This document shows positions 1 through 64,000 of a stretch of 64,000 nt of DNA, piece after piece. Both the position numbers and the translations under genes were made by a program. This stretch comes from Helicostylum pulchrum (taxonomy: Eukaryota; Mucoromycota; Mucoromycetes; Mucorales; Mucoraceae), in NCBI GenBank assembly GCA_025677825.1, contig JAIXMO010000025.1:359140-423139 (forward strand), read 5' to 3'. Under the pieces are notes generated by a model. It worked only from the letters and a program-made list of their open reading frames with translations. It ran no database searches and was not told where the DNA came from. Position 1 is the first letter of the stretch; each line of letters begins with the position of its first letter.

Positions 1-470
1 TGATCAGTGTATTGATGGTAAATTTTGATGGCCGTACAGACGACTTGATTCGGGATGAAAGGGATCTCATCGAACACAAAACGCCAGTAATGAATCCAAA
101 CAGCTTCGAGAATTGATCCAAACAAAAAGGCAAATTTGATTCAAAAAATTTCGGGAATCGGAAAGTATACAGAATAGACGAGACTTGTTTAGCTGAGAGG
201 AGGTGTAGTTGAGGTTGGCGAGGAAAAAGATATTGAAAGGATATTTTCCATATTTGCCATATCCTTTGGCAGTTGATAAACATGTGTTCAGGATGTTGAA
301 ACGATTCGGTAGTGCAGAGTAGGCAGAAAGGAGATTGAACGATATCGGGCATTAGCCGGTGGGTGACTACACGAGTATTTATTTTGTTGTGCATTAGTTT
401 ATACCATATATTTTTGACTTTAAACGTCAATTTTGTTTTCCAGAATTTACGCCAGGTGGTAGCGGTTATG
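1..470 (-). mobile_element. LINE-type retrotransposon remnant (C-terminal zf-RVT region)
   Basis: Read on the minus strand, this stretch encodes the zinc-binding domain that follows the reverse transcriptase in many non-LTR retrotransposons. From about 440 downwards the frame gives IWYKLMHNKINTRVVTHRLM, then a cluster with FCLLC, HPEHMFINC and IWQIW, which matches the C-x2-C...H-x4-C pattern of zf-RVT. Near 105-115 the frame shifts by one base, and the new frame continues with VWIHYWRFVFDEIPFIP to the window edge. No catalytic reverse transcriptase domain is present here; the element may continue to the left of the window. It is a decayed fragment, and the identification rests on the cysteine/histidine spacing and the surrounding aromatic residues. 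Confidence 0.7.
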
Positions 471-1251
471 CGAGATACTGAGAGGTGACCGAAAGGTTCT
501 TGCAGTGTAATATCAGTTCGATATATATTCGAAGTAAATGCGGTTGTACGAGTTCAATAAAAAGCGTACCAAGTGTGTACTGAGTTCATTGAAAAATGTA
601 ATTATACAGACATCATAGTCTTACAGCCAAACTTTTTTTGGGACACCAGTTGCAATCTGTCAATGATTATTTTTTTCGGTTTATCATATATTCTGATGAT
701 AATAACTTGTTAGTTCTGTTAATTATTAGAATCAATAATATACATACTTAACAAACTGATATAAATCATCTACGCTAGTAGACAACCCTGCAACTAAACA
801 AACATCTTCATCTGTGGTATTTAAATAGTTTATCAAATCTGAAAGGCGTATACACTTCATTAATATTGCAAGCTATATCATACACATATACTGTCCCTCA
901 CATACTAAACTTGAGTGTTTCCTGTGACATTGCTTATTTTGTCCAAGATTTGTGGATTATCTTTTAAATCATGCGAAGCAACAAGATGATACAAACACTT
1001 TGTCAACAAGTGCTCTGTTGCTTAAGCAATTCACCATTTTTTGAAGAAGTTTGAATCTTGTCTTCTCCTCTCCGTTACCTGGTAATTTTCTAACATAACC
1101 AATAATTGAAAATCTCTGTTCCTTCAAGCTTTTTATATGTTTCTGATAGTTTGGAATGAAATCAACGGTGGCCTTGACGATACCATCTTAAAGAGAAGTT
1201 AAACAATAAATCATTTTCTCACATTTAATTCATAACTTTAACTAAAGAATC
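471..1251. other. No gene recognised; decayed AT-rich DNA
   Basis: The first 100 bases probably still belong to the LINE remnant. The rest has no long open frame, RNA gene or clear repeat that I can recognise. Confidence 0.5.
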
Positions 1252-1699
1252 ATGGAATACCAACGTTATGCAGAGACATATGGTTATGAAGACGTTAGTG
1301 TCGCTATTCCTCCTGCCTTGCCTGATAATATTAAACAGCACGTTTTTGTAACTCACGATGAGAGTACATTCTATGCCAACGATCATCAACAGTATGCTTG
1401 GTTGGAATCGACTGAGTTTCATAATGCCCAAATCACAAGGGAGATCCATTATGATCTCAGAATTCCAATGCCCGTGCCATGGAACAATGAGAGCGGTTAT
1501 AGAAGGCAAGGAGATGATTTCCAGAGTGGTATTCTACCCACCATTTACAAGAAAAAGGCAGCTTGCAAATGGTGAAAATTCGAGTATTAGAATTAGAAGA
1601 ATCTATGTTTTGAAGAAGGAATATTTGAGACCATTCCTTTCTATAGGTCACTACGTCCTCTCTTTCGAGACCGTCGAAATAAACTACCTTACCTTTTAA
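1252..1699 (+). pseudogene. DDE-type transposase fragment, frameshifted
   Basis: Two overlapping frames together read like the core of a DDE transposase family that is abundant in Mucoromycota. The first frame (from 1252) has HVFVTHDESTFYANDHQQ, which contains the first catalytic acidic residue in the THDE motif. The second frame (about 1421 onward) has QGRSIMISEFQCPCHGTM, the next conserved block of the same family. The junction near 1415-1428 therefore holds a one-base shift. The C-terminal part with the remaining catalytic residues cannot be followed. It is a dead fragment with no terminal repeats that I could see. The family assignment is from remembered motif similarity, not from a search. 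Confidence 0.7.
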
Positions 1700-1786
1700 A
1701 TATGAGAGGTTATTAACTAAGTATTATCTGTTTTTTTTTCATTCTGGCGTAAATGATTTACCCACACGTTTAAAGTGGAAACTCCA

Positions 1787-2026
1787 TTATATAAGCTTAT
1801 TTCTATTGCATTCGATAGACAAAGGATCGGTAATGGCCCCGCTATCATCAACTTCAACATTCAACGTATGGTTTTCAATAGCTGCAGGAAGGATCACAGT
1901 TCGAAGTTCGTTCTGTAAAGTAGGAATGTTTCTTTGGAACTTTGGTACTGATCGAAACCATTCAAGTACTTTTTCCTTGATATCGTTGTACGGCGAGGTA
2001 CTTGGACCGTTCATAACCAATTCCAT
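1787..2026 (-). CDS. Hypothetical small ORF, possible gene fragment
   Basis: A 79-codon open frame starts with ATG at 2026 on the minus strand and runs to a stop at 1787. The protein is soluble and acidic, with no signal peptide, membrane segment or domain that I recognise. It lies between a dead transposase and a foldback-element fragment, so it may be an exon of a lost gene. No neighbouring exon with a matching splice site was found. Confidence 0.2.
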   Translation of the reverse strand: MELVMNGPSTSPYNDIKEKVLEWFRSVPKFQRNIPTLQNELRTVILPAAIENHTLNVEVDDSGAITDPLSIECNRNKLI

Positions 2027-2297
2027 CTGATTGTTTTATGCTTAAAAGGGTTTGCCGTCGTGTTTTATCAATAAGAAAAAAAGGGGGGAAATCGGAGCTA
2101 AAAGTTGAAGGTTTAAAAGTGGATGCACTCTACATAAGCAGACTTCCTAAAGAAAAAACCTAAAAAAAACATCAGCAATGAATTTCTTTTTAGAATAGTG
2201 TATGGAATGGAGCCCAAACCAAAGCTTCCAAGTCACGCAAGAAGGAAGATGATGGCCCATATCTTTGGGAATATGCCTTTTTTTAATTACAGCGAAA

Positions 2298-2557
2298 GAA
2301 AAAGCTCACTGAGATACCTGAGTCTAAAAGATCGCTCGCATTAGAAATTACTGCTAATTTTAGCAGCTATAATAAATATTGGTTTTTATTTTTTAAAGAA
2401 ATAAGAAACGTGTTTTAGACCCAAGTTTTATAGTAAAAAATAGTTGTTTTAACTATATCTTTGATGAATAAAAGTGCTACATCTAAAATTGGGCGAGAAA
2501 ACGCGCTTTAAAGAAATCATCAATTTAAGGACCACTTAACTCAAAATTTAGCAACTT
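2298..2557 (-). repeat. Foldback element family, deletion fragment in reverse orientation
   Basis: This is the reverse complement of the right end of the longer element at 5125-6318. The shared blocks are the terminal TATCTCAGTGAGCTTTT region, the ACTGCTAATTTTAGCAG palindrome, the AAAAATAAAAACCAATATTTAT stretch (quoted here in part) and the internal block next to a conserved GCGTTTTCTCGC. Most of the inverted arms are missing, so it is a deletion derivative of the family. Confidence 0.8.
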
Positions 2558-2681
2558 TCAACATGGAAAATATGTTGTTTTATGTCGACATTTTTCAACA
2601 TAAGTTAACATCCCGATTTTCCGTAGTGTTTTTTGTCTTTTATCTTAGAACTAATACTTTTCTAAGGTGCGTCTGTATTAG

Positions 2682-2915
2682 AATGAGACACCTTTTCTAT
2701 ATAAGGACGAAATAAAAGAATTGGGCCAAATATACAAGCAAGAAGTCAGCAAAAAAATAACCGATATTGGAAAAGAAAAGGTTATCAATGTAATTAATGG
2801 TGCACTGGCCCTACCAGTCATAAAAAAAAACGCTTGGAAAACAAAGTACAAAAGAAAATTAGAAGAAGAGGTACTGACCAAAGATGTAAGCGACTCGGCG
2901 GTGGATGAAGCATAA
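2682..2915 (+). CDS. Hypothetical exon-like ORF without a start codon
   Basis: This frame is open from a stop at 2679-2681 to a TAA after 2912 but has no ATG. The predicted peptide is lysine- and glutamate-rich and largely helical in composition. It follows a foldback-element fragment. It could be the last exon of a gene disrupted by that element or chance coding; no family is recognised. Confidence 0.15.
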   Translation, partial: NETPFLYKDEIKELGQIYKQEVSKKITDIGKEKVINVINGALALPVIKKNAWKTKYKRKLEEEVLTKDVSDSAVDEA

Positions 2916-3182
2916 AATCTTCGCCAGGAAGTAAATTTGTATTTAATCTTTCAAGTCTTGAAAAAAAATTTGAAGAATTATATAAAATGTGTGGTATACT
3001 TCCTTGTGATTAGACTTGGGAAACTTTCACTTTGGAAACTTTTTTTTTGTTAGCGTTTTATAGCGAATAAAAAATAAGAACAGCCTTTATTTAGTCATCA
3101 AGTAAAAAACTACTTCAATTATAATATTAAATAAAAGCAATCGTTTTTTTTTGGGGGGGACACTGGTTTATACATAAAGTGC

Positions 3183-4308
3183 CTAATTTTCTCTTCTCTT
3201 TTGATTCTTTCTTGCGACAGACACAAATCGACCATTGTCTTCCGGAGTTGTTGCACAGCTAATTTTTGATACAACACAAGAGTCCTCTGTATCACTAAGT
3301 GCTCTTTTTAAAGATGATTTCAATTTTTTCCTTGCGCTTTGAGAAGGACTGAGCATAATTGAATTGTTTGCAACTATTGATTTTAAGCTCAAAAGTGCAG
3401 ATAGTAAAGGCAAAATATTTTCAGATAAATCTTCAATTTTGTACGGAACAGTAAAATCACTGGAGCGAGTTATACGACAGGTGTAGTTTACAGGATTATC
3501 TAATATGTCGATATACAACGTAAGACCTAAAAGGAGAAAGTAAGTAAAAGAAGGAACATGAAACTATCTTATGCTTACCAAAAGTCAGAAGTCCTATAAC
3601 ATTCAAGCTCTTCCTTAAATTACTATCATAATTAACATTCTCAAACAATTGTAGGAGGGTGTCTTTCATTGCTTTACGACACTTTATTCCTCTTTCAAGT
3701 ATCGTTTTCGTATTATTGTCATATGATTTCTCCTCTCCAACTCCAAGTTCCAAAGTTTCATTCCTCGTAATGATAAGATCTTGTCTGTGTCCCATTTTTT
3801 ATTAGTGAGCTTTTCTAAGGAGGAAGGTAAACGATCTTTGTTTCTTCTTATGTTACTAGCATTGGAGCTAACTTCACCTCTAAAAAAGAAACCAATAAGT
3901 ATAAATTTCGATATTACAAGTTATTGCATACCTCACAACGCCAATATCTTGAACAGCTTCAAGAAGTTTATCAACCATTGTCCAAATTCTGTTTTGGTAC
4001 CATCTTTCATTATTAGTCCGCTTAAACGTACCTTCGATTTCATAGAGTGGGAGTAAGTTGTCTAATGTTCGACAAATCCAGTCCATATCGGCATGCTCCT
4101 TGGGGTCATAACACTGGTAAAAGCTTCTTACCATTAGCAGCTGCCTTAAGCCACTTGTATTTTTCACATTATTAAACTTATTCAAATAATCAACCAGCTC
4201 GTCGCTGATCTCTGGTATACGTACAGGCTTGATTGCTTTAAATATCTTTGAGTCGCTTTTCAGAGAAAACTTTATAGAAATTAGTATTGCAAAAAGATCT
4301 TTCTTCAA
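3183..4308 (-). pseudogene. Mucoromycota-expanded hypothetical protein, frameshifted
   Basis: Three exons can be read on the minus strand: 4308-3932, 3879-3579 and 3526-3183. The introns are normal GT-AG (donors GTATGC and GTAAGC). The N-terminal exon carries DWICRTLDNLLPLYEIEG and RWYQNRIWTMVDKLLEA, the middle exon KMGHRQDLIITRNETLEL, and the last GLTLYIDILDNPVNY followed by a basic tail. I associate this layout with a large family of uncharacterised proteins in Rhizopus-type genomes that has no known domain. The middle exon needs a one-base shift in the A6 run at about 3794-3799 to join its two halves. There is no convincing start, and decayed related copies lie just upstream, so I read it as a pseudogene or an assembly indel. 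Function unknown. Confidence 0.55.
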
Positions 4309-4379
4309 GTTTCAACATCTCCCTGTGAGCATTTATTTTTAGTGAATATCTGTATAGTTGATAAACAATTTTTTTTTTT

Positions 4380-4660
4380 TTAGAAACTATAGGCGCTCGA
4401 TAGAGTAAAACAAACGGAAATATCTAATACTATGTAAAGCGTAGAATGCCATTTCCAATCACGTAAAAACGTATCTTGATATGACTTTAGCAAATTGTAA
4501 GTATCAGACACTTGGTTTCTTGGTTTCCGCTTAGAGCTGATGCGGTGCTCGAACAAATTACCATCTCCATAACACGAACTGTAAGAAATAATCAAACAAA
4601 TTCATGCTTAGTACAAAGCATTCCTAATGCTTGCTTCCATTCTAACTTTTCGTCGTTTGG
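4380..4660 (-). pseudogene. Degenerate fragment A of a duplicated gene
   Basis: The minus strand encodes a decayed peptide containing RKPRNQVSDTYNLLKSYQD. A diverged direct copy lies at 4850-5085. Frames are interrupted. It is probably the upstream part of the hypothetical-protein family seen at 3183-4308. Confidence 0.4.
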
Positions 4661-4849
4661 CACTAAAGTGGCTACTCGGCTAGATATTTCCACAAGGCTA
4701 ACAAATGCTACATCAGCATGTTTTGTTTTAATTTGTTTTCCAAGAAACAAAAAGATCAACTCTTATCCATAAAAAAAAACTAGTTAGCGTAAAGTGCTTT
4801 TACCTTGATATTTTTACGTGTAACTCTTGACAAACTTTGAACGATTATA

Positions 4850-5085
4850 TTGAACACATCTAATACTACATTAAGCACGAATTACCATCTCCAATCATAC
4901 GAGGTAATACCCTGGCATGACTTTAGCAAAATGTAAACAGCAGACACTTGCTTCCTTGCTCGCCATCTGTCAATTGGCACAACGGTGACAAACGGACGAC
5001 CTAATCCCACAAGGTTTACGGCTGGCGGCATTAAGGATTCACGCTTAGTACGAAGCACTCCTAATGCTTACTCCCATTTTTTAGT
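4850..5085 (-). pseudogene. Degenerate fragment B, diverged direct duplicate of 4380-4660
   Basis: The minus strand reads ALGVLRTKRESLMPPAVNL, then RARKQVSAVYILLKS, which parallels fragment A (ALGMLCTK and QVSDTYNLLKS). Nucleotide blocks such as CGCTTAGTACGAAGCAC and GGCATGACTTTAGCAAA match A with substitutions and indels. Stops interrupt it. It is a second relic of the same gene. Confidence 0.4.
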
Positions 5086-5124
5086 TTATAACTGAAAGAG
5101 AAAATAAAGTACTATTTTAACTGA

Positions 5125-6318
5125 CATCAATAAAAAATTTAATAGAATTTAACATAATGTTAATGTTTGAGCTCTTGCAGAAAATGATACACAGCAAATT
5201 TTTTTGTACAATAACTTGGACGAGTTCAAAACTTTTTAAAGCGCTATAATCTATCATTGCTCATCCGTTATTCTCTTAAAAACGCGTGTTTTTAAGTAAA
5301 GGTTTAGAAGTAACTTCTAAAAAAGGTCATTTTTCGGTGATCGAAATAAGGTGTTTTGTGTGTGTCATTAAACGTCAGGAAATGTTTCTTTTTTTCAAGT
5401 TACTTAATGAAAGTTACTCCTTAGGATGTTGTCTTTAATATCAATTATAAAAAATGCTCGTTGTTTTATACCTTTTTGATTTTTTTGATTTTTTTGTCGG
5501 TCGGTCATTTTGATCATTCTTGATCATTTTGGGGGGTCAAACCCTTTTGTGTTTTAGCGGTTATTTTAAGGTTACTCCAGATCCAATTTAACTTTTGCTG
5601 TGGAAAAATTAATTATAATAAAGAGCTTTTTTTTGTGCATTGAATCCATTTAAAATCATATTTTTAATAAAAACACTGACCGCGTAATCACTGTTTTAGA
5701 CGTTTTTTTTTTTTGCTAAAATTTGAGTTAAGCAGTCCTTAAATTAACGAATTCTTTAAATCGCGTTTTCTCGCTCAATTTTGGATGTAGCACTTTCTTT
5801 TATAAACATCCAATATATAGTTTTTGAATATCTACATTCGGTGCTATAATTAAACACGGTAATAAAAAACTATATTTTACGTAATGGCGAAGCTCTGAAA
5901 ATGGTTACACGATGTTACACTAAAAAAGTGTATTTTTTCACTCAAAAAAAAAAACGTCAAAAACAGCGATTACTCCTTCAGTTTATGCATTAAAAATATG
6001 ATTTAAAATGGATTGGAAGCGTCTAAACGAGTTCTAAATTATGCAAGTTTTTTCCACAAGGATAGGCAAATTGGATTAGGAGTAATGGTAAAATAACCGC
6101 AAAACCACAAAAGGGGTTGACCCCCAAAAATGAAAATCGAAAACAAGATATATTTAAAACAACTTTTTTTTATTATAAAACTTGGGTCCAAAACGCATTT
6201 CTTGTTTCTTTAAAAAATAAAAACCAATATTTATTATAACTGCTAATTTTAGCAGTGATTTCTTATGTGAGCGATTATTTAGAGTCAGGTATCTCAGTGG
6301 GCTTTTTCCTTTAGAAGT
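5125..6318 (+). repeat. Foldback (large inverted repeat) element, copy 1
   Basis: An AT-rich noncoding element of about 1.2 kb. Its centre is a large imperfect inverted repeat: about 5527-5710 pairs with about 5945-6130. For example, GGGGGGTCAAACCCTTTTGT on the left matches ACAAAAGGGGTTGACCCCC on the right, and TCATATTTTTAATAAAAAC matches TGCATTAAAAATATGA. The left subterminal region holds two small hairpins at about 5273-5320 (CTTAAAAACGCGTGTTTTTA and TTTAGAAGTAACTTCTAAA). The right end holds the palindrome ACTGCTAATTTTAGCAGT at about 6239-6257. Related copies lie at 28405-30378 and 47668-48762, and a fragment at 2298-2557. No ORF is present. No target-site duplication could be fixed by eye. 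Confidence 0.85.
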
Positions 6319-6329
6319 AGTTATCCACT

Positions 6330-6395
6330 GCACGATAATAAGGGTGGATTTTCTTCCGCATTTCGGTCACTCTTAAATAGAGCCGCTACTGTATA
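6330..6395 (+). mobile_element. MITE-like element, right-half fragment
   Basis: AAGGGTGGATTTTCTTCCG and the terminal TTAAATAGAGCCGCTACTGT match the right half of the element at 42520-42689. It abuts the right end of foldback copy 1, and the left half is missing. Confidence 0.55.
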
Positions 6396-7087
6396 CGAGT
6401 TTACTGATAAAACAAAAAGATTAATATAGTCATCACAATTATTATTATTCTCTCGCACTCGCATTTATTACAAGAGAAAAACTTGTTTTTACATGCAATT
6501 AAAGTACTTATTTAACTTCATGTAGTAAGCCCTTTTTTTTGTGAGTAAACGAAATAGAGCATCATATTTTATTTGGATCAATTGCGTATATATCAGTGGA
6601 ATAAACGAGAAATGTCGAAGGAAAAGAACAGTGTATACATCTAATATAGTTTTTTTGTTTGTAAGGACAGGGGTAATAAAAGAGACTACACATTATTAGT
6701 AGGAATCGACTTGCAATTCCTCGCTGATACCGATACGTGGTATGGTATCAATTCCTTATATTATGAATTAATATATATGTAACGGTATCTGCTGTATTGG
6801 TTACTTATTGCATATTATAATTGCACGTATTTTATTATTCGATATGATAGCCTTCAACCTTAAAAAAAATCTCGCTGTATTTCTTTTTTAACTCGAGTAT
6901 CTCATTACATAGTATATTATCCAACGAGCACTTTGTTTCCATATTTACATCGTATCATTGTAAGTATCATTTTTAAGAGGACAATAAGCTTTAATACGAA
7001 TATTGAAATTAAGCTCAAAAAAAAAAAGAAAAAACTCCTATTTGGGAAATCCGTTCCTTTTTTTTCTTTTTTACAATAAACAATACT
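6396..7087. other. Intergenic region upstream of the PDK1 gene
   Basis: No gene or RNA is seen. It is AT-rich and ends in T- and A-rich tracts just before the PDK1 start codon, so it presumably contains that promoter. No specific regulatory motif was recognised. Confidence 0.5.
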
Positions 7088-9170
<2,083 letters not shown>

Positions 9171-9364
9171 TAATTTATTTATCTTATATTTCTGCTATAA
9201 TAAAAACTTCTTAATTTATTAAAGCGAAAGGACGCGGGAGGAAAAGAGCAATAAGACTATATAGTCTTTTTTTTTTTATATATTTATTTGGGGGTTTTTT
9301 TGGGAGTTTTTTTTTACTCTTTACAAGTTTATGTATATGTATATGTATTTATATATATATATTT

Positions 9365-12300
9365 TCAAATATCTATTCCTGGGGGAGGTCTTGAACCTTT
9401 GTTATCTTGATCAGACGTAGGTTGACGACGAGGATCGTAACCTGACGAGCCTGATACAGTGGGGAGATTTTCCAAAATACTATGTACAACTATACATATA
9501 AAAAAAAAGTTAGTATTTTATATACAAGAAACAAAAAAAAAAAGCATTCACTTTACCATTCATTTCATCCTCAATAGGATAAAATTGGTGTGGTTGATTA
9601 TGTTCAGGAGGAGAATTAAGATTACTATTAACAAAACCACCACCAGGGTTAGATTGTCTACTGAAATTACCGAGATTTAATTGATTGAATTGACTTTGTT
9701 GGTTATTATGATGAAAGGAATTTGGAGACGTTTGAAAGTTGCCTTGGCCTGCGTTAAAGTGAGATTCAAGCATAGGTTCAGGCATCGATTGACTTGATTT
9801 GAGTGAAGGGGTTGTATCATTGTAAGGATTGAATTCACTTCCAGTTTGCATCATACCAGGGTAAAATCCAGAATTACTTGCTTCATTAAACATCTATGAT
9901 GACACAATTTAATAAATAAATAAACTAAAAAAGAAAAAAAGAACTTACTCTCATTTGCATGCCATCATTTGACGTATTTGAAGAATAATTTGCAGCACTT
10001 CTACGTCCATTGGCAGGAGGACTAGCCATAGTTGAAGTAAAAGCGGCAGGTCTTCTATTACTGCCCGGAATTTGAGACGGGGTAGACCAAATATCACCTG
10101 TAGGAGCAGTAGGAACTGCTTGAGAGAAACCAAAATTGGTAGCGGGAGGAATACTCATTCTTTGATACCTGTAATTGGAGAGAACAACCCGTTCTTGATC
10201 GGTTAACTCCATGGGGGCATCAAAAATTGCACGAAGATGATCACCATTTTTACTACTGCCATTTGACTGCCCCGAAGTTGAAACAGATGGTATAGGTGCC
10301 TGTTGATGAAGCTGCATATAGGGAGGGTTCCAACTATTGTTACCATCAAGAGGATTATTATTAGGTGTATTATGTGTATTAGTAAGGTTAAGATGGGGAT
10401 TATTAAGTGGTTTAATATTTGTATCGTTATTGTGGAAATTAAAGAATTGATATGCCTGAGTTGGACTAGGGTTATTATTAGAGTTGATATTATTGCCGTT
10501 ATAAATTGCGTCGCTGGAGGATCGCATCATTGATACTGAAGATGGGTTACTAATTAATGATTGTGTTTGTTGTTTTAGTAAGGTTGCATCTAATAAATGG
10601 TGTTGGCTATTGTTGCCAATAGACAAGGATTGGTTCTTGTTGACTCGATCAAATAATTCATCTGCTGTTGTCTTGTCATACAATTCGACGTTATGTGTAG
10701 TCAAATAATCAATTACGATCTTTAAAGCACTGTGTAAACGAGAATGTACCTTATCCTTTGTCATACTTAGACGAATCACACCATCTTTTTTATTTGACTC
10801 ATCTTGAATAAAGGATACAGCTTCCACCTTAATATCGTATTCTTGCGCAATAAACTCAACTACTTCTTGCTTAAATTGATCGGAACGAATAGCAGCAGTC
10901 AATTCGGTACTGAGAGGAAGATGCAAATCATAAGATTCGGGTACGATACTTTCCATCATTTTGAAGGCAAGAGCCATATGCGCTTCAGGACCCAAAAGCT
11001 CAACATTATTATTAGCAAGTTCAGCATCGGGCCAAAGTACATGCGTATTTGTCTTTTTGATAAGTTCTTCAGCAATAAAAGTATCTTGATACTCATGAAT
11101 CATATCACGATGGTATCCAAAAGGAATACGAATGGTTTCTACGACATAATCACGATCTTTAGGATGAATTAATTCCATGACGGCATGACGTAGATTATCT
11201 AAATTGATTTGATTTTTCATGGGAGTACGAGCAACAACATTATCTTCGTTATTATAATAACCACCAAGTGAAGCAAACTCTTCCGTATTTGAAAACTTTA
11301 CATAGACACCGTACTTTTTCATAATTCTCTGAATGTTTTTTCCACCGACACCGATTATGCGTTTATGATAAGATTCTGGTACGTAAAAGGAGATCTCGGC
11401 AGGTAATTCTTCTTGTAATAAAGTAAGACCATCTAAAGCCTTGGTAAAACTTGTACTTTCAACTTCAATGATAAAATTATAGTCGTTAATAAATGGCATA
11501 AACCTAATCTTTGCTCCGGACGTTTTCATAATCTTGTTGATTTTTCCATTCTTTTTTCCAGAAATAAAATCTCTTTGTTCATTTGATGATTCAACACGGA
11601 AAATTGTATACTGGTGAAAGACTTGGAGGAATTGCATCTCTTGTAGACGTTGGTAGACATTACGAATAGCACGTTCGGCGCCTAGTACTTCGATACAACC
11701 TGGGTCGCTCTTGTAAATGACTTCGGATCCAGAGACTTGTGAGAGTTGAGATACAAGGCTGGCAAGATTAGCAGTAGAATCGAAAAACGTGTGTGTACCA
11801 GTAGAGTCGTAGATGGCTCCATCTCTGTTGTTAAAGTAGAAGCATGCTTCATAAATATTACATGCTTGGAAGTTGAGAGCTCTTAACGTACGTTCTGCAT
11901 TGACTCTATTTTCGGCATAAACAGTAACTCGATTATCACCAGACCCAATAGGAGGAAACTGAATAAAAGCACCTATTACGAATAAAAATGAGTTAATTTA
12001 CAATAAACTATTTTTTTATTTTATTTTTCGAGAGTACTTACCATTGTCATGCATAATTTTACGCAATTCGTCGCGACGATGTAATAAGAGCCAATCTATT
12101 TTTCTCGCATAAAGTGCAGTATCTTTGTGGTACATTGACTTTGCCTGTCAAAAAAAAAAAAAAAAATTGCTTTGTGTGAGAAAAAAACCTTATTTTTATT
12201 TTTTTACAGATAGATACTTACTTTTTGAACAGCCAATTTATTCAACATATCTTTAACGCGCGAAACATTAGAAGGTTCGCCCGAAATATAAATTGCAGGT

Positions 12301-13259
12301 TGTAATTCATCTTCTTCATTCAAATCAGAGTTATCAGTATTATTTGTATCGGCAAAAGGAGAGGGAAAGTAAATATTTGTTGAAGTTTCTTCAATAATTG
12401 GTAAAAGTCCCGCTCTCTTCCTACCACAAATTAAGTATTGTAACTTTAAAGGTAATCGAACTATTTCAGTTTTGAATGATTTCTAAAAAAAAAAAAAGAA
12501 TAGTGTTATTATACAAACGGGAATTTTTTTTTGTTGTTGTCGGTTCTCGAATTAGCGAGGATTTTTTTTTTTTTTTTTTTTTTTTTACACTTACCATTTC
12601 GTCAAGGAGCACGAGAACACGCACGCGGCACTGTTCTACCTGTATAGGATTACCCACGATCTCAATTGTTGCCGTATTATCAGAAATAAGCGAAGAGTAA
12701 TCAGCCTTCTCAGGAACTACAGCTATCTTTGTTTTTAATTCTTTTTCTAACTTTTCGAATTGATCAGACATGATTGATAAGTTAATGGTTGGTGGAATCT
12801 GAAGTGTCAATTTGATCTAGATTAATGTAATATTTTTTTTTAATTGTTAATGCCAATGAGTTGTTAATAAATAGAATAATCATGAGTGTAGAGCGAATAA
12901 TTTATATAAGAAAGAGAAGAAAGAAAGAGAGAGAGAGAGAGAGAAAATTAGCGTTATTGTTCTAATAATATTAAAAAAAAAAAAAATCAAACCTCTAGTG
13001 GACAGTTTCGAAGCAAATCACCGCGAGCGTCCATCAAAGCTTGAGCTGGTCCAGTTAAGGAAAGGTTATAATCAGTATGAAGTGATAATTGAGGATTTTT
13101 TGATTTTGTAGTTAAAACTGATATTTGGCAGCCAGTGGAAGTCATGATATTTTGACATGTTTCTTGAAGGTTGGATAATACTGTTTCTTCGTCTTCTGTG
13201 ACGTACTGAGTGTACTGACCCGATAAAGGTGGTGCGTAGCAAAATGACAGCACAGCCAT
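9365..13259 (-). CDS. Multi-KH-domain RNA-binding protein
   Basis: Seven exons on the minus strand (13259..12993, 12816..12595, 12482..12222, 12144..12042, 11972..9949, 9893..9557, 9489..9365) give about 1112 aa and end in TGA. Several KH-type segments are visible in the middle. The clearest have KH-like GxxG loops: ISGKKNGKINKIMKTSGAKI and IIGVGGKNIQRIMKKYGVYV. Others are degenerate, for example the one before DRDYVVETIRIPFGYHRDMI. The C-terminal 350 residues are low-complexity, rich in Asn, Gln, Ser and Pro, typical of RNA-granule proteins. No nuclear or membrane signal is seen. The layout resembles the fungal YLL032C-like multi-KH proteins, but I am not certain of that orthology. The first intron uses the weaker donor GTTTGA; the frame continues perfectly across it. 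A role in mRNA binding or translational control is inferred from the domain only. Confidence 0.85.
12918..12944 (+). repeat. (GA)n microsatellite inside intron 1 of the KH gene
   Basis: A run of GA dinucleotides sits in the first, longest intron of the KH-domain gene. Confidence 0.8.
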
Positions 13260-15299
13260 ATATATTTTTAATTATTGTGTGTTATATTTGTAAGGTTTGG
13301 TATCCGCGCGTGTTTATTTTTTTAGAAAAAAAAAGAAAAAAAAAATTAGAGGGTGTGTGCGTATAAAAAAAATGTGTAAAGAGGGAGGGAAAAAGAAAAA
13401 TTTAAAACATGCGAAGGAGGGTTTAACTTAAAAAAAAAATTAGAAAAAAATAATAAAAAAAAAAAAAAAAAAAAGAGGCTCGGTAGTGAGAAACATAGTG
13501 AATGAGAGGCATCAATTTCTTCAAGTGTAAACTGTCTTGTTTAGGGACGTTCTTTCAATTTACGCTACATGTCCAATCAAAGATTTGCTTCTTCATCTAT
13601 TTCCGACTTTTTTTTTTTTTCTATATTCGATCAAGTAGCCTTTTTTATCACGTAAAAATACATTCGTATTTCTATACCAGAACAAACAAAAACAAAACAG
13701 ATTGAAAAAATGACATGCTATATCTTTCTTTTTACTTTGGCACTTATACAAATTGCATCTTTCTTTTCTGCTTCCATTGGCTATGTTTGAGACGACGTCA
13801 CCTTACTTGTCAAAAACAAAAGCAAAAAAGCTTTGTATCAGTACTCCAAGTTTCTGTCAATGGATACAAGAATAAAAAAAAACTACCGAACTACAATAGG
13901 AGATAGTAAAAAAAAAAAAAAAAAAAAAAAAGCTTAAATTACGTATTCGGAACAAACAAATAAACACCAAAAACGAAACAAATTAGAAAAAGTCCAGATT
14001 TCGGTTAAAAAAAATTTTTTTTCGCTGTTCCTATCGCATAATCTTATACACGCAGTCTAAAACATCATGTCATTTTTGCAAATAGGATTATAATAGTTTG
14101 GATATTAAAGAGAGCATGTGTGTATTACGTATGCTATTCCGGTAGTACAGAAAAACACAATTGTGACACTTTTTTAGAACAATAAACCTACAATGCATGG
14201 TTTTATTACATTTAAAAAAAAAAAATACTGGGCACGCGTGCGCACCTTAATATCCTATAACATCGCGTCATGTTCCTGACATATAAACAAATAACTATAA
14301 CATCACTATTACCAATCTAATTGTTTGCTGACTATTCTAAACCTTTTTTTTTTTTTAGCTGTTAAAAAAAATAGGACTACTAGTCAGAATATTTTATATG
14401 CTAATGATGGACCCTTAAGAAAAACATTCGCCATAGTATATAAAATACTACTTTTTTTAGTTTTGTTATGGCATGTCTTGTTCTAGTAAGTAGTACATGT
14501 CTGGTACAAACACGCGAAAAATAGAAAAAAAGCTTGACGCCATCATGTTGAAATATATGTTGAAATGTTTTTATTAGATATCAAAAGAGGAGATAGTTTT
14601 TTTTTTTTAAGAGTCAACCTACTCGTCCTTTTAAATTTAATTCGTGGTTGCCTACTTTCTGTCAAAATGTCATGGCCTCCGTATACAACTTAATGTCATG
14701 AGCAGCCGCACACATATTCGACTATGGTTGAATAAGTAGCAATACTACGCATAACTGGGTTTGACATCAGTTTAAAAAACCTTTTTTTTCGTTTTTTTTT
14801 TTTTGCAGTTTAATGATATAGAAAGACTAGTAAATATCCGCTATATATCTTTCATCTTGCTAATATATATTCCCGTTTGATTATATGCCGATATTTTAGA
14901 AAATATCAATTGTAACCAGTGGTTTTTTTGGCATTGATTTTACCCAATCTCAGAAAAGATCAGTGTAACCACCCATGTGGTACTCGAAAAAAAAAAAAAA
15001 GAGTTGAAAAAAATCCCTTTTGTCAGGGTTTCACTGCATTTGCTTAATTTGTTTCTTTTTTTTTTGAAAACCACTGACAAGTTTCGAGCAGATTCTAGTT
15101 GTGTTATTGTAGTAAAAATGAAATTTCGATTTTTCGAATTTAGCCAATCATTGCCTTTGTACCTTTTTGAAGAATCTTGTGGAAAGAAATTTTTTTTTTT
15201 TAATAATCCGCAAACAAGCCTATAATTATCAAACTCTCCTTCTTTTTTTTTTTTTTTTCTTTCATCTTGGTCTTTTTATTTTTTTGCAGTTAAAAAAAA
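13260..15299. other. 2 kb intergenic region between divergent KH and DnaJ genes
   Basis: Only short open frames without family resemblance or splice support are present. There are many A and T homopolymers of 10-20 bases, for example near 13454 and 13909. The two flanking genes are transcribed away from each other, so both promoters must lie here. No motif stands out. Confidence 0.5.
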
Positions 15300-16615
15300 A
15301 TGGTTAGAGAAACAAAGTTTTATGACGTTTTGGGTGTTAGCCCTGATGCTTCTGAAAGTGAACTCAAGAAGAGTTATAGAAAGTTAGCTTTAAAGTATCA
15401 CCCTGATAAGGTAAATTTTTATTTTTAGCGTGCTTATAAAAAACAAAGAAATAAAAAAAACTAATCATAATTACAACAACAAAAAAGAACCCTGATGCCG
15501 GAGACAAGTTCAAGGAAATTTCTCATGCTTACGAAATTCTTTCTGATCCTGAGAGACGTCAATTGTACGATCAATATGGTGAAGAAGGCTTAAATGGTGG
15601 AGCCGGTGGTATGGGTGGTATGGACGCAGAAGATCTCTTCTCTCAACTCTTTGGTGGAGGAGGAGGTATGTTTGGTGGTGGTGGTGGACGTAGAGGACCA
15701 TCTGGACCTCGCCGTGGTAAGGATATGGTTCACGCTCTCAAGGTTAGTCTTGAAGACCTTTATAACGGTAAAACCAGTAAACTTGCACTTCAAAAGCATG
15801 TTCTCTGTGCCAAGTGTGAGGGTAAGGGAGGTAAAGAAGGTGCTGTTCGTAAATGTAAGACATGTAATGGTCAAGGTATTCGCCTTATTACTCGTCAAAT
15901 GGGACCCATGTTACAACAAATGCAACAACCTTGTGGTGATTGTCAAGCTACTGGTGAAGTCATTGATGAAAAGGATCGCTGTCAAGGTTGTCGCGGCAAG
16001 AAGGTGATTGGTGAAAAGAAGATTCTTGAAGTTCATATTGACAAGGGAATGCGTGATGGTCAAAAGATTACATTTGCTGGTGAAGGTGATCAAGCACCTA
16101 ACATTATTCCTGGTGATATCATTATCGTTATTGATGAAAAGCCTCATGCTCACTTCAAGCGTCAAGGTGATGATTTGATCTATGAAGCAAAGATTGATCT
16201 CTTAACCGCTCTTGCCGGTGGAAAGTTCGCTATACCCCACCTTGATGATCGCGTCCTCATGGTTAATATTCTCCCTGGTGAGGCTATCAAGCCTAACGAA
16301 TTAAAGGTCATTCCTAATGAAGGTATGCCTGCTTACCGTACTCATACTCATGGCCACCTCTTTGTTAAATTCACTATTGATTTCCCTGAGCCTAACTGGA
16401 CTTCTCAAGAAAATATTGGTCAACTTGAAAATATTTTACCTCCTCGTCCTGCCGTTGAATCTTTTGGTGATAAGCATATTGAAGAAGTCGTTATGGCTGA
16501 TGCTGCTTCTTATCAATCCAACTCTCGTTCTCATGGTGCTCATATGGATGATGGTTATGAGGATGAAGAAGATCACCACGGTGCTGGACCTGGTGTTCAA
16601 TGTGCTCAGCAATAA
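15300..16615 (+). CDS. Type I DnaJ (Hsp40) co-chaperone, Ydj1-like, with CaaX box
   Basis: Exons 15300..15410 and 15488..16615 give 412 aa. The J domain occupies residues 1-66 with HPD at 34-36; the intron falls immediately after HPDK. A Gly/Phe-rich linker ([20 protein letters not shown]) follows, then four zinc-binding repeats ([32 protein letters not shown]) and the two C-terminal substrate-binding beta domains. The protein ends in CAQQ, a CaaX box of the farnesylation type, as in yeast Ydj1. It should stimulate cytosolic Hsp70 ATPase activity and hand over unfolded or mitochondria-bound clients, partly at the ER membrane through the lipid anchor. The start is fixed by the conserved [13 protein letters not shown]. 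The gene converges with RPN6. Confidence 0.95.
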
Positions 16616-16889
16616 AGAAAAACTACAAACTAAAAAAAAAGGAAAATAGATACTTGTTTTAGATCTTTTTTTTTTTTCAAAAAATATATATAATTTTTCT
16701 TTCTCCATATTTTATTATCATTCTGCATGAAAAAATAAACTTATTTTTTATATATTTATCATTATTACAAAAAAAAAAGCACAGTTTGTATATAAAAAAA
16801 TATTTTTATTGTTTATAAATGTATAAAATTGTGGTGTGCGTGTGTGTGTGTGTGTATATATATTTTAGTTTTCTTTTTTAATTTTAATT
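16616..16889. repeat. Convergent 3' region with a (TG)n microsatellite
   Basis: This is the 274 bp between the stops of the DnaJ and RPN6 genes. It contains AT-rich 3' UTR-like sequence and a TG dinucleotide run at about 16834-16860. Confidence 0.75.
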
Positions 16890-18358
16890 TTAAGAAAGCT
16901 TTGCAGCCTTTTGATACAAACTAGAAACAACCTTATCAACTTGCTTCAATGTTTCAACAGCAGCTTCATAAGTCTTATCTTCCTCAAGTTCCTCAAAAAC
17001 AATCAAACACCCAGCACCTTGATCAAGAATACCGTGGAACTTTTTATCCAAAATCATTTGAGACAACTTGGCTTCAACTTGTTGTGTAGGAAGTTTAACC
17101 ATATCTGCAATATGAGAGATTTCAACACGAGAAAATGGTTCAATAATACGAACCAAGTTTTGTTCCAACAAAGTATCATATAATGCTGCAAGTTGAGTAC
17201 GAATAATAGGATCATTGTTCAATTCATTAGTATAAGTGGCTAATGTTGTTTCAAATTCTTGAAGGTTTCTGTTTTTGTGAGCGTGTGCAACTGCCTTCAT
17301 AGCATCAATTTCTACACCAGCATATTTTAATGCAACCTTTCCACCAACAATAGAGTGAACATCCTCTGTCTAATATAATTGTCAACTTTTTTTTTTCTCT
17401 TTTTTTATGTGTTTTTTTTTAACTTACCAAATTCAACATAATCTTACACAACAACATATATTTTAAAGCCAAAATAGCCTTGGGATCTTCTTGACTAGAG
17501 AAACCTTCAAAGGTTTCATAAAAGTAAGAATAGGCAGTCTTGTAATCCTTTTCTTCCGCATGAAGAATACCAGATTGCATATCTAAAGCAGCTTGTAACA
17601 AGGGAGGACAATAAATTGAGTTAGCAGAGGTACGAGCAGAAGTTAATGCAGCTCTAGCCTTGGGGAAATTTCTAAGAGCATGACAGACGCGACTTTCAAG
17701 TAATTGAACTTCAACAAGTACCATCTTATCATCTAAACGCTTTAATTCCTTCAAGAGCATAGAGATTAAACTCAAAGATTCATGATACATCTTATTATCC
17801 AAGTAAAGTGCAACTAAACGAGTTTCAAGTGCTTGCTTTAAAAACAAACGCTTTTCTTGTACACACCATTCAATATTTTCTTTACAAAGTTCAATTTGAA
17901 GTGGGAGACAGTTGGGAATAGCTCCAAAGTAATCAATAAGTGAACGAGCTACACAATAAATTTAAAATTGAGGTTAATATTAAAAATGATGGCATTTTGA
18001 ACATGTCATTTTATAAAAAAAAAATATATTTACTCAATTTAGCTGTCTTTGCTTTAGCAATGGTCAACATAAAAGGACGAGAAGAACGAATCAAGTCTGC
18101 AAGTTCTTGAGAAAGACTAATAGAATGTATAAGTAACAATATACATTTGTTTTTTTTTTCTTTTTGTAGTAGTATTTACTGGAGATCTCGGTAAAGTTGA
18201 CCCAACTGAGAGAGAGCATATTCTTTCTCTCTCAACAAGTCTTCAGAAGTTCCTTCTTCAGCCAAGATGGCTTTATAAGAACTAATAGTTTCTTCAAACT
18301 TCTTTGCTAATTTCAAGTCGTCTGCTTGTTGTAATCTGCTGGAGGGTGCTGCAACCAT
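16890..18358 (-). CDS. RPN6: 26S proteasome regulatory subunit Rpn6 (PSMD11)
   Basis: Four exons (18358..18180, 18116..18034, 17948..17428, 17369..16890) give 420 aa, close to the usual 422. The N-terminal two thirds are TPR-like helical repeats, with the strongly conserved stretch [20 protein letters not shown] and [20 protein letters not shown]. The C-terminal PCI domain carries [20 protein letters not shown] and [19 protein letters not shown]. Rpn6 is a non-ATPase subunit of the 19S lid that clamps the lid to the ATPase ring and the 20S core. The start at [11 protein letters not shown] is the only ATG before the conserved region. It is transcribed divergently from RPN7, another lid subunit. 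Confidence 0.95.
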
Positions 18359-18630
18359 TATTGTATTTATTGAAAAAGATATTTAAAAAAAAAACGTATC
18401 CAACTCAGATTTGTTTGATTTTAGGGGAGAAAAACGACTTTGTAAGTGAAAAAAGGATTACGCGTTCACAGTCACGGACCTGTAAATTTGGGAGGGGGAG
18501 AATGACGCCTGTTCTGCCTGCCTGTTAATGCTGGCTACGAAAAAAAATCTACAATGGTACACGCGTGCACTTTTTTTTTTATTCTTCTCTCTTTTCTCTA
18601 ACAAATTTAACATTATTATTTTTTTAAACA
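18359..18630. promoter_or_regulatory. Shared divergent promoter of RPN6 and RPN7
   Basis: Only 272 bp separate the two start codons, so both lid genes must be driven from this segment. I looked for the yeast proteasome element GGTGGCAAA on both strands and did not see it. A G-rich block (GGGAGGGGGAGAATGACG) lies near the middle. Confidence 0.7.
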
Positions 18631-20080
18631 ATGTCAGCCATTATTGATGATAATCAAGTTCCCAAGATTCCTGATCTTTCTCTCGCTGTAAATAATATAT
18701 ATTTAAAAATACGCGGCACACAGTTGTTTAATGTTATTCATCTTTTTTTTTATTATTAGCATCACCGTTTCATTATCAGTCAAGGTCCTGTCGAGTTAAA
18801 GGAAGATGCAAAGAACCAACTCTTTGTTACTATTAAAGAAAAGAGTAAGTTGTATATTCTACAACCACTTTAAAAAAAAAAGTACGGAGTGATAATAAAC
18901 AAAATTACTTTTTTTGCTAGATATGGCACCTTTTTATAAGATTATGGTAGAAGAACTTCAAGCACCTTTTGATCAAGGTTTATATGATACCATGGTATCA
19001 AAGAATGAAGAGGAATTAAAAAAGTTTGACGCTAAAGCAGTGGACGCTGAATTAAACCAAGGCGAAACTGAAATCAATGAAGCCTTTTTATCAAAGGCCG
19101 ATTACTATGCTGAAATTGGTGATAAAGAAAACGCCTTGATCGCTTATGAGAATTTGTTAAAGAGATCAATTACATTAGGTACTCGTATTGATATTGTCTT
19201 TACATTTGTTCGTATCGGTTTCTTCTTTGGTGATAATAGTTTGGTTAGACCCAATATTGAAAAGCTTAGAGAGTTAATTGATCAAGGTGGTGATTGGGAT
19301 CGTCGTAATAGATTGAAGGTCTATGAGGGTGTATATCGTATGTCCATCCGTGACTTTAAGGGCGCTTCTGCGTTATTTTTGGATACACTTAGTACTTTCA
19401 CCAGTACTGAAATCATGTCTTATCAAGATTTCGTAAAGTATGCTGTCTTGACCAGTTTAATTAGTATGAAGCGTGTAGATATTAAAAAGAGAGTAAGCGT
19501 CATTATTATTTTATTTTATTTTATTTTATTTTTATTGTATACTTACTCAACTTTAGGTTTTGGATGCTCCTGAAATTTTGGAAGTCATCTCTGAAATTCC
19601 TCACCTCGAAGATTTTATGACAAGTTTGCACAACTGTAAATATGCTCAATTCTTCCGTTCATTAGCTGCGATCGAACAAGCTCATTTACGTACATCTCGT
19701 TACCTTTTACCTCATATGCGTTTCTATACTCGTGAAATGCGTATCTCTGCTTATGCTCAACTGCTAGAGAGTTACAGATCTTTGACTGTGACAAGTATGG
19801 CACAAGCATTCGGTATGAGTGAAGAATATATTGACCAGTAAGTTTTTTTTTATTTATAGAGATGTTTTTATTAAGTTGTTCTAATGTAATTCTTTTTTAT
19901 TTTAGGGATCTTTATAAGTTCATTGCTGCTGGACGTCTCAACTGTGTTATCGATAAAGTCAATGGTATCATTGAAACAAACAGACCTGATGCAAAGAACG
20001 CTCAATACCAATCCGTCATTAAGCAAGGTGATCTTTTATTGAATAGAGTCCAAAAGTTGAGCAGAGTTATTGATGTTTAA
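18631..20080 (+). CDS. RPN7: 26S proteasome regulatory subunit Rpn7 (PSMD6)
   Basis: Five exons (18631..18687, 18760..18844, 18921..19492, 19557..19837, 19906..20080) give 389 aa, the size I remember for PSMD6. The characteristic N-terminal [13 protein letters not shown] segment is followed by helical repeats ([40 protein letters not shown]). A C-terminal PCI domain includes [40 protein letters not shown] and [14 protein letters not shown]. Rpn7 is a horseshoe subunit of the 19S lid. All introns keep frame. It is divergent from RPN6, whose product lies in the same complex. Confidence 0.96.
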
Positions 20081-20813
20081 ATAAAAAATATATATACATA
20101 ATAAAAAAAAAACATTGTTAAATACCTTTTTTTTCGCGTTGTATACACCCGGTAGATGTGAATGTAGCGCAATATCAAGACGTATCGATTACGTCCCATT
20201 GTAATATAGTGTTGCGCCCGCAAGTGTCGTAAATAAAAACATGGGATTTTTTTAATGATCTTGGGTATCATCTATCTTCACGTACTTTTTTTCAGGCTTG
20301 CATTGAGTCATTCATTTGTTTAGAAATAGAAGAAATATATGACTACATGTTACCCAAGTAACTGTATCAAATGAGCCCTGAATACTAATATCTACACATA
20401 AAAAAAAAATTGCTAGCAAAATAAAAGTGCATCAAAGGTTTCACAGCACAAAATTTTTGATAGTTGAGATCAAATTTATGCAACATATTTACCATTGGCA
20501 AAGTCGAATAAAGTAAACAGAACGATACTTTTCTTTAAGCCTCTGGCTTAGTTCCTCGTGATATATCTATACTATGATTCTTCCTAGTAAAAAAAAAACT
20601 GTTTATAAACAAAAACAAGCCTTTGGCTGTTGAAGAAAATAATATCTAAAAAGTACTCAAAAAATCTAAGCAAAAAACCATATAAAAGCAAACAATATTT
20701 CCTTCTCATTTGTAAAAAAAAATTATATTTCATCAATACAAACAAGAAAAAAAATCTACTTACACTTGACCTACATATCTCTTACTTACCCATCTTATTA
20801 GAATATAAAAATC
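20081..20813. other. Intergenic region, no gene seen
   Basis: AT-rich sequence downstream of RPN7. Only short unsupported frames are present. Confidence 0.5.
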
Positions 20814-21221
20814 ATGTCTGCTTTCAATACTACTGAAGTTGTCATATATGCTAGTGTTCACAACTGTCCCGCTAATTCTTATGAGGTCAACGGAGGCACT
20901 TTGAGATTTGCTGGTGCCTGTATCCCTCTCACAGCTACAAGTGCTACCGAGTATTTATGTCCTACCTATGATGGTATGGAAGTTACAGCGGAGTCTACCT
21001 GTGACATTATCGTGGCTACTACCGAACATGAAAATCCAGAAGACGAATGCTATATTTCATGTGCTTTTACTCCTACTGCTACTACTAATCTTGTTGCTCG
21101 TGGTCTCCCCAGCGAATATTATGTTACCGGCGCTGCTTCCACTTTACACCCTTCAAGTTTTGCTATTACTTTTGCTGCTATTTTCTTTGTCGTTCTCATG
21201 TTCTTTAAACGTAGTCATTAA
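20814..21221 (+). CDS. Small Cys/Thr-rich protein with C-terminal membrane segment
   Basis: A single-exon frame of 135 aa starts at an ATG in a good context (AAAATCATGTC). There is no N-terminal signal peptide. The middle is rich in Thr, Ala and Cys (CDIIVATTEHENPEDECYIS). The C-terminus is one strong hydrophobic segment (SFAITFAAIFFVVLMFFKR) with a short basic tail, which suggests a tail-anchored or GPI-like protein. Six to eight cysteines could form disulfides. No family is recognised, and a missing upstream exon with a signal peptide cannot be excluded. The CAATAAAAATGATAAA region after the stop could be a 3' processing signal. Confidence 0.5.
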   Translation: MSAFNTTEVVIYASVHNCPANSYEVNGGTLRFAGACIPLTATSATEYLCPTYDGMEVTAESTCDIIVATTEHENPEDECYISCAFTPTATTNLVARGLPSEYYVTGAASTLHPSSFAITFAAIFFVVLMFFKRSH

Positions 21222-21624
21222 ATTGTTCTTTTCTCCCCCTTTTTTCGGTATTTGTGCTTTAAAATACACTCAATAAAAATGATAAATCAATCACTTTGTA
21301 AAAAAAAATATGTATATTGCTTTTAATAAAATTATTTGAAACCAATACACAATAGCAACAAAAGTGCACTTTTAAATTATTTATTTCATCAAAAAAAATA
21401 CTAATTACATCTACGTTCTTCATTCCTCCTAGCTCCAGCGATTGGATTTACGCAGGCAAGTTAAGTCAAAAATAATTACGTTAGCTTAAAATCTGCCAGA
21501 CAAGAGCCACCGACACCCGTAAAACGCTGTAAATGATCTTCCTTTCGAATACGATACAAAAAAAAAAAAAGAATGATACGGATTCCCAACTCCGCTTTCG
21601 ACGTTCAAAAAGCAAAAAGTTAAT
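21222..21624. other. Intergenic region before tRNA-Trp
   Basis: No gene is seen. It holds the 3' flank of the small protein gene and the downstream flank of the minus-strand tRNA. Confidence 0.5.
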
Positions 21625-21696
21625 GAGAAATAAGAGAATCGAACTCTTGACCTTCAGATTTGGAATCTGACGCTCTACCAATTGAGCCAATCTCCC
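21625..21696 (-). tRNA. tRNA-Trp (anticodon CCA)
   Basis: The reverse complement folds as a complete 72 nt cloverleaf without an intron. The acceptor stem is GGGAGAT with ATTTCTC. The D arm is within GGCTCAATTGGTAGAGC (A box), the anticodon stem-loop is TCAGATTCCAAATCTGA with loop TTCCAAA and anticodon CCA, and the T arm is AGAGTTCGATTCTCT (B box). Translated peptides over this region are therefore spurious. Confidence 0.95.
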
Positions 21697-21752
21697 ACAC
21701 TTGTTAATTGATTTAAAATTTTATATAAATCAAAAATGTAATATTTAAAAAT

Positions 21753-21769
21753 CACGTGAATGTCACGTG
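21753..21769. promoter_or_regulatory. Two CACGTG E-boxes 11 bp apart upstream of tRNA-Trp
   Basis: CACGTG occurs at 21753-21758 and again at 21764-21769, one helical turn apart, about 57 bp upstream of the tRNA 5' end. Such palindromes bind bHLH or Cbf1-type factors in fungi. The functional link to the tRNA is inference. Confidence 0.35.
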
Positions 21770-22346
21770 AGTCAACCAATCAGAATCCTTCTAACAAGCC
21801 GCTAAAAAATTAGTAGTTACTTATAGGGTTGTACTTTCGTTGAAAAATGGCAAGTTGTTCATGCTAAAAGATAAATTATTTAGGTAGTGATAAAGTCTAT
21901 ATAATAAACCAACTTTACGTGCTAAAACTGACTTTTTTAAAAAAAATTAAATCAAGTACAAAATGATTTTTTATATACTATTTCCCGAAAATATTGACGC
22001 ACTTTTTGAAAAAAAATAGATGGCCCGAAAATTATTTATAAATTGGCGCAAACCAAGGGTTGACCAAATGCACCAAATTGTTAGAATAATCATGATAGGA
22101 TCTTGACTAAAAATATAGTTTATAATTGTTTGTCGTTCTTGTTAAAACCTGAATTCTAATGAGACACCCTCTGGGAGCTGAAGATCCTGTAGTTGATGAA
22201 TATGCAATACATGCTCTTTGAGTACTACGTTTAAACATAATTAAAAAGGTAGTGTATTAGCAGGTCTGAAAATCTTTAATTGCGTCGTTGCCTGACGCTT
22301 CTTAGGGTTTGTTGATCATTTATTGAGACCTTGCTCTTCTGTGTTG
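21770..22346. other. Intergenic DNA, nothing recognised
   Basis: AT-rich sequence without long frames, between the tRNA flank and a decayed Fanzor-like tail. Confidence 0.5.
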
Positions 22347-22470
22347 TTATCGAGGGGCTTCACCACGTCCAAACCTTGGCGGCATACGAAATGAACGAAC
22401 AATGTGAAGCATGTTCAGACAAGCAGTCATATCACAATTTTATAGACGAGTAAAAAGTCCCTGATTGTTG
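22347..22470 (-). pseudogene. Possible Fanzor/TnpB-like C-terminal remnant
   Basis: On the minus strand one frame reads NQGLFTRL, a stop, then NCDMTACLNMLHIVRSFRM and PPRFGRGEAPR before its own stop. This resembles the RuvC-III and tail of Mucoromycota Fanzor-type proteins, in which an (L)WNRD motif precedes A-x-LN-(F/M). The Trp position is now a stop and the Arg a Cys. No zinc ribbon or upstream RuvC sequence could be joined to it. It lies about 0.6 kb from the longer Fanzor and points the other way. Confidence 0.4.
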
Positions 22471-23110
22471 CTATTCATGACTGGTAATCAGCAGGAGAAT
22501 ATCCAGTCAAAACAACAGGGAGAAGAGTTTTAAAAGAAAGATTGTAAACAGGGCCCTAATCTAATACAAAATTATCTACCGGTAGTCTTGTAGCTATAAG
22601 CTGCTTGAATCATGTTGCTAGCTGGGTTATTTGTCAAATAGTTTGGCTTGTATCAATAACAGCACTCACTTATTAATACATTTGTGCTACGCATATCAAG
22701 CCGAGGATATAATATCGTTCAACTTGGGATACACAAGCAGCATATGTCAGTTATACTCGCTGAACGTACACTTGGTGTTTCACCTAACAATCTGATTCTC
22801 TTTTTTACATTACGTTTTGCCTGTGTTTCAAACATTAGCCAGACATAAATAAGGGGATTTCATTGATTGAGACACGCTAAAAGTCAAAAACAACAACCCT
22901 CCCCTCCAAGTCTTACCATGCAATGTCTTTTAAAAAGGGTTGGATTTCCTTTATGAGTATTTTATAGCGTAGTACTATTATATTTATTAGTGTAATCATA
23001 CTACAGTACGACAATGACTTTAACTGGTCTTTTTACAACGATGGGATCAAAAAATTAATCAGCCAAAAAGGCTTAAACAAAAAATACATCAGTGACTTGC
23101 AAAGGCTATA

Positions 23111-25242
23111 ATGATGTCAAATCCCTCTTTTTCTTTTCATTATTGTTTTCTTACGATGGAGCCACCACAGAAATTAGTAGTGATTAAAAGCTCAACTACT
23201 GGTATAGGTTGGAAGGATGCATACAAGCAGCGTCTTATGGAACTGGTGAAGAATGTTAATATCATTGTGACACACACATACTTATTTTTGAAGTTTATAT
23301 TTGTTAGCGAGCTGGAGGATGATAATACCGATAATGTATTCAATTTGGAAGCTCTCATCAATGAGGATTTTTTCAGAGAAGTCTTTATGTCGTTATTAAG
23401 TGCGTACAAGATAAAAAAGCGAGAAACTGGAAACATTCAAAACAATTATAAACGAGCATAGAGAAACTTTTCTTGAACGTACATCCTACAAACCTATCAA
23501 TCTAAGGTACGGACAACAGATAGCGAACTACGAAGTAACCAAAATCCGTACTGCTTATATCAACAATGTTACTTCTAATTTTGGAAACAATTTGAGGAAG
23601 ATGTTAAACTTAATAATGAAAAAAAAAGGATAGGTTACAGGAAGCTGACATGTCCAAAGAAGATAGACAGAACGTTTACAGCCAAATGAACAAAGTCAAG
23701 TTAGCTGTATCTTCAAAAAAATTAGAGGATGCTACTTCAGAATTTTTAGGTCAAAATGGTATGAACGCTATTAGAAGTTTTATTGGTTGTTACTCTGAAG
23801 ATTGCAAGTTCGAGAAAGGCTCCATCTTTTATGATTGCAAGGCAAATTCTGTAAAGTATTTAAGGGCTTATTACCAAACCGCTAAAACGTGTGAAGCTTT
23901 GCAAGGTGAAAATTCTATAAACTGCTTTCCTATAAGAACTACGTTTACTCCCTGCTATATGACAATCGGCACCTTAATTTTGAATACTCAAATTTTTAAA
24001 AACATGGTCTCGACGCATCTGGACAAGCAAGTAGTTTGGAGTAGAGCTATTAATCTCAATTCAAAAGGAATGGAACCACAAGGTTCTGATAAACAAATGA
24101 AGTTCAAAGGAATGATTTATACTGACGGCGTAGGCGTGTCTATTCTTAAACAAAACTATGATCCAAGGAAAAGAGGTGATAAGAAGAGTAAAAAACAATT
24201 AGAGGACAAGGATTCCTTCAAATATATAGAAGATCTAAAAAAAGAAGACCTTCTTGCTGATGTTGGTAAATGCGTTTTGGTTGATCCAGGTCGAAGAGAC
24301 CTACTATATTGTATGCATGAAAATAGCACTTCCCAAACCAAAATGGTCTACAGATACACAAGTAACCAGAAAGGAGTTGAAGCAAAGTCCAGAAAGTTTA
24401 GAAAGCTCCGTAACCGTTTTAAGCCTGATGAAGTGTTTGCTGCTGAACTTTCTCTTTCTTACCATCATGCCACTTCTGTCAACAAGGAAAATTTTGTAAA
24501 ATATCTGGAAGCTAGAGCAAATGTGTCTGAAGGCTTAAGCAACTACTACGGCAATGAAGATATACCTCCAGGAGTCAGAGCTGCTGATCGTTTACCTTTT
24601 CGCAAAATGAAGCTTTCAAGTATTATTAACATGAAGCAATCAGAACAGCGATTAGCTAAAAAGCTTAGACAAAAGTTCGGACAAGCCTCTGTAATTATCA
24701 TAGGCAACTGGACCGCAGCAAATGTGAAGTACCACGAACCCACCAAAGGAGTCGGAATAAGAAACATGCTCAGAAAAGAAGGATTCAAGGTCTATTTGTT
24801 GGACGAGTTCAAAACTTCCTCATTATGTCCTTCTTGCAAAGATGGTACTACCTTAGAGAAATTTAAAGAAGTTAAAAACCCTAGGCCGTTTAGACGAACT
24901 AAAAATCCTACTGTAATATGTCGTGGTTTGCTAAGGTTAAACACAATATGTTAATATCTAAAATACTATGAAACTGACAACCAGTTTGAAACTTGTAGAT
25001 GTACCAATGAAAACTGTCTACAATATAGCAAGGAATCTCTAGTTCGTCGTCGTTTTTACAACAGAGATATGGCTGCAACATTGAATTTTAGACATATTTT
25101 GTTTAGTTTGCGGGAAAACGGTATTAGGCCTGAAAGTTTTGTACGCAAGACAAACAACCAATCACTTTCAACAACAAGACCAAACCTCAAAAGAAAAGCA
25201 TCAGCTTCTTCCTCCATCCCTGGCACTCAAAACAAAAAGTAA
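23111..25242 (+). pseudogene. Fanzor (eukaryotic TnpB homologue), two frameshifts, one intron
   Basis: About 670 codons can be followed. Frame 1 (23111-23459) contains RLMELVKNVNIIVTHTYLFL. Frame 2 (about 23460-23625) contains GQQIANYEVTKIRTAYINNV. Frame 3 (about 23626 to the end) holds the nuclease part. RuvC-I is VLVDPGRRDLLYC (Asp codon near 24283). The RuvC-II region is SVIIIGNWTAANVKYHEP, where Asn stands where relatives usually carry an acid. A zinc ribbon starts with SLCPSC and is completed by CTNENC across an intron at 24936-24998 (GTTAAA...TTGTAG) that removes an in-frame TAA. RuvC-III is FYNRDMAATLNFRHIL. A basic tail of about 50 residues follows. Fanzors are RNA-guided DNA nucleases, usually carried by transposons. 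The two shifts (near 23457 and in the A9 run near 23620) make it a recent pseudogene or reflect assembly errors. No transposase or terminal repeats are visible next to it. Confidence 0.85.
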
Positions 25243-25906
25243 TTTTCCCGTGCAGTTATCGCTGTAACCCATCAAGATACAGAGTAAGTTTTAACCAAAT
25301 GCATAATGAACCTAAATTTTTTCATGTTGTGAACCTAATTTTTTTTAAAAATTTTGTGCCTATTTTTTTTCGATAAGTGAACTAATAATTTCGGAAAATA
25401 ATGTAGTAGGCTACTATTATACTATTTATTTAATATGCTTATCTAATAAATTTCTCACGAAAAAAAATAAAATAAAATGTGGATGCTACTACAAAGATTT
25501 ATTTATCTATTACTGTTTTTTCTTTTTCTTTGTTGTTATTGATTGTTATCCTCGGTCAATAATACGCAGTTAACAAATGAATAGCTTAGTGTTAATTTAT
25601 TTTGTCACACATAAAAATGATTGCTATTAGCAATAAATGTTTTTGTTTACATATAAAAGTGGGTTCACTCCTAGTTTATTTAAAAAACTAATAACCTACT
25701 TGATTGAGCACTCACATTTTTTTAAAAGAGATTTTAAGGAATATGTTTTATATTATAGAGGTACTGAATTTATTTAGTGTAGCTGTTGTTGGGTAGTTAT
25801 AATAAAAAAGATATGCTGTTACAATTTACATATAAATACAAGTATATCAGTCATGTATATATTAGTGATTAAATGAGTGGTCTCCAAAAAAAAGGGGAAA
25901 GTAAAA
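25243..25906. other. Fanzor 3' flank and intergenic DNA
   Basis: No gene is seen. In known OMEGA systems the guide RNA is encoded at or after the 3' end of the nuclease gene, so 25200-25450 is the place to look for one. No obvious stable structure or terminal repeat was found by eye. Confidence 0.4.
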
Positions 25907-27421
25907 TTATGTTTTTGTTAATGATTTGCGGCTATTATGGGATTCTTGAAGAGAAGGAGAAAAAAAATTACTATCTGACGATGGTCGGTCATCACGTTTT
26001 GCGATTGTTCCTGTATTAGAGTTTGGCTCATAGGGAGGCGCCGTTTTTGGACTATTAGTATCTTTAAATTTAGCACTAAATGTATGCCCACGGTGTTGAA
26101 GGTCGGTTGCAGCTATCATGTCAATGTCGCTATGATTGTCGTCACGTTGATTAAAATCATCGTTCTTTGTCTGACTTCTCTGACTAGCAGAAAATTCAGG
26201 ATTGGAATCGCGTTGGTTTGTAGAATATTCCATGTTATCTTTAACTCTTTTACTGGGTGAATGAGAGGTTACCTAAAAATGGAATGTCAACTAAGGGAGA
26301 GAAAAATAATAATAATAATAGTATGATAATAATTACCCAATGAATCGTGGTAACATTAATGGTTACATCTACGGTACAGCATGTTAAACATACTAAACCT
26401 CTTTCTCTGCCATCAAACATGACTAGAGAGAATACATTGGCGAAAGAGGCTAGTAAACAAACAACTGAGGCAACCAATGTACGTAAGGCGACTTCATTTA
26501 ACCTTGAAGCCTTCCAATCAATTTTTTTAGCACCGGAACTAAGTTTTAATAATGGACGAATAAAAAATATAGTCATATAAAGATTGATAAACTACAACTT
26601 CATGTTAGTAAAGAAAAAAAAAAGGAGTGTTTGCGTTGTACAATCATTTACTTACAAAATCATAGATCTAAAAAGTAAGATTAATAATTAAATCCTGCAT
26701 ATACTTTCGTGGCAAAAAAAACTTACCAAAAGGGGTAATGAAGCAATTGATTTAAGACCAATAATGCAGATACCAGAATCATCGATTTCAGCTATATGGA
26801 AAACCATCTATAACGGAGAAAGAATATTAAGAAAAGGGAGTAGTATTAGTATTGTAGATCTTCTTCGTACCATAAGTGTGAATATAGCAATATATGGTGT
26901 CATAAGTAAAAGATGAAACTTATATGCCTTTGATTTCCATCTTGTGGTTCGAATAGACGATACAACGTAGACTTTCTCGATCAGCCTACATAGTTTAAAT
27001 AGTTTAGTGATTATGCACGCGGGAAGTGACATATTTGTATATCGTCAATATATGTACCAAGCAAAAATAGCGATTTTAGTTCCAGAGTAAAATATATCGC
27101 ACACCATAATTGATAAAAAGCAAGACGTAAAGTTTCCTATATGAAACGATGGTGATATGAGCATAATTATTATATAAACTTGTAGATATGCTTCACTTTA
27201 CGATTGTTGGTGGTTACTAATACCATACTGAGCGTCGAAAAAGACCAAGAAAATAAATATAGAGTTAATATTAACCATCGAGAATAAGTAAGATATCTAA
27301 AGTGAACATTGTATGTTTTTATGCCAAATAGTAATGAAATCAAGGTAATAGAAGACATTGAAACAATTTTTGCTGCAATTTCAGAACCGTCTGGTTGAGA
27401 TGATTGTCCTACAAATTCCAT
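25907..27421 (-). CDS. Fungal multi-pass transmembrane protein (unnamed family), with a 12 nt exon
   Basis: Seven exons (27421..27202, 27136..27058, 26985..26871, 26807..26727, 26667..26656, 26591..26337, 26272..25907) give 375 aa. Roughly seven hydrophobic segments run through the first 250 residues (for example SSITLISLLFGI, WLILTLYLFSWSF, HLLLMTPYIAIFTLM, ALRTLVASVVCLLASFANVF), followed by a hydrophilic Ser/Asn/Asp-rich cytosolic tail. Family-like blocks are MVCDIFYSGTKIAIFAWLIE and GICIIGLKSIASLPLLIYDF. I know related proteins from Mucoromycota, where they are multi-copy and uncharacterised; the topology resembles a seven-helix receptor, but no function is established. Exon 5 is only ATCTATGATTTT (IYDF) with proper AG and GT borders, and it is needed for the conserved motif. 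An ATG 48 bases upstream would add a hydrophobic leader; I prefer 27421 by family resemblance. Confidence 0.75.
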
Positions 27422-28404
27422 TATTATTTTTAAAAAAGTAAAAAGAAGAAGAACAAGAAAAAGAAACACTTTCTCCTTTTTTTTCGAAATGTCAAGTAAA
27501 TAATTGATGCCCCTTGTTTTTTTTGTATGCGTGTATCCTTTATGACTGCGCTGGTGGTGTACTGTTGTGTCTTCTACCCCCCTTTTTTTTTACTTTATAT
27601 TTTTATCAGATTAACTTTGGCGATAACAGTAACGCTTTTTTTTTTTTACTTCACATCGTATGTATAAACAAATTATACAAGTTGTTGGTATTTTAACTTA
27701 TACTTTCTTTTTTCACGCGTATTCTATTTATAGTCTTTATTTTTTTCTTTTCTGTTCCGTTTACCGGAAACCATTGTTTGTTTTTGTACAGTAAAAGCTT
27801 TTACTTGTTACATATTTTTCTAACAAAGGCAATTTTTTAGCTCCTGGTGACCACTGTTGAGTGAACGGTGTGACTCTTATCAACTCTTTCTCCTTTTGTA
27901 CCACAATTCCCCATTATCCTTAAAATGTAGTAGATTCTCAATATTTATAAAAATGCTTTCACTTCTCTAAGTTTATATTTTTCGGTCTGCAAGTTAAGCG
28001 TTGTAGTCAACAACAATCTGTATCAACTAAAAGTTTTATTAAAGTTATGAAACAGTATTATCGTCCGAGTCAGTACCTCGACCGCCTTTGATATAACAAG
28101 AATTTGGAATCTGAAAAAATAATAATCTGCGTTCACCATGTAACTAAGTCAGACGCGATAGAGTTGAATACTCTTAAGGGCAGTATTAGCTATGTCGACA
28201 AGTATTTTTTTTTAAAAAAAAGGCAACGTGGTTGCTCGGTACGTTTGAGTGTACCGTTATGGCTATGATCGTATTGCTCTCCTCTGCCTGCTTCATCTGC
28301 GGGTGCCTAACGGCTAGACCAGATAAATTGTCTTTGTAGAACTGCCTGTTGTCCTGTTAATTTTTTATTCTTTATGTAAGTAACCATACGTCTGTTTTTC
28401 CTAA
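27422..28404. other. Intergenic region, nothing certain
   Basis: T-rich upstream flank of the membrane gene. A less AT-rich patch at about 28225-28345 (GGCTATGATCGTATTGCTCT and following) stands out in base composition but has no gene or tRNA fold that I can support. Confidence 0.4.
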
Positions 28405-28767
28405 CAAAATTTTAATTGGGAACAAAATTTTTTTAATAGAATTTAAAATAATTCTAATGTTTGAACTCTTGCAAAAAACGATACGCAGTATATTTTTTGT
28501 ACAGTAGCTTGGATTAGTTCAAAAAGCACTTAAAAACGCGTGTTTTTAAGTAAAGGTTTAGAAGTAACTTCTAAAAAAGTCATTTTTCGGTGATCGAAAT
28601 AACGTGTTTTCTTTGTATGATTAAACGTCAGGAAATAATTAATTTACCAACATTTCTTAGTGAAAGCTAGTCCTTAGGTGTTTTCTTTAATACCAAAATT
28701 GAAAACTGCATGTTGTTTTATATAATAAGCGAATAAAAAATTGATTCTATTTATTTGTTAAAAATGT

Positions 28768-29561
28768 CATTCCAATCCTTTTTCGATGATTGCAAGAAGT
28801 CTGTCGTAAAACTCTTTCTTCACCTCAGATTCATGATGGTGAACAAATGGCTTGTCCGACTTCTCGGCAATTGCTCTTCACGAGGCGGCGAGATCTTTCA
28901 TCGTGTCGAGGGCTTCGTCTCTTGCCTTGACCCTAGCAGCTTCCTTCTTTGCGGCTGCTGACAAGGTCTTCTGCTTTTTGGCAGAAGAAGGGACTACAAG
29001 AAGCTCTTCGGCACTCAACTGCTCTGTAGCGGAAGATCGAGCTACAGGAGGAGGCTCCTCAACACGTAAGAGCTCGGGAACATTCTCATCTACTTCCACG
29101 CTCTGCTCACCGTCATCGACTTCCTCCACTTCCTATCTGTGTTGGAAAGCCCTTTTGAAAGAACTGTACGTAGTTTTGGGATGGAACTGAGGATCATCGT
29201 GCAAGTATTGATGCATTTTTTTCAAGTAACCATCGATTGGACCACCTCCTGATCCGGTTGACTTGATGTCCTTCTTCTTACTTTGGTAGACATCACGCAT
29301 TTTAGTCCACTTCTAATACAGAGCCTTCTCTGATCTTTCACAACCGTCGGGAAGGGCTCTTTGGTGTATGTTATACTCTTCAGTTGTATTTTTAAAGTAT
29401 CGTTTATTGATTTGGACCCTTTGAGGAGACAATACATTTGATCTAGTGTTGGTTTTAATATAATACATTTCGCATAACTCAGCGATATGCTGCTCATTAT
29501 CTTGGCTGTATTTTGAGTACGTTTTGGATTCAGTAACGTATTCAATGAGTTGCTCTTGCAT
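28768..29561 (-). pseudogene. Myb/SANT-like DNA-binding protein of a DNA transposon, three in-frame stops
   Basis: One uninterrupted frame on the minus strand runs from MQEQLIEYVTESKTY (29561) to the TGA at 28768, broken only by stops at about 29313 (TAG), 29130 (TAG) and 28876 (TGA). The centre, KWTKMRDVYQSKKKDIKSTG followed by SGGGPIDGYLKKM and DDPQFHP, has the look of the Myb/SANT-like proteins that accompany Harbinger-type transposases. A charged linker follows, and then a helical C-terminus with HHESEVKKEFYDRLLAIIEK. No transposase gene is present beside it. With no frameshift over about 260 codons, decay has been by point mutation only. Each stop is one transition from a sense codon (CAG, or TGG, to TAG; CGA to TGA). 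Confidence 0.6.
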
Positions 29562-29762
29562 ATTATTAAACAAAGAAGTTGGAAAGAAAAATATAACAAA
29601 CTTCAAATTTTTATTAATGTCATATATTAATGTCATATATTATTGTGAAATTAGTAAACGTGTAATTTTTCCATATTTAGAAGAGTTTAGTTCAATCGAG
29701 ATGAGACGAAAAAAGTCGACTCTTCTCTGAGATGAGTTTATTTACTTATAAGGGAACTCCGA

Positions 29763-29800
29763 AGATGAGATGAGATGAGACGAGACGAGACGAGACGAGA
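29763..29800 (+). repeat. GATGA/GACGA pentanucleotide microsatellite
   Basis: A short tandem run of GATGA units changing to GACGA units lies between the Myb-like relic and the right arm of foldback copy 2. Confidence 0.85.
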
Positions 29801-30378
29801 ATTTTTTTTCTACTTGAGAACAACCTAAAGCGCGTTTTCTCGCCCAGTTTTAGATGTAGCACTTTTATTCATAAACATCCAGTATATAGTTTTTGAATAT
29901 CTACATTCGGTGCTGTAATCAAACACGGTAATAAAAACTACAGTTTACGTAATCGCGAAGCTCTGAAAATGGTTACACGATGTTACACTAAAAATGTGTC
30001 GAAAACAGCGATTACTCTTTCAGTTTTTGCATTAAAAGTATGATTTAAAATGGATTAGAAGCGTCTAAAAGAGCTCTATACCATCCATTTTTTTTTACAA
30101 AGATAAAAAAATTGGATCAGGAGTAATTGTAAAATAATCTCAAAAGCACAAAAGGGGTTGACCTCAAAAATGAAAATTGAAAAAAAAAACAAAAAAGTTC
30201 GTTTTTAATTTTTTTTATCAAAGACATATTTAAAACAACTATTTTTTCTTATAAAACGTGGGTCCAAAACGCATTTCCTGTTTCTTTAAAAAATAAAAAC
30301 CAATATTTAACTGCTAATTTTAGCAATAATTTCTAATGTGAGCGATGTTAAACTCGGGTATCTCAGTGAGCTTTTTTT

Positions 30379-31772
30379 TAGAAGTAATTATCACTCTCTT
30401 GTTCCTTTGGAGTGTTTTTATTATTACTGAGTTTTCATAACTGGTTCGAGTTATACGGTACATATAGTAGGTGCATGCTCAAAGTCAAATAAAAATAATT
30501 TTCAGAATAATTAATTTATTGCCACCTTACTTTTCCTAAAGATTCAGATTTAATTATTTTGTAAGGTTTATTGCATTACATTCTCTCTATCTGCTTGATT
30601 ATTATCCCTTTGTTTATGAATAACATCGATTGATAATACACTGTTGAAGACTAGACACTTTTATACAAGTTCTTACTGGTCACAAAAAAATGAGATATAA
30701 TAATTAATTACAAAGCATCAAAGTAACATTTAATTTTCCAAGGCATGCAGTACATGAGGTTTTTGTCTCAATAGTACGATTCTATACAGAAGAAAACGAG
30801 ATTAAACCTTCCAATAATTTTTTTTATTATATCCTCGCTCGTGTTTTGCTTGTGTAATCTCCAAGTGATATATGTCGAGATTAATACATATTATTTCTTA
30901 TGATTAAATAAGCAAAGGGCGACAATCGGAAGGAATCAATAGATTAGTGAACTCTCTCTCTCTTTAGGCTAAATGACACATACTATAAGTAGCCCACCAA
31001 AAGTAATAATTAAACATGACCTTCTTAATTGGTAATAGATCGAGATAGCCACGGAAACAAGTTTTTCTTTTCAAGTAATCAAGATCTATTTGTTTTTGTT
31101 GTAGCGGCTGTCAAATCATACAAAAATATTTTGAAGGATTATCTGTATACAGTCTACCTTGCATATTTTAGCTAATATGAAACCGCCGTTTATATTGATT
31201 TATTTATATTATTTACGATAATTCCTATCTCATATTAAGATTCCCTCATGTGATCAATTAGTACCCATGGACCCACGAAAACTTATTGATCATAAGAGAA
31301 AAAAAAAATAATCTATAAAGTGATCTTCGTGTTTTGTTTACAAAATAAAATGGTAAACGTTTCTCTCTCTGATAATCCGTTTGACATATTTTTCTTACTA
31401 ATATGTTTATTTATAATTAAATAATTACCATATCTCTTTAGATTAATATTGATATTCAATACTTGAAATGAAGGTGAAAGTAAGATTGCAGGTTTAAAGA
31501 AGTATATGTGTATATAAAAATATAATATAAATAAAGCGTAGCCGAGCCCATAAAATACTCGGCTTTTCTCTCTTTGCATTGAATCCACAGACACAACAAA
31601 GACTTAAAAACCTCGGCATACAAATAAATAAAAAATAGATTTCCCGTATTTGTACCTGAAATTAACAGTTCAGAAAGTATAAGAAGATTTTTTTTTTGCG
31701 ATTTTGATTATTACAACCTTTTTTTTATATACCACAAAAAGATACTTGGTGAATACTTTTTTTTTGTATATT
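30379..31772. other. 1.4 kb intergenic region, no gene seen
   Basis: AT-rich, with only short frames. It contains the upstream flank of the S28 protease gene. Confidence 0.5.
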
Positions 31773-33648
31773 ATGAAATCTGCAATTGCTCTTTTTTTTA
31801 CTGCTGGTAGTATACATCAATTGCTTGGTAGCCGCCTCGTCTCTTCAAAAGCGCTTGATAGATAAACATATTCTCAAAAATCGGTTCCAGATACATTCTA
31901 AAGATATTTATGCTCAAGCAGAGGGTGGAATTTCTCATCCTGTTCCTAATGAAAAGTATGGTGGTTTCTTTATGAAGATGTCTTTGGATCACTTTAAAGA
32001 TACTGGCGATAATAAAACATTTTATAATAAGTATTGGGTGAATACAGATCATTATAATCCAAATGGACCCATGATTTGTAAGTTAAATTATATACATGCT
32101 TCCAATTTTTATAATGTAAAAGTAACATCCTTTCTTTTTTGCCAGTGTATAATGTAGGAAAATCAGCTGCTGATGAATCCGCTATTTTAGTTACAAATTC
32201 TACTATGGCGCAATTAGCTGAAAAATTGAAAGGAATTATAATTATTATGGAACATAGATTCTATGGATCTTCAGGACCAAACGTAACCACCTTTTTTGTA
32301 AGTAGATCCCCGGCATACATATATACATTTCTGTATACCTAACTTTATTTAAAAGAGTCACACAAAAGAAGATTTAGAAACATTCAATGCTAAACAGGCA
32401 CTGGCAGACATGGCGTACATGGTTTCAAATATTAAGGTGGTTTTCCAAGTAAATCTAATATTTTATTTTTATTAACTTTTATTTTTCTTTCTATAACACA
32501 GTTTCATAACATTACTGTACCGCCCGTACCACAAACAAAAGTCATCGTCTATGGGTGCAGTTATAGTGGTGTTCTTGCCGCTTGGGCTAAAGACATATAT
32601 CCTAATTTGTTCTTTGCAGCTGTATCTTCATCAGCCCCAGTTCGAGCAGACATTGATTTTTACAAATATTTTGACCCCATCATTAATTATGGTTCCAAAC
32701 ATTGCATCTCTTCTTTACAAGGTGTAATTTCTTACGTCGACAATATTTTATTTAACGGTTCAACAAGTGAAGTAACGGATTTGAAAAAAATATTCTATTC
32801 CCAGAACCTTTTAGATGTTACATTTGGTCAAAGTAACTTATAAATATATATGTGCGTGTAACAGAAATACTAAGCTCTTGTAAAATTAGTTTTGATGGGC
32901 AATATTGCTGGCGCTTGGCAATACGGAATTAACTCCACGTACAATGAATTTGAAGAAGCCATATGTAAATTATTCCCTGAAATCGAAGCAAACAATACAA
33001 ATGCCAACTTGATATCGTATTCAAAATATATCAACTTATATTCAAGAAAAACTCTTTGCAATAAAAAAAACGAAGCACTTTAGAAATGTCTAGTTGAAAC
33101 TAATCAAACCGCTAAAGATCTTGCTTCAGAGTTTTCCGATGATACTGCGGCTTGGATGTGGCAATCGTGTACTGAATTCGGTTTCTTTCAAGCCTCACCG
33201 CCTGTCGGGTTGCCATCAATTATTTCAAGAAAGTTTAGTTACAAGACTTTTATTGATCAGTGTCATATTCTGTTTAGCAAAGATGGAGTGCCATCCATCC
33301 CCAATGCAGCTAGTATTAATAATTTGTACAAAGGATGGGATATTGAATTGAATCGAGCTATTTGGATTGATGGCGAATGGGATAGCTTGAGAGAATTGAG
33401 TGTTAATAATTTAAAAATGGATCGAAAATTTGATACAGACTATTCTAAATCAATTATCATTCCTGGAGCAACACATTGTTTTGTAAGTACGCAAAAAAAA
33501 AAAAAATGAAAAAAGAAACTATACTAAATTTTTGTATAAAAAATAATAGAATGTTGCAGAAATAACTAAAGATACACCACATTATCTTGTAAATGTGTTT
33601 AAACAGCAGTATCAGACACTTTATGCTTGGTTACATGAGAGTGTATAA
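31773..33648 (+). pseudogene. S28 family serine carboxypeptidase (Pro-X carboxypeptidase-like), frameshift and nonsense
   Basis: Six exons can be joined: 31773..32077, 32146..32297, 32356..32436, 32502..32832, 32890..33482 and 33550..33648. Family features are FFMKMSLDHFKD near the N-terminus, IIMEHRFYGSS, the nucleophile motif VIVYGCSYSGVLAAW, QSCTEFGFFQ near the substrate pocket, IDGEWDSL (Asp region) and IIPGATHCF (catalytic His). With one T fewer in the T8 run at about 31792-31799, the start MKSAIALF continues into LLLVVYINCLVAASS, a typical signal peptide, so the intact protein would be secreted or vacuolar. A second lesion is an in-frame TAG at 33081-33083, with the family sequence continuing on both sides. 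S28 enzymes remove residues after proline. The two lesions point to a pseudogene, although the first could be a homopolymer sequencing error. Confidence 0.8.
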
Positions 33649-33770
33649 AGGCCATTATGTATTTTTAACTTTTTTTTCTCTAATAAAAAAATACACTTTT
33701 TCAATATGCATTTCGTATATTTAACAGTTTTTTTTTATTTGCAGTGATTGATATTTTGTCTTTGTTTCGT

Positions 33771-35082
33771 TTACTCGGTCTTACGAGCAGCAGCTTCACG
33801 TTCACGCTTACGCAAAGCTCTCTTACGAATATCCTTTTGAATGTCTGTAAAAATAATGATAAAAATGTTAATATTCTTACTCTGCAAACAGTAGAAAAAA
33901 AAACTTACTATCGTTTTGGGTAATCCAGAATTGGTTTGTGAACAAGTTGTTAATAGCCCAGTTGACAACACCATGCATAGGATAAGGAGTAGAGGTGAAG
34001 GGAACATTAGCACCGCAAGGAACACCAACCTTACTCAAGACACTGGCAACATACTTATCGGGATTAGGGATTAAGAGAGAAGGCTTACGGATCTTACTCA
34101 TGGCAGAGACAACAAAGTAAGTGTTGACATGCTCAACAACAATACCATCCTTGGCAACCTCGGTACCTAAAGCTTGAGACCAAGTAGATAAAAAGGCCTT
34201 ACCAGCAGAGTAAACAGATAAATAAGGAGTGGCAACCAAACCAGCGAAAGAACCCATGTTGAAAATAAGACCTTTATGGCTTTTTTTTTAAAAGAAAGAA
34301 ATATTAGGAGCCTCATTAAACATATCCATCACATAATTTTTATAATACTTACTTTTCTTTCATTTGAGGAAGAACAAGCTTGGTCATCTTCATAAGACCC
34401 TTAACGTTGACTTCAATAATATTGTTAATAACATCATCATCTTCTTCAGCGAAAGGAGTGGGGATGCTGTGGTTAACACCAACATTGTTTACCAAAACAC
34501 CAACACGAATTGAGTTAATAATCTCTGCGACATTTTTAAAATCTTGAGCATCACCCTTTGTGAAATCCATTGCATAAGTCTTTGTCTCAACACCAAATTG
34601 TTCAGCTTAATAATAATTAGCTTTTTTGATATTATGCGCCCTTAAAAAAGATTTACTTACAAATTTCCTTGGCTGCTACTTCCAACTTGGAAGCAGTACG
34701 AGAAATCAATAATACGTTAAACTTCTTCTTGGCGAGTTGTAAAGCGAACTCTTTACCAATACCGTCAGTAGCACCAGTAACGACTATAAAAAAAGGGAGG
34801 GGGGATATAATTAGGTTTTTTTGGTTTCGATTTTAAATATTTATATATTACCTGCCCATGCGCCTTCACCGGCACCGAACTTCTTGAGCTATTGTTACAA
34901 TTGAGTTAGCAATGTAAAGTAACCAACATTGTGACAAGGTGATTCCACGTTTCATATATACTTACAGAGATACCAGTGGCGACATAGCTGTCAAAAAGAG
35001 CCTTTAAAAGGGTCAATACTTTGTAACCAATAAAGGCAGCACCAATAGCGGCGAAAACAGTAACAGAAGAACACTCGACCAT
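33771..35082 (-). CDS. Very-long-chain 3-oxoacyl-CoA reductase (KAR; Ifa38/HSD17B12 type)
   Basis: Six exons (35082..34966, 34888..34852, 34783..34661, 34605..34353, 34279..33909, 33844..33771) give 324 aa. This is a short-chain dehydrogenase with the cofactor motif [26 protein letters not shown], the catalytic Ser in NMGSFAGL and the Tyr-x3-Lys in VYSAGKAF. An N-terminal hydrophobic segment ([17 protein letters not shown]) anchors it in the ER. A second hydrophobic stretch follows the active site ([16 protein letters not shown]). The C-terminus is highly basic and ends RKTE, a dilysine-like ER retrieval signal. The enzyme performs the first reduction in each cycle of fatty-acid elongation (3-keto to 3-hydroxy acyl-CoA). 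HSD17B12-type steroid activity is an alternative role in animals, but elongation is expected in fungi. Confidence 0.92.
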
Positions 35083-35855
35083 GACCGAAAAATGAAAGTT
35101 GTTAAAGTACAAAACGTACAGAAAGAAAAAAAAGAAAAAGAAAAAATATTTATTTGTTTTATGATTAATACTCCGTCTCATTTGTTGGGGAAGAATACCC
35201 TTTTAAATCACGGGCGTTATCTCATACTAAAGCTGTGTCTGTTTGAGTAAAAAGTAACTTTGTCTTGTAACTTGTTCGTGGCGACTATTTAACCGATCAA
35301 TAAACGTTGTCTAATATATTTTAAATATGCCGCTCTTTTACATGCAAGACTAAAAATAAATACTACAGTTACTGAAGCGAAGGAAGAAGAAGTGGTACAA
35401 GCTCTCTGAGCCACGCTTTATTTTCAGATAATATATAATAAAAAATAATGATATTCCCTTTTTCCCCAGATCTTTCAAGCTAGCTATAATATAATATTCA
35501 TTTTTTTTTTCATTTTCATTATCGTTAAGGTAAGAAGGCTGTCACAGAGGACAGGGGAAGGCTGCCACGGAGGACATGAACTGGAACTGGAAATACAGTA
35601 TGAAATAAATAGTAAATATATTACATCAGTAAAATAGAATATATTTTTTTTCAACGGGTGTCTTTTTCCTTTTCTTCTTTCTTCTTCACTTATTACTTTT
35701 CTTTTCGTTTTTTTTTTTCATTTTTGTACGAACGGATACTGTTCTTCTTAGAGTAAGGGTCATCTTTAAAGGTAAGTGAAAAAGTAATATGGCGCGCTTT
35801 TTTTAATCGACCGTGTAAATTGACTGTGCGTCAAGATTTTCCCCTACTTTTAAGC
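35083..35855. other. Intergenic region with a short imperfect tandem repeat
   Basis: No gene is seen. Near 35536-35580 the unit AAGGCTGTCACAGAGGACAG is repeated once with changes (AAGGCTGCCACGGAGGACAT). Confidence 0.5.
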
Positions 35856-36433
35856 ATGCCTTCCACAATGAAAAATTGCTGTACTGATCGTAACCTTTCG
35901 GTTACTTTAACCGAAATTGATTGTACTGATACGGCGGATACCATTGAATCTTGGCTTAGGTCTCTGAATCTTGATGAACCATTCGAACATTTTAAGAACT
36001 AAGATAAACCGTAAGTATTCAAAATCACGGAATTTCATTGTACTTATCTCTTTTGTCGTATATTGTTCTAGGTATGGGTTTTTACATTTGGCTACGAAGG
36101 GGATGCATGCAGGTTCTTCCACCGATACGGTAATAAAAAGCTTGACGAGGGTAAAAACACGAGGGTACTGGGTCCAATAGATTGGAATAGAAGACCAATA
36201 TGCTATGAAATTCCCTTAAACTCAGTATCAAGCTCAACACCACCAGTACCAAGTCACCGGTGTCAAACTCACCCGTACCAATATCAAATTCTGACAATAA
36301 TAAAGTCAGAGTTATCTTGCTGGAAACAGATATTGATGATTTGGAGAGTAAAATCCACAAGCATGAGGCAGAAATACACTTTTTACGAGCGGAAATCCGT
36401 TGCAAGGAAGGCGAAATCAAAAACTTAGAATAA
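35856..36433 (+). pseudogene. Possible decayed SAM-domain/coiled-coil gene
   Basis: The first frame has MPSTMKNCCTDRNLSVTL, then IESWLRSLNLDEPFEHFK, which looks like the first helices of a SAM domain, and ends at a TAA. After an intron-like segment (GTAAGT at about 36011 to GTTCTAG at about 36071), one frame reads YGFLHLATKGM, which could be the next SAM helices, and then stops. A later frame gives KVRVILLETDIDDLESKIHK and ends LRAEIRCKEGEIKNLE, a coiled coil with a TAA at 36431-36433. The three parts are in different frames or separated by stops, so the gene appears broken. SAM domains mediate protein-protein contacts; nothing more specific can be said. Confidence 0.4.
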
Positions 36434-36843
36434 ACTACTGAATAACAATCTTTTCTATATACATATATACTTTAAGCATCCTCGTTTCGCTTTTCATAGT
36501 TACTTTTATAAAAAGAATAAAAAATAAAACGCTATAATATGATACTCCATTTTTTTTTCTGGGCGGGATTAAATAAATTTATGCTAACTAAATTGTAATG
36601 CATTAGAGTACCTATTGTTTAATAGCAATTCCGGGACTTTTACTATCTTAAGCATGAAACAAGAAAAGCGAAAGTCGTGAAACTAAAATACATAGCGGAA
36701 GATCAAGAAATAAACTTCTATTAATTATGTTTATAGGAAATAGAGGCGTTGAGAGCTTACAACGAATAATTCAACACCCAATAATTGGGTTCTATTTACA
36801 CGTGCAGATAAAAATACAGTTTACAAATGTTTTTTATTATTAT
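36434..36843. other. Convergent intergenic region, no gene seen
   Basis: AT-rich 3' flanks of the SAM-like relic and of ureG. Confidence 0.5.
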
Positions 36844-38090
36844 TTAACAGCCTTTAGCAGCACCACTAGCGCGCCATTCACCTAAAATGAGAGAAATAAT
36901 TTCTTCCATACCAACACCGTTCTTGACTTGAGCAAAGACAGTAGGGCCATCGCCTCTCATTTTCTTTGCATCACGGGCCATAACACTAAGATCAGCACCA
37001 ATAATTTCAGCCAAGTCGGTCTTGTTGACCACTAATAAATCACTTTGAGTGATACCAGGTCCTGAAAAATAATAATACCAGTATGTTTAGAAAGCACGCT
37101 ACAATTATATATAAATAATTTTTTACCTCCTTTTCTGGGGACTTTATCACCACCTGCAACATCAATAACATAAATAATGTAATCAGCTATAATAATAGTA
37201 AAGTTAGAAATACGCTGCGGCATTAATAAAGGTTATATGTAGTTTAAAAAAAATATGTATGTTACCCAATTCACGGCTACACAAAAAGTAAAAAGGAGAG
37301 ATTAGCTATTATTCTATATTTTTGGCATTGGTATTATTCTTTTCTGCGTACCTATAATTGGCGGCTAAATTATCACCACCAGATTCAATCAACAAGATTT
37401 GAGTATTGAATTTGCTGTGAAGGGTTTCCAAAGCGTTCAAGTTTGCAGAAACATCTTCACTAAAATAGATAACGGGTTAGTTTCGCGTTTCTATTGTACA
37501 CTATTTTTTATTTATTTTATATTTGTGTTACCGAATAGCCTGAAAAGAGAAACAAGGTTTAGATTTAAAAATAAGTAAATATACGTTACATGAAACAAAA
37601 CAAACTTACGGCATGAGGACAGCCACCAGTTTCAATAGCAGCAATACGGTCTTCGGGCAAAGCAGCGTTACGTACCAAGAATTCAGTATCCTCCTTGGTA
37701 AAGATATCATTGGTAACAGCGGCAAGAGAGAACTTGTCACGAAGACGTTGACATAATGCCAACATCAATGCAGTCTTTCCGGAACCAACAGGTCTGAAAA
37801 AAAAAAAGATGGGATTAGTAACAGGATCACACTTTTTACGCGTTTTTTTTCGCTATTGTATAAACTTACCCGCCAATACCAACAGTGAAAGCTCTTTCAG
37901 TCCAATCACGGTGATCATAGATTGCCTTAGGACGTTCTTGGTACAAACCGGGAGAGTCCATTTGTTCATGAGTATGACCGTGGTCGCGGGCATCATGGCC
38001 AGCATGGCTATGTTGATGGCCTCCTTCAGAGTTATCATGAGGCTTTTGGGCAGAAGAAGCGTGTTCCTCGAAACGGCAGGTATCAGACAT
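36844..38090 (-). CDS. ureG: Urease accessory GTPase UreG, with 8 nt and 11 nt exons
   Basis: Seven exons (38090..37870, 37793..37610, 37539..37532, 37459..37352, 37276..37266, 37186..37127, 37061..36844) give 269 aa. The N-terminal 50 residues are rich in His and Asp ([20 protein letters not shown]), a metal-binding extension seen in eukaryotic UreG. The G domain follows: P-loop [13 protein letters not shown], the nickel-binding CPH in [32 protein letters not shown], and the NKTD guanine-specificity motif. UreG is a SIMIBI-class GTPase that delivers nickel to apo-urease with UreD and UreF. Two exons are extremely short (GCTATTCG and CCGTGAATTGG); both have consensus AG and GT borders and both are required to keep AIRED and YSRELADY in frame. 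It is divergent from the urease gene, its target, across 381 bp. Confidence 0.95.
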
Positions 38091-38471
38091 TGTTTAGATA
38101 GGGTAGAAAAAAAGGTAAAGAGATAGAAAAGGGGAATTACTATAGATGACATTTTTATTCTCCTTTTTTTTAAAGCTTGTAACCATATCAAGGTGGGGAC
38201 TGTTTCTACGTGACGGGTAATGAGTTTTTTTTTTTATTATTATTATTTTGACAGGAACTTCTTGGAAATCTTATTAAGGGTATATTTGTATTCAGTGGTA
38301 CTAAACCCACTCTCCCTTTCCCCTCTCCGATAAATATTTCTGGTTCTTTTAATAATACATCTTTTTTTTTTCATCTTTTCTTTCCTTTTTTCTTTTTTTT
38401 TAAAATTTCTGTAAATCCAATCAAAAGAAAATTCTTCTTCTTTTTTTTTCTTGTTTTAAAAATATATTGAC
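38091..38471. promoter_or_regulatory. Shared divergent promoter of ureG and urease
   Basis: This segment separates the two start codons. It contains several GATA cores on both strands, including TTAGATAGG just upstream of the ureG ATG, GAGATAGA near 38120, a TATC near 38188, and CCGATAAA at about 38328-38334. GATA factors mediate nitrogen repression in fungi, so co-regulation of the pair by nitrogen source is plausible, but in AT-rich DNA such cores are common. Confidence 0.55.
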
Positions 38472-41400
38472 ATGCGTTTAGTTCCTCGTGAATTAGATAA
38501 ACTCTTGGTACATCAAGGTAAATAAATAAAAAAAGTTTTAAAAAAAAGCAATGATAACCCTTCAAAAAGTTCATTTTTGGGGATTTTTTAAAAAAAAAAA
38601 TTATAAAAAAAAAAATTCTGCCTAAAAATAGCCTAGTTTGTTCCTAACAATAATGCCGCTTTTCCCATTTTTTCTATCCTTTTTTTTTTTTTTTTTTTTT
38701 CTGTTTGCTAAAAATACTATAGTTGGTGCACTTGCACAAAAGCGTTTAGCGCGAGGTGTACAGCTTAACTATGCTGAAGTAATCGCGTTGATTTCCTCTC
38801 AACTACTTGAGTTTATGAGAGATGGTTGTTACTCTGTTTCTCAACTTATGGATTTGGGTAAGCAAATGCTGGGGCGGCGTCACGTACTACCTGAAGCGAT
38901 AGATATCGTAAGGGAAATCCAAGTAGAAGGTACGTTTCCAGACGGTACTTACATGGTTACTGTACAAGAACCCATCTGTACGGATAATGGTAACCTCGAG
39001 ATGGCACTCTACGGGTCTTTTTATCCAATCCCAGATCAGTCAAAGTTTAAACTCCATGGCCCTAGAAACAAAGAAGACGCTCCTGGTGCGATCATTGCTA
39101 TGCCTCAACCAATTCATTTGAATGTTGGTAGAAAAAGATTATCACTTACTGTGACAAACCATGGAGATCGAGCCATTCAGGTATTGCATTTGCATTGTTC
39201 ATGTTTATATATTATGCTTCTAAAAATAACAATAATTTAAATTTTAGGTTGGGTCTCATTTCCATTTTATTGAAACAAACAAACACTTAAACTTCAATCG
39301 TGCACTTGCTTATGGTATGCGACTTGATATTCCAGCAGGTTCAGCCACGCGTTTCGAGCCCGGAGATTTTAAAACAATTACGCTAGTAGAAATTTCTGGT
39401 AAAAAGATTATTTCTGGTGGTAACGGTTTAGCAACAGGACCTGTAGATATGATTAAATTACCTAGTATTATCGAGAACCTTGTATCGCTTGGTTTTATGC
39501 ACGATTCCAACGCTCCTCTTTTACCCAACGCTCCCCCTTACACTTTTGAACGCGACTATTATATTGATCACTTTGGTCCTACTACTGGCGATTTGGTTAG
39601 ATTAGGCGACACGAACTTATGGGCAAGAATTGAAAAGGATTATACGATATATGGTGATGAATGTAAATTTGGTGGCGGTAAAGTACTTCGTGAAGGTATG
39701 GGTCAATCTACATACGATTGTGATGCAGATGTTTTGGATTTATTGATTACGAATGCTATGATCTTTGATTACTCGGGCATTTATAAGGCGGATATTGGTA
39801 TCAAGAAGGGAATCATTGTTGGAATAGGAAAGTCAGGAAATCCTGATATTATGGATGGTGTTACGCCAGGTATGATTTTTGGTGCTAGTACTGAGGTTTT
39901 GGCGGGAGAAGGTATGATTTTTACAGCTGGTGCGATCGATTCTCATGTTCATTATATTTGTCCCCAAATGTGTTATGAGGTAAGAAATGATTTTGTGTAA
40001 CAATTCTCTAAAAGAGTTAAAATTAATACATTTTTGGGTATTTTTTTTTTCCTCCTCAAAGGCTTTAGCAAGTGGAATTACAACTTTGATCGGTGGAGGT
40101 ACTGGTCCAAATACAGGTACAAATGCTACTACTTGTACACCAGGCAAATATCATTTAGAAACTATGATGCAAGCTACAGATGACCTTCCCCTTAATTTTG
40201 GATTTTCTGGCAGGGGTAGTTGCTCAGCTTTGGAACCTTTAAGAGAACAAGTCGAGGCTGGGTGTATGGCTTTGAAGGTACACGAAGATTATGGTGCGAA
40301 TTCCAAGGCAATTGACACATGTTTGACCATTAGTGACGAATTAGATATTCAGGTATAATTTGGTTACAAGATGACTAAGAAGTTACTAACCCAACCCATG
40401 GAATCTTTCTCTTTTTTATTTTATTTTTTACCTTTTTTTTTCGTACTACTCTTTTTTTTTAGACTACTATTCATACAGATACTTTAAACGAAGGTGGATT
40501 TGTTGAAACTACAATTGAAGCTTTTAAGGGAAGAACTATTCACACTTATCATAGTGAAGGTGCTGGCGGTGGTCACGCTCCTGACAGTAAGTGTAACGTT
40601 GAACTAAAAAGAAAGAAAGTGATACTAAAAAATTACATGCGCAGTTATTACCGTCTGTAGTGAGCCTAATGTGTTACCATCTTCTACCAATCCAACACGT
40701 CCCTTCACAGCCAATACCTTAGATGAACATATTGATATGTTAATGGTATGTCACCATTTATCCAAGTCAATTCCAGAAGATGTTGCGTTTGCCGAAAGTC
40801 GTATTAGAGCAGAAACAATTGCAGCTGAAGATGTGTTGCACGACATTGGTGCTATTAGTATGATTAGTTCTGATTGTCAAGCCATGGGAAGAGTTGGCGA
40901 AGTCGTGTTACGTACGTGGAAAACAGCACATAAAATGAAACTCCAGCGTGGTAAACTACCTGAAGATGAAGGTCGCGCAGATGATAATGTCAGAATTAAG
41001 CGATATATTTCAAAGTATACCATTAATGTGTAAGTATTATTTTCTCTCCCCCCCCCCTTCATATTTTCATTCTATTGACACTATCTATCTATAGCGCCCT
41101 TGCTCATGGTGTTAGTCATTTGGTTGGTTCAATTGAAGTAGGTAAGATCGCTGATCTTGTGGCATGGACACCTGCATTTTTCGGCAGCAAGCCAGACCTT
41201 ATTTTAAAGGGTGGTATAATTGTATGGGGCCAAATGGGTATAGTATAAATTAAACTTAATTTAGGTATAATCATGTATATTTAAAAAAAAAAAACTCCGG
41301 ATTATTTAGGTGATGCAAACGGATCTATTTCCACAACGGAACCTATTGTGTCCAGACCAATGTTTGGTTCATTCCCTTCTGCGCTTTCCAAGAGTTGTAT

Positions 41401-41638
41401 GATTTTTGTATCGCAAATCTCAGTTGATAATGGTTCAATTGATTCTTATAAATTAAGAAAACGAGTTGAGCCTGTAAAGAATTGTCGTAACGTGTCTAAA
41501 AAGGATATGAAATGGAATGACGCGATGCCAAAGATTGCAGTTGACCCAGAAACCTATGCCGTAACTGCCGATGGTGTTGATTGTGTGTGTGATCCTGTGG
41601 ATACATTACCGATGACACATTCTACTTACTTGTTCTAA
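38472..41638 (+). CDS. Urease (fused single-chain, plant/fungal type)
   Basis: Eight exons (38472..38517, 38723..39180, 39248..39979, 40062..40352, 40463..40586, 40645..41029, 41095..41237, 41310..41638) give 835 aa, the usual length for eukaryotic urease in which the gamma, beta and alpha bacterial subunits are fused. The gamma part starts [15 protein letters not shown]. Nickel ligands and catalytic residues in the alpha part are present: SHVHYICPQ, the carbamylated lysine in [30 protein letters not shown]-like [15 protein letters not shown], the flap cysteine and histidines in [20 protein letters not shown], and the Asp in [12 protein letters not shown]. It hydrolyses urea to ammonia and carbamate in the cytosol and needs nickel insertion by UreD/F/G; ureG lies next door in divergent orientation. 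The C-terminus ends PMTHSTYLF. No lesion is seen. Confidence 0.97.
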
Positions 41639-42519
41639 ATCAAAATAATATATACATATACACTAATCTCTCCCTCATCATATAGAATTAAAAATAAAAT
41701 AAAAAAACTATCACGTACAGTTGTTCGCTGTATGCTTTTGTAACTTTATTTCGTCGTTACCTAAATTACTCAAATATGTTTGGATTAAAAGATCTGTGTT
41801 CTGTCCATGTTTATTACTTTTGTATTTATTTGTTTTTTTTGTAACATTTATTTGTACGCGTCTTTTTTGATAAACACAGATGTAATGGAAAGAAAAACCT
41901 ACTTTTTAGATGAACTTTTTTTTTTTTCACACAGTCTCAAAGATGTGTGTTACATCTTAAAAAAAGAAATGTGCCTCAGAAACAAATCGAAGTGTGTTAC
42001 GAGTTCTAATTCCGTCATAAATCTATCTTCTTGTCCTCCAAACACCTAGACTATGTACTTTGTTTCAGATATGTTAATATATGTAAATGCCATCTATTAC
42101 AACCCGAACGGGAAATAAAAGACATAACACTCGGTCTTTATAAAATTTGTGAACCATAAAAAAAAGTTCATTGTTTCGTTGGAAACATTTTCCCGGAATT
42201 TCGGGCTTCAACAGCAGCGCCTCCTTAATTATTTAACAGATCAGTTTCTTTATGGTTGCAGCATTAGTATTAGTTTATACTTGCTACTTACTAGCTGGAG
42301 ACTTTATATTAATTTTTATTTTTTGAATTAGTAACAATACGATAAGTATAAGTGCTTTTGCTTAAACAAAGCCTCCTTTTCTTTTTATTAGTATTACCGT
42401 TACATACGTGTTTATTACATGTTTTTTACAGTCATTTAATCTTAATTGCATGAAATAATTGGTACTAATAAAAAACAATATGTTAGTATATTACTTATCG
42501 CAGTTAAGAATAAACAGCT
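41639..42519. other. Intergenic region, no gene seen
   Basis: 3' flank of urease and AT-rich DNA up to the MITE-like element. Short frames lack any support. Confidence 0.5.
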
Positions 42520-42689
42520 ACAGTAACGGCTCTATTTAAGGGTGCTCGATTTAAGGGTACACTCTATTTAAGGGCGTATTTCTCCAGGACGTCTTGGGTC
42601 CTCCGCTTTACCGCCACTATATACCACTGTTCGATTTAAGGGTGGATTTCTTCCTGATTTCGACCGTCTTTAAATATAGCTTCTACTGT
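42520..42689. mobile_element. MITE-like element with about 21 bp terminal inverted repeats
   Basis: The left end ACAGTAACGGCTCTATTTAA and the reverse complement of the right end, ACAGTAGAAGCTATATTTAA, pair with few mismatches. Inside, the motif (T)TTAAGGG recurs (TATTTAAGGGTG, GATTTAAGGGTA, GATTTAAGGGTG). It is 170 bp, noncoding, and a half copy lies at 6330-6395. It borders a truncated actin-related gene. A target duplication is not clear. Confidence 0.7.
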
Positions 42690-43017
42690 CGGCGTCTCTC
42701 AATCAGTTTTCAATAGTATTAGTGCGTGTGATATCGACTTTGGCCCTTCACTCTTTAATGTCATTGTTACTGATGGAAATACTGTTTTCCCTGAATTTAC
42801 CGAAATATTAAGCAACGATTTATCTACGATGGTATCTGGTGTAAGTTTATCTTTTTGTAATTGATTATTTTCTTACTAATAACAGAGTAAGGTTAAGGTA
42901 CATGCTACTGGTAGTACGAGTAGTAGTTGGTTAGGTGGTTCTACCGTAGGTTATTTAGGTACAGTCAATCAGTTATATATTTCAAAGAAAGAATACGAAG
43001 AAACAAAGTGCCAGTAG
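42690..43017 (+). pseudogene. Actin-related protein (Arp4/BAF53-like) C-terminal fragment
   Basis: Two exons remain, up to 42840 and 42886..43017. They encode VSQSVFNSISACDIDFGPSL, FNVIVTDGNTVFPEFTEILS and, after the intron, KVKVHATGSTSSSWLGGSTV then NQLYISKKEYEETKCQ with a TAG stop. This parallels the last 90 residues of actin-fold proteins (CD-D-x4-L-NNIVVTGGNT...SWLGGSI...WISK-EYEE). The version with KVHATG resembles the Arp4/BAF53 type better than conventional actin. Several invariant residues are changed (TGG to TDG, GGSI to GGST). The 5' part is missing exactly where the MITE-like element ends, so this is a truncated, probably inactive copy. Confidence 0.7.
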
Positions 43018-43239
43018 TATTTTATTTGTTTGTTAATAAAATGATACATCAAGAGAGAGAGTTCAAGCGAGAGTTACATAATCTACGCCACTATATGTTT
43101 ATTTATTCGCATTTTAAAAAAGTAAATATAATGAATATCTTAATCGATAGTCAGCATAAGTAAAATAAATATCCGGGGTCTCATCGTTATTATTAAAGGT
43201 TAACGATGTCTATTTCGAAAGCTCAAAAAAAAGTTTTAT

Positions 43240-46200
43240 TTATCTTGACGTGAACAAATTTTTTGCTAAAGAATATTCTACCAAATATTCTTTGTTTTTC
43301 ACTGCATGGAGTTCACATTTACGAACTACCTTCAAAGATGCTTCATTGCCATTAGTCATTTCTCTGGTCTTTCTATTGATAAATCTGTTTCTACATTCAA
43401 TAGTAATGGTAGCACCAATAACATCCATTTTAAGACCAACATTAAAATGGACTGGACCACCCTCGTTAATTTCTTCAACTTCTGGCAATTTAATTATTTC
43501 TTCCAGGATCTTGGTATGTCTTTTGCTTACATATCTCCAGTTTTCTTTATCATCTTCTTCCTTAAAATCATACGCAAAAACAGCTGAAGTATAGATAATT
43601 TTGATAATTAGGTATATATGTACATATATGTATATAATAAGTAATTTAAAACATGTATTACCTATCAGGGCACTGCTGGGATAATCTACAGTCACTGTTC
43701 TATGGAAGAGTCTAAGACTTTCACTTCGCAAATAGTCAGATTGGCGGACAAAATATTCTAAGCGATTTTTAGAGTACACCTCTTCATCTACTTTTATATT
43801 AAAACGGTCATTCACTCTCTTATCAAACCGGTCTACTATCTTATCCAAACGGTCCATTTTTAATTTTTAATTTTTCGAAAGGTGTTCGTACTTCTAAAGC
43901 AACAGACCGACCAGCAAGTTTTCTAGAAATCAAACGGGGCTTTAAACCATAAGAGACGGCACCTCTGGATATAGCAGCAGTACCTTCCTCGGGAAATTTT
44001 ACATTATAAACATTTCTATACTCGTCTTGGATACGCTGTTGCAAATATGGATTACGTGAAAAACCGCCGACTAACATGGTGGCATTGATTCTAGTATTAC
44101 TTCCAGAAGCTTGGTTCAGTTGTCGCTGAATAAGTGTCAGAATTCTTGCAATAATAAGATCAAAGAATTTTTTCTGTATATCTGCATGTTTAATTTTGAG
44201 TTTTGTATTTGCTTCTATCAAGTTATTTTGTTTTGCTTCTTTTGTGTTAGGAATAATGAGTATTCTGCGCTCAGAAGGTAACTTGATTTTACAGAAACTA
44301 ACGTCGGTAGAATCTGGCTTGAAGTCATACTATCAATTTAAAAGCTTATGAATAAACGTCTTTCATATGTATATAAATGTAAATATATACTGATTACCTT
44401 TACGTTAGAAACAAAGTCGTCCATAACAGAGTCAAAACTTGGATCGTTGTTATTAGCTTCTGTGCCAATACCTCTATAAAATTTCAACAAGTATTCCTTG
44501 AATGCTCTATCTAGATAGGTCGATCCACAAGTATCACCAATACCATTACCGATTTGACGAATCATTGGATCACCATTCTCTTGATTATGCGTCAGATGAA
44601 AAGTAGACAAATCTACTGTTTCCCCACCAGCATCAAAAATGATAAAATTAGAATCAGAATTAGGGTTTTCAGGGTCTCGAAAAAGACAGGGGTACTACTT
44701 TTCGTAAAAGAAAGTTACCGCTTCAAGCTCGCTGATAATAAGAAGATCACCTAACTCATCTTCTTTAATCATAGTAGCTTTGATAGCAATTTGCGCCATA
44801 CTTTCTCTTTCTGATTCATTCCATATGTCAGGGACAGTAAGAACAAATTGGATCTTGGACTCATTTTCAGACGATTTTGAGAACAGACTATAGCCTTTTT
44901 TACCTTTCTTGGATTTAGTATCAGCAACAATACGTCGGATTAAGTGTTCTTTAACCTCTTTAAAGTAATCAGCACAGACTTGAAGTGGATCTATTCTTTT
45001 AAGAGCGCTCTCTTTTTTAAGTTTATATCGACCTTGGCTTGTATCACTAACTGGATTAAAAATGTACTTATTGGCCTCTTGTATTCTAGCAATTTCCGGA
45101 TTTCCTACAGCATACTGTGCTTCAACAGCTTCGGGATGTAGGAGAAGTCTGAAGTTACCCAAAAGACTAAGGTCTTTACAACGGTCAATATTTCGTTTGG
45201 CTTCTTGACCCCAGAACTTCGTCTTCATATTTTTATCATACATTAGCAATGTAGGCGTTTTCCCATACGCAATAGCATTTCCTCCAGGCCTATCATCATT
45301 ATTAAAAAAACATTAGATGTATTATATAAACAAGTAAAAACAGCTAATATTACCAGCCTATTTCGATAGTGTGAATAGCTTTAAGATCGTCAACCTGAGA
45401 ATCTCTTGGATTAGCATATGAACACCCAGTAAAAGTTACGCCAAAATCTAATGGTAAAAATTAATATACAATGACCACCCTCATATTTTAATCGCCTACC
45501 AATACCGACAATAAAGTCAAACTCTTTAGACTTGTGTTCGGTTTTGAACTTTTCACTACTTCCCACATTCTTTTGCGGTTCTGAGCTAGCGAGATTGGAG
45601 TTTGTGCCATGGAAAAAAGGGATCTGCACATTCTTAATTTTTAATCCAAAAGAAACAGCACCCAGAGAGACAGCATCTACATTGGTATCTTCAATAATAG
45701 AAATAAATTGTTCAAATGTCCCATTATTTTTGGCGCATAATTTTTCATAGAAATTTGCATCTGAACTGTATTTCCCATACAAATTTTTTTTTGATTCACC
45801 ATTATTTTCCTGATGAACTTTCATAATATAATTAATGAGGTAATCAATATACGATGAGAATACATGTTTTTCTAAATCATCAATAGTGATTTCAATAGGA
45901 TCGCCGTTAACATTGGTAATATTGAAAAGTGATATAATTTCTTCTTCCTGATCCTGTCCAACGTCAGTGGAATCTTCTCGTAATTTAAAGACTAAACCTT
46001 TGTTATATTTATTATCTTCATCAAAGTCCTCTTCAGAACTGCTTTTGTCGTAGTTTTCATTAATAATTTCATCTCTATATGGCGGAAAGTCAAAAGAAAA
46101 CTGAGGTGCCGGTTAGTACGAGTTACATACACGTATGTATAAAAACAGTAATCGATTACCTTAATTTTGTTCACAAACGCTTCGACTAAACTGCTAATAA

Positions 46201-47124
46201 TGCTTTCGTTTAAATTCAACTGGGACTCATTTCAATTAAGTAATCTCTAAAGATACTGTCTAGCACTATTGAGCCTTTTCCTAGTTCTTCGGAGATCAAT
46301 TTTACTTTACTAAAGTTTTCTGTTGAATCGACTTTAATCTTTGGAACGCCAAAGGAACTATGGCCAATATGGAAGACAAGATAAATTTGAACTAGAACTA
46401 TTTTGGTCATCCATCTATCTAGACTAAGACAATGAAATGCAGTAGCTTCAGCTTCGGATACAAAAACGAGATTGTCTTTTTCAGTAATTCCAGCCTCAAC
46501 AAAACAGTCAGCAAAAAAATCATTTAAAGAGGTAGGAAAAGATAAAACAATAGCTGAGATTTCCGAGCTTAAAATCTTGTTCAAAGTTGTAACTATTGCA
46601 AAAGACTTCTTGTTTCTTTAAACACTCTATAGCCAATGCATGAAATATTTTCAAGTAATCAGTAACGACCTTTTGAATGGTTAATCCTTTCAACTTTTGT
46701 TCAAGTTCTTTGTTTGCTTGATCGATATTAAGAATGTATTGTTTAATATTGTCAATATAAACATCTCCTTCCTCTATCTGGTCTCTAGAAAATGTATCCA
46801 TTGCGGTCTTAGAAAGTCCAATTCGTATTTCCCCATTAGCTTTATATAAGATAGACGTATGCTCCTGTGTGGGATCACAATATTGTCTAAATTTCCTAAA
46901 ATATTATTTTATTCCAGAAGAGATATTTGGCTTAAAATAGGGCTAAACTAACCATGTATTTAATGTAAATTTTGAATGAGGTTTGTCTACATGAGCAATC
47001 GAGAGACCAGAAAAGATGACACCAAAATCTAAATAACACTTTTAGATCTTCATCTGTAGTCTTTTTTTTAAAAAAGTAAATGCTTACCTATTCCCATAAC
47101 ATACTTTTTATCTTTCAAGACCAT
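43240..47124 (-). pseudogene. Tandem double Hsp70-like (HSPA12/12A-type) ATPase gene, four lesions
   Basis: From ATG at 47124 to TAA at 43240 two Hsp70-like ATPase modules follow each other without a stop between them. Module 1 begins KKYVMGIDFGVIFSGLSIAH and module 2 begins FDFIVGIDFGVTFTGCSYAN. Each has an intron at the same place and phase, after the G of GI-D, and a second one at the following conserved Trp codon. Module 2 also shows FIIFDAGGETVDLSTFHL (phosphate 2), MLVGGFSRNPYLQQRI (adenosine loop) and a C-terminal substrate-like region. Module 1 is shorter and lacks these blocks; it is joined to module 2 by an acidic linker. Lesions are one-base shifts near 46590, 46236 and 43858 and an in-frame TAG near 44696. 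HSPA12-type proteins are greatly expanded in Mucoromycota; their clients are unknown. Confidence 0.75.
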
Positions 47125-47667
47125 GTTTTTTTTTCAATGGGATAAAGAGAAAAGGAAAGATGTAGATGTGATACTCATTTCAGGATCTAGTGATTAGAAG
47201 CAAACCAAGTTACACGGATAAGCCGCGACTTGTTTAAAGAAAGACTGACTCTTGTCAAACAAGAGGTCTATATTATATAACGGCGAAAGTTGCGCTTTTA
47301 TGAATCAGAAAAATGCATGAAAATGACGGCTGTCAAATTTGTTCCTTTTTGCGGGTGAATGTTCCGATGTATGCGTAAACATAACATACTAATCAAACTG
47401 ATAGGGAGAGGATAATGGAATAAATCTTACAAAGTGATTAAAATACGAAGACAATACTTTTAGACTAGAAGGGAGTGCGTATCAGCAATAAATCTTTAAA
47501 AATTTAATTAGGAAAAGTAATTAAATACAGACTGTTGCTAAGTAATAAAAGTTTGGAAAGGAATGCAGTGTAAGCCAAATAAAGTGAACACAAAGATACT
47601 TTTTAGTCCTATATATCATAACTAGTAGTTTTTAAATGTATTTTTATGTGGTATTCCAATAAATAGC
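47125..47667. other. Intergenic region, no gene seen
   Basis: Upstream flank of the Hsp70-like gene, ending at foldback copy 3. Confidence 0.5.
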
Positions 47668-48762
47668 TTTGTACTAATTGACACCAATAAAGAAATTAAT
47701 AGAATTTGCCATAATTTTAACGTTTGAGTTCTTGCAAAAAACGATACGCAACATATTTTCTTGTACAATAACTTAGGTGAGCTCAAGAACTCCTTCAAGT
47801 GTTATAACCCATTATTGTTCATTTTTTATTCTCTTAAAAACGCGTGTTTTTAAGTGAAGGTTTAGAAGTAACTTCTAAAAAAAGGACATTTTTCGGTGAT
47901 CGCAATATGATGTTTTCATTGTATGATTAAACATCAGGAAATGATTCTTTTGTTCAAGTTACTTAGTAAAAGTTAGTCTTTAGGATGTTATCTTTAATAA
48001 TAATATTAAAAACCGCTTGTTTTTTAAATTTTTCTCGATTTTTTATATTTTTCTTCAGTCGATCATTTTTGATGATTTTTGGTCATTCTGTGGGGTCAGC
48101 CCGTTTTGTGTTTTAGTAGTATTTTTGCAATTGCTCTCGATCCGATTTGAATTTTTTTGTGAAAAAACAACAATAATTAAGCGCTAGTTTAGGCGCATTT
48201 AATCCATTTTATCCATAAAAAATTATATTTTTACAAAACATATTGACCAAGTAATCACTGTTTTAGACGTTTTTTTTTCGCTAAAATTTTAGTTAAGCGG
48301 TCCTTAAATTAGCAAATTCTTTACATAAAAAGTAGCTTTTCATTGCCGTGTTTGGTTATACGACCGAATATAGATATTTAAAAACAGTGATTACTCTTTC
48401 AGTTTTTGCATTAAAAATATGATTTAAAATGGATTAGAAGCGTCTAAACAAGTTTTATACCATCCATTTTTTTTCCACAAAGATAGGCAAATTGTATTAG
48501 AAGTAATTGTAAAAATACTACAGAAACACAAAAGGGGTTGACCCCAAAAAATGAAAATCGAAAAAAAAACAAAAAAGTTCGTTTTTAATTTTTTGCATCG
48601 AAGATATATTTAAAACAACGATTTTATATTATAAAACTTGGGCCCAAAAAGCATTTCCTGTTTCTTTAAAAAATAAAAACCAATATTTATTATAACTGCT
48701 GAAATTACCAGATTTGTTATGAGCGATTATTTAAACTCAGGTATCTCAGTGAGCTTTTTTTT
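47668..48762 (+). repeat. Foldback element copy 3 (deleted centre)
   Basis: Colinear with copy 1: the left end (GACACCAATAAAGAAATTAA), two hairpins at about 47836-47882, the left inverted arm (TGTGGGGTCAGCCCGTTTTG), the right arm (CAAAAGGGGTTGACCCCAAA) and the terminal TATCTCAGTGAGCTTTTT. About 100-150 bp of the central loop, including the GCGTTTTCTCGC block, is shortened, and there is no coding insert. Confidence 0.85.
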
Positions 48763-49066
48763 CTTAAGCAGCAACTACTGTTCCCGTAAGTAGGGCCACT
48801 ATTGTAAATACAAGTTAACAGTTACATTGGTAGTATTAATTAAATAAATGTAAAAAGGGGTCTTTGTTTTAAACTTATTGCCCAAGTACAAAAATAAAAA
48901 TAAAAAGTGCGGTTTTGATTAAAGCACAAAAAAGGCAAATGGTAAATGCGTTACCAGGAACGAAATGACGTACTTTTTGCACCTCGGGTATATTTAGTTC
49001 TTTTTTTTTTTACCTAAAATAAAAAAAACCTACTCTTTATACCTTTTTACTTTCCTTTTTTTTAAT

Positions 49067-49351
49067 ATGTTCTTTTGTTTTACTTGTAAGATATGATTAC
49101 CTTTTTTTGTTAGTTTTGTTTTTTAACGTAAATATTTTTTTAACTGCTTAGTTGGAATTGAACGCTTCAAACGCAAGTCTGGTAATAATGTTTGGCATTG
49201 TCCTAATTGCCAAGCTAAAGATGTTTACCTTATAAAAGGCAATAAATGTTTTACATTTTGCTTTATACCGCTGATACCTTGTGAAGGTACAAAATCGCTT
49301 TACGAGTGTCAAACGTGTGGTTGGGTGAACGTTCAACAACCCAACTTTTAA
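49067..49351 (+). CDS. Small zinc-ribbon protein
   Basis: A 19 nt first exon (49067..49085, MFFCFT) is spliced to 49152..49351, giving 72 aa. The product reads MFFCFTFGIERFKRKSGNN, then WHCPNC, FCFIPLIPCEGT and YECQTCGW. Two CxxC knuckles (HCPNC and ECQTC) flank a hydrophobic beta hairpin, the layout of the small fungal zinc-ribbon proteins (zinc_ribbon_15 type), which often start MFF and carry FIPxIP. The function of this family is not established. The short first exon is supported by a good donor (GTAAGA) and acceptor (TGCTTAG) and by the family-like N-terminus. Confidence 0.8.
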
Positions 49352-50388
49352 CAGCCTCTATTTTCTTTTAACAACTGTATAAAATATCGTAGGATTCTCC
49401 CCCATTTTTCTTCCACAGTTTCCTATTTTCCCATCGTGTGGTCACTATTTCTTGGCGATTTTTTTTTTCTCATGCCTTTTCTATTTTAAGCTTATTAAAA
49501 TAAAAGGGCCTATATACGGGTATCCTAATAATCCAATTTACTGTAATACCAATTAAGGATGATCCCTGTTTCTCTAATACACTTAAAAAATTAGTTTAAT
49601 ATTTCTATATTAATCTTTGTTATCTGCTAATGTCTAACACTTTTTACATGATTTAATACAATATGTATTATGCAAAAGTCATAGCTTAAAAACGGCGAAT
49701 TTCATATTTTTGAATGGAGTGGTAAGCACATAATAAATCAGGGACGTTTCTTAGCTTTTGCTGGACAATATGCTGTCTTAGCACTTTCTCGTGTTCCATA
49801 ACTGCGAAATAATAATCCTGCAATCCAAAGCTCCATATCTATTTTGATATTGATTCATAATGACTCAATTCTTGTTTATATTCGGGTCGTTTTTTGAGGA
49901 CTGGGCAGCTTCTTGTTCTACTTGGATTTGATCGCCTTTATAAAGTGTCAACACCACAGTTTACTTTCTGAGCGTGTAAATAGAACGTGCACCCTCCTCT
50001 TCGTAAAATGAAAGACCAGATGCTGTGTTAAGCTCTCTTGCCGGAGCATAAAAGACTCATTGACAAGTTCCTTTTTAGTCATAGTGTCAAAAAGATCTAC
50101 GTAGATGGGGATAAAATATTTTGAAGGCACTCCGACAATACGCGAAAATGGTGTTTGATTTCAGGTCGTAAACACATGCCATGGAACGCAAAAAAAAAAA
50201 TTGTTCTTGTTAAAATGAGATGTAATAGATTTTATTTATGTGTAAATGAATATTATATGTATGTAGAAATGATAATAGATAATGTAATTTTTAAAAAAAA
50301 AGGTTTTTGACAAAATGACCGGAAAGCTTTGAGGCGATGATGGTATAAGAAGAGATTTTTGAATCCGTTGTAAGGAGATATATTTTCT
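49352..50388. other. 1 kb intergenic region, nothing certain
   Basis: A 60-codon minus-strand frame at 49948-50130 has no recognisable family and no splice support. The rest is AT-rich and noncoding. Confidence 0.45.
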
Positions 50389-50610
50389 TTAAGCACCGGT
50401 ATTAGTACAGTCGTATCCCTTGTGGCTACTATATTTGCCGCCCATAGGATCGTAATAATAGCCTACAACATCAGGATGGTTACCACAGCGCATAGGATCT
50501 CGAGTATAACTTGCACTTGTAATAGAAACGGTACGGGTAGACGTAGATGATTCTTCCTTATGAGAGAAAGCGTTCTTTAAGAATTTAGGAAAGCGAATAG
50601 AGATGCCCAT
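50389..50610 (-). CDS. Small hypothetical protein (73 aa)
   Basis: A single-exon frame starts at ATG 50610 and ends at TAA 50389. The N-terminus is basic and amphipathic (MGISIRFPKFLKNAFSHKEE), with a glycine at position 2 that could be N-myristoylated. The middle is Ser/Thr-rich and the C-terminus is Tyr/Gly-rich (HPDVVGYYYDPMGGKYSSHK). The codon use fits the neighbouring genes and the frame is followed by a T/A-rich 3' flank. No domain is recognised. It could be a stress-related small protein of Mucorales, but this is a guess from composition. Confidence 0.5.
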   Translation of the reverse strand: MGISIRFPKFLKNAFSHKEESSTSTRTVSITSASYTRDPMRCGNHPDVVGYYYDPMGGKYSSHKGYDCTNTGA

Positions 50611-51090
50611 AGTGTAATATAAAAAAAGTGTTGCGAATGTAAATAATAATAATAAAATAATTGGGTTTTACCACCCCCTCTTTATATACTTTTTTTGAAA
50701 CAGACAAAACTGTTATCCGAAGCTCCCGTACATTTCCCTGATTGGACAAAAAAAAACCAATTTTTTTTTGATCCTCGGATTCAACCGACCCTTTTCCTTC
50801 CTTTGCCTCATGGTATAATACTTTTTATTACGTCGTTTAATAGATTAGGAATTTTATTTTAAAAAAGTAGCTGATCTATATGCAAGTAAGAACTTGATAC
50901 ACAGTTAAAAAAAAACATTTACGTACTCACGCATACAATAATAAGGTACAATTCCTACACGTAATCGTGCATAGAGAATAAAAAAGATTATTTATTGGTA
51001 AGGAAAACACGGGCGATTTAGGCAAAGACTTTAAGCGGTCGAGGAGGAAGAGGAGGTATACAGATATTTTAATAATTATTATTTCTTTTT
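50611..51090. other. Intergenic region, no gene seen
   Basis: Upstream flank of the small hypothetical gene and 3' flank of the membrane-protein gene. Confidence 0.5.
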
Positions 51091-52286
51091 TTAGACTACG
51101 GCAGTAAGAGGAGGAGGCGGTGGGTTAGGGTTAACAATAGCTGCAGCTCCTCTATGAAAAAAAGGTGGTATAAATGTATTAAATTGAGGAAAGTATCCTC
51201 TCCTAAGGTTACTCTTGTATTGATATTCTGGTCGTTTTGAAGTGTACATGACATAATTATGCTGTGCTATAATATGTTGCTACAACAAAAAGAGTATGTT
51301 TAGATCAGGCTCGTTTTATCTTTTTTTTTGCACTGATAAAATAACTTACATGATTAATGTTTTGAATTACGAAGGTTACGATATTTGCAATAATTAAACA
51401 GGATTGCATAATATACACGCCTCGATGAAGTTCATAATGATGCGCTAAAAAAAAATAAGAAGATGTAAATAATGACAACTTTGCAATATTAGTTAAAAAG
51501 TTTCTTACCGTGACTTGGATTGACATCAATTGTAGTTGTAAAGCAATACAAGAATCCAGTGTGAAAATAAATATCCAAGCCCATAAAGAAAATATATGGA
51601 CCGGCTAAAGAGGCACCTAATTTTACCCAAAAGCATGAATATAGCGATAACACCATAAAGACAACCACTAGAACAGTAAGCAAGATGGCTCTTCCATAAT
51701 CCGAACCAATACTTAGACCCTCTTTCCAACCCAAGATCCATAAGCCAAAGGCCAGTGCACCCATACCGCCAATTAACATTAAATACAGCTGAATAGTAAC
51801 AGCCATGAAACAGATGGAAACCAATCCAACCATAAATGGAACAATAAAGTAAATAGTAAGACGGTTTTGACCATATGTTTGCTCAGGCTCAAAATTAGCC
51901 AACATGACCCAAGTGATAAAGCCAAAGGTGATGAAACCTGTTAAACTCTGGACGTTTCTACCTGCGACAGTTCGATCCCACATACTATGTATACCGATCA
52001 TGATACCACACACCATTAATACTATACCACCCAAAACACCTTGAATACTTAATTGATATCCATCATCTATCAAGTACAGACAACGAAATCTATTGATATT
52101 AAAAAACTAGAAAAAAAGGGATTTTTCTTTAATATTACCTAGTGCGATCGCTTTATCAGGTAAATATAATACACCGTCTGCACGTTTTGATAAATCGACT
52201 GCTGCAGGTAATGCACTAGCTAATTGTGCTACGATTATTAAAGACGTCAACATTAAATATGTCAAATTAATATTTAGTTTAGACAT
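51091..52286 (-). CDS. Multi-pass membrane protein with signal peptide, DUF4203/TMEM198-like
   Basis: Four exons (52286..52139, 52066..51509, 51444..51350, 51279..51091) give 329 aa. The N-terminus is a signal peptide (YLMLTSLIIVAQLASALPA). A lumenal stretch with a dibasic KR follows, then six to seven hydrophobic helices (VLGGIVLMVCGIMIGIHSM, LTIYFIVPFMVGLVSICFMA, LMLIGGMGALAFGLWILGW, AILLTVLVVVFMVLSLYSCF). The C-terminus is cytosolic, with a Pro-rich end (NPNPPPPPLTAVV). This layout fits fungal DUF4203 proteins, whose function is unknown; the assignment is from topology and glycine-rich helices only. All junctions keep frame. The sequence GGGTTAGGGTTAA near 51122 is just the antisense of the proline/asparagine codons, not a telomeric tract. 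Confidence 0.7.
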
Positions 52287-52646
52287 AATAAACGTGTATA
52301 CAGAGAAAATAAAGAATAAAGAAAAAAGAAAGAAAGACGATTGAAGAACAACAACAACAACAACAACAAAATAGAATCCTTAAATAGGAAAATCGATTTT
52401 CGTATTACACGTCTTTTTTTGGATATTTGTTATGTTATGGTGTGCATCTGAAATAGCAACTTTTAAGCTTTTTCAACTACTGCAAAAAAAAAAAGAGTAA
52501 TACAGCTGCCTCACTCTTTCCCTCCAAAAGTGTATATAAGCGTATACACATTATATTTTTTTTTTACCCTTTTTTTATTTTATTATTATTCATTTTTCAT
52601 AAATTTCTTAAATAGTGTTTTTTTCCCTTTTTTTTTTCCTTTTTTT
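52287..52646. other. Intergenic region, no gene seen
   Basis: Contains an (AAC)n run near 52350-52369 and T-rich 3' flank of the PWWP gene. Confidence 0.5.
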
Positions 52647-54079
52647 TCAAACTTCTTGCATAGTTGTATCCTCTTGCTTATTGTCAGTTTGAGGTACGAT
52701 AAAGATGTTCTTCCAGTTTCTCATCAATTGTTGACAACGATCCTTAATGCTAGTGTCATTTTCAAATGGATAGCAACAAGCTGCTTTAACAACTTTTCCA
52801 ATCTTGGTATCCTAGGAGAAAAAAGAACCCCTTTTTTTAGTTTCACCATGGTAACCCTTCACTCTGTTTTCATTTTTTTTTTTTTTTGCTCCAAACTACT
52901 TACTTTTAAAAGGTTATATGTCATTGGTGCTTCTTCAATCTCTTTGACAACTTGCAAAATTTTAGCGTAATCTTCTTTTGGAATCTCACCCTAAAGCAAT
53001 CCACATTAGCCAATTGCTCTTTTTTTTTTTGTTAACAAAGAAACAAAACAAAAAACCTTACCTCCTTTTTGTTATATACCAAACGCTGTAATCTGTGTCG
53101 AATATGGTATACCTTTTTATATTCTGGAGACTTTTTATAATCCTCTCTATTATTATTTCCAACATGACCTTGAGCAATAGGTGAATCACGGCCTTCGTCC
53201 TCCTTTTCAATCGACATGGACTTGCGCTAGAAATTAAGAAATCAATATCACTGATATTTTACTCACACACACACACAGAGAGTTTGCAAAGTACTCACTC
53301 TCTTCTTTCTGCTATCGACATTTTCACTCACAGCAGTGTCATCTACCATCTTTTCATCCTCATCCTCAAGTTTTTGTAAATTACGACTTCGTCTCTTTGT
53401 TGCTGTAGCATTCTCTTTTCCTTTTTTCGCTGGTGTAGTAGGCTTACCGTTTGTTGTCGCAGCAACCTTTTTCTTTGGTTCAGGTGTTGGTTTCTTTTTA
53501 CCTTTTAGTTTTTTAGATGCTGTGCTTTCCTTCTTTTCTACTACTGGTTCTTCTGATTCCTCTTTTTGTTCCTCCTCCTCTTCTCCTTCTTCTTCTTCTT
53601 CCAACTCGGTTAGTAGAGAAGGATTTAGTGCTTGACGAATTGCCATTTCTAAATCTTTTGTTTTATACTTTTTTGCATTTAAATCGTTTTCAACTTCTTG
53701 AGGATCAAATGGTCGAATAGCATCTGGTCCAAAAAAACCACTATTTTTTTTTTTATAATAAATAAATATAATTTTTTTTTTCCCACTCTTTTTAAAAATA
53801 TAAACTTACTAGTCTCTTGAACCAAAAAAAAACACGGTATAGAGAGCACCTTTTGCCCTAGTTTTTTGTTTTAATACTTTAGCAGGCACTGCTTGATCAG
53901 GTTCAATCTTTTTAAAAAGAAAAGAGGGTTGATTGCATTTTAATATATAATGGAAAATAAAAAAAAAAATGTACTTTTTTTTTTTCGTTTTTTACCCTTG
54001 CTGGCCACCACGGATATCCTTTTAACTTTGCGAATACAGTTGTACCAGGTGTATATTCTGTTCGTCCTTGTTGACGCAT
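52647..54079 (-). CDS. PWWP-domain chromatin protein with TFIIS-N/IBD-like C-terminus (HDGF/LEDGF-like)
   Basis: Six exons (54079..53996, 53907..53810, 53740..53299, 53226..53062, 52990..52904, 52811..52647) give 346 aa. The N-terminal PWWP domain (about residues 10-85) has TTVFAKLKGYPWWPAR, VFFFGSRDYGFFGP and IRPFD, the aromatic cage that reads methylated H3K36 in relatives. The middle is acidic (runs of Glu) and then strongly basic with SKKLKGKKKP-type stretches. The C-terminal 110 residues (GEIPKEDYAKILQVVKEIEE, LLKDTKIGKVVKAACCYP, CQQLMRNWKNIF) fit the helical TFIIS N-terminal/LEDGF integrase-binding fold. Such proteins tether partners to transcribed chromatin. The function in this fungus is inferred from the domains. 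Confidence 0.85.
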
Positions 54080-56227
54080 CTTGTTATATAAATGAGTTTA
54101 ATGGTAAATACAGAAAAAAAGCGCGTATAAAAAAATAAAAAATATGTGTATGAAAAAAAATAAAAAAAAAGAGATAAACAAAAAGAGAAAAAACCACGCT
54201 TGCAGTCAAGCAATGCACACACATTAATTTTCCTCAAATAAACTCAGTTATTTTAACATCAGATGATGTTCTTTTTTATCTTTTTTTTTTTAGAATACAT
54301 GCCTTCTTTTCTTCTTCTTTACCCTTTTCTTTCCCTCTCTCTCTCTTTCTTCCTCTTTCCCTTTATCTTTGTTATTTAAAAGTGTATCTTTTTACTCAAG
54401 AAAAAAAAAGAGAAAAAAAAAAAGAGTGCTTATAAATGATGTGGTACGAATTGGATTAAAACAATATTACGGAATGATACAGTCACTAAAGTTGGTCACC
54501 AAAAGTTGATCAGTTTTTGAGTGAGGTCTTTTATCAAAAAAAAAAAAATCTTGCAAGCAAGAGATCGTACACTTTATAAAGAAGATTCGCTTTTTAAAAT
54601 TGTATTAGTACTATTAATATTTTGTTTATTCTTCTATATATAATTCTTTGTGATATTATACTACATCTGTATCAATGTAATATATATATATCAAGCTTTC
54701 GCTGTGCGCCATCTTCGAGCTATCAGCCTTGTACTCTCTTAGTAAAGAATACATAGTAAATCTGACCATATCTTAATTATGGTAATCTTTGTGGGAGAAA
54801 ATACTTCATACGTCTTGTATCAATAATGAACGGAAGGGCGACCCTGGTGGCATTGCATTCCAATACATTTCTAGTTGAGAGAAGGTTTACATATTTCCTG
54901 GTACACGGAAAAAAAATGTTTAGCTGAAAAGATGACTTTTTTCAAGTCTTTAGTATTATATATATGACATTATACTTGCTTTAAAAAGAGAACTCGTAAC
55001 TCTCACTGTTTTTAGTCCAGGTAATAGCCACATATTGTGATGCAAATTCAAACTGTGCTACTTTTTTTTTTTGGCTTTAACACAGTTAGTTTTTGATACG
55101 GATATCGTAGCTATAAAACAATGAGAACGCATTAGCTTAGACTTTTTTTTTCTACGCTTTAGAAACAGACTTTTGTATCTTTACCTTCTTTCAACGTAAC
55201 GTGGAATTTGTTTGGATGCTTTTGAAGTTTGTGCTGCCTTAAGGATGAAGAAGATTAACTTGCAGTTAATTTTTTTATTTCGGCTGATACGTGTGATCTT
55301 GCACGGTCAAATTAAAAAAATGATCCGTTTCTTTTCGCTTACCTTTACGGATGACCATGGCTCTAAGAAGAACCGTATCAGTTTATATAAACATGAAAAG
55401 AAAGAAGAAAAAAGACCAGGAAAAAAGACTTTAAAGGAAATGATAAGAAAGAATGATAAAATAGGGAGGAGTTAATTGTATGTACTCATGTGATTTATTT
55501 GTAATTACACTACTGTTAGCTTCATATAATACTTGTACGTTAGTTAATCATTTTTATTGTACAAATGCGTATCTGTTATCTATCCCAGCTTCTTGATTCC
55601 ATTTTATGCGGATAAAACGAAATATAGCGTGTACATAAATCATGCAAAATAAACAAGTGTAAACTATCATTTTTCGCCTAAACGTTTTTCATATACCAGG
55701 AAATATAAACCTTCGTAACCTCCCTTCTCTCAGTCTTTTTTTCGTTTGTGTTTTTAGTACTCAATCCATTATAGCGTTTTGAATAGTTTCAAACTAAAAA
55801 AAAGGAAGAGTTTTATCTCTTCTTGAAGCCGTTTCTCTTTTAACCTTTTTGTCTTTCTTTCTTATATATCTTTTTTCTTGTTCTGTATCTTGACTGCCGG
55901 AACTACATGTGCTACACCTTGTGAAGAATAGAGGATTTACAATAATCTCTCTCTCTCTCTCTCTTCTTTAAAAAATCCACTTCTTTCACGATCAAGAGTA
56001 AATTGGTGTCAATACGGAGAAATCGTGATAATCAGTAAAAAAAAAATGTTCATTTTCTCAATTTTACTTGTACTTTACATTTAAAAAAGGTATTTTTAAT
56101 GCACAGTTCATAAAAAAGTACAAGATCGAAAAAGGATAGTAGCTCAAATGACATCATAACTGCCTTATAAACATATTTTTTTCCTTTTTTTTTTTTTCGT
56201 TCTTGACCTTCTTCTTTCAACAGGTTT
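54080..56227. other. 2.1 kb intergenic region, no gene supported
   Basis: Divergent promoters of the PWWP and FUSC genes must lie here. Pyrimidine-rich (CT)n tracts occur near 54330-54362 and 55947-55966. A basic 87-codon frame at 55212-55475 has no family resemblance and is not accepted as a gene. Confidence 0.5.
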
Positions 56228-59200
56228 ATGAGCGACCTTCCGAACAAGAGAAGACCACACAATGCAGCGCCTGTGCTAGGCTCTCCACTATCCGACCCAG
56301 GCCTTCCTCAACTCTCTTCTTCACCACAATCGTTCTTTATTGAAAGAACTCGATCACTGGACATTATTCAACAATTGCATGACAGAGATTTAGATCAAGG
56401 CTATACAACCCGATCTCCTTCCGCCTTTAGCGAAATTGATGTCATTCTGGATGACGGAACTGTTCAAAAGAGAACTGTGTCATTGAGTACTTTACCTGAC
56501 GAAGAACACGGCAGTAATGATTATACCAATAGAATATCTGACAATCAATATCATTACCAACACGATCCAAGGTAATGTTTATATAAATAAACCACACACA
56601 CACATAAAAAAAAAACTTTCCTAAATTGTATTGTGTATAGCCCAAAAGACACCACGCCACTATTAAACTCATATCAAGGAATATTACACAGCAATAACTC
56701 GGAATCTTCTTCTTCTTCTTCCGACGATGATAGCGACTCGGATGAACCTTTCTTTCCAATCAACACCAAAGCAAAGAGACCTCATCAAATCATAAGAGGA
56801 GATGAACAAGAAACGTTAGGTTGCTGGGATTGGTGCAAAGATAGTTTAACATCACTTTATACAGCTTGTGAATTTTCAGCTCGGCAAAAGCTTGTTTTAA
56901 AGTGTAGTTTCGCTTACTTTTTAGGATCTTTGTTTACATTTGTACCTTCTTTGAACGCTATGATTGGTTATAATCATACCTCAAGTCATCTGGTGGCCAC
57001 AGCCACTGTATTCTTTAACCCTGCAAAGACCTTGGGTGGCATGGTAGAAGCCGCCGCGTACGGATGGGGTTACCTTTTATGCGCTGTTATTATCTGTTTG
57101 GGATCTATGGTGACCACGGATTTCTTTGTAGATCGTAATTATTTTCTTATTGCGCACATTATCTCAGTCTTGTTTTGGTTAGCTGGCTCAACATTTATTA
57201 TTTCCTTTCTAAAAGCTCATTGGAATAAGCCACCTGTAGCAACAGCATCCAGTCTAGCTTTTATTACGATCTTTATCGTGGTGGTACGTGAAGGATCTGC
57301 TAATGCAGGAGATTTCGATACTACACGTATTGAACAAATCACCACCTCTGTCGCCACCGGTACTTTAATCACCGTCGCGTGCTGTGTTATCTTTTGGCCT
57401 GTATCAGCCGCCAAAAAATTAAAGAAGGATGTCGATGCCACTTTAGTATCCTATCGCGTCTTGTTAAAGTTACTAACAAAAACTTTTTTATTGGATGATG
57501 ATTTACCTGAATTTAAAGCAAATCGCACTTTACAAACCGCTATTCAATCCCATCAAGCGAGTTTTACCGCACTGCAAAAATCTTTAAAGGAAGCTAAATT
57601 GGAAACGGTGTGGAATAGTGAAGTAAGAGGAAGAGCAGAGGAATATGATTTGGTCATCAAGAGTATGCAAAGGTTGGCTCAGCATATGGGCGGACTTCGT
57701 AGTAGTTGCGGTATTCAGTTTGAAATTATGGGAAGTGAAGCAACAAAGCAATACAAGGAATCTTCGCGTCATAAGAAAAACAAGAAACAGACAAAGTTAT
57801 CGGCTTCTCCTTTAAGGAACGCTTCCGCTGCGCTCTTTGGTACGGCTAAGAATTACGGTAGTACACCTTTTAATATTGACAAGAGAAGAAATTCCGCTAA
57901 ATTATCTCAATCGTTTGTACCCGCTTCTACTTTAAATGATACTAATTGGAATGTAAGAGCTGGTTACCGTCGTAGAAAGTTACAAGATGAAATGCGCAAG
58001 CAAAGAACTTTTACGAATCGATCCGAAGATAAGTTTGATCAATTCTTAAAGAACCACGACCGAAAGAACAATATGCGATCTTCTTCTTCTCATGCTCCTT
58101 TAGCTGAAGAACACGAAGAAGAACACAATGATGAAGAAGAGATGGACAATAATGGAACACCGTTAATTAATTTTATTCAAACTATTCGACCTCCACTTAA
58201 ATCTTTTGCTTATACTTGTAAGCAAACACTATTCCATCTTCAAACAAGCTTTTCTACTACTCCCAATTATTCAATCACAAGATGGATACGTACAGGCACC
58301 AAAGCGAAACCTCCTCCTCCTTTACCTGTCCTGAAAGCCAATTTAGAAAAAGCCATCGCATTATTTGAAACTGCACAAAAGCAAGCCATTCAAAAATTAT
58401 ATAAAACAAGAGTTCAACATATCATTAATCAATCGTCCAAAACCAATAACACAGAAGATGTAGAATCAGAAGCCATTGGATGTGTATTAGGAGAAGAAGT
58501 CATCTTGGTTTACTTCTTCATGTTTAACATGACGGAGTTTGCCAGAGAATTGATTACGTTGGTAGAATCAGTGGAAAGGTTAAATAACGCGCACAGTGCT
58601 GGATTATGGACCTGGTTAAACGCCTCCGTTAAAAGCGGCTGGAAAAGAATGACAACGGATCATAAAGGACATCATCATCATTTACATATTACTCCGTTTG
58701 TTCCTAATGAAAGAAATACCTTTAATACCTTACATACACCTGAACCCAAAACCACTTGGAGAAAATTCTTTATTCGTGTGTGGAGAACCTTTTCTTTATT
58801 CAAGTTGCAAAAGATGAGATACGCTATTAAAGCTACTTTGGCTACCGTCTTATTAGCTATTCCTGCCTTTATGGAATTCTCAAAGGAATGGTACAGACAA
58901 TATCGTATGGAGTGGGCATTGATTACTGTAAGTTTTTTTTTTTTTTTTGTATGTTTGTATGGTAACTAATATATATATACAATGTAGCTTATGGTTGTTA
59001 TGACTCCAACGGTAGGAGGAACTAATTTAGTTGCAATTTACCGTATCTTTTCTACTATTTTAGGATGTTATACAGCCATGATCTTCTATATGCTTTTCCC
59101 CGGCAACATGTACGTTTTATCTATTCTTACCTGGCTATTCTCTATCCCCAACTTTTGGATGATTTTACACAACAAGCATGGTAAATTTGGACAATTTACG

Positions 59201-60210
59201 TTGTTAGCTTACAACCTAGTTATGCTCAACAAATTTAACGATAAAGAAACCAACAATATCGAAGTATGGGAACTAGCAACACAAAGATTATTTGCTATTA
59301 TTATTGGTGTTATCTTTGGGCTTGTAGCTACAGCTTATGTTTGGCCGTACGAAGCAAGAGTCGAGTTACGTAAAGGTCTATCTGATTTCCTGCTAAGATT
59401 GGCATGGCTGTATCAAAAATTGGTATCTATTTATGCAGATTATCCTATCAAGAGTCGAGGTAACCCTAACGCACCTGTCCCCGTACCTCATATTGTCAAC
59501 CTGATGGAGATGGGGCCCAATGCCTCTGAGACACAAATATTAACATTTGAAGCACAAAGAAGATTAGCAACCCAGTCATTTATGGATTTGGAACTAGGTT
59601 TACAAAGAGCTTTATTAGACTTGCAATCTTTATTATCGCAAACACCAAATGAACCTCGTTTGAAGGGTCCGTTCCCAATCGATACGTACAGAAACATGTT
59701 GCTCTCTTGTCAGAATATTGTCGATAGGTTCTTATCGATGAGAACAGTCATGTTAAAGGACGCTTGGTATAATGAAGTACAACATGATTTCATGACTCCG
59801 GTTGCACAAGAGAGACGGGAGATGGTTGGAAACGTACTGCTTTACTTTTATCTGTTGGCTTCTGCGTTACGTTTAAAGACACCGATGCCGCCATTTTTAC
59901 CTCAGGCTAGAAAGGCGTGGAAGTCTCTGTTGGAACAGTTATGTGAAATGCCTCTTGCTAAATCAAAAAGATTATTGGAAAAGGACAACGCCTATGTGTT
60001 TTATTATGCGTATGTTACACTGATGGAAGATATCATTCGTGAATTAGATAAGGTAAAAAAGAAATAACATGGTGGGTTGCGCATATTAATAACATGTATT
60101 ATGTATAGTTGGGTGATAATATGACACAGCTGTTTGGTTCTTTAGTTCCTCCTGATCAGTGGGAGTTATTGTTTGACGAAGAACAGCAACAATTAGTTGA
60201 CACACGATAG
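56228..60210 (+). CDS. FUSC-family membrane protein (Bre4/aromatic-acid exporter-like)
   Basis: Four exons (56228..56571, 56641..58927, 58988..60052, 60109..60210) give 1265 aa, ending in TAG. The N-terminal 180 residues are hydrophilic and Ser/Asp-rich. Then come two banks of about six transmembrane helices: residues about 220-400 (for example CSFAYFLGSLFTFVPSLNAM, LLCAVIICLGSMVTTDFF, ATGTLITVACCVIFWP) and the region around exon 3 (LMVVMTPTVGGTNLVAIYRI, CYTAMIFYMLFPGNMYVLSI, LFAIIIGVIFGLVATAYVWP). Each bank ends with a conserved P-(V/Y)-x-A/E-type helix end and a helical cytosolic domain. This duplicated six-helix plus cytosolic-domain plan is that of fungal FUSC/DUF2421 proteins, relatives of bacterial aromatic acid exporters. 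Substrate unknown. Only 110 bp separate it from the CK2 gene. Confidence 0.85.
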
Positions 60211-60320
60211 TCTTGTTTTCGTAGTAATAAAAATAATTAAATAACAGCTTACGAGATTTTATTTATTTGTTTACCTTTCTTCCCTCTTTTTTTTTTTCTT
60301 ACCTTTTAAAAAAGAAAAAG

Positions 60321-61717
60321 ATGGACGTTTCAATGTCTGAAGCAGAATGGGATCAAAATGTATCCAGAGTGTATGCTAATGCTAATTTAGACAAACCAGT
60401 CGAATACTATGAATATGACGGACTTCAAGTGGAATGGGGGTAATATATACACAGTAATAATAATATAAAAAAAAGAAGTAACACTTTTTTATATATATAT
60501 ATATAAAAGAGATCAAGACGCTTATGAAATATGTCGAAAAGTGGGTAGAGGAAAATACTCTGAGGTATTTGAAGGTAGACACATAGAAACGAACGAACGC
60601 TGTGTTATCAAAGTCTTGAAACCTGTTAAAAAGAAGAAGATAAAGAGAGAAATTAAAATTTTACAAAACTTGAAAGGTGGACCTAATGTTATTAGTTTAT
60701 TGGATATTGTTAGAGACCCTCAAGTAGGTTAACAACAAAAAGGGAAGGAGAGGCTATTACTTTGTTTTTCTTAACCGTTTTTTTTTTAATTATAATATAG
60801 TCTAGAACACCTTCTTTAATATTTGAATATGTTAACAATATGGAATTCAAAATATTATACCCAAGATTTACTGATTACGATATAAGGTTCTACATGTTGG
60901 AATTGTTAAAAGCTCTTGACTTTTGCCATTCGAGAGGTATTATGCATCGAGACGTTAAACCTCATAATGTCATGATTGATCACGAAAACCGAAAAGTAAG
61001 CTTCCAACCCCTTTTTATAATTATTATTTCTCGAACCTAAAACTTTTTTTTTTTTTTGTGTTATGCGTGGTAGTTACGACTTATTGATTGGGGTTTAGCA
61101 GATTTTTATTTACCTAAAACAGAATACAATGTACGTGTTGCATCACGCTGTTATAAGGGGCCTGAATTACTCGTTGATCTTCAAATGTACGATTATAGTC
61201 TTGATATGTGGAGCTATGGAGCTATGCTTGCTGGTATGGTATTTCGTAAGGATCCGTTCTTTAACGGTCAAGACAATCAAGATCAATTGGTTGTTATTAC
61301 TCGAGTATTAGGTACTGCTGCTTTAAATTCTTATTTGAAAAAGTACAACTTGAAACTTGCTTCGCATTATGATGGACTTATGAAAAAGTAATGATCTCTG
61401 TAATATTCTTTTTTTTTTTTGTATTTATATTAACCCTTCTTTTTTTTTTTTGCGTGTGTGTAGCTTCAAACCTATTTCTTGGGCAAAGTTTATTGGAGCA
61501 CATAATAAAAAGTACATGTCAAATGAATTGTTTGATTTATTGGATAAGTTATTAAGATATGATCATCAAGAAAGATTAACTGCTAAGGAAGCCATGATGC
61601 ATCCTTTCTTTGGTAAGTCCTTTTTTGTTTGCTTTGTTTAAACCCTTATATCTAAACTTTCACATCTTTTTTTTATGTACATTCAAATTAGACATGGTAA
61701 AAAGAGCAATAATTTAA
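60321..61717 (+). CDS. Casein kinase II catalytic subunit alpha
   Basis: Six exons (60321..60439, 60510..60723, 60801..60995, 61074..61387, 61464..61612, 61692..61717) give 338 aa. Hallmarks of CK2 alpha are all present: the glycine loop [12 protein letters not shown], lysine in [20 protein letters not shown] with its following basic cluster, [12 protein letters not shown], the unusual DWG (instead of DFG) in [12 protein letters not shown], and [15 protein letters not shown] without a phosphorylatable activation loop site. CK2 is a constitutively active, acidic-directed Ser/Thr kinase of nucleus and cytosol that pairs with a beta subunit. The final exon is only 26 nt (DMVKRAII). The N-terminus [20 protein letters not shown] is slightly longer than in yeast. 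Confidence 0.96.
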
Positions 61718-61800
61718 ATAAAAAAGAACGTCCCAAAATCCACGCGTTTAAAAAAAAAAAAAAACTTTTCATCTCACCTTTTTCTTTTATTATCCCAAAA

Positions 61801-63354
61801 ATGATTCCTTTTTACGCTGAAGAACTTGGTAATATCAACGTATTACGTGCATCTATTTCAACCCATGCTTCCTGTAATGTCAGTGAAACGATCAAGGTAA
61901 TGAATAACGCGCTGTTCGTCGATAACCAAATGGTTATTGACTTGTCTCCAGTTGGGATCTCCATCACTGCTGATAACCTTGTTGTCACCCAAGTAACTAC
62001 AAAACCCGATGCCAATGGTTTAGTACCTTGGGAAATCAAGCTCCATTTAGCTACCCCGCCAGGTCCCTTAAGGTCACAACAAGCAGAGGTTAAAGAATGG
62101 TGGACTTCAAAACTTTTACTAGGGGGTGACACTACCTGTAAAAAAGGAATCCTTTGTCAAAACTGTCAAGTGTCTTTACTGGACGACTCAAAGGACTACA
62201 AGATTAAAGACTTGCCTTCTGAACATTGGTACGAGTTGGTAGAGTGCTGGATTTGTCATGAAACCAAACCGGAAGAACATGAAGCTCGTATGAGACCTAT
62301 TCTTGCTAGACCCAATGCCTTGTTGGTCGGAACAAGTTATTTCCTAATTCATCCTGATAGTCTTGTGAAAGATGCTATTGAACCAGATGCTATTGTTTCT
62401 AATCGTACAAATGTAAGTATTTTTATTACTCTTTTTCTTCTGCAACAAAAAAAAAAGGATTTCAAGAAGGTCGTTGATGCGTTAGATATCATCATTGACC
62501 GATACAAAAATCCAAGATTTATTCGGCATTCAACAGTTTGATAGAAGCAAGCTTTACTTTCTATAAATAACAAACTACTACCATGCCACATATATATTAA
62601 TTATCTTTTTTTATTTTTTTAGTGGGACCGTGGTACGTTTACGAAATGGATCGCTGTTAATTGTTCTAGTTGTCAACATGTGGTAGGAGAAGGTCAATAC
62701 TGTAAAGAAAATGAAAAAATGATACTGCTGGCAGTCAAATTATTCAAGTACTGTATTTCCATCGTACCTAGTTTAATTGAACAACCTCAGTTTACCGATT
62801 ACCTAGTGTCTGATTTAATTAATACAGCTAAAATACACGCCACTCATCGTTTCTTAATACAAGGTCGACAAAGTCAAAATATTTATGCACTAGTAAGTAA
62901 AATATATTCGTATGTGTGCTGACAATGGTATTCATATTTTTATGGTACTAGATTTGGTTATTTAATTGGGATACAAATATTATTTATAATAATGGGTATA
63001 CCGGTAAAGATACAACTTGTTTAAATAGAGATAAAGGTAATTTAGAATGTACTACTGGGGGGGGGGGGGGGGCTTCTTTTAACAAATATATTAAACCTGA
63101 ATTCTTATATAGTGATGAAGGTGATTTACTTGGACTGTACCAAAGACGATGAACAGACAAGAGAAAACATTGGGTTATGGTCCAATGATAAATCCACGGA
63201 CCACTTAATCTATCCTGATAATGTTTGTCATGACCTAGTAGCAAAGCTAAACCAGTCTACGCTTATTTTACCTGATTTTATGAGAAAAATGAACCACCCT
63301 GCCATGATATTTACTAGAGATTTTTCGATTGGTTTTATTCATCGTTCTGACTGA
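61801..63354 (+). CDS. UBE3D-like E3 ubiquitin ligase (HECT_2 / E2-binding family)
   Basis: Four exons (61801..62412, 62623..62892, 62952..63036, 63113..63354) give 402 aa, near the 389 aa that I remember for human UBE3D. The N-terminal beta-rich half is followed by CKKGILCQNCQVSLL and HWYELVECWICHETKPEEHE, the Cys/His signature of the family. Later come NCSSCQHVVGEG and VMKVIYLDCTKDDEQ with the C-terminal FMRKMNHPAMIFTRDFSIGF. The third intron (63037-63112) contains a run of 16 G; splicing from GTAATT to TATATAG restores the frame perfectly, so the G tract is not a coding frameshift. The first intron, about 210 nt, is long for this genome. Mammalian UBE3D binds UbcH10 and has a HECT-like catalytic Cys; the fungal role is inferred. 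Confidence 0.8.
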
Positions 63355-63615
63355 TTCTCTCTTTTTTTTTTTGAAACAGGTAAGAAGTTTATATTTTGTT
63401 TTTGTTAAATGGTAAATAAAAAAGAAACCCTACTTTTTTTTTGTATTTCAAAGTCTTCCTTTTTTGGGAAGTGCTCAGCTCTTTTTTTTCTTTTATGTAA
63501 AACTACAAAGTTACACTTGTGCTACAATTTTTAAATAGCTTAACAGCTAAGCCCCTTATTACTCTTTATATAAAAGACTTCTTCTAAATCGATTTTGTTT
63601 TTTAAGAAAGAAAAA

Positions 63616-63919
63616 ATGACAGAATCCGAAAAACCTCTAACCAAAAAAGTGTCTCAAATCCCGTCGAAACCAGGTACAAGCAAAGTCGGTAATCTCCCGC
63701 AGCGGCCAATGTCTACGTCAAATCCCCAAAAAAAGACTTCCAAAGGTGAAACTGCTGAAGCTGTCGTTGTAACAGCAGATTTCAGTCTGTGTCTACTGTT
63801 TTGCTGTCTTAATTAATTATTTTTTTGCATTGTTTCTACAGCGGGCTGTAACAGGTTTTAGAATACTTCAATTGACAGCTACTGGGTTTATCCTTTCATT
63901 TAAACACCCTGAGAAATAA
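63616..63919 (+). CDS. Partial or small hypothetical gene at the window end
   Basis: An ATG at 63616 opens a Lys/Ser/Pro-rich N-terminus (MTESEKPLTKKVSQIPSKPG). An intron probably follows, ending TTTCTACAG at 63840; the donor is uncertain (GTAACA near 63770 or GTCTGT near 63785). The next segment reads RAVTGFRILQLTATGFILSF, a hydrophobic helix reminiscent of the first helix of MARVEL-type proteins, and then meets a TAA at 63917-63919. The gene may continue beyond the window through another intron. No function can be assigned. Confidence 0.3.
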
Positions 63920-64000
63920 ATTAAACTCTTTTTTTTTAAAAAAACCCCATTTTGGTAAACATAACGATCCCGGGTTTCTTTTATCGAGCTTGCTTTGATA

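What the first reader, a model, noticed from the sequence alone, without database searches (positions are those of the whole stretch)
23111..25242. Fanzor RNA-guided nuclease homologue, nearly intact, with a spliced zinc ribbon
RuvC-I Asp, zinc ribbon and RuvC-III Asp are all present, and an intron (24936-24998) joins the ribbon halves CPSC and CTNENC while removing a stop codon. Two one-base shifts in the N-terminal third are the only breaks, one in an A9 run. Fanzors are eukaryotic relatives of TnpB and Cas12, so an almost intact copy in a fungus is of practical and evolutionary interest.
Basis: partly seen in the sequence, partly recalled or inferred. Interest (0 to 1): 0.8.

Follow-up and report, generated by a model that had tools for sequence, protein, structure and literature searches.

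The report
Broken Fanzor nuclease in mariner-type transposon
This is one damaged copy of a small mobile-element family in a mould that carries a Fanzor, a relative of the CRISPR nucleases; the gene is of a known type, but the sites where its copies sit show a one-sided sequence mark that may be a trace of the nuclease at work.

Summary
Window 23111-25242 is a Fanzor1 gene, closest among solved proteins to Parasitella PpFz1 (E 2.4e-105), with RuvC-I Asp, the Fanzor-type alternative Glu, a split C4 ribbon, RuvC-III Asp and a 63-nt intron present in 9 of 9 aligned sibling copies. The two N-terminal breaks are real, but the first is an 11-nt deletion, not a one-base shift. The gene lies in a 3.4-kb element (21974-25405) with Tc1/mariner-type inverted repeats and TA at both borders. 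No transposase was found in it; a transposase-bearing element with similar ends lies elsewhere in the genome (Helicostylum pulchrum, Mucorales). I count 17 places with this family; of nine aligned copies one has an open coding sequence of 692 aa. A+TA fits the ATN target motif published for PpFz1. I read this, tentatively, as a footprint of RNA-guided retention; a preference of the unidentified transposase is not excluded. The element itself is a new member of a known kind.

The parts
21970..21973 (+). TTTA in the left flank, next to the element; with the TA that follows it gives TTTATA (predicted target-adjacent motif, contains ATA)
   Evidence: TTTA in 11 of 13 left flanks, 0 of 16 right flanks (mirrored), 0 of 37 ends of other elements with similar repeats
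21974..22019 (+). left terminal inverted repeat, beginning with the TA of the target site
   Evidence: (46 nt, 78% complementary to 25360-25405)
22020..23110 (+). 5' non-coding part of the element; no transposase found
   Evidence: mean pairwise identity of the 5' part (21974-23110) among 9 aligned copies 0.963
23111..24935 (+). Fanzor1 exon 1 (N-terminal part, RuvC and first half of the zinc ribbon); two breaks, near 23421 (11 nt short of sibling C125) and at 23619 (one extra base)
24936..24998 (+). 63-nt intron splitting the zinc ribbon; contains an in-frame stop if unspliced
24999..25242 (+). Fanzor1 exon 2: second half of the zinc ribbon, RuvC-III Asp (25066-25068), stop 25240-25242
25243..25303 (+). 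3' non-coding block shared by the copies; candidate upstream part of the guide-RNA scaffold (inferred)
   Evidence: identity 0.964 among 9 copies, no higher than the 5' part
25304..25359 (+). short repeats of about 23 bp that vary in number among copies
25360..25405 (+). right terminal inverted repeat ending with TA; can fold as a weak hairpin; predicted 3' end of the guide-RNA scaffold (inferred)
25406..25425 (+). right flank; would supply the guide if the RNA runs past the element end
   Evidence: inference from passages of PMC10432273 and PMC11423790

Best explanation
Shown: the window holds a broken copy of a Fanzor1 gene inside an element with Tc1/mariner-type ends and TA at both borders, in which no transposase was found; it is one of 17 places with this family in Helicostylum pulchrum. 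Inferred: the element is moved in trans by a Tc1/mariner transposase encoded by other elements with similar ends. A working sibling makes a Fanzor1 protein and an RNA that reads out of the right end, so that the right flank is the guide. The RNP then cuts the empty site (left flank plus TA plus right flank) if the left flank offers a target motif such as TTTATA. Repair from a DNA copy that still holds the element restores it. Insertions beside the motif are thus kept and others are lost, which would leave the one-sided TTTA seen today. The window copy itself no longer has an open frame for the whole protein, but keeps both ends and could still be served in trans.
For: Fanzor identity. Element borders, inverted repeats and TA. 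Transposase-bearing element with similar ends: L067, 376 aa, PF13358 E 3.7e-27. Selection on the protein: dN below dS in 36 of 36 pairs of 9 copies, ratio 0.33 to 0.91. Copying in trans: one internal deletion is shared by three copies and one frame break by three others. Footprint: TTTA before TA in 11 of 13 left flanks, 0 of 16 right flanks, 0 of 37 control ends, and 154 of 11,462 TA sites of the window (both strands); Fisher p 2e-9 against controls, 2e-6 against right flanks. One-sidedness: of 12 copies with both flanks read, 10 have TTTA at the left and 0 at the right. PpFz1 TAM is ATN; SpuFz1 TAM is CATA and its element SPu-1 has inverted repeats and putative TA target duplications.
Against: No empty site was found: joined flanks of 2 of 12 copies were searched and hit only themselves. 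The transposase that moves this family was not identified, so an orientation-specific preference of that enzyme is not excluded. Two of 37 control ends have TTA, though not TTTA; one of them, L088, is 86% like the Fanzor left repeat over 42 nt. One of 13 copies, C78, lacks the motif and C24a has ATTA. The right-end block is not more conserved than the 5' part, the fold of two sequences shows no compensatory change, and there are no expression data.
Confidence: 0.5

Rival explanations
1. The element is as described, but the one-sided TTTA comes from the transposase: its complex reads an asymmetric target and always inserts in one orientation. The Fanzor plays no part.
For: The left and right repeats differ, so the complex need not be symmetric. 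A related end, L088, has TTA next to it.
Against: 37 ends at 31 loci with similar repeats show TTTA in 0 and TTA in 2; they are probably served by several related transposases, so this is not a perfect control. The C81 element, whose right-end repeat is 89% like the Fanzor left repeat over 46 nt, has TTA at neither end.
Confidence: 0.3
2. TTTA is part of the element: its true left end lies about four bases further out and it leaves no TA duplication on that side.
For: TTTA is found at 11 of 13 left ends.
Against: The T run before the A varies from 0 to 6. C78 differs at three of the four places although its repeat differs from the pattern at one of 24. The other elements with similar ends begin at TA with varied flanks.
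Confidence: 0.12
3. A plain relic: the family's Fanzor does nothing for the element and the copies decay neutrally.
For: Eight of the nine copies aligned carry stops or exon-1 indels in the coding sequence, several of them frame-breaking; some breaks are shared among copies.
Against: dN is below dS in 36 of 36 pairs, one copy is open, and the flank mark is one-sided.
Confidence: 0.15

Closest known systems
Parasitella parasitica Fanzor 1 (PpFz1; PDB 9cf0-9cf3; P0026)
   Same: The open sibling is 44% identical to it over 483 columns and 50% over 114 columns of exon 1; same DPG, alternative Glu and ribbon; best fold match of the window piece (E 1.5e-30)
   Different: PpFz1 has an FRI insertion of about 100 residues in RuvC (PMC11423790, passages); the two aligned blocks are 109 residues apart in PpFz1 and 11 in the sibling, so the window's family lacks it. 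The host transposon of PpFz1 was not examined.
Spizellomyces punctatus Fanzor 1 (SpuFz1) and its element SPu-1
   Same: Fanzor1 in an element with 33-bp inverted repeats and putative TA duplications, 17 full-length copies, nine with intact frames (PMC3627910, passages)
   Different: SPu-1 is about 2.1 kb with one single open reading frame; SpuFz1 TAM is CATA (PMC10432273, passages)
PUl-4, an element with only a Fanzor1 gene and Mariner repeats (Bao and Jurka 2013)
   Same: No transposase, repeats identical to confirmed Mariner members, TA duplications (PMC3627910, passages)
   Different: Sequences not compared here

Membership tests
Fanzor1 nucleases | sequence homology to characterised Fanzor1 proteins | tested here: met
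   PpFz1 E 2.4e-105, SpuFz1 E 8.8e-35
Fanzor1 nucleases | DPG at RuvC-I and alternative catalytic Glu (signatures named in PMC10711439, passage) | tested here: met
   residues 221-223 and 395 of P0001; in the 60-row alignment A1, D in 57 of 59 rows with a letter there, E in 55 of 57. The column of the Glu was set by me from the alignment with PpFz1 and SpuFz1
Fanzor1 nucleases | C4 zinc ribbon followed by RD of RuvC-III (motif given in PMC3627910, passage) | tested here: met
   CPSC and CTNENC joined by the intron, then NRD
Fanzor1 nucleases | RuvC fold | tested here: met
   AlphaFold model of the 443-aa piece (mean pLDDT 76, pTM 0.63; residues 401-443 mostly below 60): 7 PDB chains at E <= 0.001, all Fanzor; best TM-score 0.62 by query length
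Fanzor1 nucleases | RNA-guided, TAM-dependent DNA cleavage | not testable with these tools
   needs RNP biochemistry; the window copy is broken
Fanzor1 nucleases | guide RNA from the element's right end | tested here: inconclusive
   shared 3' block and hairpin-forming repeat exist, but no excess conservation and no compensatory change
Tc1/mariner elements | terminal inverted repeats with TA at both borders | tested here: met
   one left border of 13, C118, reads CA
Tc1/mariner elements | TA is a target duplication (empty site known) | tested here: inconclusive
   2 of 12 joined flanks searched, only self matches
Tc1/mariner elements | encodes a DDE transposase | tested here: not met
   no tblastn match (E up to 1) of the L067 transposase in the element; so it is filed as a non-autonomous passenger element with Tc1/mariner-type ends, not as an autonomous member

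The most novel reading that the evidence does not exclude
The flanks of this family are a genomic fossil of Fanzor action in its native host: insertions persist beside a target motif (TTTATA) on the side opposite the guide, because the RNA-guided nuclease cuts the empty site and the element is copied back. For mariner-borne Fanzors the motif would be the last bases of the left flank plus the TA duplication, as the SpuFz1 motif CATA also suggests.
Probability: 0.45. Interest if true: 0.72.

Novelty: new member of a known kind. Interest (0 to 1): 0.42.

Why it matters
What Fanzors do for their transposons in eukaryotes is little known according to a passage of PMC10711439. If the one-sided flank mark is a trace of Fanzor action, target motifs could be read from genome sequence alone, and the idea that the nuclease keeps the element in place becomes testable in any genome with many copies. 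If the mark comes from the transposase, that can also be shown by an ordinary insertion assay.

Tried and rejected
Transposase inside the element: none found with the L067 transposase; open frames listed. Guide-RNA family in Rfam at gathering thresholds: two matches in the window, neither in the element. Excess conservation of the 3' block: not seen. Same ends on other Fanzor loci of the genome: no full match in 22 loci, some of them overlapping, with flanks of about 1.5 kb. The C96/C154 family: I saw no terminal inverted repeats. Empty sites in the own genome: only self matches for 2 of 12 copies searched; the window copy's right flank had no other match, and its left flank only one, to a piece at the tRNA gene. 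Literature: listings of searches showed nothing on a TAM footprint or on Fanzor retention in mariner elements; one search listed 40 of 82 papers. Two papers that I wanted (10.1126/sciadv.adk0171 and 10.1038/s41586-023-06597-1) are not held.

Full report
What was checked. The window lies in contig C87 of a 32.2-Mb assembly. Six protein records of Helicostylum pulchrum sit on contigs whose lengths equal those of C125, C136, C24, C87, C152 and C96 (P0003-P0006, P0008, P0037), so the organism is this mucoralean mould. The search table gives that model and most relatives the Pfam accession PF26935; my own Pfam scan of four pieces did not list it, and I do not know its name.

Identity. The 443-aa piece 23623-24951 matches Parasitella PpFz1 at E 2.4e-105 and Spizellomyces SpuFz1 at E 8.8e-35; exon 2 matches both at 3e-6 and 7e-4. 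A model built on 60 sequences (mean pLDDT 76; residues 401-443 mostly below 60) finds seven PDB chains at E <= 0.001, all Fanzor, the best with TM-score 0.62 by query length. Asp, alternative Glu and Asp, and the four ribbon cysteines are in place. The Asn before the RuvC-III RD, where the open sibling has Asp, is also Asn in PpFz1 and SpuFz1.

The intron. It is in 9 of 9 aligned siblings with GT and AG kept; C79 has 18 nt deleted inside it. Of ten further Fanzor loci given to the script, seven showed the GLLR/K/Q motif before it. By my reading of the printed DNA all seven (six places: C96, C154, C84, C158, C136, C130) have a GT...AG stretch at the same codon and phase, with the second cysteine half following (in C158 one cysteine is changed). 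The three loci without the motif were not followed. So the intron looks older than the split of these families. Splicing itself is not shown; the public models P0003 and P0006 agree with it.

The breaks. Against the open sibling C125 the window copy lacks 11 bases near 23421 and has one more base in the A run at 23619. Of nine aligned copies only C125 has neither an in-register stop nor an exon-1 indel (692 aa spliced); indels were listed for exon 1 only. Nine of the 17 places were aligned; the rest are fragments, split or internally deleted.

The element. DNA searches put the right border at 25405 and the left at about 21971. The ends are 46-nt inverted repeats, 78% complementary in the window copy. 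Every border that could be read (13 left, 16 right) has TA there, except C118, which has CA. Merging the 28 matches by hand gives 17 places of this family and three of other Fanzor loci. Three copies (C96, C147a, C147b) share one internal deletion, and one frame break is shared by C24a, C79 and C1, so broken copies have moved or been copied. In 36 of 36 pairs dN is below dS (ratio 0.33 to 0.91).

Who moves it. A pattern search for the repeat found 65 matches, none with the reversed control pattern; by place, 28 belong to this family and 37 do not. Those outside include L067, a 1.45-kb element with a 376-aa DDE_3 transposase frame, which has 118 tblastn matches in the genome (a lower bound). 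In its first DDE motif I read Asn where Asp is usual; that motif is recalled, from no call, so this copy may be inactive. No match of this transposase lies inside the Fanzor element.

The one-sided flank. For 13 left and 16 right borders I listed the bases just outside TA. TTTA stands at 11 of 13 left borders and at 0 of 16 right borders (mirrored); TTA at 12 of 13 and 2 of 16. Control: the 37 non-family ends, at 31 fetched loci, give 0 TTTA and 2 TTA. By coordinates no Fanzor match listed lies within 10 kb of them; those lists are lower bounds, and a few of the weaker pattern matches may not be true ends. In the window 154 of 11,462 TA sites (both strands) follow TTTA. Of 12 copies with both flanks read, 10 have TTTA left and none right; TTA is 11 left and 2 right. 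The base before TA is A in 13 of 13 left flanks, 16 of 37 control ends and 5 of 16 right flanks. The published PpFz1 motif is ATN (PMC11423790, passages). The 13 left flanks differ from each other, so these are separate insertions. Exceptions are C78 (ACAA) and C24a (ATTA). The two control ends with TTA are L075 and L088; L088 is 86% like the Fanzor left repeat over 42 nt. The C81 element, 89% like it over 46 nt at its right end, has TTA at neither end.

Reading. The best reading is a passenger element with Tc1/mariner-type ends, moved in trans, whose Fanzor favours insertions beside its target motif. Steps shown: gene, ends, copy number, selection on the protein, one-sided flank. Steps inferred: the transposase, the guide RNA, cleavage, repair. 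TnpB-mediated retention in bacteria is recalled, not looked up; a paper that I wanted on it is not held.

Known or new. Fanzor1 genes in Mariner elements with TA duplications, some without transposase, were described in 2013 (PMC3627910, passages). The same passages name MuDR-type carriers in Rhizopus, Phycomyces and Mucor; I saw no Mariner-type carrier in Mucorales in them, but I read passages only, and no supplement. In the listings of searches 20 (40 of 82 papers), 21, 54, 55, 56, 70 and 71 I saw nothing on this family or on a flank footprint; papers outside the held library were not searched.

Noticed in passing
L024 (C96:110617-114546), protein P0037: A second Fanzor1 family of the same genome aligns in one stretch with PpFz1, FRI insertion included (47% identity overall). 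PMC11423790 (passage) reports FRI only from Parasitella and Rhizopus, so Helicostylum would be a third genus.
   Followed up: partly
C96:111073-114379 and C154:13205-16518: That second family is 98% alike between two places over 3.3 kb, with sharp borders but no terminal inverted repeats that I could see; its carrier seems to be a different kind of element.
   Followed up: partly
window 24936-24998: Among the classes compared the intron varies least in nine copies (identity 0.984 against 0.956 at third codon positions); 150-base windows reach 0.981 elsewhere, so it may be chance.
   Followed up: no
window 21623-21697 (-): A tRNA-Trp gene lies about 280 bases left of the element.
   Followed up: no
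window 39686-39977 (-): The Rfam match 5_ureB_sRNA lies opposite an open frame 39248-40000 (+) that looks like urease to my eye (recalled, not searched), so it probably reflects urease coding sequence and not an RNA gene.
   Followed up: partly
C124:29286-29474, C149:47119-47288, C150:76475-76554, C125:123973-124043: Facing repeat matches that span about 70 to 190 bases: very short elements with the same kind of ends.
   Followed up: no
window 25304-25359 and the same place in siblings: Short repeats of about 23 bp that differ in number between copies just inside the right repeat.
   Followed up: no
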